Shown here one piece after another: positions 1-64,000 of a DNA stretch of 64,000 nt. The position numbers and the translations under genes were made by a program. Where the stretch lies: assembly GCA_010015805.1 (NCBI GenBank), contig ML978127.1:1736001-1800000 (forward strand), given 5' to 3'. Source of the DNA: Rhizodiscina lignyota (taxonomy: Eukaryota > Ascomycota > Dothideomycetes > Aulographales > Rhizodiscinaceae). Every line of letters starts with the position of its first letter. The stretch's first letter is position 1. The notes beneath the pieces are model-generated. The model was not told where the DNA came from and made no database searches. It saw only the letters and a list, made by a program, of their open reading frames with translations.

Positions 1-962
1 GAATACCGTATCGCTGTCTTTCGTGCAGTACTCGCCTTGCGCAGACGCATCAGTTCAGTGCTCAAAATGGCGCAGACGGGGCCCGAACTACCCATTTCGG
101 ATTTGAGACGATATCTGAAGACTCAAAAGATGACAGAGGTGCAGTCATTTCTTATTTCCTCTTGCATATGGGCTAATGGCTGGTAGTGGGTGCGGTTTTC
201 TCCTCCGTCGCAGCGTCCTACGATACAATGAACGACTTCATGTCCCTGTACATCCATCGTCTTTGGAAGGACCATTTCGTCCGATCCCTGAATCCTGGTA
301 TAAACCCCCTCACATCATCGTCCTCGGAACCGCAAGGAATGAATATCCTCGACATCGCTGGTGGAACTGGCGATATCGCCTTCCGCCTCCTCGACCACGC
401 GACAACCATCCACAATGACCAGACAACACGAGTCACTGTTGCGGACATAAACCCAGATATGCTAGCTGAGGGTAGGAAAAGGTCGTTGGAAACCCCGTAT
501 GCCAGCACCGGCCGATTAAACTTTATCGAGACGAATGCGGAGAAATTGGACGCGATACCGTCAGATAGTGTCGACTTGTACACCGTGGCGTTTGGTATCC
601 GAAACTTCACACACAAAGATACAGCAATACGAGAAGCTTTCAGGGTTCTTAAACCCGGCGGCATATTTGCCTGTCTCGAATTCAGCAAGGTGCAGAATCA
701 GTTGTTTGACGCGGTTTACAAGCGATGGAGTTTCAGCGCAATACCGCTGATTGGGCAAATTGTCGCGGGCGACAGAGATAGCTATCAGTATCTTGTGGAG
801 AGCATCGAGAAGTTTCCAAGCCAGACGGAGTTCAGAGATATGATAAGAGACGCAGGGTTTGTGATACCTGGTGAAGGGCCGGACGGGGAAGGATACGGTT
901 GGGAGAATCTGAGTGGAGGCATTGCGGCGATCCATAAAGGCATGAAGCCGATAGGAGCATAG
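1..962 (+). CDS. COQ5: COQ5-like 2-methoxy-6-polyprenyl-benzoquinol methyltransferase, 5' partial
   Basis: Mitochondrial C-methyltransferase of ubiquinone synthesis (SAM-dependent, UbiE/COQ5 family). The frame is open from the left edge (codons in phase with base 3) through the conserved THFGFETIS block. An intron follows at 139-186 (GTGCAG donor, GCTAATG branch site, GGTAG acceptor), and translation resumes as VGAVFSSVAASYD. Motif I (DIAGGTGDIAF), the AFGIRNFTHKD block and VLKPGG are all present, and the C-terminus GYGWENLSGGIAAIHKG is typical of the family. The start codon and any mitochondrial presequence lie outside the window or in its first bases. The identification rests on motif order and is firm; only the 5' end is missing. 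Confidence 0.95.
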
Positions 963-1733
963 TCGGTTTGTACTGGAGTGAGTGTACATGATTTTCGTAC
1001 AAGAGATACCCTACTCGAAGTCATTTGTCAATACTGCCTCATTCTCATTCTATCTGCCGTGATGTCCGTGAGTATGCGTTCGATTATACGCGAAACCTCC
1101 TTTGTCAATTTGCAACGTCAGTGATGAGAATGGATTGGATACTGTTTGAAGCTTGCCTTGGATGATGTAAGATACTGGATGGCCGCATGCTATCCTTCGT
1201 TAGTTGGCTATTTCATTTCAGAAGTTAGAGCCTTAATACGCTAACTGTTTAAAGTATCAGGATGCTAGGATGGATTTGTATTTCGTAGTTAGGACGGCTT
1301 TGCAAGCCCTCAAACACGTATATCCATCTGGTCTAACTCATTTGTATTGCCGATAACCGCGGAATTGGACAGATTCGAACAGACCAGTGTGCTAGTGTTA
1401 ATACTCTATGCGAAGGACCTTACATTTCCATGGTCATTCCACGTCGTTGAATTAGGCGGCGTCGTCGAGAAAGTATCTGTTCGATTGTACCCGGAGTCTT
1501 CTCATCCACAACTTGCGAAATCACACATTCGGCTTATCAGCGGAAATTGGCGGCAAACGGGTTTACAACGCACTGTCACAATTGCTAGACCCAAGCACGT
1601 GCTTCAAACGTCACGAGCATCTTTGCCTACCACACAATTTCGTTCTTCAACCACGGCTCTTTTCAACCTCACCTTCAACCTTTACAACAAAGTCAACACC
1701 ACCGCCGTCCAACGTCCACTCCTGTGCGTCGCG
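963..1733. other. intergenic, COQ5 3' side and upstream of the next gene
   Basis: No gene is seen. The last 129 codons before 1734 are open in the frame of the next gene, but they contain no ATG, so they are read as 5' untranslated or chance open sequence. Confidence 0.5.
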
Positions 1734-3017
1734 ATGGCGAGCGGCCCTTCCTTCGAAGGTGATGCGGCGAGCTCATGGCAAAGTCAGTTACCAATACGCG
1801 CTGCCGGAACCACCCCAAACTTCCAAACACCACTTCGGTTCGGATCCGAGCCTGCGCAAGCGGAATTTGACAACGAAAACGACGCGCTCTGTTCTGATGA
1901 TGAAGACTTGTTGAAGGCATGGAGCGAGAAGCTGAACTTGGTGGAGACAACATTCCGCTCTACCACCGACACGCAGCCGATGAACGAGACTCATGGAGTG
2001 AAGCACCACAAGAGAGCATTTCAGTCTACGGCCGACACAGAGCCAATGAAGGCCGCCGATGAATTCGTTCGAAACCAAATCCGTCGGATTGAGGAAAACT
2101 GGAACATGCCACTCTCCGAATGCATTCCGGAATGCCTCTGGCCCAGATGCGTGGCTCAGCTGGACCCCCAGCGGACAGCTGAAATTCTTACCCCGGGACC
2201 CCCGCCAGAGCTCGACCTCAACGTTCTTTCCGCCCATAACTTCCCAAGAGTCTTCCTCAGCAGTGTTATGATAATTTCCGAACTCGTACAGAACGACATC
2301 AAACGAGTTCAGGAAGGCTACGTTGCGGCTGTCGCGCATTATTCGGAAGGCAAGCCACGGGAGGCCAATCAAGAAAAGCTGGGTCCGGGCCCAGCATTGC
2401 AAACTCTTACGGATAATTGGGCCAACGGAGAAGTGCATGCCCTTTTTATTGGGAAGCTCCGCAACTTGGTGATCAAACCTCTACGGAAGTCACAACGCGA
2501 ATGTGATGAGAAGAGTGCGGCTGCCTTGAAGGGAAACTTACCTTCGACCATTCGCGATTACTTTCTCGAACGTATTGACGTTCTTCGTGTTGCGCAGTTC
2601 ACCTGCGAGAATTTCTGCGTAGCGAGGCTTCAATATCTGCATTCAAAGCTTCTGCTTAGCCAGGAGAAGCAGAGGAAAGAGAAGATGGCGAAGCAAGAGA
2701 AGATAGCGACGCAACAGAAGATTTCGAAGAAAGAGAAGATGGCGAAGAAAGAGAAGATGAAGAAAGAGAAGAAGATGGCGAAGATGGCGAAGATGGCGAA
2801 GATGGCGAAGAAGGAAATGGCGAGGCAAAGGCGGGAGGAAGATCTGGGGGCAAGAGGAAGGGAGTACGCCTCGAAGGAGAACCTGGAGCAGACGCAGAAG
2901 CGGCAGGAGATGGAGTCGAAGAAGGCGGAAGGGACGGCGAGGAGGATGAAGCTGAAGGCGGAGAAGAGGAAGGCGATGCAGAAGGAAAATGGGGATAAGA
3001 TGGACGTAGAGACGTGA
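1734..3017 (+). CDS. uncharacterised protein with Lys/Glu/Met-rich charged tail
   Basis: A 427-residue single-exon gene that I do not recognise. The start chosen is the first ATG in a frame open from 1347 (that upstream opening begins at TTG). The N-terminal half is acidic and low in hydrophobic residues. It carries two near-copies of a short STxDTxPM segment around residues 80-105. The middle (about 115-310) looks folded and helical (IRRIEENWNMPLSECIPECLW; a later segment is rich in Lys and Arg). The C-terminal 120 residues are highly charged KEKMAK-type repeats, a likely single alpha-helix or coiled coil. The DNA there holds four exact copies of a nine-base unit (AAGATGGCG) at 2772-2807. 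There is no signal peptide or membrane segment. Function unknown; a nuclear or cytosolic location is only a guess from composition. Confidence 0.75.
   Translation: MASGPSFEGDAASSWQSQLPIRAAGTTPNFQTPLRFGSEPAQAEFDNENDALCSDDEDLLKAWSEKLNLVETTFRSTTDTQPMNETHGVKHHKRAFQSTADTEPMKAADEFVRNQIRRIEENWNMPLSECIPECLWPRCVAQLDPQRTAEILTPGPPPELDLNVLSAHNFPRVFLSSVMIISELVQNDIKRVQEGYVAAVAHYSEGKPREANQEKLGPGPALQTLTDNWANGEVHALFIGKLRNLVIKPLRKSQRECDEKSAAALKGNLPSTIRDYFLERIDVLRVAQFTCENFCVARLQYLHSKLLLSQEKQRKEKMAKQEKIATQQKISKKEKMAKKEKMKKEKKMAKMAKMAKMAKKEMARQRREEDLGARGREYASKENLEQTQKRQEMESKKAEGTARRMKLKAEKRKAMQKENGDKMDVET
2772..2807 (+). repeat. nine-base coding microsatellite, four exact copies
   Basis: AAGATGGCG is repeated four times in tandem inside the charged tail of the preceding gene and encodes Lys-Met-Ala. 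Degenerate relatives (AAAGAGAAGATGGCG) extend the tract on the left. Confidence 0.9.
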
Positions 3018-3511
3018 GGAATGAGTAGGTGGTGTCATTGACGGTGGTAAAACCGTGTTGTGGCACAAGTGCCAAATATTTCATTGCCAGAGTGAACGGA
3101 CTCTTTAGTCAATACAGATTGTGAACGTCAAAGCATGTTCAAGCTTAAGAACAACTAAAACGAATCAAATCAAGCTTTTAAGAGGCGTATCGTTTGCATC
3201 TTTTCTTCAGTCACTACCTTATTATCCCACAGCGCCATGGATCTGCTGCTTGGCGACCCTCATTGGCTGTCGCCGCATCTTACCTCACGAATCATTGCCG
3301 GTGCTTGAGCAACTGTCTGGTCGCATGTAATCTTACTAGGTTCGGCAAGCAGGGAATGCGATAATATCGCCGCTGTCTGTGCTTACTGGCCCGCATCTCG
3401 TAACGATAGGTAAGTCAGACCTCATCCAACATCGTCTCTTCGATTCTTCTCCCAGTCAGATGTTGGGCTATTGCAGCTTGACACATACCCTCTGAAGCTA
3501 TTGATACAAAG
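3018..3511. other. intergenic, promoter side of the aminotransferase
   Basis: No gene is supported; only short chance frames are seen. Confidence 0.5.
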
Positions 3512-5438
3512 ATGGCCATGCCAGAGCCCAAGGACCTCTCCCACCACTTGAGCAGGGCGACAAAGCGAAGACAGGGCTCGCAGGTCAAAAATTACTACAA
3601 ATATTTTGGCATTCCGGGTATTGGGCCGCTTGCAGCAGGTCCGTGTCGCTTAACTGAATCTATGTATTTCAATGGCGCTAACTGGGTCCCTGCATCAGGC
3701 CATCCTAATTGCTGCTATTTCCCCTTTGATACCCTCGAAGCAAAGACGGCCCTCCCAGATCGTTGGGCTCCGACGCCAAATGGTACTGTCGACTTGAAAA
3801 CATCCCTCAATGGCAGGCCTGCAACCCGGCCAGAATCCCACGTCGTCGTACCCCAAAAGTCTTCCAACTCAGAATCCGCTCATAAAATTGATCTCAAATC
3901 GGCTCTTCAATATGGTCCCTCACAGGGCTACCGTCCCCTCTATTCCTTCCTTCACCAATTCGTCCGTCAGAATCTCCATCCCCATGTGCCTTATGCCGGC
4001 GGACCCAACATCATCCTAACGTGCGGCAGCACCGATGGGCTTAGTAAGGCGCTGATTGCTCTGAACAACGAATGGTCGGAAGGCTACGATGCGACGAGCG
4101 CGAGAGAGGGTATTTTGTGCGAGGAGTATGCCTACATGGATGCTATTCAACAAGCTGTTTCGCGTGGACTGAACATAACCCCAGTCAAAGTCGATGACGA
4201 AGGTATGTGTGCTGCTGGCCCTGGGGGATTAAGAGACGTTTTAGAGAATTGGGACTTCTCTCAGGGGAAAATACCGCACTTGATGTACACCGTCACGTAC
4301 GTGCTTCTCGAGTACCAGCAACTAGCATAGTCTCGGACCGCATCATCTCCAAGTCTTGCTAATGCTGAATAGAATTGGCCAGAACCCTACTGGAGGTTCC
4401 CTGTCAGTGGAGCGTCGCAAGGCAGTTTATGAGCTCTGCGTACAGTACGACATTATTATCATCGAAGACGACCCCTATTGGCATTTGCAGTACCCATCTT
4501 CGAATAACTTTCCTCCGGTGCCAAAGCCCGTCAAGTCATCGGGATTCGAATACCTTGATTCTCTTGTTCCGTCTTATTTATCCCTCGACTACCAGGGTCG
4601 GGTCCTCCGCCTTGATACATTTAGTAAGACTATTGCTCCTGGGTGTAGAATGGGCTGGATTACCGCGCAGCCGGCACTTGTCCAACGAATCTCCCACATA
4701 ACAGATTTAGGTACGCAGCAACCAAGTGGCTTTGTACAAGGCCTGGTCGCCGAACTCATTGTAGGCCCCGGGAGCGAAGCTGGCAATGGAAGAGGCGGCG
4801 CAGAGGACGGGAGGGGCTGGGAAGTCACTGGCTGGGTGCGGTGGCTTGAAGGCCTCAGGGGAGAATATGAACGTCGAATGAACAAGATGTGCGACATCCT
4901 AGACGAGGGCCAATATGAAGTCAAGAGCAGCCAGTCGAGTATCTCTACTACGACAAAGACTGCAGTTGACGGCAAAACCCCCGCGCATCTACGAGACGGA
5001 GAGGTCGATGGATGGCAAGTTGTCGAGAAGACGGAGCTATTCTATTATATCAGGCCTCCCGGAGGTATGTTTGTGTGGCTGCGCTTCCATTTTAACACCC
5101 ATCCGTTATACGGGACCTTCTCGGGCGAAGATCTTTCCCACGCGTTGTGGCTATTCTGGACAACAGAAAAATTCCGCGTCGTAGTAGCTCCTGGCAAGCT
5201 TTTTGCCCCAACTGCGGAGATTGCGAAGAGAGACGCGTGGGAATGTTTTCGGCTGTGCTTTGTGGAGATTGAGGAGGCCGACCTTGAACCGGTGACGAAG
5301 CGTTTCGTTATGGGCATCAAGGCATACTGGCGCATCAGGACCAAGGACGTGATCCGGAAACTCCTGGATGAAGATGAAACGGTGACTGCAAATGCAAAGA
5401 ACCTGGGCATGGTAAATTTGACTGGGTTTGGATGCTGA
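3512..5438 (+). CDS. PLP-dependent class I/II aminotransferase (Aro8-like)
   Basis: A fold-type I aminotransferase of the fungal aromatic/2-aminoadipate (Aro8-like) group. Three exons give 596 residues: introns at 3639-3698 (60 bases, stop-free and in frame) and 4297-4372. After splicing, the first junction gives LAAGHPNCCYFPFDTLE, matching the family's GLPN..FPFD block. The second gives TVTIGQNPTGG, the conserved NPTG substrate loop. Other signs are the IIEDDPYWHLQY block, the PLP lysine in DTFSKTIAPGCRMGW, and PPGGMFVWLRF near the C-terminus. The protein is longer than most relatives because of a polar insert (encoded around 4770-5010). The specific amino-acid substrate cannot be told from sequence. 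It is transcribed toward the alpha/beta hydrolase gene. Confidence 0.88.
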
Positions 5439-5758
5439 TTGCGATCTTGAATATCGCATACTCCTTGGCTTCGAGTATACAAATGGTTATCAAAGCTTGG
5501 TATAACAATCATCATGCTACAATGACAGTTGACATTGGGTACGGCGGCAGCGCCTTTAGCATTTTCGGGTCTGACGCAGTGTTCCAGATTGCCATTACGG
5601 ACGCATGTGGACATTGGATCGTCCCCTCACAACCATCGACCATCGTCTGTCTAAACAAAACCTTTTTGAAAGGGCAGGTCTTCTCAGTTTGATAGAACAT
5701 AAGTTTACATATGGCATACGATAATCGACGAAGTGTCAAGGGACTAATCAGCATATCC
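5439..5758. other. convergent intergenic spacer
   Basis: Lies between two 3' ends. Nothing distinctive is seen. Confidence 0.5.
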
Positions 5759-6841
5759 TCAGAAGCATATCTGCGAGAGCCAGCCGATAGCGTCGACACT
5801 ATCCTTGAAACGCTGTTTACTCATTTCTAGCCCAGGAAACACAGCCCACCACACATGCGGATAGCCACGATAAAGTGCAAGCTTCGTAGGAACACCACAC
5901 TCCTCTCTTAATACCTTCTCGTAAATCAATCCGTCGTCTCGGAGCGGATCCATGCCGCAGACTTGAAAGTAGGCAGGGGCCAATCCCATGTGGCCGTTCT
6001 TGACTTCTCCTGGGCCATCAGAGGGATGGTATTGATCAAATGGAGCCCACATAGGAGAAGTGGGGTCGGGCTTGCAGACGTCACGGACGATCTGAAGGAA
6101 CTTGCGGTTCAGAATTGGCGCATCTTTGCACTGCTCGTAGGAGAGATAGAACTTTTGGTACTTCTCTGGCACATGCTCGTGATCGATGTAATCACCTGCA
6201 ACAAGAAACTGGCCAGTCAAGGGAGGTGATAAGCGGTTATCGCGAGCAAGATGGGCGAGAACTGCCGCAATGTAGGCGCCCGACGAGCTACCTCCGATGA
6301 TGAAGCCAGCCTTTGGATCTGCTTGCTTCGGCAACAATGGTTGAGACACATTGTGAAGAGATTTCATTTCTTCTGACAGATATTGCAAGAATGCCCAGGC
6401 ATCGTCAAGCGCCGCTGGAAATGGATGCTGGGGAGCGAGGCGGAAGCTGGGGCAGAGGACTGTCGCCGAATGGTTGATTGCAAGTTGGCGGGCGAGTTCG
6501 AGCTCCGTTTCGGGATAAGCAAAGCAATTGCCTCCTCCATGATAAAGAACGATAACAGGAGATGGTACGTCGATAATAGTGGGATGGCAGATTATGACAC
6601 GAGAATGAATCTCGTCGCTGAGAGGAATCGTTCGCTCGGTCTCTGTGACATTTGAGGGTCGAGTGGAAGCAAGTTGTTTCTGAAGTTCCGGGAGAGAGGC
6701 TTGCACGATCTCCTTCAGACTCAGTAGATCATCTGGAGTAGCTGATGCTGCTGGATTCTGGCCGAGCGCCTCCGCAATAGCTGGATCGATCGTGGCAGCT
6801 GCCAGAATTTCTTCTTGTGTCGACGGAGGTTCTGTTTGCAT
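5759..6841 (-). CDS. alpha/beta hydrolase, hormone-sensitive-lipase-type esterase
   Basis: A single-exon hydrolase of 360 residues counted from the first ATG at 6841 (the frame stays open to 6925 but begins there with TTG). The oxyanion-hole motif is YHGGGNCFAYP. The nucleophile elbow is GGSSSGAYIAA (GxSxG). The acid is probably in QVCGMDPLRDD and the histidine in YRGYPHVWW. These are the catalytic elements of the HGGG (HSL) esterase family in the expected order. No signal peptide is seen, so it is likely intracellular. The substrate is unknown; such enzymes act on short acyl esters or secondary metabolites. Confidence 0.85.
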   Translation of the reverse strand: MQTEPPSTQEEILAAATIDPAIAEALGQNPAASATPDDLLSLKEIVQASLPELQKQLASTRPSNVTETERTIPLSDEIHSRVIICHPTIIDVPSPVIVLYHGGGNCFAYPETELELARQLAINHSATVLCPSFRLAPQHPFPAALDDAWAFLQYLSEEMKSLHNVSQPLLPKQADPKAGFIIGGSSSGAYIAAVLAHLARDNRLSPPLTGQFLVAGDYIDHEHVPEKYQKFYLSYEQCKDAPILNRKFLQIVRDVCKPDPTSPMWAPFDQYHPSDGPGEVKNGHMGLAPAYFQVCGMDPLRDDGLIYEKVLREECGVPTKLALYRGYPHVWWAVFPGLEMSKQRFKDSVDAIGWLSQICF

Positions 6842-7273
6842 GCTTCGTGGTTTCCCACTGAATGGTTGAAATGATGCAAATACTGAATGACGAGGAAATA
6901 GAATTATCAGAAGGGGCCAAGCCAAACTTCTCTTACTGTTAGGTAACTACTGAGAATGCAACGCTCAGGCTTGAGTCATATCTCGATATGCACACTGCAT
7001 GGTACCATGTGTGAAGTCTACGGATTACGATTGCTGCCCTGCAGAATCTGCAATGGCTTCCGTATATGACAGTTCTGCGAGCCCTGCAGTTTTTAGAGCC
7101 TGCTCGATGCCGCTAGTCTAAGCTCAAAAAAATAGGTTGTTGGTCAACCGAAGTGCGGGGATTCTTCGGCCGGCGTTTGACGCGTCGCGTCTACTGTGAA
7201 CGCGTCTTCCGAGATTCCTTTCACCATATATCCATCTCAATTCCAACCATAGCTTTCCAAAATCGCCATCGAA
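6842..7273. other. divergent promoter region, hydrolase and NSE2
   Basis: The two genes are transcribed away from each other. No specific regulatory site is recognised. Confidence 0.5.
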
Positions 7274-8680
7274 ATGTCTTCACGAGCGAGGCAGTCTGCA
7301 GCACCTCTAGGACCTGCGTCTCGCGCAGCACCCGCAAGAGTCCCGACGTACGAGCCACCTTCATTTCCTCTGAGCAGCAACCAGCAACGAGCTCTGCAAA
7401 CCCTCCTTCAGACCCACTCGCTGAATAAACTCAAAACCCATATTGCTGCGGCTGGTGAAAGGCTCACCGACGATGTTGGCAAGGTCAACGACCGTTTACA
7501 CGAACGAGAGGAGCGACTCCAGAGGAGAGGCGCCAGAAACGATCAAGATGCAGAACCGAACGACGAGCTTGAGAAGCTGGAGAAACAATTACAAGATGTG
7601 AAGGAGCGTGTCGAGAAAATGACACAAAGGATGGATGAGAGCATTCGGAAGATGATTGACGGCGAGTACAATGTTCTTTCCGTGGAGACGTCGATTGCCG
7701 CAGTATCGAATCAAGCTGTGAGTGCTAGTCAAGCAGCACGCCATTCACAGTCTCAACGCCAAAGGTGCGCTGCCAATGGTGAAGATGACGAAGATGACGA
7801 AGATGAAGAGATGCCTGATTTTGACCCTACCGACCCAGCTGCGAGTCGCGCAACTCAAAATCCCCCAGCATTTAGCCTGAGCGAAAGCTTTCGCACGCGT
7901 CTGCAAGACGAGAAGGACAAATATCAGACAAGGTCACTGTCAGAACGCTATACGAAGAACAATACTTACATTGGCTTTAAGAGGGTCGTTCATGATACGC
8001 TCCATCCTGACGACGGAATTCCATTACCGCACCCGAGAACGTGGTTTAATGAGGGAAATAGACCTGAACCAGGTGTTACAGATGCTGGCAATGCAGCTGA
8101 AGACTCAGATGATGACATTGCTATAGCGAGGGAGACAATCAGTACAAAGTGTCCACTCACGCTACGCGAGTTCAAGGATCCATTTACCAGCAAAAAATGT
8201 CCTCATACTTTTGAGAAGGAAGCCATTCTTGGTTTGATGGGTGGGCGAGGAGTACATAGACATGTACAATGTCCCGTGTCAGGCTGTGAACAGGTTCGTC
8301 ACTTCCATTGCTCTTGGTGGGCTAATACTAACAGTATCCTCAAACAGGTCCTTACCCCATCCGACCTTCATACTGACCCAATCATCATACGCAAAATTCA
8401 GAGAATACAAAGATCGCGACGCGCAGACGAGGAAGAAGAGGAGTTGGCTGGCTCTCCGCCCAGAGCCACAAAACGAAACCGCGCAGAGTCTGTGGGGTCT
8501 GATTCTGGTGAAGACATCGATGCGATGGAACGCAGGACGCAACGAGGACCGTCGGTCAAGGGCGAGCCTGTGTCCAGCAGGCCCAGACCTTCGACTGAAC
8601 AAGTTGTGGATTTAGGCGGCGATAGTGACGGTGACGAGGAAGATGAAGATGAAGATGAAGATGTCACTGATGCAGAATAA
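7274..8680 (+). CDS. NSE2: Nse2/Mms21-type E3 SUMO ligase of the SMC5/6 complex
   Basis: A SUMO E3 ligase subunit of the SMC5-SMC6 genome-stability complex. The spliced product is 450 residues. One intron at 8294-8347 (54 bases, TACTAAC-like branch site, in frame and stop-free) interrupts the zinc domain. Removing it gives CPVSGCEQVLTPSDLHTD, which fits the family. The N-terminal half is helical and coiled coil (about residues 55-125, rich in Glu/Lys), as expected for the SMC5-binding arm. An acidic linker follows. The SP-RING has CPLTLREF, KKCPHTFEKEAI and CPVSGC, giving the expected Cys/His zinc ligands. The tail is acidic (Asp/Glu repeats). It is longer than yeast Mms21 (267 residues), mostly from low-complexity linkers. 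Confidence 0.88.
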   Translation: MSSRARQSAAPLGPASRAAPARVPTYEPPSFPLSSNQQRALQTLLQTHSLNKLKTHIAAAGERLTDDVGKVNDRLHEREERLQRRGARNDQDAEPNDELEKLEKQLQDVKERVEKMTQRMDESIRKMIDGEYNVLSVETSIAAVSNQAVSASQAARHSQSQRQRCAANGEDDEDDEDEEMPDFDPTDPAASRATQNPPAFSLSESFRTRLQDEKDKYQTRSLSERYTKNNTYIGFKRVVHDTLHPDDGIPLPHPRTWFNEGNRPEPGVTDAGNAAEDSDDDIAIARETISTKCPLTLREFKDPFTSKKCPHTFEKEAILGLMGGRGVHRHVQCPVSGCEQVRHFHCSWWANTNSILKQVLTPSDLHTDPIIIRKIQRIQRSRRADEEEEELAGSPPRATKRNRAESVGSDSGEDIDAMERRTQRGPSVKGEPVSSRPRPSTEQVVDLGGDSDGDEEDEDEDEDVTDAE

Positions 8681-8928
8681 GCAACGGATATAGAGGAACG
8701 GTCTTGCTGGGTTCAATTGAATGTACAAGCTACTTGTGAAATCCAGTATTCTAATTCGCGCATCAAGCCTCAACGATTCCTGACTCTATGCCTGACTGAG
8801 TTTTCGAAATGTTGCGGCAGAGGTGAAAATGGTATCGTCGTAGATCATAAACCGCTACAAAATGCTCTGAAACAAGACCAAGCCCGAAATACCGCATCTC
8901 CATATTCGCCAATCATCTCTCCTTTCCA

Positions 8929-9726
8929 TTAGGTACTACCGTGCCGTTGCATGTACTTCTCCCTAAAGCTCTTCCCGACTGGTGTCTCCGCATCGAACCC
9001 ACTCTTTCCACCCGCCGCAGGCGCACTTGACCCAACCGTCGCAGGCAGCTTGCTTGACGGTGTAGGTGGCTGAATCGCCACTGCCCTGCGCTCCTTCTTC
9101 CCACTCGGCGATGTGTCAACAGCCACAGCTTTGACCTGGATCTTCTCCCCCTTACCCTTCTCAAGGTCACGGTCTTTGGAGCGCGAGGGCGGAGAGTCCA
9201 TTCGTACGGCATTGCGAGTGGAAGCGCGACGTGCACGACTGTCGTTGAAGCGGCCGGTGAGACGGCGCGAGGCGCGAGAGATGGACTTGCGGACGTCCCA
9301 GCCACGCTTTTTGGCGAGGAACCAGAGGAGCCAGATGACGACTGTTGAGCACATACATGTCAGTTTGTGGTGACGAACAAAGATATAGGAACCCTTACAG
9401 ATTACGAGAATCAGGAGAGCGATGCCAACGCTGATACCAATAATGGCACCCGTGCTGATGCTATAGCTTCCTACGTCTGATCCGTCGTTCCCAGCGTTGC
9501 CGTCGTTTGTTGAACCAACGCCGCCTTCCGGCACGCCCAGGCCATCGTTAGGTTGTGCGAGGCCAGCAGCGCCGCCCGATGCAGTTGTAGCGAGTGCTTG
9601 AGAGGCAGCGGTGCCTGTAAGAGTTGCGAAGCCGGTAGAGGACTGGACGAGGACGACGGTCTGCGTTACGACTTTCTCGGCGGCGCCCAAGGAGAAGAGC
9701 AGTGAGACGAGGAGGATGCGGTCCAT
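8929..9726 (-). CDS. single-pass membrane protein with signal peptide and basic cytosolic tail
   Basis: A 246-residue protein after removal of a 57-base intron at 9342-9398 (minus strand GTAAGG donor, CAACAG acceptor). The intron is stop-free and in frame. Removing it joins two half helices into one uninterrupted membrane span (ALLILVIFVIWLLWFLAKKR, about residues 93-120), which strongly supports the splice. An N-terminal signal peptide (MDRILLVSLLFSLGAAE) precedes a Gly/Ser/Thr/Asn-rich ectodomain of about 70 residues. A basic, Ser/Arg-rich cytosolic tail follows. The layout resembles small fungal wall-stress or mucin-like sensors, but no named domain such as WSC is visible. Function unassigned. 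It is convergent with NSE2. Confidence 0.8.
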   Translation of the reverse strand: MDRILLVSLLFSLGAAEKVVTQTVVLVQSSTGFATLTGTAASQALATTASGGAAGLAQPNDGLGVPEGGVGSTNDGNAGNDGSDVGSYSISTGAIIGISVGIALLILVICKGSYIFVRHHKLTCMCSTVVIWLLWFLAKKRGWDVRKSISRASRRLTGRFNDSRARRASTRNAVRMDSPPSRSKDRDLEKGKGEKIQVKAVAVDTSPSGKKERRAVAIQPPTPSSKLPATVGSSAPAAGGKSGFDAETPVGKSFREKYMQRHGST

Positions 9727-11345
9727 TGTTATGATAGCGATTCTCCTCCCCTAAAACGGCGTGTGTAAAGAGTGGATCAAGAATAGAAGGACTCTTGAGG
9801 GGCGAGAATCGAATATAGAGTATGAGAAGAACAGCGCAAAGTGATGAAAGTAGACTTGCCCTACCTTCACATCATACTCTCCAGCATCGAAGGCAAAAGT
9901 AAGTCTATAAGAGCACAGAGCACACGCTTTCATGCCGGTGCGCTCGTTCCCGTCCTGCGCATCTCCAATCGCAAGCATTTCCATCGACGTCTCGGCGACT
10001 TGCCGGGCGGCTACAGAGCCAAAGCGTGTCTCGAGTGTGACGGTTTTACTGCTGGCAGCGCCCAGGAAAGGGCGCATTTGCAGGAGATGCGGGCGGGATG
10101 CCGGCACTGCGCCAGGAACAGCGTTTCGGATTGAGTCGAACATGATTGATTGGGGAAGAGGACGGCGCGTAGAGCAGTGATGAAGATGTGAAGGTCGTGG
10201 CTTCTGGGCTGTGATTGGTGTCGACCCTGAAGTGCCAAGGAGACGTGACCCTGAAGCATATCTTGACCACAGGAACGACCTCGAAAGAGACATTGATGCC
10301 TGAGACTCTCTTTGCATAGATCACTGCAGCATGCAAGGACTCTGGCTTGTCGCCCAGCAGTATGCTGTATCGGCGAGTTCTTCTTCTTGCCTGAGGCAAA
10401 CAGGAAGTCATTCGCACGGCACAGCAGGTGGTGGTCTGGTCACAGGTTGTCGGCTGCTGGCGTAGACGATAATCTCCCGAACTATTCACTATTCGCCGAG
10501 AATGCCCTCTGATGGCGAATTCTGTATCGTTCCATTCAATGTGCTGAGCTATTGGTATCAGCTGCCGACCGCCCAGCTGGAGGGCTTCCAATTTCGCTGG
10601 AACTATCTTCCTCAGGTACACGCAACTATTTCTTACCCTTTGTATGTCATGATGCCATTAATACTTTGGATTTGCTTTGCAATCAACGCCGCAATGACAG
10701 ATGGGCTGTGAAACGCCAAGGTCGACTTCCTTTCTAACCGCCCTCAATGACAGAATTGCTATATCTATCTCTGCGGCATCCTTGTGCGAATTGACGGACG
10801 GAACAACATAACACATTCGAACGTCGGGGAAACTTTCAATCGATATATCTCCAAGCTTATAAATGTTACAGTCGCCCCTAAATATCGGCATCGAAGTGAG
10901 TGATGGGATTCCACGTGACGGCGAACTACGGAATACCGAGACGGTGCTTTACAACAGAGCCCCGGCATTAGTCTTCTTAGACCCGGAGATACGTTTGCCA
11001 GCAACGGCAACATCTTACAGCTAGTCCAGATTTATTGAGCTGTTCCATATTGCAGCTCTACGTTCATCGCCATGGTCAATGCAAATGAGCCTAATTATTA
11101 ACCAGACGAACTCAGTCAGTCGGCTCGGTATCCAGCACATCCGTAGATGGATTATCTGGGGAATCTCAGGGATATATAAGTATGTTCATATGTCACTTCC
11201 TCATATTCTTCTCATATGATCAGTCGACTCTTGAGTCTTGTCGTGCAGCTCACTTTCTCGCGGCTTGTTTCTTCGACAAAACTTACTGTTATAATTCATT
11301 GGCATTTGGCAGAGAGCCTCAATTCTTCAAAAAAGCTTCAGAAAC
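9727..11345. other. 1.6 kb region with no supported gene
   Basis: Several overlapping minus-strand frames cross 9751-10621, and one begins with an ATG at 10143, but none shows a domain, clear splice sites or typical composition. The right end is the promoter of the MDR oxidoreductase gene. Confidence 0.4.
11172..11180 (+). promoter_or_regulatory. candidate TATA box
   Basis: The motif ATATATAAG lies about 170 bases upstream of the oxidoreductase ATG at 11346. Position and sequence fit a TATA element with a leader of roughly 130 bases. Confidence 0.4.
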
Positions 11346-12389
11346 ATGGCGAAAGAACATCTTGCTGTCATCCAACAAGAGAGGGGTGCTAGACCAGCTG
11401 TCGGTCACCGTCCCACTCCAAGCCCAGGTCCGAAGGACCTTCTTGTGCAGGTCAAAGCAGTATCACTCAACCCAGTCGACGTCTACATGCGCGATGTCGG
11501 CTTCATGCTCGAGCACTATCCTACTGTCGGGGGGAACGATATTGCTGGTGTTGTCGTCTCGGCTGGTTCTTCTGTCCCGGCATCCGACTTTCCAGTGGGC
11601 ACTCGCATCCTGGCCTGCGCCGCGGTATTCTTCAAAAAGGGCGATCCAGACTATGGATCCTTCCAGCAGTATGTCCTGGTACCGGCAAAGTCAGCTGTTA
11701 GATTCCCTGACGAAATGACATTCACGACCGCAGCGACACTCCCTTTGTCTGTGTTAACGGCATGGACTGGGTTGAATGGCGCGGGTATCCCGGTCAGGGC
11801 GAGTCCCCTCCCGTCGGGGAGTAAGGAGGGCTTGTTGATATGGGGCGCTGGGAGCAGCATTGGCACCGCTGCGCTGCAGGTTGCCGCAAGTTTGGGGTAC
11901 AGCGTGTACGTCACAGCGTCATCAAAGCAGCATTCGCATCTAAAGAAGCTCGGCGCAACGGCAGCATTTGACTACCGAGACGACAATGTTGTAGAGCATA
12001 TTGTCCAGGCCGCAAAGCATGACGGTGTCATCGTCCAGGGTGGCTTCAAAGCAGTGGGTGATGATGAGGTGCTGAAGAAATGCATGGAGATCTTAAACTC
12101 TACGAAGAAGCCGGATACAGTTGCGAGGTTGGCGAGCAGTCTGCCACTGATGCCCGATGCGCCGAAGGTTCCTGGCGTGGAGGCAGTATTCATCGATCCA
12201 CCTGAGAATGAAGATGAGCGACTGGCGTACATTAACTGGGTTTATGGAACATGGCTAAAAGAGAGATTTGGAACTTACGTGCCGAGTCAGGTGATTCAGC
12301 TTTTGGATGGCGGCTTGGAGGTGATCAATGACGGGTTGGACAAGCTTGCGGGCGGTGTGAGCGGCACGAAGTTTGTTGTAGAAATTTGA
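11346..12389 (+). CDS. MDR-superfamily NAD(P)H oxidoreductase (zinc-less, enoyl-reductase-like)
   Basis: A single-exon gene of 347 residues in the medium-chain dehydrogenase/reductase superfamily, closest in feel to fungal ToxD/trans-enoyl-reductase-like and quinone-oxidoreductase-like proteins. The GroES-like fold is seen in LLVQVKAVSLNPVDVYMRD and VGGNDIAGVVVSAG. The nucleotide-binding loop is LLIWGAGSSIGTAALQVAA (GxGxxG type). ATLPLSVLTAW and the C-terminal GGVSGTKFVVEI are also typical. The structural-zinc cysteines are absent. No polyketide or peptide synthetase is within this window, so a role in a secondary-metabolite cluster is not supported here. The substrate is unknown. Confidence 0.87.
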   Translation: MAKEHLAVIQQERGARPAVGHRPTPSPGPKDLLVQVKAVSLNPVDVYMRDVGFMLEHYPTVGGNDIAGVVVSAGSSVPASDFPVGTRILACAAVFFKKGDPDYGSFQQYVLVPAKSAVRFPDEMTFTTAATLPLSVLTAWTGLNGAGIPVRASPLPSGSKEGLLIWGAGSSIGTAALQVAASLGYSVYVTASSKQHSHLKKLGATAAFDYRDDNVVEHIVQAAKHDGVIVQGGFKAVGDDEVLKKCMEILNSTKKPDTVARLASSLPLMPDAPKVPGVEAVFIDPPENEDERLAYINWVYGTWLKERFGTYVPSQVIQLLDGGLEVINDGLDKLAGGVSGTKFVVEI

Positions 12390-13351
12390 TGTTGAGGAGT
12401 AGTATCATTATGCGCCCGCAATAATCAAGACAATTGCTTGTATAAACAGGGTTAATCTGTAACCTTTTCAGACCTCTCGTGATGCATTTAAAGTCGTTTG
12501 ATGTCCGTTGCTGAGATATTGCCCACCGTACTCTAGCTACCTCGTTTTGGACTAGTCAGGAGATTGTTTCTAACTTGAGCTCAATGCCCGTCACCTTCTA
12601 TCTAAGTTATGTGTATCTCTCTAGCATATTTGAGGCCTTTGAGTGGCTAGCTATCTTGTCAATACACAGAGGCGTATATGGCCTGATGATTCCGCCCATG
12701 ACGGTCATGACGAAGCTCGTTGGCCAACTTCAACGCCATCACACAATCATGCAGACGTTCAAAAGAAGAAGGACTCACAATCGCGGCATCTCCAGATTCA
12801 AATGGAGAGTACTGCTCAAAGGAGACCTTCATTACTCATTGTTGATCCTCTGACCTTTAGAATTTCTCCCTTCGCACGGTGAATGTGTGGGCAGAGAAGC
12901 TCCGTCATCCAGTTTTCAACATGCATTCCCACGATTATGTAGATGATCGAAAGCTCAACTTGTTACTCGAGCTCCCTCAACTTATCACTTAAGCTCCCTC
13001 AACTCTGTGGTGAGGTTGGTGCGAGATTGCCTCCGGTCGGCGGACAGGCAGTCGCGACTTCCCTACTTGGAGCGCCCATGGCATTTGCCACCAAGCGAAC
13101 CTTAATCTTATCCCTTCGCCCTCTTTCTCTGGCTTTCTTCATCTTTTCTCATCCCTTTTCATCAAAAGTACAACTCCGCATGCACTCTTCATCGTAGTGC
13201 GCGTGCGTTCGGTTCTTCCCACGTGTTCCAAAGACGGCTCCGTCGAAGGAGTCACGCCTCGGATTGAGGCTGAGGCATTTCCCTGAAACATCACACCTGC
13301 TCTATATATTTCATCGTCCTTTCCTTTCCCTGCTACGCAGCCATCTGCGAT
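12390..13351. other. intergenic, promoter of the large coiled-coil gene
   Basis: No gene is seen. A short direct repeat (AGCTCCCTCAACT, twice, about 12968-13007) and a TATATAT element at 13302-13309, only about 45 bases before the next ATG, are the only features noted. Confidence 0.45.
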
Positions 13352-16300
13352 ATGGCGGACGACCAAATCTCCGTCATTCTGGAAGAATATGACGAGGATG
13401 GCGACCAAATCATTGAAGATATCGCTCAATATGGCCAGATCAATGTGCCAGATCAGTCTATACAGGGCATTGATGAAGGCTACTCCTTTGATGATAATTT
13501 AGTCCGCCCTATGACGCCGAATGATCGCCCAGAACTGAACGCTTCCGTCACTCCGCAAACTCGAGCGAACTCGGAGAATGTAGTACATCAGGCCAGTAAC
13601 AACCCCACAGGAGCCAAAACTTTTCATCTTCGCCCGGCTTCTTCAGGAAGTGATGCTCAAGGATTTGTTTTTGGCAAGGCGCCGGTGCCGACGGACCTGT
13701 ACGGCCGAAAGAAAGACACAGGCTCCGGGGATGGCAATCGACGTAATAGCGTCATACTCAATGAGAGAGATGCTGCCCTGTTACGTATCCCAGCTCGCGA
13801 AACTCCCTCTCAAATTGCCTCCGCCGGTGCTACCGAGACTACAACGGCGAATCCTCCCCAGATCGAACCAGCCGGCTCACGTGTGAATCAGCAGCGTGCA
13901 CCGACCGCAGTCCATTCAAAACAAAACAAGGCACGAGTAGCAAAGGTGCAGCATGTCCAGTCACGCGGCACCAAGCATCAGGAGTAAGCACGAGGCATTC
14001 TCTCCGTATGTCGTGGGCTAACACCTTCAGTGGGGAGAGCAATCAACAGGGGACGTCTCATCGACGTCAAGATCACGAAGATGAGAGGTTATCTAAAATG
14101 ATAACGGAGGATAGCCCAACCACCAGCAGTGCGATCCAAGATGCAGTTGGCAGCCCTGCGCCCTCCAGAACTGGCGTGCAGAAAATCAAGGTCTCGAAAA
14201 TGGAGCTCCGAACGATTCCAAAAATTACACCTCAGCGACGAAGCAAAGAAAATGCGTCTCGATTGCCTCACACAAACGTAGCTGTTGCGACTCCAAATAT
14301 CATTCAGCAGCCATTTTCCATCCCGCCGACGCCGCAGCCAACTTCACCAGCCAAGCCACCAAATATGCATGAGCAAGAAGATGCTGGAGATATCCTCGAC
14401 ATATTTGGAAGTTCCAATTCACCACACAATCCACCCATCGAATTTGATCATACGGCAGAATCTCGTGAAGGCAAAGAGAATTTGGAGGCGATATCTGGCG
14501 ACCATAATTATGCAGAAATGCATCGAGATGGCCCTTCAATTACGTCTAATGAAGAAATTCTAGATTCAGATCTGGCGACAGGGCAACACTGTGTTGAAAT
14601 GATCGACGATGAAGATCAACAGGCTCCCCATGATGCCTGTGAAAGTGGACCAACCCTTCCTGGATCTGAATCCGGCCCGTCTAACCCCAGTTGTGAAATT
14701 CCAGGTACTCCACAAGAGCCAGAAGCCATTCCAGCGGATTTAGTCTTCCAAGATCGCTTATCTTTGGATCGTGTAACTTCAACAGCTCGGGAGTCACCAG
14801 ACGAAATACTTGAGTCCATTACGCCTGGTCCTCGACAGGAACACCGAAACCTCATTAGACAGACCCCAAGGCCACAGCATCATGTGCCACAGACTCTGTC
14901 TCCGACGAAGCAACCAGCTATTCTGCATCGTCCTTCTGATCGGGAAGGGCCAGTAAAAGTAACGAAGTCACGATCCAAATCAAGGCTGAAGCCAGTTAGT
15001 GTACCATCTCAAACCCCTGCGACTGCAACACCATCTGTAGGAGATGTCTTTCGGATTTTACAGTGGACTATGGAGCAGGAACAGCAACGCTCCGCTGTCG
15101 AAACAGAAGATCGCTATCGAGCTTACCACTCCGACATTGCCAATCTGAAAGCATCTGAGGCGAACAAGGAAGCTCAGCTGGAAGCTGCGCGCAAGGAAAA
15201 TTCCGCCCTTATCGAGCAATTGCGCGACGCTAAGGCAAAGCTCGGCAACTACGGCGAGAGACTCTCCCAACTCACGAAGTTCGTCAATGGCCTCGGATCC
15301 GACCTTGACAAGGTACGAGAACATGGCAGAAGTTTCGGAAAGCATTGCGAGGATCTGGTACTTGAGTCCAAGACGCGACATGAGGAGCGGAAGCAACTTC
15401 AGGAATATTTTCAGACATGTGTGACTACCTCGAGCAAGATCAAAGATCTTGTTTCAAAGGCTTGTCGAGCAGCCCAAGTTGAGCGTCAAGACATCGAAAG
15501 GCGAAGTGAGGAAGTGCAAAAGAGCATCGAAGCGAAGACAAATCTGCTGCAAGGAGAGAAGGCAAGAACTGCCGAACTGCAGGATCAGTTGAAAAAGGCC
15601 GTGGAAGTACAAGGCACATTGAAAGATCTCTTAGAAGAGAAGTTCGGAGGCATGTCGCAGAAACTGGCCTCGATGCACCAAGATATCGCGACCATCATGG
15701 GAGCTGGCACGGCGGAACCGGAGTTGGGGGTCCTTGGAGATCAAGTCAAAGAGCTCTGTTCCAAACCTATTTGCTCTCCTGCAGACTTTGAGAAGGTTGA
15801 GAATGCTGTTCAGCAACTGTCGGACAAGTACTCCCCCCTTGAGAGTTTTATTCCCTGTCGAAGTTATTAACTTGAAACAGGATGTCATCTCATTTTCAAA
15901 CTTTCACGATTGCGGGCACTGACAGAGCGAGCACTGAGAAAGCCATCGAAACCCAACTCAAGGAGCAACTCGTCGAGATCAAAATTGACATGTTGAATTG
16001 TCAGACTTTGCAAAATGAAATTGTGGAAGTCCGAGCATCAAAAGTTGCATTTGAGGAACGATGCGCAGCCAAGGACGCTTCAATTTCCGGGCTTGAAGGA
16101 CAGCTCGCAGCTCTTCATGAGAAGGAGGCAGCCTTCTCAGAGAAGCTCAGCCAAGCAGAGCTAGAGATCAGCCAACTAAAGCTTGCCGCAGAGACTCACC
16201 AGCGAACCGCAACACGTCTCCATGAGCTCGAATTGCAGAACTCGTACATAAACCAGCAGCTTAGCAGTGCGAAAGAGGGATTACATGTCGAAGTCGAGAA

Positions 16301-18583
16301 AGCCTCGTCGCTTCAAGAGAGCGAGGCGTTATTGAAGACGCGCGTAGAAGAATTGGAGCAGCAACTGGCCAGCTCTTCGAAGGACTCGGCAGATATCGAA
16401 GCTATAAAAGCTGAGGCTACTCGTTTGGTATACATGATCACATGATACTTGATACGTATTTCACTGACTGCCTCTAGGCTGAACAACGGATCAACGAGAG
16501 ATGTAGCGAGATCACTCGTGATGCCAACAAATTCCATTCCGAGAAGACTGCCGAATTCGACAACAAGCTGCATCAAGAAAAGCAAAAGAGCCTAAAGACG
16601 GAAGATTTGCTGAAACGGATTCAGAATGAACTGTCAGAAGCAAAAGCGAAACTTGATGCAAATCACCAGGCTTCCGTAGCAGCTCAAACTACCCGAACGG
16701 AGATGAATGTCTTGCAGGATCGCATCAAATCTCTGCAAAAGGGTCTAGATGAGAAGGAAAATGAGCTTTGTGAATCCAAGGAGGAGAACAAGAAAGTATC
16801 TGAGGAGCAGGCACGCCAAAAGCGAGCTGAGATTGCAGAAATGGAAAATCAGCTCAAGGCAGAGGCTGCCGCTCGGAAGACGGCAGAATCAAATTATGAT
16901 CGATTGCAGAAGCATATCGATAACCATGTGAAGGAACAGGAAGAGAAGAGTACTCGACAAATTGAAGGATTACACCAACAGATCGCTGAGACCGAGAGGG
17001 AAAAGAATGAGATACACAACAAGCTCCAGAAGGCGATGAAGGATGCCGAGCATGCTATTAAAGCTGCGAGCGACAAGCATAAAGCGGAAGTTGGTGACCT
17101 CCAACGTCGACTTCAGGAAAGTGAAGGGAGTCGGAATCAGGCTGAGCAAGATTTACGAAGGCTCAAGGACTCCGTTCGAGGGCAACTTAAAGAAGGACCA
17201 ACTTCCCAGGCCATCACTGAAACAATCAAAGCATCGGAGTCTCAGAATGTCGACAGTCAACTCAGACATCCGCGAAAGAAAGTGAATCGACAGAACCAGT
17301 CTATCATCGAGGTGCCAAGATCGTCCTACGGCATTCAGCAGCTGTCTTCACGGACCAATGCGCCGAGAGATGAGTTCAGCCAAGGACAGTATCAAGATGT
17401 CTTCGATACGTTCATTGATGCCGGAGATGAAACTATCGGACAGAGCCAATTCGCTTCGAATCCTATTCCCTTCTCGCAATTCAACAACTCAAAACCCCTT
17501 CCAGCAACTCAAGAAGGTGCTAGCAGCTCTTCGCCATTGTCCGACGCTCGATCCATCTCAGATCCTGATGCGTCAAAAGAGAACCAGCGGACCCACACAC
17601 CTGCAGCTCTTCGTGGCCGCAGTGAGAAAAGGGTGTTGCGCGAATTAACTGTAAATGCAACCACGCCTGATCGTCCGGAAGGAACGCCGGTACCAATGCC
17701 TCCTCAGCGAGAGTCAAGCAGCCTCGGACGCACTCAGCCTTTAGCGAACCCTTTTGATATGTACGATTCTCCAGGCGCGGGCTTAGAGGGACTAGAGGTT
17801 CCGTCACTGTTTCGTCCCCAATCCAACAGCGCTTCCCAAATCATCCATGAGCACTCAAGGCCAACTATCTACGAGGATAAGATGCCTCATCCCCAATCAC
17901 AGCATGGGTTGGGCGAGCGTGGAGCACATGATATGAATACAAGCCTTCTGCAGCGTCATGAACCTATGAGGAGAAGCCTAATCACGATGCCGGCCGACGC
18001 ACGCAAAGTGCCCGCCACGAACAATTCCAGCACACCCGATTACATGCAGGACAGCCCACTTCTAAGTCAGAAGAAAGCCACGACATATGGCCACCACTCA
18101 TCTAGCCGCCCGAATTCTGGACCCTCACGTCGGGGCTCGACTGTCGCTAGAGCGACGCCTGCCACAGAGCAGCACGTTGAGCAGACCTTGCGGCACTCTG
18201 CGTCTAAGGAACGCAAGCGACGAGCAACCGCAGAGACCGTGCCAGCACAGTTCAGTCCGCCTGCCAAGCGTCTAAGGACAAGAGAAGAACGTGACTACGC
18301 AGAGTTGAGCTCTCAGGGTTCCCAGGCGGGATCACAGTATGCTGCTTCTACCCAAACGCCGTCGCGCAGCGTCTCCATGAAGGCGTCGCAGACCCAGCAG
18401 CCGAAATTCAAGACGTCACAATCGCAATCGCAGCAGAAGCAGCTCCATGATGTTCCGCTTTCAACACGAGCGCGAATTGGTTCATCTAATGGGCCTAAGC
18501 AATCTGCTGGAAGGGGTGGAAGTAACAGAGGTAAGAAGGGTACCGGAAACGAGAGGTACAGTGCGAGATTTTCACAGAAATGA
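13352..18583 (+). CDS. large coiled-coil protein (about 1693 residues), function unknown
   Basis: Four exons join in phase. Introns are at 13984-14030, 15828-15880 (an alternative acceptor at 15925 would remove 15 residues and also keep frame) and 16428-16477. Exon lengths 632, 1797, 547 and 2106 sum to an exact codon number. The first about 560 residues are acidic, then Pro/Ser/Thr-rich and disordered. About 560-1230 is long coiled coil (Glu/Lys/Gln/Leu heptads). The last about 460 residues are again disordered, rich in Ser/Gln/Arg/Pro with basic clusters (PAKRLRTREERDY), and look nuclear. No ATPase or kinase motif is present. It could be a chromosome, spindle or meiotic scaffold, but I recognise no family. 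Confidence 0.72.
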
Positions 18584-19133
18584 AATACTGCATGAGAATG
18601 TGGGGAATCAGGTCGAGACTATATCACACGGATTGATGTCACAAGCTTTGCTTGACTGAAGACGATGGGATGGCTGTGGATGGCTTGCAACCTTGGCTTC
18701 ATCCATTTTCACGGTATTTTCTGTCTTTGCATTATGTCTGGCAATTTGCTGTCATGCCACCAGTACGGTGCTCTTCTGATTGATTGTTTTTCTGTTGCTT
18801 TCTGATCGTGCGTTTGCGATGTAGCTTCCATATGGGTCGAAATGGACTATATTCCAATCGATAGATATCTTACAGCTCGGCTTTTGTTTCCGTGCGCATC
18901 GCCACTCATGTACAATATTTTCATCCAAATAATTGAACTCTCTTGCTATAACTCCTTGCGCCATCGCCATAGATATTATGCTTGCCTCGCGACCAATACT
19001 CCCTGAGGATTCCGAAGCCCAGTAGAACGTCGACTTGTATCGGGCCGGATGAACGAGAAGAGTGGAATAGATTTGAGGATGTAACATAATCTCGATCGTA
19101 GAAAGGAATTGGTATTATCGTCTTGATGCTGTG
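18584..19133. other. convergent intergenic spacer
   Basis: The 3' regions of the coiled-coil gene and of bL33m meet here. A minus-strand frame at 18752-19087 has no recognisable content and is probably 3' untranslated sequence. Confidence 0.45.
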
Positions 19134-19469
19134 TCATCGTGCGCCGCCGCCGCGCTTCTGCTCGAGGAAGAGGACCTTTCGCTTCACTGCAATGAGCTCG
19201 CAATTAGCCTGTCGCCCAGTTCACGATAACATCCAGTCCCTCAGGATCTTCACAAGGGTACAATTGAAGCAATTGAGACATACCAACAGGATCGTACTTT
19301 AGCATGCTCAATGGCCGACTCGTCCGCGGCCGAACCAATGTGCGGAAGTAGCCAGTCATGGCCATGGAGATGAGGCGGACGGATATTGTCCGTGATTTTG
19401 CTGCAAGAAAGCGTTAGCTGTGGTGTTAGGGAAAGGTTGAGAGGTACTTGAGCTACCTTTCTTTGCCAT
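19134..19469 (-). CDS. mitochondrial ribosomal protein bL33m (Mrpl39-like)
   Basis: A 60-residue protein of the large mitoribosomal subunit, bacterial L33 family. Three tiny exons on the minus strand are 19457-19469 (13 bases), 19284-19400 and 19134-19186. They are separated by introns 19401-19456 and 19187-19283, both GT-AG. Exons of 13, 117 and 53 bases sum to 61 codons including the stop. The translation starts [20 protein letters not shown], continues with the conserved [17 protein letters not shown] core, and ends [16 protein letters not shown]. The basic composition and length fit L33. No presequence is seen, as is usual for this short family. The identification is from family memory of fungal L33 sequences and is strong because three junctions all restore conserved residues. 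Confidence 0.92.
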
Positions 19470-20414
19470 TTTGTGTGAGGTGAGCTATTCAAGAGATGGT
19501 CTGAAAGATTGACACTTAGGACGAATTCCATTTGGCGTTGCGGCTCTGCTTGCCAGGCTTGGCGCTCTGGACAAGGGTACGCGCGGGTGAGAGCAGGGGT
19601 GTGATATCTAGACGCGTCGGATAGGTCCTCGTCGTTCACTTCAACTGCTTCGTCTGTCCATAACTGACGCCTCTAGAAAGTCTCAATACTTGTCTGTTCC
19701 TGTTACACATGTGTCGCAACTAAGCCAAATCATGTTTTGTCAATTATATCAGTGGGGATCTACCGTCAACGGCGTCATTCCTCAACATGTGCGGGGAACC
19801 CATAGGACCATCGAGGAGATGAGAACGACTTCAAGCCATGACGGCTGTCAGATGGGATGCCTCAATCATGGCGATGAATGTTGTTGAAGATTGCAAACTG
19901 TGATCGGATCAATGGCTCATCCACTGCACGCTTCTGCACATATTCATATCACGACGTTGACTTTCACAGGGTGCTTTTGTCACAATGCAATGCTCAAGCA
20001 ACCCGTCATTCCTAGAGAGGATAGGGGCTCATCAATCTGGAGATGGGATCCGTAAAGCATCACACTCAACGAAGGCGAACATGCTGTACACATCGTCTGA
20101 TGGGCATCTCCAGCAATGTCAGCACTTTCCAGGAGGTCGGTCAAGACCATACCGCCGTTATCACAAATTTACTAGCTGCACTTTGATGAGATCTTTTCCA
20201 TTCATTGCGTTTACACTGGCCGAGAAGTCTGCTCTACTCAGAAATTGTGGTCAATGTGTATCGCAGATGTTGGGCGTCATCACATTGAGATATTGATCGT
20301 CGGCGTGACGATAACCAGGAGCCCTGGGCCGTTCTGCTCATGTGATTCAGTTTGTCGGGTGTTATATGGGGCCAGGGTATTAAGTCCCGAGCTCTTTGAT
20401 AGCTACGTACAGAA
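19470..20414. other. intergenic, divergent promoter region
   Basis: Lies between the bL33m start and the orphan membrane-protein gene. No gene or specific site is recognised. Confidence 0.45.
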
Positions 20415-23400
20415 ATGTTGTCGTTTCTTGAAATGTCTCGAGGAAAGCCCACTCAAGATCCTGCCTCTTTGACCTCCGATGGATCTAACCTAGATCACTC
20501 GTCTGATGCACAACCATCTTCACAGCCATCACACACGGGTGATCATCAGCACTCTTTCATAGTTTCGACTCCCCCAAAAGCAATCAAAGATCATATCCGA
20601 AGGCATTCCATTTTCGTCCATCGATCACGCCAACATATGAAGGCGCGCACGACGAAAAGGTCGCGACAGGCCCCAGAGAAGATTCCAATCAGCATTGGGA
20701 CACGCCTCCTCTACTACTGGGTCATTCTCGTTCAGATACTCGGTCCCTTTGTAGCTTCTGCACACCCCCGGGTCTTCAATTACCGGCCACGCGGAGCTGT
20801 AAAAGAACTTTTCAAAACCGTGTGCGATGAAAGGCATAATTGTCACCTGGTGGTGAGTAGTCTGGCCTCGTGTCGGTCAGCAAAGGATCATGCTGATGCT
20901 CAATATTAGCCTATCATTGGTCGTATTGCCGAACCACGAAGTGACGTGCGGACTGCAGAAGTACCTGCCGAGACCGACTTGAAGAGCAAGCCCATGAAAG
21001 AGACTGAGGAAGCTGCTGCGAAAAAGGCTGCTCAGCAGAATTATCGGCCATCAAGCAACGAAAACCAGGCCAACGGCGGACAAAGTTCAACGAACATGAA
21101 AACACAGAAGTTCACAAAAGAAAAAGTGAAATTGGTCGACTCTTTGATTCAGAGCGGTTTCCAAGCCATCCAAACGTGGATAAACACTACACATCCGGCT
21201 CCCTCCGCAAACCACGAGATTGCTTTCCTTCGTCATAGCTTCCCAAATTACAACGGTGGCCTCCCGTGTGGCCCTTCTGGATGCAGTATCCCATCTCTTA
21301 CAGCCCTTCTCGGAATAAGTAAGTCACCAACGCCGGAAGACATTGCAAATCACATGGCTCTCTATCTAATGTCAAGTGGCTACGCGTTCAAAGGACTCAT
21401 CACTGAAACATCCGAACAAGTTGCGAACGGTGCCCGGCCGTACTGCGAACAGTTGAGCGAATACTTCCTGCACAATGAAGACAAGCCCATTGCTTGTGAA
21501 ATATTTTTGCAAATCCTGCTATGGACTTTGACTGGTGCTGCGGCTTTTGAAGGAGGCTTTGCTTTGGCAGCTCCATTGGCGGAATTCACCGCAGCATCAG
21601 CAGTCACAGCAGAGGTAGAGGGGAGTGCCTTTACGGCCACGCTGCTCCGAGGCACGTCGAGTTTATTCACAGGAATATCCAGAGTGGGCGTAGCTTTGAA
21701 TATGGGCCGGGCAGTAACAGTTCCCATTACTTTAACTCTAGCAGCAGAGGCGGAGGTGGCAGGTCTGGATGGGGCAGGCATGGCTGCTGTGGACTGGGCA
21801 GTGGATATTTTTATAGAAGACACTCTGTCTTCAACCCTTTCAGAAGAGATTGCTGGGTCTGTTACGGAATCCATTGCGGGGTCTATTGCAGAAGGGAGCC
21901 TCAGCTGGGTGGCTGCAGAGCCCGGTTACGGGGTTGTCGTCCTCGCCGCTGCCATCACTGGAAATCGGTTGGGCACATCATTTCAGGAGCTCATGGAACA
22001 ATGGCGGGCCGCTGAGCGGCCAAAGGCGCCTCAGCCCCCACCAAGACCTCCACGCAATGAGTCAAAAGAGCAAAAGCCAACCCCAGGTCACTCTCATATC
22101 GTGCTGGACCCAGACAACCCTTCCAGATTTCATGTACATGAATGGAATCGACCTGGGTATCAGGAATATCGTTACCACTGGAGGGAGAGTCATCCTGCAA
22201 ACCACAATCCGGAAGGCCAACGGCCGACGCGACCCACACACCATGACAACGAGGAACATCAACAAAATCAACAGACTCATGAGACTCAAGAAGACCAAGA
22301 GCATCAAAGCGATGAAGGGGATGGCGTTCCATCGACAGAAGACACACCTCAACCGGATCCAGAAGAGAGCGTAGAGGTGCTGGAAGATCTCGAGGAAGAT
22401 CTCGATGAACTCCTTGAGGAACTTGGCGTGCCAGAGAGCGAGGAACCGGATCTGGACGATCGACATGACAGCGAGGAGGACGAGCAGGGGGACAATCAAG
22501 AGAATCAAGAGGATGAAACTCCATCAAGAGAGGATACATCGCAACCAGATTCAGAAGTTAGAATAGAGCCGTGGGATGAAATCGTCAAAAACATCGAAGA
22601 AGAGGAAGATATCGAAGAAGATATTCCAGAAGAGGAAGAGAGCGAGGAAACTGACGAGGAAGAGAGTGAGGAAGAGATTCCAGAGAGTAAAGAAGAGCCT
22701 CCAGAGGGCGAGGAAGAACCTCCGGAGAGTAAAGAAGAGACTCCCGAGAGCGAGGAAGAGACTCCAGAGAGTAAGGAAGAGGCTCCTGAGGAAGAGACTC
22801 CCGAGGAAGAGGCTCCCAAGGAAGAGGCTCCTGAGGAAGAGGCTCCTGAGGAAGAGACTCCTGAGGAAGAGACTCCTGAGAGCGAGGAAGAGACTCCTGA
22901 GAGCGAGGAAGAGAGTAAGGAGAATAACGAGAACGAGGAGCAAGACACCGAACAACAGAACGAACAAGGTGGGGAGCCAGGCACTCCACCGGGCTCGCCT
23001 CCCGGTTCTCCTTTCACCATCTTCGAATCGAAGAACGGGACGCTGATACCAATGGATCCAAAGAAAATCAGGAAACTTTTCAACAGTGGTGAGTTGTACC
23101 ATTGATGCTCCGATTTTGTTGGCGCTGGACCTGAAGTGCCCCAAGCTAAATGTGTTTTCTCGGCTTAGGATTATTCAACCTCACCGAGAACAATACTGAT
23201 GAGGGCAAGACGAAACGTGCGGTAGATTATTCAGGAGCATTAGTTGATGGCATGCTCATTCTTGCCAACAGTGGGCCTGTAAGTTGCCAAATTAGTCAAA
23301 CGTGAGTTCCTCACTAGTTGCTTACCCGGACAACAGGTCTATGAGAAGGAGTTGCAGACGACTATGTGCGGAGAAAGGATGTACCTTGCCCCCGAGAAGG

Positions 23401-24595
23401 CACAGGCAGCTTGCGAAGAAGCTGTCGGAGCAATAAAAGAGGAAGTGCAAAAATTAGTTGCGAGCCCTGAGGATCCACAAGAGTATCTGGAATGGCTGCG
23501 TGGCATTTTTGGTGGTGACGATGGCCATGGCACGAGAAATCTTCTCGGGCTGCACCATTGGCAGAAAAAGCCTCAAGAGCTGGTGCATAAATGGGAAGGC
23601 ATGGAGCTCAGCGGAATGTTGGCTCAGCTGTGGGCTGATCAGCAGTGTTACGTGAGTACAATCATTCCAGAGACTAAGAGTTGTTGCCTAGAAAGCTAAC
23701 ACAGTCGAACAAGGTTACTGCGGGGCCGAAAGATATTGCTGAAGAAGTCGATTGTGAAAACGAAAACATCTACTGCGATCCTGACGGATGGATGGCGCAA
23801 GCACTCTGCTATGACGGCGAGGACCAAGACAACACTAGGCTCTGGGGTCACAAACACCTGGATGAATCTCCGTGGGAAATGACACTGAAGAGAATCGCCG
23901 AGGTGTCATACAAGGCCTACAAAGCTGGGGCTAAACCAGGCATATCTCATCCCGGAGCGCTTGTTCTTGACATTGGTAATATCTCGCAGGGCAAATTCGT
24001 ACCAGAACCTGCCTTGCCAGTATGCGCCAGCGAGACCACCGTCATCGAGGATTGGGATCAAGATGCAGACCACTTTTTCCCAAGCCACTGCGGCAATCGA
24101 TTTGGTAACGAGACCGAGGCTTTTTGGAATGCCAGCAACTTTCAGAATTCAGAACACAAAAAATTGGTTTTCGAGTTGATTGTTGACGAGTGGAAGGATA
24201 AGAGTGATCGCGTAGCTACCTTCGCAAAGAGATCTTGCACAGCTTACTACATTTTGATATGGCCAGAGAACAGGACGTACGACAAGGAACACCTCTACGA
24301 GCAGGGCAAGAGATTGTGTCAAGAGATGACACCAATTTTCGACAAGTTACAAGAACCCTGTGACGAGCCCACAATCAACCAGGAGTTCTGCGACAAGCTC
24401 AACTTCTATCACGCCAACAACTATTTAGATCTCAATTCACACGATGACAGCCATCGTGGTGAGAACAAGCGCTTCCTCACCGCAGTTCATCATATGATCA
24501 CGATGTGCAATGACAGATGGGGGACTGACATGGAGAAGGAAAAAGAGGGCAATTGCGCTATATGGCGAGATAGAGAGGAGCCGGATGAGTGTTAG
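20415..24595 (+). CDS. orphan type II membrane or secreted protein with acidic repeat region
   Basis: Five exons give 1310 residues; introns are 20853-20909, 23089-23168, 23279-23336 and 23652-23704, all GT-AG and phase-consistent. Residues 1-93 are polar and basic. 94-116 is a membrane span (LLYYWVILVQILGPFVASA). About 345-500 is a long Ala/Gly-rich hydrophobic region. A proline-rich (PPPRPPR) and His-rich stretch follows. About 630-840 is a Glu/Pro repeat (EEETPESEEETP type). The last about 430 residues carry many cysteines and several N-glycosylation sequons (NLT, NNT, NIS, NET, NAS, NRT). Sequons and cysteines on the C-terminal side suggest that end is luminal or extracellular, so type II topology is likely (inference). 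A second in-frame ATG lies at 20433. No named domain is recognised. Confidence 0.78.
22600..22920 (+). repeat. coding tandem repeat, acidic Glu/Pro units
   Basis: Repeated 15- to 24-base units based on GAGGAAGAGACTCCT encode EEETP, EEAP and PESEE blocks inside the orphan membrane protein. Copies vary in order and length, which suggests unequal exchange or slippage. The opposite strand is open for long stretches (Ser-rich), a by-product of the repeat. Confidence 0.85.
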
Positions 24596-25721
24596 CATGA
24601 ATCAATCATCAATTTAACATCGTTTCCGTTCGGCAGCTGTATGAAGTAGCTAGCATAGACACAGCGAGGACTGCTTAATCGCACTTGGTGTAGATAAGTC
24701 TGATAAGCACATAATTGACCCTTTACTTTAGTGAGTGTGTCAAAAGGCTCTGCCTTTGTCGTATTATTGCATCAGTCACTCGTACATAAGAAACGAGGCT
24801 CTTGACGCGAGTTGGCAGGTCGACTGGGACATGCCGGGGACATGAGTTAATGTTAAGCGGTAATAAAATTGCATATGACTGGATTCTACGCTGTGGGGGA
24901 GCATGAATTTAGGGGCGGTGAGATGCGCTGATACACTGTTCATCAGAATTGAGCTTGACTTTGCCCGCATGTTCTGTTCTCGCTTCAGTGGACTCCGTGC
25001 AACGCCGAACATGGCTTCAGCTTCTCGCAGCTTGACAGGGAAATATACTTTCTGAAGGGTTGGTAATACTCTTTACCAAATGTACCTATGGCATAAATTA
25101 CTCTATCAATGCAACTACAATGAAAATGAGCGAGACGTTACCATCGGCACACGCAGAGAAGAAACAGATTCTATGTTCTCTCACACATGGGAAGATCCGT
25201 GTAATGTGAAACTGTAGAAAATGATACTGAGGGGTCTGCGAGGGATGTCACTATTGAATGTCCGCAAGTTCGGCAACTGTGGAATGTACTATTTCGTGTA
25301 TCTTCAGAGTGTGTGCACCCATGCTACTTGGAAATAGCTGAATCCCAGCTTCCATGGGTCTGAATATGACCGTTTCAAATCGACAAAGTGAGAACTCCGC
25401 GGAAGAATGTATTATCATGCAATCCGTTGACAGGAAGTCATATGAGCGGAGGCCATTTCCCCACCAACTGAGAGATGTGTATCCTGAAACGCCATCGTTA
25501 ATGTATTATTTGAAGGGAGTGAAGATATATTACGTAGGTTTTCCCTTGGATGATGTTGAAAGCCGGCTCCGAGTACGCAAGTTCGACTAGTGCTGCAGTG
25601 ATCCTCGAGACAATGGAGAAGTGGCGGTGCTTTACGTCCTCACTCAAAATGGGAATGTTTGGCTCGACGTTTGGAGCTTGAGTGAAAGACTTCGCCTTCG
25701 GCCCAGCTCCTACGTGGAAGC
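24596..25721. other. 1.1 kb intergenic region
   Basis: Convergent spacer between the orphan membrane-protein gene and the DUF7730-like gene. I see no supported gene, repeat or RNA. Confidence 0.45.
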
Positions 25722-26786
25722 TCATTCGAGATTGCAGCCCATTTTTATGGAACGATAGATATTTATAAGCCCTCCATGCGGACAATGACGAAGAAAGCTG
25801 TGAAGGTATTGAGCAAACTCAATCGACGGACCTGGCGGCATTTCCCCTTGACCAAAGCCATCATCTCGCTTCATGACGTGGGGAAACAGTTTGAAAACCC
25901 GCGTATGGGTGTCATGCCATTCTGAGGCTGCCGCATGGAGCTTATGGTAATGCTCTGACCTACAATACTCGAGGAGGCTAGTCACAAACTGGATTAGGGC
26001 CTCGCGCGCTACTGCTAGGCTCTGCAGGTTGGTGTGAGAGGTTGTGACTGTTGTGAGTGTGCTCCAGTAAGCATCCGTTTCTACAGCTCTCAAAAAAGCT
26101 TTGTTAAAATCCGACGATAAGTGGTAACTGACGCCAAGTCTCTGAACGAGAGTGCGAGCCCGTGGGGAGAGGAGGTCGTGAAACATATCAAGCTGGCCAC
26201 CGTTACCAATGATCTCGAAGGCACACCTGTCGTAAAGAAACGGCAACGCTTCCTCATAGACTTGTCGGCATGTTCGCAATAAGGCCGTATATCTTCCATT
26301 ATTCGGCGGCCACGCGGAGTACCGCAACGTCTCAGAGTGCTCAGCAACAAGCCGACGTTCGGGTTGAGGCATAGCGCAGGCATCAAGGGTGACTCCTCTC
26401 ATGATGTAGTATTCGCATAGATTCTCATCGTTATCCCAATCCCAATCACAGCTGTGAACCCTAAGCTTGAAGTATTCCGCGTAGATTTGGTTGCGGAGCT
26501 CACCGGAGAGATCCAGGAAGGAGATGCGGCGAGAGTCGAGCATTTCAACACCCACCGAAGAAGAAGTATTTGACTGTTGCGCTGACAAGGTTCCTAGGTC
26601 TTCCGAATGTTGTTGAGAAGCTTGATAGGAATCGATGGAGCTGCCTGCCGCCATGAGATCTTGAGCTGCCGGCCTTGAAGACTCCGAAGGCCACAGGGGT
26701 AATTCGGAGCGTACTCTCGCGTAACGCAGACGCGGAAAGTTGTCAGATGACGCTGGGGGAAAGTCAGGCGTCATGTCGTCTTCCAT
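25722..26786 (-). CDS. DUF7730/F-box-like domain protein
   Basis: A 354-residue single-exon gene. The N-terminal 85 residues are polar and disordered. From about residue 88 it shows the pattern common in large dothideomycete families: ISFLDLSGELRNQIYAEYF, then about 80 residues later LLRTCRQVYEEALPFLYDRC followed by a short hydrophobic strand. The first block resembles a degenerate F-box (L..L..E.RN.IY). The second is the R.CRQ.Y.EALP.LY signature of DUF7730-type proteins. By analogy it may be a substrate adaptor, but no ubiquitin-ligase function is shown. It is divergent from the royal-jelly-like gene. Confidence 0.75.
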   Translation of the reverse strand: MEDDMTPDFPPASSDNFPRLRYARVRSELPLWPSESSRPAAQDLMAAGSSIDSYQASQQHSEDLGTLSAQQSNTSSSVGVEMLDSRRISFLDLSGELRNQIYAEYFKLRVHSCDWDWDNDENLCEYYIMRGVTLDACAMPQPERRLVAEHSETLRYSAWPPNNGRYTALLRTCRQVYEEALPFLYDRCAFEIIGNGGQLDMFHDLLSPRARTLVQRLGVSYHLSSDFNKAFLRAVETDAYWSTLTTVTTSHTNLQSLAVAREALIQFVTSLLEYCRSEHYHKLHAAASEWHDTHTRVFKLFPHVMKRDDGFGQGEMPPGPSIEFAQYLHSFLRHCPHGGLINIYRSIKMGCNLE

Positions 26787-26902
26787 TGTGAGTTTGGACG
26801 GCGAGGTTCGTAACCCGACGCGGGAAGAAAGATTTTGAGCACTTGTTGTTTGTGGTGAATTGGAGATTTCAAGGTTCGAGGTTTAAGAGTTTAAGCTTAA
26901 AT

Positions 26903-26920
26903 TGTGGCGTCGACGCCACA
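26903..26920. promoter_or_regulatory. perfect 18-base palindrome
   Basis: TGTGGCGTCGACGCCACA reads the same on both strands. It sits in the divergent promoter, about 120 bases from the DUF7730-like start, and could be a dimeric factor site or a hairpin. The function is not shown. Confidence 0.5.
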
Positions 26921-26937
26921 CCCGCTAAACATCATAG

Positions 26938-26951
26938 TTAGGGTTAGGGTT
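26938..26951 (+). repeat. interstitial telomere-like repeat (TTAGGG)2TT
   Basis: Two full TTAGGG units plus TT lie in the divergent promoter about 150 bases from the DUF7730-like start. Such short copies can be binding sites for Tbf1/TRF-type Myb factors, or scars of repair; neither is shown here. Confidence 0.7.
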
Positions 26952-27300
26952 GTCGACCCCTATCCTTGCCCTTTAAATTATTGATCCCCTCTCCCCTCTT
27001 TGCCCCCTTGCTCCAGATCGTCAAACTCCAGGCGGAGAATGGCCATCGACTACAGGCACAATGCAGCCGGAAAACTATTGCGGCAACACTGCGGAGACTG
27101 GTGCGCTTGGTTCCTGTCAATCAAATGGCTGGAATTACCATCCATGACGTGGAGAAAGCTTGATTCCATGACGTTCACAACGGCAATTGCTCCGTTGCTT
27201 GATGGTTGGATATTGGTTAAGTATAGCGGTGTCCTCGAGTTTCCCAACAATTTCCTGGAGTCTTCTCTTGATCTCCTTTCGTCAGAATCCGAAAGGCACA

Positions 27301-28619
27301 ATGTCGCGTTTCTTAGCAGTTGCTTTAGCCGCGCTTCTCCAATTATGCACCAGCCAGAGTCTTACAACTGACCCTGGAGTTTACGGACCAGAGCTCGAAA
27401 TTGCGCATCTATACTACGATGAATGGCCTACTGGAATAGCCGTCTCTTCAACTGGTCGCATGTTCTCCAATTATCCGCCTGGTCTCGATGCCGCCAACCT
27501 CAACGACGGTAAGAATGGCAAGTACACTGTCGCAGAACTCGTCTCAAACACAACCGAACGTCCATATCCGTCTGCCGAGTGGAATAATCCTCCTGGTGGA
27601 AGCATCAATTATACCACCAACCCGCCATCTGGAGCTAATTATCCTAATTATCTTATTGGTGTGCAGTCCGTAGTCGTCGATCCGGCAGATAGGCTCTGGA
27701 TCCTCGACACTGGGCGTGCACTGCTCCCAGACTCGTCTGCGCTAGTTCCATCCTCTCCTGGAGGGCCAAAGCTCATCGGCGTCGACCTGCACGACAACAA
27801 GATTTTCAAGACCATTCTGTTTCCGCCGACGGTCGCATACGCGGACTCATATCTCAACGACATCCGCTTCGACTTGCGCTCTTCCCTGACCTCTTCCGGG
27901 AAAGGCATTGGATACATCACTGACAGCAGCACGGAAGGCCGGAACGGTCTCATCGTCGTGGACCTTGGCTCCGGCGAATCCTGGCGCTATCTCGACACTA
28001 ATCCGACTGTGCGACCCGAAGGCCAGTTCCTCGCATTCTTGTGGGGAACATCATTGTACTCTCTGCCCAGTCCGAATGCCTCGCTCGCGCATATCAACTT
28101 CGGCTCCGACGGAATCGCGCTGGGTGCGGACGGCGAGGACTTGTATTGGGGCGCTGTGGGATCACGGTACATGTACTCGATCCCGACAAGCGCGTTGAGA
28201 GCGCATGGCGGGCCAACCGATGAGATTATGGCTCAATCTGCTGTGCGGAATCGCGGCCAGAAAGGTGTGAGCGATGGCTTCGAGACCGATAGCAATGGCC
28301 GCATCTACGTCGGGAACTTTGAGCAAAACGCGGTTAATTTCTACGACCCCAAGAATGGGACGGTGGAGACATTTGTTCGAGACCCAAGACTCAATTGGAT
28401 CGATACGAGTAGGTCCCCTTTTGTATTGTGAACCGATTAGATTTTTGCTGACGATTGTGTCCAGTGTCCGTTGCGACAGACGGGTATCTGTACTTCACTA
28501 ATAATCAACTAGCTTTTAGTGCGGCATACTGGCCGGGAACGGATCGTAGGAAGAAGCCTTACACGCTGTTCAGAGCGAAGCTACCTGAAGGCGGAACAAA
28601 AGTAACTCAATCATCTTAG
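27301..28619 (+). CDS. secreted major-royal-jelly/Yellow family protein
   Basis: A 420-residue protein with a signal peptide (MSRFLAVALAALLQLCTSQS) and the six-bladed propeller of the MRJP/Yellow family, known in many ascomycetes. Evidence includes YDEWPTGIAVSSTGRMF near the start, VVVDPADRLWILDTGR, DLHDNKIFKTI, YLNDIRFDL, YITDSS..GLIVVDL and DGFETDSNGRIYVGNFEQ. One intron at 28409-28464 joins NWIDTMSVATDGYLYFTNNQL, a conserved last blade. The open frame begins at 27187, but the ATG at 27301 gives the signal peptide. Several NxS/T sequons support secretion. Some relatives bind or oxidise small amines or act as lactonases; no function is assigned. Confidence 0.9.
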
Positions 28620-29256
28620 TTCCGACGAGAAGCTCATGAGGCGGCTGTACATATTCAGTTTGATCAGTCAAGGGAACGAGGAGAGAGCTGATGAACGATG
28701 GGTGTAATGTGTCTCAGAGTAATACCATTTCAGAATTCCGCTGTATGAAACTAATAATCCCAAGTCAATAGTATAACCGCCCAAACAGCAATCTTGTGAA
28801 ACCAAGCAGCCATTTCAACAAGCCATTCAGAACAGCCATGTGCAGAGAACACTTCTCCCACGGTCGCTGTGCGCAAAGCCAACTCTATCCGCAAGGAGAG
28901 TCGAAGCCAAGCGCTCAAGAGGCTGTGAAAGAGTAACATGCTCTACAAGTGTGAACACTACCCCGCTCGAAGTCTAAAAGATTCTTGACAGCGAAGCCAA
29001 CTCAACCCGAGAGGAGTCAAAGCTTCAAGCCCAAAGAGAATCTATCGATCGACGAGGAGGCAAGGGCAAGAACCGTACGTGAAAGGAAGTCGCAATTGAA
29101 AGCGGAACAGAAATCAAACAAGACCCCAATCCCAAACGCCATGCTGAATGCCCAACAGAACCCAAAACAACCAACAGTCAATACCAATGCTTTCAAACGT
29201 AAAAGGTGAGCTCATCGAGATCCACGCACGGCAACTCCCTAGCGCATCTCTAGTTT
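28620..29256. other. intergenic region with a doubtful small frame and a short duplicated block
   Basis: Apart from the small frame listed separately, there is an imperfect duplication of about 35 bases: 28873-28908 and about 28991-29030 share the core GCCAACTC and flanking purine-rich sequence. Confidence 0.4.
28985..29209 (+). CDS. doubtful small basic frame, possible exon
   Basis: A 74-codon stop-free frame starting at a TTG, rich in Lys/Arg/Gln/Asn, with a charged core (SIDEEARARTVRERKSQL) and a basic end (NAFKRKR). It is preceded by a good acceptor (TTCTTGACAG) and overlaps a good donor (AAAAG|GTGAGC) at its end, so it could be an internal exon. I could not find a partner exon with matching phase. 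It is kept because composition and splice-like edges are not random, but it may be spurious. Confidence 0.25.
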   Translation: MTAKPTQPERSQSFKPKENLSIDEEARARTVRERKSQLKAEQKSNKTPIPNAMLNAQQNPKQPTVNTNAFKRKR

Positions 29257-32200
29257 TCAATATCTTCCAAACCTCCCACTGCGTCCGCTCTCCGAGTCAC
29301 TGATTCCCTCCCACGGCAACTCTTCCTCGCTGTCGCTCTCATTCTCTCTATTCCGTGCGCCCTCAGCCTCACTGCTCTCCTCATGAAAACTCTGCACCAC
29401 AACTCTCTTTCCACTCCTTGCCCTCTCCTTCGCCTCTTTCGGCTCCACACCAACACTCATGAGCGTCTCTTCGACCTCGCGTGTCACTTCCTCACCACCT
29501 TTCCCATCATCCTGGTTTTCACTGCGCAACTGCCCCGCCTCCTTCTGCCCCTCAAGCACATCCATGAGCGCATAGATCTGCACACTCCTCTTCCCAATCT
29601 CCTCGTTCAGATCATTTATGCGTTTCTGAACTCTCTCCCTCTTTCGGCGTCCCAGGCCCGGATCCATCTTCTCCAGCGCTCGTGTGGCGGCGAGGAGTTC
29701 GAGTTTCGCATGTGCGACTTCGTCTTGCATCTCCTTGAGCACGAGGGCCAATGCATCCACGGGAGATTGCGCCGGCCGCATTGTGGCGTCTGGATCTGTC
29801 TGAGGGCCATCTGTGACTGGCACTGGAGTAGGGATAGTTGGCTCAGCTGGAGTGGGGTGGCCAGCGGGGATAGAAGAGGAGGCGGCACGGTGGCATATGG
29901 TGCAGTTCGCTGCGTCATGGGGAGCAATCTCATTGAGGAGATCTTGAGCAGCAGCGGAGAGCGTTGGACGTCCGTCTGCGTCTAGGATGGCTGGGGGGAC
30001 GCGCATCGTGATATCGGGTAAAATAAAAGCAGATGTCATTTCCGTAGGTCCGCTGCGACGATGCCTTTGGATATGGCTGAGCGCTGAGCGTGAGGTATGA
30101 TGCGTGGAATCTGCGACTTCATTCGCATCTTTCGCACTGGTAAATGTGACATTGCCAGTGATGTCCTTCAGGGAAGATTTGCGCGGAAGAGGATTCGATG
30201 CTGATGTAGTTGAGCGCACAGTCTCGTTTTGCTTCTCAGCGTTCTGCATGGCAAGCCTGGCGGCTCTGCGGTTTGCGATGTGCTCTTCTTCGAGTCTCTT
30301 TCTGATATTGGCAATCTCTTTGGGATCCATCCAGCTCAATAGAGTCTGGTCAAGAGGTGGCGGCTCGAGAATCGATGGGACAGCCAGTGCTCCGCTGCCA
30401 TTTGCGCCATGCATGTATGCCGAACGAGTGCCAGGTGGAGAGAGATCAAGATCCGTCGTGGATTCGTTGTCATTAAGCTCGGTATCTTTTGTATGATTCG
30501 CAGAGAGGAGGGGAGCAGAAGAACGACGCTCATGGTTCGAAAATGTGGTCGTATCGCCTCTTGATTTGTTCTTTGAACCTGAACGGAGGCGCTGGTTGTT
30601 TTGATGTGCACCATCCAGATTTCCGCTCGTTACGCGAGACTTGCGAGGGCGCTCTTCCTGAGTATCAGCAGCTGAAAATATGGTTTTCGTTCGAGACTTG
30701 GACGGGTTAGATCTTGGAGCGAAGGGTTGTGTATCCTTCGTAGGACCTTGCATTTCCGGCTGTGTCGGTCCTATGTTCTGCTCGTCGTTGGGAGATCTTT
30801 TCTCAAGTCTCTCTAATTTTGCACGGAGGCGGGCTTCCTTTCGTGACCATCTCAGTGATTCTTCCTCGTGCCTTGCCATGAGCTCCGCAAGCTGTTCGTG
30901 CAGCTGTGTCTCTTCGTCCGTGCCGATTCCAGAGTCTTTCCTGCTCAGGTTCTTGCTGCGTGCCAACTGCCCCTTCAGTTGCTCATTCTCACGTCTGAGG
31001 GTATCACTAGCCTGACCGAAAGACAGGACTTGAATTTGGCGGGTAGTCTCGTCGAGCTTCTGGATGCGATCCTTCATTTCCGTTTCTCTATTATTCCATC
31101 TGCGCAATTCCTCTTCGCGGTTACTCTTCGCCTCAGCTAATTGAGTCTTGAGCTCGGTATTCTCGGATTGCAATTTCGCATGCTCAGATTGAGCCTTCTT
31201 CTCCGCCCTACGGCGAACTTCGACTTCGCGGAGTTGAATTTGCTGCGTCTCTTCCATGTACTGAGTGCGAATGTTCGTCAATTGGTCCTTCAGATGTTGG
31301 TTCTCTGTGACAATAGCACGTTCAGACTTGCCAGCATTGCGACGAAGCTCGTCATTCTCCTGCATGAGGGCTTCATTTTCTGCGCGTACGGCATCGACTT
31401 CGCCACGGAGAGTCTCATTCTCTTTCTGCAATGCCTCCTTCTCGCCTTTGAGCTCTTCTGTATTATAAAAGGCGACGCCAAGCTGTGTGACCAAACCATC
31501 ACGCTCCTCGGTGATCCGCTTCGTTGCGATTTCGCTAACCGAGATTTTGCGCTCCGCACGGTCGAGTCGATTTTGCAGAGACTGGACGGTTGCTTCGAGT
31601 TTGGCCTTTTCGACTTGTAGATTCTTCTGTGCCTTCCCCTCATCGCCAGACGACCCAAGCGCGCTGTCGCTGCGTCGATGCTTCTCCTGGGCTTCCAACT
31701 CAGCCTTGAGCTCTATAATCTCATTCTCGTATTCCTCAACGCGACGATCAGAGTCTGCTTTATCCTGCTCCAGCTGCGCAATCTTCTCTTTCAACAACTG
31801 AAGAGATGCGAAGATAGCTTTCTCATCTTCTGGAACAGGAACATTCTCGACTGGGAGGTGGTGAGGCGCAGTATCGTTCTGCAGGTGAGAACTCGAAGGG
31901 CGCAGGAAGCGAGAGCGAGGTCTGGAGGTGCGCGAGAAGACTGGTGTGCCATCTTTGTAGACTCCTGACATTAGTTCGGTGAGATTGGGTAGGTCTGGAA
32001 GCATGAATGACTGTTGGGTAGCGCCAGGCGCTGAGCGAGGTGTGCTGATGCGCGAGCGCTGAGGCGTTGCTGAGGCGACTTGTGTTTGACCTATGGCTTG
32101 TTTATTGGGTGTGGTGGAAGCTGTAGCAGGTCTATGACGAGATTGAACGGTACCAAATCGCGTGTTTCTGGCCGTTAAAGTGACTGTCTGCGGACGCTGT

Positions 32201-32913
32201 TCGCCCAAGAATGATTCTTCATCCTCAGCAGAGACCTTGGCGTGCAGATCCGTCAGCCGCGTTCGTCGCCTTTCGAGGCCGTTGGTCTTGCTGGGTGAGG
32301 ATTTGTTGGATCGCGGTGCATTGTAGGAGTCTGTCTGGAGAAGTGTCGATGCGCGTCGAATCTGCGCGTCTTTCCGTAGAGTTGCTCGCTCCTGCCCGTC
32401 GACTTTCCGTGCGGTTGCACGCTCTATGGGCGGCGTTGCTGTGACCTCGTAGAGACTGTCATTGTTTATGCTGAGGTACGCTTGAGGTGACATGTCGGAG
32501 TGTGTGAGTCTGCTCGGAGTGTTTTTCGTGCTCCGCTTGGGGCCTCGACCAAGCTCAATAGACATGCTACTGTCGTCGGATGTCGCGTCTCTATCGAACC
32601 CAGAAAACGGTTCGCGTTTCACCGCGGATGTGTTGATGCGTGATTGAGGCTCTGGAGGATTGTAGTAGCGGAATTTCTGAGCTGTAGAGCGGAGGGCAGG
32701 ATATGGGAGCGAGGTCTCGTCCAAGTGACGCGTCGATTCGAGTATCTCTTGCGAGTTGAGACCAAAGCTTGAGGCGGTGGCATGCTCATTGCTGAGATTG
32801 ATTGAAGGAGGTCGTCCAATTGAACTCTGTAATTGTTCAAGGTCGTGGTTGAGGTCTCTTATTGACTGCTTGTTGGATCGGCCATGCGACGAACTGGATG
32901 AAGAGGTTGACAT
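29257..32913 (-). CDS. spindle pole body scaffold, Ppc89/Cep57-like coiled-coil protein
   Basis: A single-exon gene of 1218 residues. Residues 1-370 are disordered, Ser/Thr/Arg-rich. About 370-720 is continuous coiled coil (EKIAQLEQDKADSDRRVEEY onward). 720-880 is disordered. The C-terminal third has a second conserved block with WMDPKEIANIRKRLEEEH, ITMRVPPAILD, APHDAANCTICHR, and a final coiled coil from SPVDALALVLKEMQDEVAHA onward. This arrangement matches Pezizomycotina proteins annotated as Ppc89 or Cep57-type microtubule-binding spindle pole body components. The assignment is from family memory and moderate; a generic coiled-coil protein is the alternative. The tail is acidic (Ser/Glu/Asp). 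Confidence 0.65.
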   Translation of the reverse strand: MSTSSSSSSHGRSNKQSIRDLNHDLEQLQSSIGRPPSINLSNEHATASSFGLNSQEILESTRHLDETSLPYPALRSTAQKFRYYNPPEPQSRINTSAVKREPFSGFDRDATSDDSSMSIELGRGPKRSTKNTPSRLTHSDMSPQAYLSINNDSLYEVTATPPIERATARKVDGQERATLRKDAQIRRASTLLQTDSYNAPRSNKSSPSKTNGLERRRTRLTDLHAKVSAEDEESFLGEQRPQTVTLTARNTRFGTVQSRHRPATASTTPNKQAIGQTQVASATPQRSRISTPRSAPGATQQSFMLPDLPNLTELMSGVYKDGTPVFSRTSRPRSRFLRPSSSHLQNDTAPHHLPVENVPVPEDEKAIFASLQLLKEKIAQLEQDKADSDRRVEEYENEIIELKAELEAQEKHRRSDSALGSSGDEGKAQKNLQVEKAKLEATVQSLQNRLDRAERKISVSEIATKRITEERDGLVTQLGVAFYNTEELKGEKEALQKENETLRGEVDAVRAENEALMQENDELRRNAGKSERAIVTENQHLKDQLTNIRTQYMEETQQIQLREVEVRRRAEKKAQSEHAKLQSENTELKTQLAEAKSNREEELRRWNNRETEMKDRIQKLDETTRQIQVLSFGQASDTLRRENEQLKGQLARSKNLSRKDSGIGTDEETQLHEQLAELMARHEEESLRWSRKEARLRAKLERLEKRSPNDEQNIGPTQPEMQGPTKDTQPFAPRSNPSKSRTKTIFSAADTQEERPRKSRVTSGNLDGAHQNNQRLRSGSKNKSRGDTTTFSNHERRSSAPLLSANHTKDTELNDNESTTDLDLSPPGTRSAYMHGANGSGALAVPSILEPPPLDQTLLSWMDPKEIANIRKRLEEEHIANRRAARLAMQNAEKQNETVRSTTSASNPLPRKSSLKDITGNVTFTSAKDANEVADSTHHTSRSALSHIQRHRRSGPTEMTSAFILPDITMRVPPAILDADGRPTLSAAAQDLLNEIAPHDAANCTICHRAASSSIPAGHPTPAEPTIPTPVPVTDGPQTDPDATMRPAQSPVDALALVLKEMQDEVAHAKLELLAATRALEKMDPGLGRRKRERVQKRINDLNEEIGKRSVQIYALMDVLEGQKEAGQLRSENQDDGKGGEEVTREVEETLMSVGVEPKEAKERARSGKRVVVQSFHEESSEAEGARNRENESDSEEELPWEGISDSESGRSGRFGRY

Positions 32914-33876
32914 GCTGAGCTAGAGCGCGGAGGCGAGATGCTGCAGCGAAACGATGCTGTCTCTAGGAATTTAAAAGTCCACGCGTCCTTCTTGCACGTC
33001 AGCAAATCCAAAATGAAGTGCAATTGAAGGTCGCGTTGAGCGTGCAAGAGTTGGGGAAGGGAAGACGGGCGTCGAGCTCGCGATTGTTTGTTGTTTGGGT
33101 TTCACGCTTTTGGGACTAGCGCAGTCAGGGGTGCGTTTACCGAATTTTAGCCCTCTCTCCAGTTGGGCGACGAAACGTTTTCACTTCTACGCGTCAGAAT
33201 TCGATTGAGCCGAACAGCTCGTGCGATTGCCGGTTGACTGCCTTTAACCTGAAGCAGACATTGGTTGTACTGGCAGTTTGGACGTGGGAAATCCATCTCC
33301 TGTCGAAAGGTAACCCATTACATCCATCCCATCCGAGGGCACGCCTCTTCTGCTCCAAGTACACGTATCCATTGGTTGTACAAGCCAGCCAAACTCGGGG
33401 CATCACTCCTCTATCGAAATGCGATCTATTCTCTAGCATTGATTAAATTCAGCGGGTCGCGTCTTCTGCTCCGGAGGAGATATTTGTATCGATCGTTTGG
33501 ATTTGCGAAGGCCTCTTCCGGTGAAAAGCTGAGCACGCTCCAGTAGTAGATTCTGTGAGTGATTCCAGTTTCCAGATTACGAAGATAATTCAGAAAACGA
33601 TGTCATTGCACATTATGGGTCTACCAAGGATCCACGGAGAACTCTAAGCCGAGAGAAAGAGAGAAAATTCAAATACGAAAACAATACTACATGAACAACA
33701 TTCCGAACTCCATAACTCCAAGAAGCAGCTCTTTTTTTAATCCTTTCTCAATTTCCATGTTCACCTTTTCCCTTTGGCCACCTCGAGTTCCATTGAGACT
33801 TCCGAAAGCAAACCCAATCTTGTGCTCGCACCTCTGAATGTCTCTTAGATAGTTGTCTGATCAGGCCATGAAACTA
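32914..33876. other. intergenic, upstream of the Ppc89-like gene
   Basis: No gene is supported. The 33.2-33.5 kb part has partial repeats of phrases such as TTGGTTGTAC and GTCTTCTGCTCC, but no clear unit. Confidence 0.4.
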
Positions 33877-34060
33877 TCAACGCTTCATCTTCTCAAATGC
33901 CATATTCCCTTCCTCCGATTTCTTCTCCCCGTATTTATCCTCGTTAGCAGCCATGGTAAAGGCGATCTGATTAACCAGATCATTTTTAGCGGAAATGACG
34001 GCAAGGATAATTGCGTTTGTCTTTGATGTAATCTTTCACAAGACTTTGACAGATCTAAGG
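33877..34060 (-). pseudogene. decayed dynamin GTPase-domain fragment
   Basis: On the minus strand one frame reads QSLVKDYIKDKR, and the next frame continues NAIILAVISAKNDLVNQIA. Together they match HSLVEEYI...TIILAVVSAKNDYANQA of the dynamin-like gene 3.5 kb to the right. The frames differ by one shift. No P-loop or DLPG part is seen nearby, so this is a fragment of a host dynamin-family gene, not a working gene. After the match the frame runs on to a stop at 33877 through a charged tail unlike dynamin. Confidence 0.7.
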
Positions 34061-34130
34061 ATCGCGGCTCAAGTTATGGGTCATGCCAGGAAGGTCATGA
34101 ACGTCCTGCCGGCCGTGACTGTTGGCAGTA

Positions 34131-34963
34131 CTACAGCAGTCCACTAGGAAGAAGGATGCCAAAGGGCTTCTTGCTCCCTACGCCTTTCCCGCTTTGCAGG
34201 ATTCGAATGACTAGACTCGTCAGCACTCCATTCACCACCAGCGTCTCCGACTTACCGTCTTTGAATTTGATATCCTGCGCATGAGCGTCCTTCCCGATAT
34301 CCCAGACAATACCGACCCACGCCGCGACCAGCAAATTCAGCATCTTCTCATCCAGCTCCACCAGCAGCTCCAGACGCGGCGTCGACGTCGGCTGCGCATC
34401 GTCGCTGTCGTCGAAAGTCGGCCTCGTCTCGACCGCGACGGCGTTCCCTTTCATATCCCGCCACTCCAGCGTCGGGCCATTCTTGAGCAGCTTCTCGTAG
34501 CGCACCCACCTCCGTCCATATCCATCGCTTACCCTCCACCGTCTTCCAAGGCAGCCGAGCGCAGTGGGCTTGCCGAGGCAGATGCGCAGGTCTTGAATGC
34601 ATATGACGGTCCAACCTGGCCTACCAACTCGTAAACTGGCGTGGTAATCGCTGCCGGGAGATACGAAGGCTTCTTCACGTCGTAGAGGTGGCGCTTTCGT
34701 CTTTTGATGGCTTGGTTTTTCGTGCCTGGCTTTGGCGTCGTGTAAACAACCTGCTGGACTCCGAGGATCTTGTCCTTGCCGGTGAGCGGCTCCTGCGTGA
34801 GCTCGTACAGAGCATTGGAGGAAGGCGTCTGATGGTAAACTGAATTTCCGTGTATGATCAGATTGAGCTTCTCCCCGGCCGGTAGATGAGTTCTGAGGTC
34901 GGCATTGGCGCTGTCCTCGTAAGTTGGAGGTTTTTGATCGTTTGCAGTCTGGTCAGTGGACAT
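34131..34963 (-). CDS. small fungal protein of unknown function, two exons
   Basis: The N-terminal frame (from ATG at 34963) and the C-terminal frame (to 34131) are in different frames. They can be joined by a 56-base intron 34569-34624 (GTAGGC donor, GGCAAG acceptor), giving 258 residues with LGRRWRV next to RWVRYEKLLKNGPTLEW. A 47-base variant with donor GTTGGA is also in phase. The order of parts (N-terminal NLIIHGNSVYHQ, RHLYDV, a WRV strand, LEWRD, and the C-terminal hydrophobic helix LDEKMLNLLVAAWVGIVW) resembles a widespread ascomycete beta-strand family without a known role. The splice sites are weak, so a frameshift is the alternative. No signal peptide is seen. Confidence 0.62.
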
Positions 34964-35926
34964 TGTGAAAACGAATTATCGCATTTCAGGCCACAAAGGC
35001 CTTGTAGCCGGCATAAATACTTTAGGTACCATCACAGCCACGAACGTTGTACGAATTGGGAAATTGGATAACTTCAGATATTTTCTTACTACGGGCTGTG
35101 TCTCAGCCAGCTTCTCAAGAGGCCCCCATCGTCGATCTTCAATTCGCATCATCCCACCTATTTTGTACTTTGACAGCATGCCAGTCATAGCCTGCGCATC
35201 TTGCTGGCTTTGCCACGGAATCTCCGCAAACACTCCTAATTCCTACTTTGATTTCACCAGCTTTAGCTGCTGACACGTGTGAATGCCTACGCACTTCTGT
35301 GCCTGTGCCATGCAAAGTCATGCAAAGTGTGAGCTGGATTTTAGTTGAGCGTCTTCTACGGTTGCAGCACTATCTGCCAAGCTTCGATATGACTATCTTC
35401 GGAGTCTATTTGCAATTAGGACTTTGAGTTCACTTAAGTTTCAACTATCCAATCGAATGTCTACGTGTTCCTGTGTTCATGCTATGTAAAGTATGCCTGT
35501 GCTTGTTATCGACGCTGTATTATTTTTAGCACAGCCTGTCAAGCTTCGATATAGTTACTATCGGGGGTCTAGTTGCAATTTTGGCTCTAATTTGGTCAGC
35601 TTCAAGTATCTATCTACTCGCATGTCTGTGTCCGAATCCACCAAAGGAAGCCTGTCTACATTCGAATCACTCACTTACATTTTCTCCAAGTGGCTTCCAG
35701 TATTTCCTTGAGCCCGTGGGGTACGTAGTCTGTCTAAGTCCGTCGTTGATCGTCACCTATCGTTTCAGTACGATCTGCTAAGCTTCAATTTGGTTATTAT
35801 TCAGAGTGTGTTTGCAAGTTTGACTTCATTTCGGCAGCTTTGATCATCTATCTGCTGGCTATCTACCTCACCTGCCCGCCAACGAACGCACGTCTGCATG
35901 TAAAATGCGAAATCTCCATCCTACAT
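34964..35926. other. spacer with degenerate repeats downstream of the dynamin-like gene
   Basis: No gene is seen. Most of it is the repeat tract listed separately. Confidence 0.5.
35290..35875. repeat. three degenerate repeat units with an AAGCTTCRATWT core
   Basis: The core occurs at 35379, 35541 and 35780, each preceded by CTRYCAAG-like sequence and followed about 25-30 bases later by TTGCAA plus a T-rich stretch and a CTATC-containing phrase. Offsets are 162 and 239 bases, so units are unequal and diverged. It looks like an old tandem duplication of non-coding DNA. Confidence 0.6.
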
Positions 35927-38530
35927 TCACTTCTTCACGCGGAGACCGCCCGTTGCGCGCCGGAATGTGTCTTGTCCGTCCTCCAACATCTTCTTGCGCG
36001 CCTCCAAGAAGGTGCGCTTCTGAGTCACGTCTGCGGGCTCCGCCGCAATGTACGAGATCTCATCATCTGTCATCTGGGCAATGATGATGGGAGACAGGAC
36101 GTTCTCTGGAAGGGTATCGACAAGGTGACGCTCGATCACTTGTTTAGTTATGACGTCAGTGAAGTACTTCCGCTCGCTCTTGTAGTACGCCAACATGGCA
36201 TCAAGCGCTTCCTCGGCGGAGAACTTGTCCATATCAAGCTCGACCTGATTGTCAATCTTGCCCTGCAGCGTGGTAACATCGACCATGCTAACGTACGCGC
36301 CGGTGTTGTGCTCCCTGACCGAGCGTCTGCTCTGATCGGTCAACTTCTTGAGCGCATTGTCCCGTTTCGCGCGTCTCATCTTCTGGATCGTCATGGTGTA
36401 GTAGTGATTGTAGGTAATCGGATGGCGTTGCTTATCAGCAATGACCTTCTTGAGTTCCGCTCGAGCCTCCTTGAGTGCTTCCTTGAGTGCTGATTCGACC
36501 CGAACATCTTGAAGACGGGCCTCGATGTCGTTGGACGTAACTTTCTGAAGGACCTTACAAACAAACTCTTGGCATGCGTCCGCCACATTGTTAATGTGTT
36601 CCATGGCCATGGTTTCCCAAGGAGACGACTGCTCCCAAAAGAGCTCGCTGATCAGCATAGGGTTGAAATTTCCAGGAAGTTCACGGCCACGAGTGCGCCG
36701 AAGGATATCCACAACCCAATTCACTGCCTCTTCCTTAGTGATCTTCTTTGGCACATGGGACACAACATCCATAGGTGCCTCAATATGGGATAGACCACTA
36801 GAATCATTCTCGTCTTCATCATCCAGTTCTTCGTTGTCAATGATGCACCCATTTTGGTTAGTGATGACGTATTTGCCGCCGGTCAGACGCATGCGTTCTG
36901 CAAACTGGAGATTGAGATGCTGAACAACGGCGCGAAGTCTCTTGATATTGTCTCCAGTGTCAATGCTCTGGTCTCTGGTAATACCGCCGAAAAAGGTTCC
37001 TTCGTAGTGACCTTGCACTGCAGACTTGAAGATATCGTGAGTAGCCAATCCAAGCGTTATGAGATACTGCTTTTGCTCCGCAACTGTGGCCCGACTCTTA
37101 CCCATCCGAGAGAGCAGGCACAGGTCTCTTCGAGCTTCTTCTCTAGCTCTTTCTTCAGCCCAGGGAGCTCCGTCTTTAGATGATCACTCAAAGTTCGGCT
37201 GAGTCTCGTGCGAAGAGATGCGATGCCGACAATGTTACGATCGAGCTCATTGTAACTGCCCTTGCTGAAGAAGTCAGCCTCGGCCGCATTTCGCTTCTCG
37301 AAACTCTACTCCTCCTTTTCATCGCCACGATTCTTAAGCATGTGCCAACCCAGCTTGAAGAAGACCTCCTTGTTCTGGGCCAGATCGATCCAGTTGAGCT
37401 CGTTTTCGGACCCAGCACGGAGGAAATCTGGTTTCGTGATAATGCCCATTGTGCGATTGTAGTCCGGATCCGCCTTCTTGGCCTTATTCGTTATGGCTTG
37501 GTTCGCATAGTCGTTCTTTGCTGATACAACGGCGAGGATAATGGTACGTGGGTTCGAAATGTACTCCTCCACAAGACTGTGGATGAGCTCCACGTCACGG
37601 GTACTCTGTGATTTGCTCTCGGCGTGAATTAGACCAGGCAGGTCGACAAGGGTCCTGTGTGTAACTTGATTAGCTCTGAAATGGCCGAAGAGAAATGAGG
37701 ACTAACAGTTGAGGACGGCTAGGGCCTGTGATCTCAATGCTAAGTACATCTCGCGAAAATGCTCGTGGTGCTCCAATGTCTGTCGCGTTCAGGCCCATGA
37801 GCTCAGTGGCTTCTTCGATCAGGCCGGGTAGTTCAGAAAAGTCTTCGATTTTCCTGCTGAACTCGCGAAGACTTTTCTGCTCCGACTGCAGTCTGCTTTT
37901 ATCGGGCGTGATTTTGGTAGAGATTGTAGACGCGTGATCCCGACGAAGAACGATCTCGGTTGCGAAACGCGTACAGAGGTTCTCTTTACGCGGAAAGGGA
38001 ATTTCGGTGATTGCTTCAAGGACCTATCCACGCGTCGAGTTGATTAGCAGGCGTTGTTGTTATGCATCATAGCAAGAGATACTCACCGAGCTCTTTCCAG
38101 AAGACTGATCGCCGCAGACAACGATTTGCGGGAGCTCAAGGACAGTGCTCAGACCTGTACGTCGAAGCTTATCGACAATGTCCATGATCTTGCGCTGTTC
38201 GGTGCCCTGAAGTGCCTCAAGTGATACGTTGGAAAGCAACTTACCGTCTACATTACGAATCTCCGGCTTGTGTGCCGCCTCATTGTTTGCGTCAGTCATG
38301 ATTTCTGGCGCTTCAGTTGGCGTGGAGGCCAGAGTTGGTGCGAGAAAGCGTTTGGAAGAAGGAGAAGAAGTGAGAATTCTGAGTTCCGGAAGAGACTCTG
38401 AGAGCAGGGTGTTGGTGTTAGGCGATGTTGGCTCTGGGCCAAACAAAAAATGGAAAGCGTCTTCCCACTCAGAGTCGGAATTCGCAAGGTGAGGTGCTTC
38501 AGGACGAGCCCGTCTGTTGGAGCGTGACAT
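35927..38530 (-). pseudogene. dynamin/Mx-like large GTPase gene, broken by one stop and one frameshift
   Basis: Exons are 38087-38530, 37707-38024 and from 37654 down; introns 38025-38086 and 37655-37706 are clean GT-AG. The GTPase domain is intact in sequence: GDQSSGKSSVLEAI (P-loop), TLVDLPGLIHAES (G3), MGIITKPDF (G4), and TIILAVVSAKNDYANQA. A TAG at 37306-37308 then interrupts conserved sequence (KNRGDEKEE, stop, SFEKRNAAEADFFSKG). About 70 codons later, near 37108-37125, the conserved frame shifts by one base, resuming as MGKSRATVAEQK in an open frame of 392 codons that holds the stalk and GED-like end. The downstream frame begins with ATG, so a separate stalk-only protein cannot be excluded. 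Good conservation on both sides suggests recent loss or a sequencing error. Confidence 0.8.
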
Positions 38531-39609
38531 TCTTATGTGTCCGGGTCAATCCAGTATGCTTGCTTCAGCTGTTTTGACTTTGCTAGAAATTCAGGGAAAT
38601 TGAAGAATGCTGTTGGCCGTGCCGGCAAGTTCCAGAACAACTGATGGGGAAGGTGCAAGCATGGAAAGTGCTTGTGGCTCCGCCCAGATACTTGTCACCT
38701 CACAGGTGAGAACATTCATTTGGAATTACTGGTGCAGTTCCCGTCAAACGCGTTTGCACGGAGAGCATCACAAACGAACGCACTGTAGTGTCGATTGGGG
38801 CGCATGGGAAGCCGGCAGCGTGCATGTAGGCGTTGTCTTACGACGAACCATAGTGTGAATGGCCTCAGGTGAGGACCAGTACGATAGTAAATACCTCTAT
38901 CAGTTTGAGACTGGCGATTGAGCCGCCGAGATGCGAAGTTAAGTTGCCCGCGAGTGAACAGCGTCTTAAGCCACTCTATTACAGTCACCTTTGGACTCTT
39001 CCAAGAAGCTTCCGCATATTGGTGAGTTTACATTCGAGGCTGTCCGGGAGTAGCTTGCAAGGCCTGCCTTAGAAGATTTGCTTCTCGTTGTCGTGTAAAA
39101 GCGACGCCGTTGCGGGAAACTCGCTCCTTTGTACAGTGTCTCATGCCGGCTCTCTTTTCGCAATCCACCAGCATCAAGTTTCTTAAGTGGGATGGCGTGA
39201 GCCAGAAGCATGCTGAAAGAGAGCGTGAATTGCTGAAGGCGCAGAGTGAAAAGGAGTGACGTTGAAGGATTGCCGGGCAGGGGTGCTCGTTCGGGGCTAG
39301 CCTCGCGCCGCTCCGCGGGTGTTCTTCTCGAAGACCCTCGACGCCTCAGAGCATTCGAGAAAGGCGTTCCGCACCGCAACACCGTTACATAACTCTCCCC
39401 ATCGCCTCCCCTTCCACCCTTTTCCATTTCCCCTTCGTAACCCATCTCCTCATCCTAAACCCGTATCGCCAATCGTACTCCGTTTTGAGCATGGCGTGAC
39501 CTCGTCGTGTGCCTCTCCTCCCCGAATCTCGTTATCCAGAAATTCTCCCGGTTCCCACGAATTTGGCCTCCAACCTGTTCCCTCCGAGAACAACGCCGTA
39601 CTTGCAGCA
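38531..39609. other. divergent promoter region, dynamin-like gene and SCP160
   Basis: The last 97 codons before 39610 are open in the SCP160 frame but lack an ATG, so they are read as leader. No specific site is recognised. Confidence 0.45.
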
Positions 39610-42600
39610 ATGGCTACTGAAACATCCACTAATGGTGGTAATTCCATCATTGACCCTCTGGCTCCCGAGCAGACCTACACTGTCGACGCTTCCAAGAAGG
39701 ACACCTCGCATAAACCGACCATCGAGGATGTGATCGACGAAGAAGATCTTGAGCATCCACCACCTTCTATGCATCTCGAACCCGGCAAAACAAACAATGA
39801 TAGTGCTTCTGGTGCAGAGACTGTCCTTTCTGAGAAGGCTGCTGGCAAGCAAAAGGCGGTTGATGAGCCAGCTGCGGAGGCACCCAAGCCCGCTCCAAAG
39901 CTCGATGTCACCTCCGAGGAGGCATTCCCAGCTCTCGGAGCGCCAAAGGGAAAGGCGGCTGCATCTGTCTCTTCGGCATGGGGCAAGAAGCCAACAGCTG
40001 CCGGCGCTAATGGAATCAATGGCGGTGTCAACGGCAAAACACCCACCAGCGGCATCTCGTCTCGATCCTCCACGCCAGCATCGGGCATGCGTACGCCTGC
40101 ATCGATGGTACCACCTCAGATGGGCGCTGGACGAGGTCCGCAAGGCATCAGTCTTCCCGGCCGTCACTCCGACTACATTCAATTCGCTCCATCCGAACTG
40201 ATCCCGCCGAACCAGCTGAAGTCATCGAGACAGGAGGTCATCAGGGATATCAATCGCAAGTCAAAGGCCAAAATTGAGATGAAGCCTGGCTTGACAGGAA
40301 ATACCATCATGTTCTCTGGAACTGGACCCCAAGAATCTGTTCGGGAAGCTCTCCGCGAGGTCGCGTCAAAACTCGGCTCCAAGGTAAGGGACTGCTCTGA
40401 CTCCCACACTTCATATAGGATACTGACCATGTGTAGCAAACGGTCAAAGTCCCAATCCCAGCCTCTGTCCGTCCTCACATCATCGGCCGTGGTGGTGCAA
40501 CGATCCAGGGTATCAATAAGCGAACTGGTGCAAGAATCCAGGTGCCAAAGCAAGACGAAGGCCCCGATACCATGGAAGATGACAGCGCAACCATTGATGT
40601 GATCGTTGAAGGCGATGCGATTGCTTGTGGATTGGCGAGGCGTGATATCGAGAGCATTGTCAATGAGAAGACCTCCACCGTCAATCTGCGCCTGAAGGAG
40701 ATTCCACCAGAGTACTACCCATTCATTGTGGGACCATCCAATGCAGGAATAAACGCATTGGAGGATGGTCGCGATGTTCGCGTTCAGGTTCCGAACTACT
40801 ACCAATGGGCAGATCAGGCTCCGACGCCGCCCCCTGGCCAAGGTCAGCCTGCAACATTCACTCCTCAAGCGCGCCATCCGATCTCTATTTCGGGCGACCG
40901 CCAGCATGCTCAGGAAGTACAAGCAGAGTTGGAGCGTCAGGTAGAGCAGTTGCGCCGCCAGCTCACTATGGATCAGATGGATGTGGAGCGTGGTCGACAT
41001 CAGTTCATCGTTGGCAACCGAGGACCGTCCCTGCAGGACTTCCTTGAAGAAACTGGATGCTCGGTTATCTTGCCACCGCCTGGAGATGACAGTGAGGTTC
41101 TTACCATTGTTGGGCCTGCAGACAAGATTGAAGCTGGTATGAACAAGGTCATGGATCTCGCTACAAGCATGTCTATGGCGAGTGTGGATATTGCTCGCCA
41201 ACATGCGCAAACTGCTCCAGACCCGCAGATGCATGCTCGCAACCTTACGCGATACTTACAGCAACGACAAGCACTCGAGCAACTGGAGCGCATGCACAAC
41301 ACTAGCATCGTATGTCCCGAATGCCGCTCTGGTGGCCCGACGGCTTGGGAAGTCTTCGCACAGGATGGCAAGAATACCATGCGCGCACGCAATGATATCA
41401 TGCAATTGATCAACGCTCATCCCCCATCAAGGACAAGGAACCTAAACGTTGATCCCTTCTTCCACGAACATCTTCAGCAGCAATACGCTCAACAGCTTCG
41501 TCGAGAATTTGGTGTGCACGCTTTGTTCCCCCAGCCAGAAGAAGTGGATGACTTCCCGCACATCGTTCTAGTCTATGAAGCCCCTGGAACTCCGTCAGAC
41601 TATGAATTGCCTCGTCGCCAAGGCCAACCATCTGCCGCTGAAGTTAAGGAGTTCGAGAAAGCCCTTGCTCAAGCCGAACAGCAGATCATGGAGCTTATCC
41701 AATCGCAGCAAGACGTTGCATTGCGCCAGGTTGATGCGAATCCCAAATTCCATGACAAAGTTAAGAGATACGTCGATCGTGAGCAAGCTACTCTCTCTCC
41801 GGATCAATTCCCTGTACAACTCCTCTTCAATCCTTCGCCTCCTTCGGGCCCTCAACAGCAACGACGACCTAGTGGAGTCCAAGTACGGGGTCCAAGCCCT
41901 GCAGTTGACGATCTTACTGCTAAGATCTTGGCATTCCTGGAACAAGAGGAGAAGGACGAACTGGAGCGTGGCTACACGATGTCGTTCGAATTCCCAAGCA
42001 AGTTTGCCAACTTCTTGATCGGCAAGCGCGGCGAGAACATCAAAAAGCTGCGCGACGAGTTCGATGTCGACATCCAGGTCGCAGATGGCAAGGTCGATCT
42101 CAAGGGTCCGCAGGCCAAGTGTGAAGCTTGCAAGAAGGATATTCTGAAGAACTTGCAGAAGTGGCAGGATGAGACAACACACGTTCTCAAGATCAAGCCG
42201 CAGTACCATCGCGATCTCATTGGTGCCCGTGGTAGCCAAGTCAATCGCCTTCAGGACCGCTACAGCGTGCGCATTAATTTCCCTCGCTCGGTACAGATCA
42301 ATGACGATGCTACGGATGCTGGTACCGAGGTTGGTAGTGTTCGTAATGCCGGCAGACCCATGCAGGGTCCGGACGAGGTTGTCATCAAAGGTCCTAAGAA
42401 GGGCGCTGATGAGGCTCGCGAAGAGCTGCTCAACCTATTGCAGTACACCATCGACAACTCCAATATCGCGACAGTCTCCGTTTCCCCGGAGCAGATTCCC
42501 AAGCTCATTGGCCAAGGTGGTCGTGAGATGGACAATCTGCGTGTGACCACGGGTTGCCAGATCGATGTTCCTTCCGCTCGTGACCCGACTGGGCCCGATG

Positions 42601-43821
42601 GAAGGGCAGAGATTAGGCTCAAGGGTAGCAAGAAGCAGGTTGAAGAGGCCAAGAAGCTCCTGCAAGAGCGTGTCAAGGTATTCGACGAGACAGTCACGAA
42701 GACTATTGAAGTCGACAAGAAACATCACAAGTCGCTCATTGGCTCTGGTGGTAAGCTGAACAAAGTACATTTTCTCGTTCTTATTTTACTAACTCATAGC
42801 AGGCTCGAACATCCGCGACATCGTCATCCGCGCTGGCGGCCCATCCGACTCCCGCTCGCTTGCGCGCACCGTCCGCTTCCCGCCTCCCAACTCCGATGAG
42901 TCGACTATCCGCGTTGAAGGTTCTGCAGCAGTTGTCGATAAGATTGTTGCTGAACTCACGTCCTATGCTGAGCAGCGTGCCACGCAAGTCACGGACTCTA
43001 TTGCCGTACCCCCAGAGAAGCACCGTCTCCTCATCGGCCGTGGAGGTGAGACACGCCGCGCACTGGAATCGCAATTCAACGTCAGCCTAGACATCCCGAA
43101 GCAAGGCACACAAGGTGAAGCTGCTGGACAAGTCAAAGTCACCGGTCAGCCTTCTGATGTCGAGAAGGCCAAAGCGCATATCGAGTCCCTCGTCAAGGGA
43201 CAGGAAGGCGTTACGGTGAACGTACCCAAACCTCTTCATCACCACATCGCGGATGGTGGCCAGTTCTTCCGTCGTCTGCGCAACGACCACCGTGTCACTG
43301 TCGACCATGCCGGCGCACAGCTCCCTCCCAGGCCTACTGGAGGTGCTGAAGCACGCGGTCGCGTCAACGGCGGCGCTCTCCCGCTCATCACTGATGATCC
43401 GGGTAAGGCTGCCGACGCACATAGCTGGGAGGTTGTTGAAACGCATTCTGGTCTTCCTGACGATTCTACTGAGACAATCCCATGGGTTCTGCGCGGCCCA
43501 ACCGAGGGCGTCGAGAAGGCACAGAAGCAACTTGAGAAGGCGATCGAGGAGGCAAAGAAGCCTTCTGTGACGGGCTACTTGATCTTGCCGGATCCGAGGA
43601 GCTACCGTTTTGTTGTCGGCCCCGGCGGTAGTGGCGTCAACGGGGTGAGGAGAAAGACCAGTACGCAGGTTAAGGTGCCGAGGGGTGGTCCCGGCGCTGG
43701 TAACGGCGGTGGCGAGGCTATTGAGGTCGTGGGTGGGAAAGATGATGTGGAGAAGGCAAAGGAGATGATTCTCGAGCTTGTCAAGGAGGGTGAGGCCAAC
43801 AATGGTGGGCGCAGAGGCTAG
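39610..43821 (+). CDS. SCP160: Scp160/vigilin, multi-KH-domain RNA-binding protein
   Basis: Three exons give 1368 residues; introns are 40384-40436 and 42751-42802. Both splice inside KH domains and restore them (KLGSKQTVKVPIP, and HKSLIGSGGSNIRDIVIRAG). At least ten GxxG-type loops can be read: IIGRGGATIQ, IVGPSNAGIN, IVGNRGPSLQ, LIGKRGENIK, LIGARGSQVN, LIGQGGREMD, LIGSGGSNIR, LIGRGGETRR, IADGGQFFRR and VVGPGGSGVN. The N-terminal 190 residues are acidic and disordered with an EEAFPALGAP motif. Vigilins bind mRNA on polysomes and at the ER and help translation, ploidy control and signalling. ATG at 39610 is the first in its frame and has a fitting context. Confidence 0.95.
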
Positions 43822-44405
43822 GCATATTGGAGGTTAGAGAAAGTTGTTCGACTTGGTGTGATGGGGAAGACAGTCTTGGGTGTGAGTTGGTACGATGCAG
43901 AGGGTGATTCTGAGTGCGTGGGGGTAGACGGGCTGCCCGAAAAGTTTGTTGCATGTTGGTGACTGAATCATTTCGACGGCGTTTGACAATGGGCACTGAC
44001 TGGGCTTTGCAAACCCGTGTTTCCTGAGGTCGATCTCACTCGAACTCACTCTCCTGCTTGCTTGCTCGCGACTCTATTGACTTTCTTATCGTGTAGTTCC
44101 ATGATCAAATAAGACTATTTTCTAAATTGAGTTTGTCATGAAGTGTTGTCGATGGGAGTACGGTCTGTAGTAGAGTTTTCATTCCTACATTTGGAATTCT
44201 AGACACTATTTCACAAGGCTATCAAAACAACCAGATTGCGCGCAAGGCATCTCAGAACGTCCATTAAAATTCCTAACTGCACATCATAGAGCGTTGCTCG
44301 TATTCCAGCGTGTGCTGTACGAAGGCCACCAAGTCATTCACATCCAAGCTCCCACGAGCCCAATTAAAGGTCATCGCACTCGTAATCATGCTTTTCCAAA
44401 GTGCA
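43822..44405. other. convergent intergenic spacer
   Basis: 3' regions of SCP160 and the CorA-like gene. Nothing else is seen. Confidence 0.5.
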
Positions 44406-45827
44406 CTACGACGGCTCCGAGACCTTCTCGGACACACGCCGAATCGACCTCGACCTCCGCGGCCTTCCTTTCGCAATGCGACTCTTTCCGGCCGCGCCAG
44501 GCGCATTGACGCCGTCAGGAAGTTCGGTGCCCAGCATAGAATAGTCTTCCGGGTACATCTGCAGGCGTTGCTTCTCCTCTGGGTACAGGCTCTTCTGTAC
44601 GAAGCGCAAGGTGATGGGGAACAGCCATACGAATACAGCGCTAATGAAGAAGACCGGAACGGCGGCGTAGACGTATTCTAACGGAGTGCCTGTAAAAGTC
44701 GTGATGCCCCATATGGATGCGAGGAAGGATATCGGTAAGAACAACGTCGCGATGGCAGACAGGAATCGCGAATCGTCTGATTGCTTTGCGTTTTCGATGT
44801 TGAACTCCAGGTCTGTTAGATTGCTGAATCGTTCCTTCAGAGCGTTGAGTTCGTAATCTGCTTGGTCGAGCTCTTCTGTCAGGTCATCCAGCTCCGAGAA
44901 GACTGGATCGTCATCATCACCGGATTGCGTCGACTGATTGTCCTTGTCCTTATCGTCCGGCTTGAGCTTGGATAATTTCTTTACGCAGTTGGAATGGAAA
45001 CGTAAGTACAAGAGCAGCTCGTAAATACGATCGATTTGGTGATGCATCGTCCGCGTCCGGAACTTTACTGGTGCGTATGCGTCTCGGCTGTTCTTCTCTG
45101 CTGCAGCCAGATGGCCTTCGAATTCTCGGATGACATTCTCCCAATCCGACAGAAGGTCAAAGAGTCGTAGGAATATGTAAGAGACATATTGCTCGTCTGA
45201 CCGGGGCGTGTTATAGTCGTGGTCCGAATACAGGAATGGGAAGAGAATCTGCGTCGCAACGTTGTGTGATACATCCGTTGGCTGGGTGAAGAGCATAGTC
45301 ACTGGTAGTCGTCGATTATATACGTATGCACCCTTTGAGCAGGTCCAGACGCCCAGTCTGAAGCGATAGGAATCCACCGGTGGTGTGTCTCCATGTTCTA
45401 CGGGTCGTTCATGAAACGACCAATAGAAGACATCGGGGACATTGACATAATCAACAATGAAGGTCCAGGGGAGCGCGAGCTTCTTCTGAAGCCGTCGATA
45501 CGTGTTCTCAGGAAATTTTAACGTGTCTGCAAAATGAGCCTCGCGATTCAATTCCTGTCGGTCGGACCAGACATTGTCGAAGCAGCGCTGGAGTACGTGC
45601 TCGAGCCATGGTTGATATGCATTGGCAATCAGCACGATCGGGTCGTCCGGATTGTTTTCCACAACGCGCCTTATGAGACCTTCGAACCGCTGGTCATCAT
45701 TCGGACCGGTAACGCGCAGATACAGATATTGGTCGGGACTCGAGCGACTGCCTACGCGGATGTCGATGGGATATTCGGGAAACTCGCGAGGACGATGTTT
45801 CAAGCGGCGGCCAGCTCGTCGGGACAT
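44406..45827 (-). CDS. CorA-like divalent cation transporter family, two C-terminal TM helices
   Basis: A 473-residue single-exon gene. ATG at 45827 (MSRRAGRRLKHRP) is used because the open frame above it begins at a GTG and has no other ATG. A large soluble N-terminal domain is followed by long helices (about residues 230-345, Glu/Asp/Lys-rich). Two membrane spans lie at about 355-374 (FLSAIATLFLPISFLASIWG) and 385-408, then a basic C-terminal tail. This is the CorA layout. The canonical GMN loop after TM1 is replaced by WGIT, as in many fungal CorA-like proteins, so magnesium transport cannot be assumed. It is likely a plasma or vacuolar membrane protein. Confidence 0.8.
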   Translation of the reverse strand: MSRRAGRRLKHRPREFPEYPIDIRVGSRSSPDQYLYLRVTGPNDDQRFEGLIRRVVENNPDDPIVLIANAYQPWLEHVLQRCFDNVWSDRQELNREAHFADTLKFPENTYRRLQKKLALPWTFIVDYVNVPDVFYWSFHERPVEHGDTPPVDSYRFRLGVWTCSKGAYVYNRRLPVTMLFTQPTDVSHNVATQILFPFLYSDHDYNTPRSDEQYVSYIFLRLFDLLSDWENVIREFEGHLAAAEKNSRDAYAPVKFRTRTMHHQIDRIYELLLYLRFHSNCVKKLSKLKPDDKDKDNQSTQSGDDDDPVFSELDDLTEELDQADYELNALKERFSNLTDLEFNIENAKQSDDSRFLSAIATLFLPISFLASIWGITTFTGTPLEYVYAAVPVFFISAVFVWLFPITLRFVQKSLYPEEKQRLQMYPEDYSMLGTELPDGVNAPGAAGKSRIAKGRPRRSRSIRRVSEKVSEPS

Positions 45828-46337
45828 GGAAGCGAGATCCCTCGGCCAAGAGATCAGTGCTTGGCGGATGAATAAGATGCGGCTAATGCGTGTGCAGATG
45901 CATAAAAATACTTGTGCTTGGCCTATTCCGAGCCGATTAAATGGCTTGGGAGCATCAAAACATTGCCAGGTAAATATTGACGCGTGTTTGGAGGATGAGG
46001 CTGGCGAGCGCTTGCGACAATGCTTACAGAGCTCAGCCCGAACGGCCGATATAAAAGCCACTCACGTGATAGTCAACAAACAACTGAGTTGGAGTTTATC
46101 CTCCGGCGAGGTAGAAGAGCAGCGCAGAATGTGTATGTTACAGCACCTGCTCAGGCGCTTTACGTGATCAGCTAAGGAAAGAGACTTATTGATCCCAGGT
46201 CGCCCAATGTTAGGACAGACCCGACGCAGCGCCCATATCTTACGCAATTTTCAACTTTTGCCCGCAATGCAATCAGTTTCTCGGTTCCAGCATGTGCAGA
46301 ATTGAACCGAGCATGACGATGCCCCATGGGGAGTGCT
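45828..46337. other. intergenic between NAC-beta 3' end and the CorA-like start
   Basis: Same-strand spacer of about 500 bases, the promoter of the CorA-like gene. A TATAAAA-like element (about 46049-46056) lies upstream on the opposite orientation. No gene is seen. Confidence 0.4.
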
Positions 46338-47133
46338 CTACTCCACGTCTGCTTCCTTGCCCTTGTCGAAGTTCTCGCCCTCCACAAGATCCGGAATATC
46401 GTCATCGTCATCATCGTCCTTCTTCTCTTCGCCGTTCTCGCCGCCCTTCTCCTTCTGCATGCTCTGGTAGCTTTCCGCAAGCTTGCGCAGCGAAGCCAGC
46501 GAGTCAGGACCGAGCTGGTTGAGGATACCCGGAACAAGCTCGGTGAGCTCCTTATCCTCGCCATTGCCGTAGATCGCGAAGGTGTTGGCAGGAACAGATG
46601 CATGGACTGCTCGATACGACTATATTAGCAAGACAGAATTCTCTTACGAACATTGCGCAGCCTGAGAAATTCTCATGACTGTTCACCTTAGCAAATGAAG
46701 GCTTCCGAAGACGTACCCTTTGGTGCCGAGAAGTGTATGACATTTCCGTCAGACTTGAACATGTTGACCTCCTCAATTGCCTGGATAGGCTGCACGTTGA
46801 GCTTCTTCAACGACGTCTGAAGCTTTTTGTCGTCGGTGCCGCTGCTCTTGTGGACCTTCTTGACTTTTCGCCTAGGAGTGCCCTTGCCGCTGTCGGGAGT
46901 AGTGAACGCGTCAATAAGTGCTTGCAACATTTTGACTGTAGAGCAAAGGCGAGGAATGAGGCGTAGAAGAGAGGTATGGTCATTTGTGGAGGAAGCCGTG
47001 GAGGTAGAGTGAAGAAATAGTTTGCTTACCCTGCAACACATTAGCAAAACATTACACTGGAGACTGTGAGGTACCAATTCTACTTACCAATGCGCACTTG
47101 CGCTTGCATCCGCGCGAGCTTTGCCTGATCCAT
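46338..47133 (-). CDS. EGD1: nascent polypeptide-associated complex subunit beta (NAC-beta)
   Basis: Ribosome-associated chaperone subunit. Conserved sequence is restored by exons 47088-47133, a single base at 47030, 46717-46889, and 46338-46606. Introns are 47031-47087, 46890-47029 and 46607-46716, all GT-AG. Lengths 46, 1, 173 and 269 give 163 codons, i.e. 162 residues. The product begins [17 protein letters not shown], continues [15 protein letters not shown] (ribosome-binding RRK motif), then the NAC domain ([59 protein letters not shown]), and has an acidic tail ([10 protein letters not shown]). Without the one-base exon the conserved frame is not met. A longer in-frame variant using the acceptor at 46936 is described in the findings. 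Confidence 0.93.
47030..47030 (-). other. EGD1: predicted one-base microexon of NAC-beta
   Basis: On the minus strand TGTTGCAG is followed by G and then GTAAGC. Only this single G, placed between two introns, makes ATT-GGC-GGC-AAG (Ile-Gly-Gly-Lys) from exon ends ATTG and CGGCAAGG. Confidence 0.7.
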
Positions 47134-48994
47134 GATGGCAGAGAAAGAGTGGAAGGTGGAGGTGAAGAGGAAATCTCGGTGTGGGTCTAAAGAAGCTAAA
47201 TCGCACTGACATATTAGCATTGACGAAAGGCAGAAGGGCCCAGGAAAATTACATACGGTTAATGGAAGATGCTTAGCAAGACATCACTGCCCGGAGTTGG
47301 ATTTGGGAGAGCTGGACGTTGCTTGTGCGTCGAGGCGTGTGATGCCCAGAAGATTGCAGCCACTGGAGGTGGTTTTACTCCGGCGCTGTCGTCTAAACTT
47401 CGGCTGTGGGGCAGGTACTCGCTTAGAGTAAATAATACTCGAGTGAAGATCCCTTCATGTCTCAACATGCAGACTGCTTCAACGTCTAGCTATTGCTTCT
47501 ATGTATCCGTCGGACACATCTAATGTCATTGGAACCCGACATATTCCAGCTCCGCAGTGTATCACACAGACACCTTCAAGTCAAAACTGAATCCCTACGC
47601 GCAAAGTACCTTCGGAGATCCGAACGCCGACCACGAACCCGTACAAAGGCAAAGACTCGAACGCTCGAGTGGACTCAGTTGAAAGTTGAACGTGCTGATA
47701 TCTATCAGCATACTTGTGGCGGAATTGAGCTCACCTGCAAAGCGAGCTAGACTTTGCATTAACATATATCTGTCATGGGCTTTGCTCATCTTGCCAGCGC
47801 CCATGTGGTGATAGACGTAATCGAAATAGCATTATTTTACGCCTCCATCGTGGATAAGTAGAGCAGTGCCTCTATAACTCCGATTCAGCTTGGACTTGGC
47901 GGAGCATGTAACAAGCACCCCTCTGCTAGGGAGAATTTGCTTGTGGTCCATTTTCAACACAGCATCCCATAGCCAATCCTCACCACTCAGCCGCCGTTCC
48001 AAATTGTCGTCCTGATGCATGTGCCCCGTTGAAGGATCATTCAAGCCCGCAAGTCATCTCGGCCGCCCGTTTCTACCGTGCTTGCTCTTTTTTCAGTCCT
48101 TTCGATTTCGATATGTATGTTCCCTCGTCCGTTCGTCTCTCCTATCAGCGATGAATTGCCCGCTGAGCTTTGAGTTGGTTGCTTCGAAGCTCATTTCCGT
48201 ACGGCCATGAATACTCCCCCCAGCCGCAGCTGTGAGGGGAGAGCCACAAAGAACCTACGACAAGACACTGGGAGTCAATTGGCCCCGGACGGTGATATGT
48301 AACTGTTGTTGATGGATGAATCATGATCGGTTGTTGAATGTTGTCGTAAACCCTAACCCTAACCCATGTTACTCCGCAGTGACTTTTAACCCCCATGTTT
48401 CGAACATCGGCCCAGTCCCAGCGACCTCCTCTCTTCAACTATGCCACCACTCGCAAACCTTCCTCAAGAAGAAAAGCCACTACACCTCTCTACACCTGCA
48501 GATCCTTTATCGATGTAACCTGAAAAGCTTCCACGGTACGGAATCGAAGTATCCCGAGTACGAGGCCCCGCGTTGTCGGAAAAGTAGCACTTTTCTCCAT
48601 CCCCTCATTGATGCCGATCAGTTTGTTCGCAAACGGAGATTGTTAATCATCTTGAGAGGAGAGGAGCGGAGTTTTTCGCACTTTTCTTGCTAGTTTCATT
48701 TCGATTTTGGCAATTCTACTCCTTCGACCTTCGCCAATTCAACCGCATGAGGCAGTTCACAATGTCCTTTCCCAGAAGCGTGGATTCCGCCAGGAATATA
48801 CGGGGCGGAGGAAGTCCTTAAATGGACTTTTCTATATTTCGATAGGCTATTGATTCAGTAATCATAATTTCTTGCAAGCCCACTTTGTATATTCTCTGCT
48901 ATGGCGCCGTATATGTACTTGGCAGCATCCTCTTGCTCGGCCTCAACCGAAGCCCTGATATCCACGGCACTCCAGCGGTATCACTGTAATTACC
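47134..48994. other. 1.9 kb region with no supported gene
   Basis: Divergent promoters of NAC-beta and beta-mannosidase. Short frames only. It contains the telomere-like motif listed separately. Confidence 0.45.
48351..48365 (-). repeat. interstitial telomere-like repeat (CCCTAA)2CCC
   Basis: CCCTAACCCTAACCC is preceded by AAA, so it also contains the AAACCCTAA telobox form. It lies about 630 bases upstream of the beta-mannosidase ATG. Confidence 0.7.
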
Positions 48995-51900
48995 ATGTGG
49001 GTTGCTACTATTCTGCTGTCTTTCTTGACTGCCCGCGCTGCGGCGCTGAGCATCGTGGAGTTGGGAAATTTTGATTGGACGATCACAAGTCAAAATAAGA
49101 GTGTTTCTGTTCCTGCCAAATTTCCTTCCCTCGTAGGTACCATTATTCCGAATTTACGTTACACCTCCATAAAACTAATAGTAAACAGAGCCATTTAGAC
49201 CTCTATGCTGCTGGCGTGATAGACAATCCACTCCATAATCTCAATGAATTCATTCAGCGATGGGTAGCATATCAGAACTGGACGTATAGTGCGCCAGTTA
49301 TCGGGTTGTGAGTGTATTCAAATATCTTGTCTAGAATTTCATGCTTAATCATTGACAGGAAGTCTGATGCCGCGTCGACCTGGCTTGTATTCGACGGGCT
49401 AGACACGTTCACTGATATCACCTTATGTGGGAAGCACGTGGGCAATACAGACAACATGTTCCGCCAATGGTACTTTGACGTCACCGACATTGTATCGGCT
49501 TGCAAAGCAAAATCTAAGCTTAGCATCAACTTTGGAAGTGCACCTCTGGTCGCGCAGGCCATCGCAAATACACCTGGAGTTGAGAAGTGGCCTGTAGTGC
49601 CAAATAACATCCAGTATCCGTTCGAAATTCCAAACCGAGAGTACATCAGGAAAGAGCAGAGTGACTTTGGGTGGGACTGGGGCCCAGCATTTGCCTCACA
49701 GGGGCCCTGGAAGCCCGGCTATCTGGTTCAATTCAAATCCAAGGATGTCTACGTTCGCAACACTGCGGTCGATGTCCGCAAGCAGGACCAGCTTCCCCTA
49801 GTGATACCTGATCAATCCAAGCCGTGGGTCATAAATGCTAGCATTGATCTTATCGGCAACGTCCCCAGCGGCGCGAAGATGAACTACCGACTTCTGGATT
49901 TGACTAACAAAACTGTGTGTTCTGGTGCACTGTCTGATGTAAACGTCACTTCAGTTAGTGTCGCGGGTCTAGCAACCATTGAAGAGGGAACAGTCGATCG
50001 CTGGTGGCCGAACGGATATGGCTCTCAAACGTTATACTACCTTGACTACGATCTAGTTGACAGCAGTGGATCAACACTTGCGAGCGTTAGCAAGAGAATC
50101 GGCTTTCGAACGATCGTGCTCAATTCGTATCCCGTATCTGATGCGGATATAGCTAAGGGAATTGCTCCCGGAAACAATTGGCATTTTGAAGTCAATGGTC
50201 ACGAGATGTATATGAAAGGATCGAACTTCATCCCAGCAGACTGCTTCTGGCCGCGAGTAACGCCTGACTTCATTCGAATGATCCTGGAATCCGTAAAGGC
50301 CGGACATCAAACCATGGTTCGCGTTTGGGCATCCGGCGCATACTCTCCCGACTTTATGCACGATATAGCAGACGAGCTAGGCATTTTCCTGTGGTCTGAA
50401 TTCGAATTCGGCGATGCACTGTATCCCGTTGCGAAAAGCTTCCTAGACAATGTCAGAGAAGAAGTCATCTATAACAGCCGGAGACTGAGCCACCATCCAT
50501 CGCTCGCGTTTTGGGCCGGAGGCAATGAATTGGAAAACCTCATGCTTCCTCAGATTCAACAAGACGACCCAGACCATTTCGATCGCTGGATCGGCGAGTA
50601 TGAAACGTTGTTCTTCGATACAATCTTCCCAGCACTCTTTGAAAACCAGCGGAGTATATCGTACATGCCAAGCAGTACGAGCAATGGTTGGGAGATGCTC
50701 GACTATTCAAAGCCCATCCCAATAGTTCCTCGGCTTTACAACACGACAGCGGGATCCATATATGGCGAAACTGGTATGTCGGCTACTCTTTCAAAATATC
50801 ATGTGACTGACGCGGCAATAGACTTTTACAACTATGACTCTACTCAGTCGTTCAACCTTTCCGCGTATCCAGTCGGTCGCTTCTCGAACGAATTCGGCTT
50901 CCATTCGATGCCGTCAAGGCAGTCATGGCAGCAGCAGGTCGATCCGGAATATCTGAACTTCAACTCATCTGTCGTTGTGCTTCGAAACCACCATTATCCG
51001 TCAGGAAGTTTGAATACGTCAAACTTCCACAATTCATCTCTTGGTTAGTGATACCTCTTAGAATACCTACTTTGCAAACCAATAATTATATTCCAGGCAT
51101 GGTTGAGATGACACTCGGTATTGAGCGCTGGCTTCCCACCCCCATGAAGGAGGATTCCCTGAAGAATTTCACTGCTTGGTGTCACGCCACACAGGTATTC
51201 CAAGGAGCATTCATCAAGTCCCAAATTGAATTCTATCGGCGCGGCAGTGGCATGCCAGAACGACAGCTTGGATGCTTGTACTGGCAATTGAATGACCAAT
51301 GGGTCGCTTCGACATGGGCATCGATGGAGTATGACGGACGATGGAAAGTCCTTCACGTAAGACTCTGACGTTGTTTCTCTGGTCTTCCACTAACATGTAT
51401 AAGTATCTCGGTATAGACATCTACTCACCCGTCATCATCGCACCGTACTTCGACTTCACGAATTCGAGCCTAGAAGTCTACGTAACGTCCGACCTCTGGT
51501 CCGAAGCAAAGGGTAACGCTAAGTTCACGTGGTACGATTGGTCTGGCAATCCTCTGAAGGTGTCTTCCAAGTCTTTGTCTTCTTTCAGTGTTGGAGCCAT
51601 CAATACCACCAAAGTGCTCGAGCTGAATGCAAAGGATACATTACCTGATTTAGCGGATGCGGTCCTCTTCATGGAGCATTCAACTCAAGGTCAAGCACCG
51701 AACACAGATACGACAACCACTTTCACGCACGAGAACTATTTCGCGCCTATTTCGCTTGCGGATGCCAAGTTGGTCGACCCGGGGCTTAAGATATCGTATT
51801 CGGCTGAGAAGGGGTGTTTCTCAGTGACAGCGACAAAGGGTGTTGCAGCGTACGTGTGGCTCGATTATCCTAATGGTGCCGTTGTACATTTCGATGCGAA

Positions 51901-52027
51901 TGCCTTCTGGCTGCGAAAGGGACAGACGAGAGAAGTAGGATATACCGTCGTGTCTGATACAACTGGCGGCAAATGGACCGACGAAGTGACTGTCGAGAGT
52001 GTGTGGGACCTGACGACTCGTGATTAA
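48995..52027 (+). CDS. secreted beta-mannosidase, glycoside hydrolase family 2
   Basis: Five exons give 941 residues; introns are 49133-49188, 49308-49358, 51044-51096 and 51357-51403. A signal peptide (MWVATILLSFLTARAAALS) starts the protein. The sugar-binding domain has DLYAAGVIDNPLHNLN and STWLVFDGLDTF. The TIM-barrel part has KGSNFIPADCFWPRV. The acid/base is Glu in WAGGNELENL (about residue 476) and the nucleophile Glu is in SNEFGFHSMPS (about residue 597), both as in GH2 beta-mannosidases. Many NxS/T sequons support secretion. It releases terminal beta-mannose from manno-oligosaccharides and N-glycan cores. The length matches fungal subgroup A enzymes. Confidence 0.95.
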
Positions 52028-52258
52028 TTGTCAATGGACATCAAAGGCCCGTGGATCTTCTATATTACAGCGCAACAGGTGCTGCTCTCTATGAATATAC
52101 AAACAGTTAGCGTGCCAGCCTCGTAGTGTCACAATAACACAAATCGAAAGAGTAGAGAAGCTTCTGCTCAAATGCCCAATCTCCACAAACGCCATGCAAA
52201 TGCCGCAGAAACGCACTCCGCTTCCCATCCTTATCCGCACATCGTCCGGCTCCCTGTC

Positions 52259-53053
52259 TTACGCCAAAGCCTTTGCCCCTGCAGCATCTGGTGGCGGAGG
52301 CGGCAGTTCCAACTTTGTGCTTGTTTCTGCCATCATCCTCTGGAATCCGATGCCCACACCCTCTATGACGGCCAGTAGTATGGCGCATCCAATCGCACCG
52401 TTTCGCATCGCTCGAGCACCACCACGGACCGCGAGAGAGCCACCAGTGAAGAATCCGGCGATAATGGCGTTCCAGGGGTCTTCTTTCCGACGGATACCTT
52501 TTACGGCACAGTCTGCATTGGATCGCATCAGTATATGGTTCGGTTGAAAACTTAAAAGCATTTTGAGTAGTGGACATACCGAATGTTGAAAAGAGGCCGC
52601 CCCAGACACCGAAGTTACCACCGAGTACAGGCGCGCGAGCTTTTATTGCGGTAATAGCTAGAGTTCCTTCATCAGCATCTAGGCTCCTCAAAATGTTGTT
52701 TGCGTGTGGATATCCGTACCACCTATTCTTCGCTCGCCATACGGACTGTTCCTGAAGCCTTTCACGCCATGCCATACTGTATACTCGTCAGGATCCTGTT
52801 GAACTAGCGATGACATTTCGAGTGCCAGTGATCGTACCTGCTCCACCTATTGCCTATAACAAACGTAAGCGCTGCCCCCCAGCGTATATCTCCGTTTTCC
52901 AGAGATTGATAGGTATCGACTTACCCCCATACAGAATGCGCCGCCAAAGTCATTGAGTGCTACCCATGCTATTACACCTCGTCAGCCTACATTCTAACTT
53001 ATTCATCCAAACCGAAATAGCGACATACGGCAAGGGTCGCGTGTGTGATCCAT
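52259..53053 (-). CDS. TIM17: mitochondrial import translocase subunit Tim17
   Basis: Core subunit of the TIM23 presequence translocase in the inner membrane. Six exons: 53029-53053 (25 bases), 52925-52968, 52838-52853 (16 bases), 52720-52776, 52580-52657 and 52259-52512. Introns are 52969-53028, 52854-52924, 52777-52837, 52658-52719 and 52513-52579, all GT-AG. Total 158 codons, 157 residues. The product starts [20 protein letters not shown], then [72 protein letters not shown]. It carries four small-residue membrane spans and ends in a Pro/Ala tail. The paired cysteines near residues 8 and about 75 (DCAVKG) match Tim17. The gene is convergent with beta-mannosidase. Confidence 0.95.
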
Positions 53054-53847
53054 AGTGATCGAGGGTTCGGGGGAGAGGAGGCGACAGGTCGAGGCGGTGG
53101 TGCGGTCAGAGACGAGGTCAGGGCGAACTGTCTGTCCAGATTATACAAGGATAGAAGAAGGCACCGTCGTAGAATATGAGGATATGGAAAGAGCGGAGCG
53201 GTGGTCAATAGACTTCGTGATATGATGCGCTTTTCGTGAAGACATCCGATCCATCTTTTTCTTCAAGAGCCGAAGAATTCCCGAAGACATCAAGATCACG
53301 TGCGAGACTCTGAAACCTGAAGACCGACGACAACTATCGCCTTAAGATGCCTACCTTCAATAATCTACATCGGTCATTGCGGTTTATCGCCCTGTTTCTT
53401 TCAAGTGTCTAAAAGTCTGCTCATCAATAGTCTTGTGCCGTCTCCATTCCGAGCTCGTGAATCAATGCTGTCCCTCCTCATGTGTCATCCTGAACCTGCG
53501 CCACGTTTCTCCAGGCTGAGTCCAATCAAGCACAGCCATGAAGGCAGCAGAGACGGGCAATGGCCACAAGGTTGCTGCTTGACGCACTGATAGCTTTGAT
53601 AGCTTTGCTTGTTTTGCTCATACCATTTGCTAGCAATCATTGGGCAATGGCAGTGGAGAGTCCGGATTGGGATACCGCCCCTGGTGCGGTCGCTCCAATC
53701 GCCCTGATGGTCTCAGAGTGAGTCACGGGTCAGACATGGCATAAGTATTTCAGGCGTCCCCAATTCCCCAGCATTTATCTTCCTCTGTACTACTTCTTTT
53801 CATCTCCACCACTCTCCTAATATCAATCAATCCTGTCAAACCAATCC
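53054..53847. other. divergent promoter region
   Basis: Between TIM17 and the next unknown gene. A 24-codon frame from 53647 is too short to support. Nothing else is seen. Confidence 0.45.
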
Positions 53848-54825
53848 ATGCCCAAAGCAGACATCAACTATAAGCCATTTCCAAATACTCTCAAGCCAGC
53901 CTCACGTCACAATCATCACGTCCAACTCTCTGATCTCGTAGGAGACCACCCGTCCACCATGGATGCTTCTACCGCCTCCCTCCCAACCAACATCGGTGAA
54001 TACGCCGACTCACGCGCTCGGGCCCGCTCGCCCGATCGAGCTCGTACCGCACGAAAGAAGTACGCCTCTGCACACTACTTCGAGCCAATCCGACCATGGT
54101 CGCATCGTTCAGGGGAGTCTCTGGATCTGTTTCCCCGCTTTGACCCCACCACGGGTAATCGAAGACAAGTATCATCGGCTATGTTCCCTGACGAGGCGCC
54201 GGTGGTCAAGCCCACGAAACGGGACCTGTTCGAGGAGGCGAAATGGCAGAAGGTTCCACAGCGATGTGGATATGACAAGCGAGCCTTTGCAAGGGAAGCG
54301 ACGCGAGACAGGAACGCGAATATTCGCCTGGGGATGTCTGGGGACTTTGAGTTCAAAGGCCAAGGTATCGGCAAGAAGGGCAAGAGAAAGGGAAATCGAC
54401 GAGTTGGATGGACAGAAGGGGAGATGACTGCCGCGGGTGCAGTGCAGGCCGCAGTCTGGAACGAGGATTATGTATGCCGGGAAGATGGTTGTTATGGGTG
54501 CATGGTTAGTGACAGGGTGGATATGGGGTTGAATGGTATTGACGATGAGGGACGAGTGGATCTGCTTGACGTGGTCTTGAGAGAGGAGGACACCAGAGCT
54601 TGGAAGGAGATGGAGGAGCACACGACGGCCAACAAGGACGATGCTGATGCTTTGATGGATCGCGCGACGATGAAGTACGAGACACTAAATCGTGCAAGGA
54701 CAAAGAAATTGGAAAAGGAAGGCTGGGATTACGTGGAGAAGGATATGGTGTTGAGCCCTGAGCCAGCATGGGTAGACATGGTGGAGGGAGATGAGTGGGA
54801 GAAAGATGGATTTGAACTTTTGTGA
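53848..54825 (+). CDS. uncharacterised 325-residue protein
   Basis: A single-exon gene whose family I do not recognise. The N-terminal 70 residues are polar (an alternative start is ATG at 53959). A basic patch (RARARSPDRARTARKKY) follows. The middle has FEFKGQGIGKKGKRKGNRRVG, then a small Cys cluster in YVCREDGCYGCMV. The C-terminal third is acidic and helical (DLLDVVLREEDTRAWKEME). There is no signal peptide or membrane span. The GxGKKGKRKG segment is strongly basic and could bind nucleic acid or be a nuclear localisation signal (inference). It is convergent with the Zn2Cys6 gene. Confidence 0.68.
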   Translation: MPKADINYKPFPNTLKPASRHNHHVQLSDLVGDHPSTMDASTASLPTNIGEYADSRARARSPDRARTARKKYASAHYFEPIRPWSHRSGESLDLFPRFDPTTGNRRQVSSAMFPDEAPVVKPTKRDLFEEAKWQKVPQRCGYDKRAFAREATRDRNANIRLGMSGDFEFKGQGIGKKGKRKGNRRVGWTEGEMTAAGAVQAAVWNEDYVCREDGCYGCMVSDRVDMGLNGIDDEGRVDLLDVVLREEDTRAWKEMEEHTTANKDDADALMDRATMKYETLNRARTKKLEKEGWDYVEKDMVLSPEPAWVDMVEGDEWEKDGFELL

Positions 54826-55179
54826 TTATTAGATGCTTGACTCCGAAAGATCAGGCAACGTCAATGGAAGCCTTCAGTTCCAAACTTGGCCTTAACTGGC
54901 AAGCCCGACGTTGCCTGGTAGTCAAAAGCTACCATGCGATCCCAAAAGGTATCGCCAGAGCCGGTTTCCCTTGTAGGATTCGCTGTACATTACTTCGTCA
55001 GTTCCCAGTAGAGGGCGGTAAACCGCAGTAGGCTCCCGCAGCATTCCAGATTGCAGGAGCCCGAATACCAATTTGTGGTCGTAGATCGTGAGATCCATGC
55101 CAACTTTTTTAACCAAAACTTACATTGCCGAAACTCCTCAACGCTTAGCTTGCTTCAGTCTCCAAGATTATGAATCATC
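54826..55179. other. convergent spacer
   Basis: 3' regions of two genes. No gene is supported. Confidence 0.45.
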
Positions 55180-57291
55180 TCAATTCGGTCCCGGAGGAAC
55201 GTCAAAAGTCACGGTCTCCCAATCGGGCCACCCTGGTTCCAGAGAATTCAGGTCCACACTCTCAAGGAAGGTGTCAAAGTTTGTAGCAGTCAGCTGCTGC
55301 TCAAGTGCAAATTGCCATTCGTTCGGCGAAAGTGGAGTTGAAAGAGGCTGTTGCTCTTCCGTTGAAGTATTATTAACGACGGTTGTGCCAAACCCAGTGA
55401 CGCTCGAATTTGCCTCTTCACTTATATTAACACGGTCCTGTTCAGCGTTCGCAGGCAGAGCTTCAGTCTTTGATCGTTTAGTGGACGAAGGGTCTGAGAG
55501 AGGAACCTCCTCATCCAGCACGTTAAGGGCGTTCACAAGCTTGGCAAGAAAGCCGTATGATATTGCACCAATCTTGGTGATCTTTCCGAGCTCACTGAGT
55601 GTATCAAGCGCAACTTTGATGGTATCAAGAATCTCTTCGCGTCGAGGCAAGGTTTTGTCTTTGTCGTGTGCCAGAGCCGAGCAGAGAATGGTTGCGACGT
55701 CGAAATGAGAGAATGCAAACAGATGTGCCTTTGCATTCGTTGCACGCTCCAACTCGAAGCTCTTCCGTGCCGCCACATTAATCTTGAAGCAGCAATCGAG
55801 TGCGAGCTCGCGGAAATCAACTGCAGTCTTGTCCTTGCTGACATCGATATACTTTGTAAGATACGACCTCACTGGATCGAGTTTGAGCATGTAGCCGATG
55901 GAGTGAAGCTGGTATCGCTGGGAAGCAACATAAGGAAAGTCGTTGTCCCACTTTGTGTCGGGCTCCACAAAGGCATGAGGTGGAAGAAATTCAATAATCC
56001 ACCGGTCAATCTTATTTTGGATGTTGTAGATCTCCTCCTCAGCGTAAACTGCACCGATTCTCTTGACCTCAGAATCAAGGATACGGACGAGCTGACCCTG
56101 CCGACGAACGTGCTCGAATGGAGATGGTAGGCCTGGAGTCGCGTCGGACTGGTCTATGCGGAGATTAGGTAGATGAAACGCGCATCCATTGTAGTCGACA
56201 ATGCGGGGCCGAGAGAGCCATTTCGACATTTGCCTGAAACATGTCATCAGCCAACATCTTCTTCTCAAGCTTGTTAACACTAACCAGTCCCACACGTAAA
56301 GGAGGCACCAGATGCGCTCCCGCATCTCCAGGTCGAATTCGGTGGCAGCTCCTGGCGGGAGCTCCTTGTGCAAACCTACAATGACATTTGTTAGTCTGAT
56401 AAAGTGTCCAGGATGAGGAAACCAAGCAAATCTGGTACCTATTTCTTGTGCCTCGCGGATTGCATTGCACAGTGCATGCCAGCTCTCAACCAAGAGACCC
56501 TCAGATTTCATCCATGATGCCACCAGGAATAATTGCTGGACCTGAACCAGCCCTCCGGTCCCCGGTATGATCGTCCCGCTCAATTTCACTGCAGCCTTGT
56601 CATATTTCTCAGTGAGATCCTGAGGACTCGCCACGAGCTCATACACGAGCTTTTCTTTGATGCTGGGATTAAGGTACTGTGCAGAGCACGCGCAGACTCG
56701 GAGCAATAGACAGGTGAATGCCGGAGAGAGTTCCTCGCCACTGGCCCGATCTTTCCACCATTGCGAGTAATCTTCGAGAAATGTCGGGGCGTATATGGGA
56801 TTATAGTGGTAGATTTGGATTCGAACATAGTTCTGGACCAGAGCGTCTGTCAGGAATCTTGGAGGGAAAGCCTTCAAAGCCTCCGTGATTGCAGCTGTAT
56901 AGTGACCCGGAGCGGTCGTAGCACCCTGGAGCGTCATTTCGCTGACAAGAGTCCCAAGATTGTAATTATAATGGCTAGGGTCGTATCCCCAGGCCTTGAG
57001 CCCATCACCTTGATCGCCGATGCCACCTAGAGGCGCAATTCCCGCCTTTTGCTCTTCCTCTGTTTCATCCGCATCCCGCTTTCGAGTTTTAGCATCCAGA
57101 GTAATATCAGCGGGAGCTTTTTCAGATCCACCAGCTTTCTTCGGTCCGAAATGACAGAGATGGGCGACCTTCCTAGCCTGACAATGGTTGCAAGGCCACT
57201 CGCGGCTGCACTTCTGTTTTCGTCGTTGACACTCGGTGCAGGACACGGTGGGCCGTCCAGAGTCCCCGTTGGCCTTGCTTTCCGTGGCCAT
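55180..57291 (-). CDS. Zn2Cys6 fungal transcription factor
   Basis: The spliced product is 665 residues. Introns at 56376-56438 (63 bases) and 56234-56284 (51 bases) are both stop-free and in frame; removing them gives EIGLHKELPPG and YVWDWQMSKWLSRPR, the fungal-specific middle homology pattern. The binuclear zinc cluster is at residues 18-46 (CTECQRRKQKCSREWPCNHC, then a final Cys in HLCHF), with a basic start. A linker of about 60 residues precedes the regulatory domain (FPPRFLTDALVQNYVRIQIY, then a helix rich in small residues). The tail is acidic and disordered. Target genes are unknown. Its neighbours include two secreted galactomannan-acting enzymes within about 4 kb of each end, which is suggestive only. 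Confidence 0.92.
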   Translation of the reverse strand: MATESKANGDSGRPTVSCTECQRRKQKCSREWPCNHCQARKVAHLCHFGPKKAGGSEKAPADITLDAKTRKRDADETEEEQKAGIAPLGGIGDQGDGLKAWGYDPSHYNYNLGTLVSEMTLQGATTAPGHYTAAITEALKAFPPRFLTDALVQNYVRIQIYHYNPIYAPTFLEDYSQWWKDRASGEELSPAFTCLLLRVCACSAQYLNPSIKEKLVYELVASPQDLTEKYDKAAVKLSGTIIPGTGGLVQVQQLFLVASWMKSEGLLVESWHALCNAIREAQEIGTRFAWFPHPGHFIRLTNVIVGLHKELPPGAATEFDLEMRERIWCLLYVWDWLVLTSLRRRCWLMTCFRQMSKWLSRPRIVDYNGCAFHLPNLRIDQSDATPGLPSPFEHVRRQGQLVRILDSEVKRIGAVYAEEEIYNIQNKIDRWIIEFLPPHAFVEPDTKWDNDFPYVASQRYQLHSIGYMLKLDPVRSYLTKYIDVSKDKTAVDFRELALDCCFKINVAARKSFELERATNAKAHLFAFSHFDVATILCSALAHDKDKTLPRREEILDTIKVALDTLSELGKITKIGAISYGFLAKLVNALNVLDEEVPLSDPSSTKRSKTEALPANAEQDRVNISEEANSSVTGFGTTVVNNTSTEEQQPLSTPLSPNEWQFALEQQLTATNFDTFLESVDLNSLEPGWPDWETVTFDVPPGPN

Positions 57292-57649
57292 GGCTCTACA
57301 AGGCTTTGAGGTTCGGAAGGGAGATTTCTAAGATATTTCTTAAGGAGCAAACTTGTGGAAATGCGGGACGGCGCCAAGATTTGACCGTCCGTAATCCTGG
57401 GTCTTTGCGGTTGCCACACATGCACGAATGTGATCGGTCACACAATTGGGGGAGAGAACAATTTCTTGATCCGGATGCTCTGGACTTTTAAAGATCAAAA
57501 TATATACAAGAATAGTCACACAGGATATGTGCTGTAGCCTCCGCAACATTATCCATCACATCCATTTTCAAACATTTCTTTTTTCTCATCCCTGTACATA
57601 ATGTAGCACGAAAGGTTCAGCTGTCCCTTTCCGTACCCGCAGTTCAAGT
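57292..57649. other. spacer upstream of the Zn2Cys6 gene
   Basis: Promoter of the transcription factor and 3' end of the next gene. Nothing specific is seen. Confidence 0.45.
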
Positions 57650-58462
57650 CTAGTACTCCTTCGCTGGTCTTGTGCTCGTCACGAAGCCAGTCGGAGCGGC
57701 GACAAAGCCAGTAAAGCTACCCGCGCCAGTTCCATCGGCTCCACCATGGTGGTTGTGATGATGAAGTCCTCCAAAGCCAGAGCCGGTTGGTCGAGCAAAA
57801 CCCTCTCCGGTTCCAGCAGCAGCAGCGAGCTCATTGCCGAAGCCTCCAGTTGGTGCTGCGAAGCCGCTTGCATCGCCGGAGCCGTGATGATGGTGGTGGC
57901 CGCCACCACGACCGCTTGGGAAGGCGAAGCCCTTGAATCCAGTGGGAAGAGCAGAGCCATCGGCGCCTCCAAAGCCGCTTGGGAAGCCAGATGGGAGACT
58001 AGTAGGTAGCGAGAAGCCTTCCCCACCTGTAGGTTGTGCAGCACCGGATGGGAAGTGTGGAAAGCTTGTCATCGAAGGGAGTCCGGTCTCAGAAGGCAAC
58101 TGGCGCTTCTCATATAATGCGTGGTCCGTAGGGAGGGAGATAGAAGACAGTCCCGAACCGAAGGCGGCACCAGTGCCGAACGCCCCCTGGTCACAGCCGA
58201 AGCCGTGAGGATGATGGCGGTGGTGACCGCTGGGTGCTGCAAAGCCGCTGAGCGCCGCGAAACCGCTAGATGCTGCGAATCCCTTTACGCCCGATGGCAG
58301 TCCAGTGCCAAATGAACCGCATCCTTCGCCGAACCCTTCGAAACCACCTGTGCCTGTGGGCCTGACGCGGGAAGGGTGGGAGTGGATGAGAGGGTCGCCG
58401 GTCTGAGCAGCGACTGCCAGAACATTGAGGGCCAGGGCCACAGAAGGAAGGATCTTGCCCAT
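57650..58462 (-). CDS. secreted Gly/Phe/His-rich repeat protein with Kex2 site
   Basis: A 270-residue product from ATG at 58462 (the frame is open further up, but this start gives a signal peptide, MGKILPSVALALNVLAVAAQ). The mature part is low complexity: SGFAA/LSGFAAPSG repeats, His runs (HHRHHPHG, HHHHHG, LHHHNHHG) and many GF and PTG motifs. A dibasic site (LYEKR, then QLPSETG) near residue 120 could be cut by Kex2. The high glycine and histidine content resembles wall or surface structural proteins and metal-binding low-complexity proteins. There is no membrane anchor. The family is not recognised and repeats are irregular. It is downstream of, and on the same strand as, the alpha-galactosidase gene. 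Confidence 0.7.
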   Translation of the reverse strand: MGKILPSVALALNVLAVAAQTGDPLIHSHPSRVRPTGTGGFEGFGEGCGSFGTGLPSGVKGFAASSGFAALSGFAAPSGHHRHHPHGFGCDQGAFGTGAAFGSGLSSISLPTDHALYEKRQLPSETGLPSMTSFPHFPSGAAQPTGGEGFSLPTSLPSGFPSGFGGADGSALPTGFKGFAFPSGRGGGHHHHHGSGDASGFAAPTGGFGNELAAAAGTGEGFARPTGSGFGGLHHHNHHGGADGTGAGSFTGFVAAPTGFVTSTRPAKEY

Positions 58463-60332
58463 TGTGAAGAAATTGGTTGACGCTGATTGGAGAAAAAAGA
58501 GCGTGCGGTCAACGCAGCAACGAATGTGATGAAGCAAGAAACAGGGCAAGAGGGAGCGACTGGTCTCAAGTGAGCGGACTGAAGCACCGTTGAAACTCAA
58601 AAGTGTGAAGGCATCTGGAAGATAATATATATGTTTATCTGCGAATTGCTGTGGAGCCAGTTGCTCTGGCACTGACGCCTCCGCCTTAGGGGCCATCCCG
58701 TCCGGCATGCAATCTATTCCACTGACATGTCCATCCGTCTTCATGAATATCACGTTTCAGCGGGATCTACGGGGCGAGAGCGTACGTAGGATGGAAAGGC
58801 GTGCTGTCGCACCAAGATGAGCGGTTGCTCGAGGCCCTTGGGCACATCAGCTTGTACCTGCATCTGTTCCGATGAGATGGAAGATGCCAGCCAATTGGGG
58901 CGGCGTTGGGGACCCGGAAGTGATCCACTCCCTTTCATCAGAAAACCCACGTCCTCTTCCGAATGCTATAGGTCCCATAAGGAAAAGTCGGCGGTAGGTG
59001 ATTGCGCGGTTAATGGTGGAGAAGAAGCCGTCGTCAGCTTAAGGAGAGGAACGTGCCAATGGCCTTCGTTCGGCTAGCGGGCGCTATCCCTTTTCCACAC
59101 TTCCTGCCTTTCATTTTTCCTCTTCCTCCTGGCAGATGCAGCAAGGCTCCGCTAAACTTCTCATGAGACGCCCGGTTCCGTTATGGATATCATGTTCGAG
59201 AGTCTGCATAGTGGATCATTGACGTTCGGCCCTTCCGATGCACGTTTCCTATGGTCGTGCCACGCCACGCGTCCAGACCTCCAGGAGCGGCTACGAAGAG
59301 CTGCTCCTGGTAAGGTCAGACGCGGCTCCGAACGGGAAAATGGAGCGGAAATACAGAGAGTGGCGTGAAACAAAACTTGAAACAGGTGGAGCATGGGCTG
59401 CGCTCAACAATCGGGGTCCGATTTTCTGTGAGCGTGCAGATTCCATCTCGGCCCCCTTGCGCATGCTTCCCGATCCTCATCCAGTGTCATGGACATGGAA
59501 AGTTAAGTGAACATTTCCTACCGATCGTGGTCGCTGTCCTCAATCCACTCATAATGATTCCTATACATTTCTTCAACTGCCAAACCCTTTCATTTAATAA
59601 TATCTCCGACTTTGAAGATCCCGCTCTTTATCTCGAACTTTCCGTATTGAACCAATTTAATATGGCACCAATCGCCTGAACCCTACCTCTAGTTCCGACT
59701 TCCGATTGCCCTAGATTTCTATTAATGAGAACCTGCCGACATGCTCTATCTCTTCCCTCCTACTCGTCCGATTGAACGTTCACAGCGAGCTCAGATTTCG
59801 GCTACGCAAAACTCTGGCTAGAATGGCTTACTTGGCTCTCCTTGTTCGCTCCGCCTTCTGCAATAGTACCTGGTGACGTCGGCCGAGTAGTCTGGTCGAA
59901 AGCTGACGGGCTTCCTTGCACCTTTCGCGGAGGGAGCATAGCAATCAAGAATGAGCAAATGCATAGGTGAAGGAACCCATCTCAAGACGAGTGTGTGAAA
60001 TGCTATGAAAGGAACGATCAAGTGATGGAGACGCACGACCTGGGGTGTTAGCGAGAACAGCATATGGGACTCTCTTCTTGAGATTTTGACATATATGTAC
60101 CAAGTCCCTCGAGGCCACCTAGCTAATGACATGACATATTGTGTAGAGTAGTGATTCAGAGGCCAATTTAAACGGACTCACTTCGACACACGGTGTCCGA
60201 CTTGGCGATTGTACTGTAACACCGCTCACACGATCGATATATCGCCGCGACTCAATTTCAGTCATGGAAGCACGCAATTCTGCTTCAATTCCTCTACGAA
60301 ACTCACACCATCACCTATCTCGCTACATTCCT
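58463..60332. other. 1.9 kb region with no supported gene
   Basis: Upstream of the repeat protein and downstream of the alpha-galactosidase. Several short frames, none with a domain or splice support. Confidence 0.4.
58625..58632 (-). promoter_or_regulatory. candidate TATA element
   Basis: An ATATATAT run lies about 165 bases upstream of the repeat-protein ATG on the minus strand. Confidence 0.3.
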
Positions 60333-62022
60333 CTAGAGCTCATCCCTCTTCTTCTTGCCAGCACCCACCTGCCTCAGCCTGAACATTCCTACGTCCCGAC
60401 CTTTCACATCCGCCCAAAGTGTGCCGCCCGGCTGTATCGTTCCAACTTTCGTGCCCATGAGGGCCTTCTCAGTGCTGCTCGGCAGTCCTGCGTATCCGCC
60501 GTTTGCCGTTGCATTCCACCTCGCGTCACTCGGGACCGTACCATTGCCGTTAATGATCGCATTTGCGGTGGCGTTGTCCATCCGGTTTGCCCAAAGGTCA
60601 TACACTTCCCACGACTCCTTGATCTGCGGGGCGCTTCCTTCTGGCCCAGAGTCAAAGAAGATCGTGGCCAAACTTGCGTTCATCCTCCGGTCTTGCGTGC
60701 CGGTGTTCGTGAACAACACAAGCTGGTCTCCATACTGTCCAGGTCCGTTCAACCCGCCAACCCACAGGGCAATTTCTCCCTGTCCGTACTTGTCCTGATC
60801 TGGCACGAAGTACCGCCAGCTGCGCTCCGCGCCACTGCCCTTGACATCCTGGCTGACAGACAGCACGGCAGTATTCTGCAGGATGCTCAACGTATTCGCA
60901 TCCATTTTACGCAGATCATTACCCATGATCATTGGGCTCTTCGCAGCGGCCCACACGCTCATCTGAATCTTATATTCGCTGTCCTGCATGCCTCCGTTGC
61001 CGATCTGCAACATGTCCATGTCATTCCAGTTTCCTGGACCGCCCTTCGATATGATCTGAGCGACCTTATTGACAACATTCATGACGGAGCAATAAAAGCC
61101 GCTCTCCGTGCACGTGAGGTAAGTGTATTCATCGCAGGGGCAGCGCGGGTCAGGGCGATCGAACATGTCAAAGACATCGCCTGCCATGCGCCACGAGTTG
61201 GCAACAGTGGAGCCCCAAACCCAGACGGCGTCGTCGCCCCTGCACAAGTACTCGTCAGCATTCTATCTCTTGCGCTCCTGTGAGCAGATTATATTACCAG
61301 TTGCACATCGAGTACAGTATTGGCCGACCGGTCGCGTTGAGAGCCCGTTGCATCACCTTGTATCGAGATGCGGTGGCTTGAGCGGTGCCCATTTGTCCGT
61401 CATTGTTGCAGTTGTCATATTTCAGATAATCGACCTGATTCTCGATTAGCATCACGCGTATGTCTCCACCAGCAACATAGATGAAACCTACACCCCAGCT
61501 GGCCCAGGTTTGTGCGTCAATCTCCTCGTGGCCCAAGCTACCCTCATAGCCACCACACGTGAAATTTCCTGCATCGGAGTAGATCCCCAACTTTAGACCC
61601 ATGGCGTGGACCTTACTTGCGACGTCCGCGATGCCGTTGGGAAATTTGGTGCTATTTGCTTGGAGATGGCCCGTTGAGTTGCGGCCAGCAGACCAGCAGT
61701 CTTATTTGATCAGCAGTTTGCACGATCAACACCGGGACTGGTTCTGAGCTCACCATCAATGATGACGTATTCGTAACCAAGGTCTTTGAAGCCCCATTTC
61801 ACAATGAGCTCGGCGGAGGAGAGAACGATATCTTCGGAGATGGCGCAACCGAAGGAATTCCACGTGTTCTAATTCTTGTCAGGAAATGTTCGAGGGCGCA
61901 GCGATCGAGCAAGAGCTTACCCAGCCCATCTGAGGAGTAATTGCGAGACCATTTCTTAATGCTAATACTGTGGTCAAGATTGAAGCTGCAATTAGCAGCG
62001 TGCGCATCAGATGAGGAGCCAT
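60333..62022 (-). CDS. alpha-galactosidase, glycoside hydrolase family 27, C-terminal RDEL
   Basis: Five exons give 489 residues: 61921-62022, 61754-61868, 61492-61700, 61298-61434 and 60333-61239. Introns are 61869-61920, 61701-61753, 61435-61491 (57 bases, stop-free) and 61240-61297. A signal peptide ([19 protein letters not shown]) precedes [18 protein letters not shown]. The conserved order is then [24 protein letters not shown], the nucleophile Asp149 in [12 protein letters not shown], the acid/base Asp209 in [10 protein letters not shown], and [15 protein letters not shown]. These are GH27 hallmarks. The enzyme cuts terminal alpha-1,6-galactose from galactomannan and melibiose-type sugars. 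Unusually, the chain ends KKKRDEL, a possible ER-retrieval tetrapeptide, although the protein is otherwise built for secretion. Confidence 0.95.
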
Positions 62023-63923
62023 GACGAGTCGGACGCAACGTATACCCGAGAGGGTGCCAATTCGAAGGAAAAGCTCGTCGACCTGAGCATCCTCATGGTG
62101 AGTATATTCATTTTATAAGCTGATTTGCCTTGCGGGGTCGTAGGAGCTGTCGTAATAGCTATCGGCCGCTCGGTGCGCAATGCTCTGGAAAAATTGAGCT
62201 CGTAGCGACGATGAGCATGCACGGTCAGTAAATCTAATGCTACCATGGACGGATGTCCGGAGCTATGATGCAACGGAGAGCTCTCGAGTACATGGGTAGG
62301 AGCTCAGTATAGCCTGTACCTGCAGATCGTTGATGCGGGGAGGTTGCAATGTTCGGGGAAGTTGAAGAGCAAAAACCTGGAGAAGCGGCGGGATTTTCCT
62401 CATTGAGCGCAAGCAAAGTAACTACCTCTTGTAGACAATTTTCCGCGACAACGAGGCTCTTCGCAATATAATAGAGAGAAGACTGATGAGGAAGAATTGT
62501 TCCGATAATGGAGAAGGCGTAGAGCGGAAAATATGGGGCTATGATTGAGACGGTGCGAGAAAGTCATGAAGCTACGGAGTAGAAGCGGAGTCTAGTTGAA
62601 AAACAACAGGCGTGAGAACCGATTTCCAACAAGCCCGAATAGCCCTATTTTCTGTTGATCAAATTGCACTCCATACCGCTAACCTGGTGAATGGTCCAAA
62701 CCTCGAGATCAACCGACGGGTCGATGGAAGTTCGTTATTTACATACGGTTTGGTTGCTTGTCGCCCTTACATATTTTCTATCGCGAACAGACAAGTGCAG
62801 ATTATATAGAATATGCAAGTTCTTCGAAGCGGGCGACATCATGCTGAACACAGAGAACTCAATTGACAAATCGCAAAAAGACGATGATTCGAGAATCTAG
62901 CTGTGGTGCGTGGGACATAGAGACGGCAGTAATAAGGCCGTAGGTTGTCTGAGCTAATGTCGACAGGTGCAATTACACACGGAACACAAGACAATGGTAG
63001 ACTTGATTAGGTTGGTGACTCGAACGAGGAGTCTCCAGCCCGAAGCATACTGATAAGTGTGAACAGTTCGAGGAAATGGCCGCAAGAGCCTCAAAGCGTT
63101 GGCATCGCAACCGCCAGCCAGGGTCTGGGGGTCCAGCCACATGGCCGCACAGACCATGCTTTCATGTCCCTATCTTCTTCAGAACCGGAACCCACCCCCA
63201 GGTTTCACTTTCATAGCCGTCACAGCTCGAGCGCCGCGCTATGGACCAATATTTTGCATCCACGCCTGTCATGATCGGTGCTGCAGCAGGGTAGAGTCCC
63301 TGCAGCGGGCGGGTCGGCGAGAGGTGGGTTGTGATGCGGCTGTTGCTAGCCACTACAAATAATAATTGGGGTGGCAGCGTCGACACCCAACCACCACCAT
63401 GATTCGCTTTAAGAGACGCCGCGCACTTGCGCTGCATCTGTTTTCTTTACTTCCACACTATTCCTGACTTTGTGCTCACTCAACAATTTCTATCGCTGCA
63501 ATTGAGCCTTTCGCTAGCTTAACATCGGACGAGAGTCGCTGAGACCACCGCTATCAACTACAACCTTGTCAAGCGTACAACCAATTGTAAGTTTTATTCG
63601 CACGCCAACTTGATTGCAGCCCACTGACCGGATGCAAGGTTACTTGAAGAGTTCCATTACTATCGACTGATCCACCGCTAGACGAAACGCTCTTCGACCC
63701 ATCTAGCAACCCACTACAGCACCGCATCAATTGATCGCTCGTGGAACGCTCTGCTTCTTGCATAGAGAATCTCAGAGACACTTTAGAGCCACGACTCGTT
63801 CCCCTCGCAGCATATACAACCAGTGCTGTCCTTCTGGCACCGTAGCCGTCGCTCTCTTCCACGAAGCTACCCCCCGAGACCTCGCACCAAAGGCCTCGAC
63901 ATCCCAGTCCTCCCACCGCCACC
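62023..63923. other. 1.9 kb region with no supported gene
   Basis: Divergent promoters of alpha-galactosidase and the gene at the right edge. The part after about 63560 is probably the leader of the right-edge gene and may hold a 5' intron (GTAAGT at 63586). No other feature is seen. Confidence 0.4.
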
Positions 63924-64000
63924 ATGAAGCGCAATCTCGTCATCTTCGTCATCGTCCTCGTCCTCTTCATCGTCATCGCGCTCGTCGGCTACCTCATATT
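63924..64000 (+). CDS. 5' start of a membrane-anchored protein, cut by the window edge
   Basis: ATG lies in the context GCCACCATGA, close to the optimal form. The 25 codons visible begin MKRNLVIFVIVLVLFIVIAL, which is a short basic start followed by an uninterrupted hydrophobic helix: a signal anchor or uncleaved signal peptide. Nothing can be said of the rest. Confidence 0.6.
   Translation, partial: MKRNLVIFVIVLVLFIVIALVGYLI

Follow-up and report, generated by a model that had tools for sequence, protein, structure and literature searches.

A probable one-nucleotide exon in the ribosome-binding region of a fungal NAC-beta gene

Introduction

NAC-beta, the beta subunit of the nascent polypeptide-associated complex, assists newly synthesised proteins at the ribosome. 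The window, that is, the whole 64,000-nucleotide stretch of DNA analysed here, carries a fungal gene for this protein (EGD1/BTF3) on its minus strand, from 47133 to 46338, with 489 nt of coding sequence and a product of 162 amino acids. The locus raises an unusual question: can the conserved N-terminus of the protein be assembled only if a single G is kept between two introns, as an earlier note on this DNA had proposed? That note placed one-base exons near the lower limit of spliceosome recognition; they are rarely documented, but they are real, and cases are already known from plants and Fusarium. Drawing on one sequence, an enumeration of possible structures, splice-site statistics from 36 predicted introns in one window and conservation relative to BTF3, we consider it highly probable that the N-terminal ribosome-binding region is put together from exon 1, a one-nucleotide exon and exon 3, a judgement that takes in the splicing order and the origin proposed below.

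Results

The gene model comprises the following features, in the order of transcription.

47088-47133, minus strand: exon 1, 46 nt, encoding 15 residues and the first base of Gly-16
47031-47087, minus strand: intron 1, 57 nt, GTAAGT...GCTAAT...TTGCAG
47030, minus strand: predicted one-nucleotide exon that reads G in the transcript and supplies the second base of the Gly-16 codon (G/G/C)
46890-47029, minus strand: intron 2, 140 nt, GTAAGC...CCCGACAG
46717-46889, minus strand: exon 3, 173 nt, opening with the third base of Gly-16, followed by GKGTPRRK...
46607-46716, minus strand: intron 3, 110 nt, GTACGT...GCTAAT...GAGCAG
46338-46606, minus strand: exon 4, 269 nt, stop codon included

Coordinates and lengths of the two GT-AG introns around the single G agree with those first proposed, and the exons (46 + 1 + 173 + 269 = 489 nt) fill exactly 163 codons with the stop included. 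Donor 1 begins at 47087 (ATTG/GTAAGT, slashes marking exon borders), the kept G stands in the context TTGCAG/G/GTAAGC and exon 3 opens at 46889 with GACAG/CGGCAAGG. The single base is thus preceded by AG, followed by GT and flanked by a complete intron on either side, and it connects an exon ending in ATTG with one starting in CGGCAAGGGC.

The identity of the protein is well supported. With a query one Asp too long in the acidic tail, the product matched the Pfam NAC domain PF01849 (E 1.3e-23, 83.1 bits, cut-off 21.3) and, in the PDB, chains of BTF3 (best E 3.2e-50), which we take to be mammalian. The BTF3 alignment runs without a gap from residue 1 to about residue 120; VRIGGKGT, which spans the splice junction, is identical, as are 12 of the 16 residues in the stretch derived from exon 1, and a 31-residue BTF3 chain matches residues 1-30 of the product. 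The junction lies 6 residues N-terminal of RRK (residues 22-24) in the ribosome-binding region, and a single residue separates RRK from the KK at residues 26-27, whereas two residues lie between them in the motif of yeast NAC-beta, RRK-(X)2-KK (PMC4664479). Replacing RRK by AAA in yeast was reported to weaken ribosome binding, and in cells without NAC and Ssb this mutant neither restored growth nor prevented aggregation (PMC4664479). Since its loss changes everything beyond residue 15, the single G would be under selection.

To determine which structures can encode this N-terminus, we enumerated one-intron, two-intron and nested donor- or acceptor-disrupted arrangements with introns of at least 35 nt, taking the first 24 residues as the target. 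Under GT-AG or GC-AG ends, exactly one structure yielded the conserved sequence, namely an intron from 47087 to 47031, the G at 47030 and an intron from 47029 to 46890; none of the single-intron structures did. When AT and AC ends were permitted, one extra structure appeared (GTAAGT/CTCCAC plus GCTTCC/CGACAG), which we set aside as implausible given its poor sites. Joining exon 1 directly to exon 3 shifts the frame and leads to a stop at codon 43, and the middle base of the Gly-16 codon gives glycine only as G. Retention of intron 1 introduces stops, and so does retention of intron 2: once intron 1 has been removed the frame reads ATT GGG TAA, with a stop right after Gly-16, and a donor is therefore needed immediately. 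These results bear out the central claims of the earlier note, that the conserved N-terminus needs the G and that skipping it breaks the conserved junction.

Complementarily, we evaluated the splice signals with a gene finder that was self-trained on the window and blind to homology (its final round predicted 24 genes with 40 introns). As a reference we used 36 of its predicted introns, leaving out the three of the NAC-beta locus and one of 215 nt; the reference introns measure 45-95 nt, and the median predicted intron is 57 nt long. With the locus left out of training, intron 1 outscored 35 of the 36 reference introns. Sites as strong as donor 1 make up a fraction of 0.0001 of the 6800 GT sites, its acceptor and branch site are matched by a fraction of 0.0033 of the 8473 AG sites, and donor 2, the GTAAGC following the G, is matched by a fraction of 0.0151 of the GT sites. 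Among 20,000 dinucleotide shuffles of the 198-nt interval, not one contained an AG-G-GT as strong on both sides, under a model that included intron 1 in its training (leaving the locus out lowers the score of intron 1 from 14.85 to 14.04). Lower thresholds were passed by 2 shuffles (middle) and 12 shuffles (relaxed) out of 20,000, or by 30 when any middle base was accepted under the relaxed threshold, and 578 of the 20,000 held any AG-G-GT at all with room on both sides. Across both strands of the window, 47030 was the only one of 412 scored AG-N-GT sites to be that strong on both sides.

The signals of intron 2 are of a different order. It is longer than all 36 reference introns and outscores none of them, and its acceptor and branch site are matched or beaten by a fraction of 0.1648 (16.5%) of the AGs in the window. 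Three yUnAy-like branch candidates precede the 3' end by 26 nt (CTTAT), 22 nt (TTGAC) and 14 nt (TTCAC), and the next AG after them is the acceptor itself. Judged from the sequence, the conserved protein rather than the strength of the signals defines where intron 2 ends. A rival site lies within the intron:

46890-46935, minus strand: competing 3' end within intron 2, with the acceptor CTCTACAG just before 46935, 46 nt upstream

This acceptor follows a pyrimidine-rich stretch. The 46 nt that it would add, 46935-46890, are in frame with exon 3 when the G is skipped and shift the frame when the G is kept. The earlier proposal of two introns stands in its structure, but it had overlooked both the weak 3' end of intron 2 and this frame-shifting acceptor 46 nt upstream of it. 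It had equally missed that joining donor 1 to the acceptor before 46935, without the G, gives an in-frame protein with inserted residues.

Introns 1 and 3 were recovered by the gene finder, but it read through intron 2 as coding sequence and placed exon 1 in a different frame by inventing a start at 47254. Summed codon and splice scores came to 39.7 for the model with the microexon, 36.9 for the insertion and 38.0 for an internal ATG, too close to serve as an arbiter between gene models; on the sequence evidence, it is protein conservation and not the total score that decides between them. We also considered an RNA structure in intron 2 that would bring branch site and acceptor together or hide the upstream acceptor. 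The intron folds at -11.8 kcal/mol (z 0.23), and 108 of 200 shuffles fold as well, so this idea was dropped.

Alternative structures

The competing acceptor invites the question of whether it is used besides or instead of the one at 46889, or whether translation starts within intron 2, at the ATG at 46930. The products would be a NAC-beta with another N-terminus or, when the G is kept, a dead-end peptide of 23 residues. Taken alone, the acceptor CTCTACAG outscores that at 46889 (1.16 vs -0.90), and donor 2 scores higher with it (3.64 vs 1.77), an advantage that stems from the length term, as the intron is shorter; the chosen acceptor was the top-scoring partner in 34 of the 36 reference introns. 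The ATG at 46930 (context TCAAAATG) shares the reading frame of NAC-beta, and intron 2 is open in the frame of exon 3. The open frame was rejected as a sign of coding, since 1521 of 5000 shuffles are open as well. Moreover, the branch site before 46935 scores 0.9, lower than those of all 40 predicted introns, and exon 1 is clearly conserved, which speaks against an alternative N-terminus. Acceptor and branch site taken together score about equally at the two 3' ends (2.25 and 2.37). We consider use of this acceptor or start unlikely. A single intron running from donor 1 to 46936, or to 46921, would dispense with the G altogether and place an insertion in the N-terminal tail. Both ends are in frame and free of stops, and the acceptors before 46935 and 46920 are the two in-frame ones that we found for donor 1. 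Such an intron would have to bypass a far better acceptor and branch site, however, as donor 1 scores 14.04 with the acceptor before 47030 and 4.49 with that before 46935, and the 46936 end would replace Gly-16 by 16 residues at a point where BTF3 carries no extra sequence; we regard this reading as very improbable. Donor 1 has its second-best acceptor 6 nt beyond the first, before 47024 (10.77 vs 14.04); splicing to it would delete both the G and donor 2.

A sequencing error is a further candidate: a base dropped from the beginning of exon 3 would call for the very same rescue, the true structure then being one intron of 198 nt. This would, however, leave to chance both the highest-scoring intron of the predicted set and a donor one base behind it, a coincidence found in 0 of 20,000 shuffles at full strength and in 12 at the relaxed threshold, and the sequence as given is self-consistent, so that we attach only a very small probability to an error. 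Stwintrons, in which one intron lies within, and interrupts, a splicing motif of another, have been described repeatedly in filamentous ascomycetes, to which the host presumably belongs, and the locus does hold two adjoining short introns. Unlike in a stwintron, the second donor here is unbroken and a single exonic base stays behind, and none of the nested donor- or acceptor-disrupted structures that we enumerated yields the conserved protein, which makes a stwintron extremely unlikely. Finally, the one-base exon might be one arm of a frame switch, in which splicing at a single base tunes the ribosome binding of NAC. The G together with the weak acceptor before 46889 would then give the ribosome-binding NAC-beta, and a dead-end message or a second NAC-beta with a replaced N-terminal tail would come from splicing to the 46935 acceptor or from translation that begins in intron 2. 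We think a regulatory role of this kind distinctly unlikely.

Proposed splicing order and origin

For the preferred structure, with the single G kept between introns 1 and 2, we propose that the 57-nt intron 1 would be removed first by intron definition, being transcribed first and carrying far better signals. The donor that follows after one base, GTAAGC, is unlikely to be bound while the 3' end of intron 1 is still engaged. In the next step, splicing from donor 2 to the acceptor at 46891-46890 would excise the 140-nt intron 2. Sequential removal of the two introns is plausible on steric grounds. Removal in either order produces the same mRNA, and the order is therefore not readable from the sequence. 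The suggestion that the first cut recreates a donor turned out to be mistaken: GTAAGC is intact in the pre-mRNA from the start, and once intron 1 is gone only the bases before it differ, TGG in place of AGG, which raises the score from 2.34 to 2.82.

Intron definition is the mode reported for filamentous ascomycetes (PMC5639578; PMC12403724). For the single-nucleotide exon of Arabidopsis APC11, Guo and Liu considered simultaneous removal of both introns unlikely and left the order open (PMC4674806). In potato invertase, the second of the introns beside a 9-nt exon is removed first (cited in PMC4674806), which is a precedent against an order that begins with intron 1.

As to origin, an ordinary intron may have lost one base near its 3' boundary, after which a cryptic intronic AG-G-GT would have restored the frame. 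Exon 3 is one base short for a single phase-1 intron, and the interval that holds the rescue base is, at 198 nt, more than three times as long as the median predicted intron. By analogy, such a history, of the type put forward for CYP621A of Fusarium, would fit the NAC-beta locus.

Comparison with known one-nucleotide exons

The closest counterpart is CYP621A itself, in which a one-nucleotide exon G, in the context AGGGT, fills the second position of a conserved Gly codon in 20 orthologues and is covered by 18 SRA reads (PMC12940212). Its authors, Nelson and Syed, suggest that a base disappeared from an intron boundary within a conserved motif and that a cryptic AG-G-GT restored the frame, and they call it the first one-nucleotide exon for a fungal gene; the P450 gene itself is seemingly rarely expressed (PMC12940212). 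NAC-beta resembles it in the AG-G-GT, in the position of the base at the centre of a Gly codon, in the phases of the exon boundaries (one upstream, two downstream), in the break in the frame upon omission and, presumably, in having a filamentous fungus as host (PMC12940212). The genes are unrelated, and against the 20 orthologues and SRA reads for CYP621A there is one sequence here (PMC12940212).

In plants, the single-nucleotide exon of APC11, an A, was demonstrated by cDNA and reporter constructs (PMC4674806), and the 1-nt microexon of land-plant VPS55 by RNA-seq and RT-PCR, with alternative splicing in some plants (PMC8831610). As at the NAC-beta locus, one nucleotide lies between two introns of a conserved coding gene and is needed for the frame or the right N-terminus; the plant exons are backed by cDNA, constructs or RNA-seq, whereas the present one is predicted from sequence (PMC4674806; PMC8831610).

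Other systems resemble the locus in part. Stwintrons of Pezizomycotina likewise combine adjoining short U2 introns with two-step removal under intron definition, and one-step missplicing alters their mRNA by one G; in NAC-beta, by contrast, the splice motifs are uninterrupted and one exonic base is kept (PMC5639578; PMC12403724). The ratchet points of recursive splicing in Drosophila also place an acceptor and a donor next to each other inside one apparent interval, but here one base lies between the two and is kept in the predicted mRNA, and the interval is merely 198 nt long (PMC8605326). A recursive site with a zero-length exon, in which GT directly follows AG, was discarded as a description of the locus, as the needed G lies between them. 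A fungal mitochondrial ribosomal RNA gene keeps one base between two introns as well, which in that case are group II introns (PMC12308204).

The one-base exon of NAC-beta would thus be another case of a known type of exon and not a new kind. Should RNA confirm it, NAC-beta would be the second fungal nuclear gene with such an exon in the literature surveyed, after CYP621A, and it would place the exon in a conserved housekeeping gene, unlike the P450 gene. Reads should accordingly be easier to find, and the order of intron removal would become testable. If AG-G-GT supplied the second base of a Gly codon in two fungal genes that are not related, this would also agree with the idea of rescue from the loss of one base. 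Gene predictors may miss a one-base exon, as the homology-blind finder did here. Titles and abstract openings of the papers listed for one-nucleotide exons do not name NAC-beta, and a literature search combining NAC, intron and microexon gave no match. For relatives, pattern matches in viral and genome contigs of bacteria, archaea and their viruses numbered 424/82 and 584/95, none of them confirmed, and tblastn against plasmids and phages returned no match; as these collections cover bacteria, archaea, their viruses and plasmids, absence from them means nothing for fungi.

Other features of the window

Towards the 3' end of intron 3 of NAC-beta (46621-46607, minus strand), a near-ideal branch site, TTGCTAATATAG, is followed a few bases on by an AG at 46621-46620. 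This first AG seems to be bypassed, as the protein needs the AG 13 nt further on (GAGCAG), perhaps because it lies too close to the branch site. The second-ranked AG-N-GT site of the window, at 28465 on the plus strand (GTGTCCAG/T/GTCCGT), combines a strong acceptor, which closes the predicted intron 28409-28464, with a weak donor and is probably an ordinary exon start.

Elsewhere, the window carries genes for COQ5, an Nse-type zinc finger, a Cep57-type protein, a KH-domain protein and a glycosidase, with short predicted introns, and scans for Rfam families and tRNAs gave no match in it. The gene-finder model at 13352-18583 (plus strand) includes a weak predicted intron at 15863-15942 (score 3.89), and the region may be mis-modelled. 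At 22500-23105 (plus strand), a large open reading frame contains long acidic repeats of the EETPESEE type, which probably cause the long open frames seen there in other frames and on the other strand. The gene at 39610-43821 (plus strand), with predicted introns of 53 and 52 nt, encodes a protein with many KH domains that is presumably vigilin/Scp160-like.
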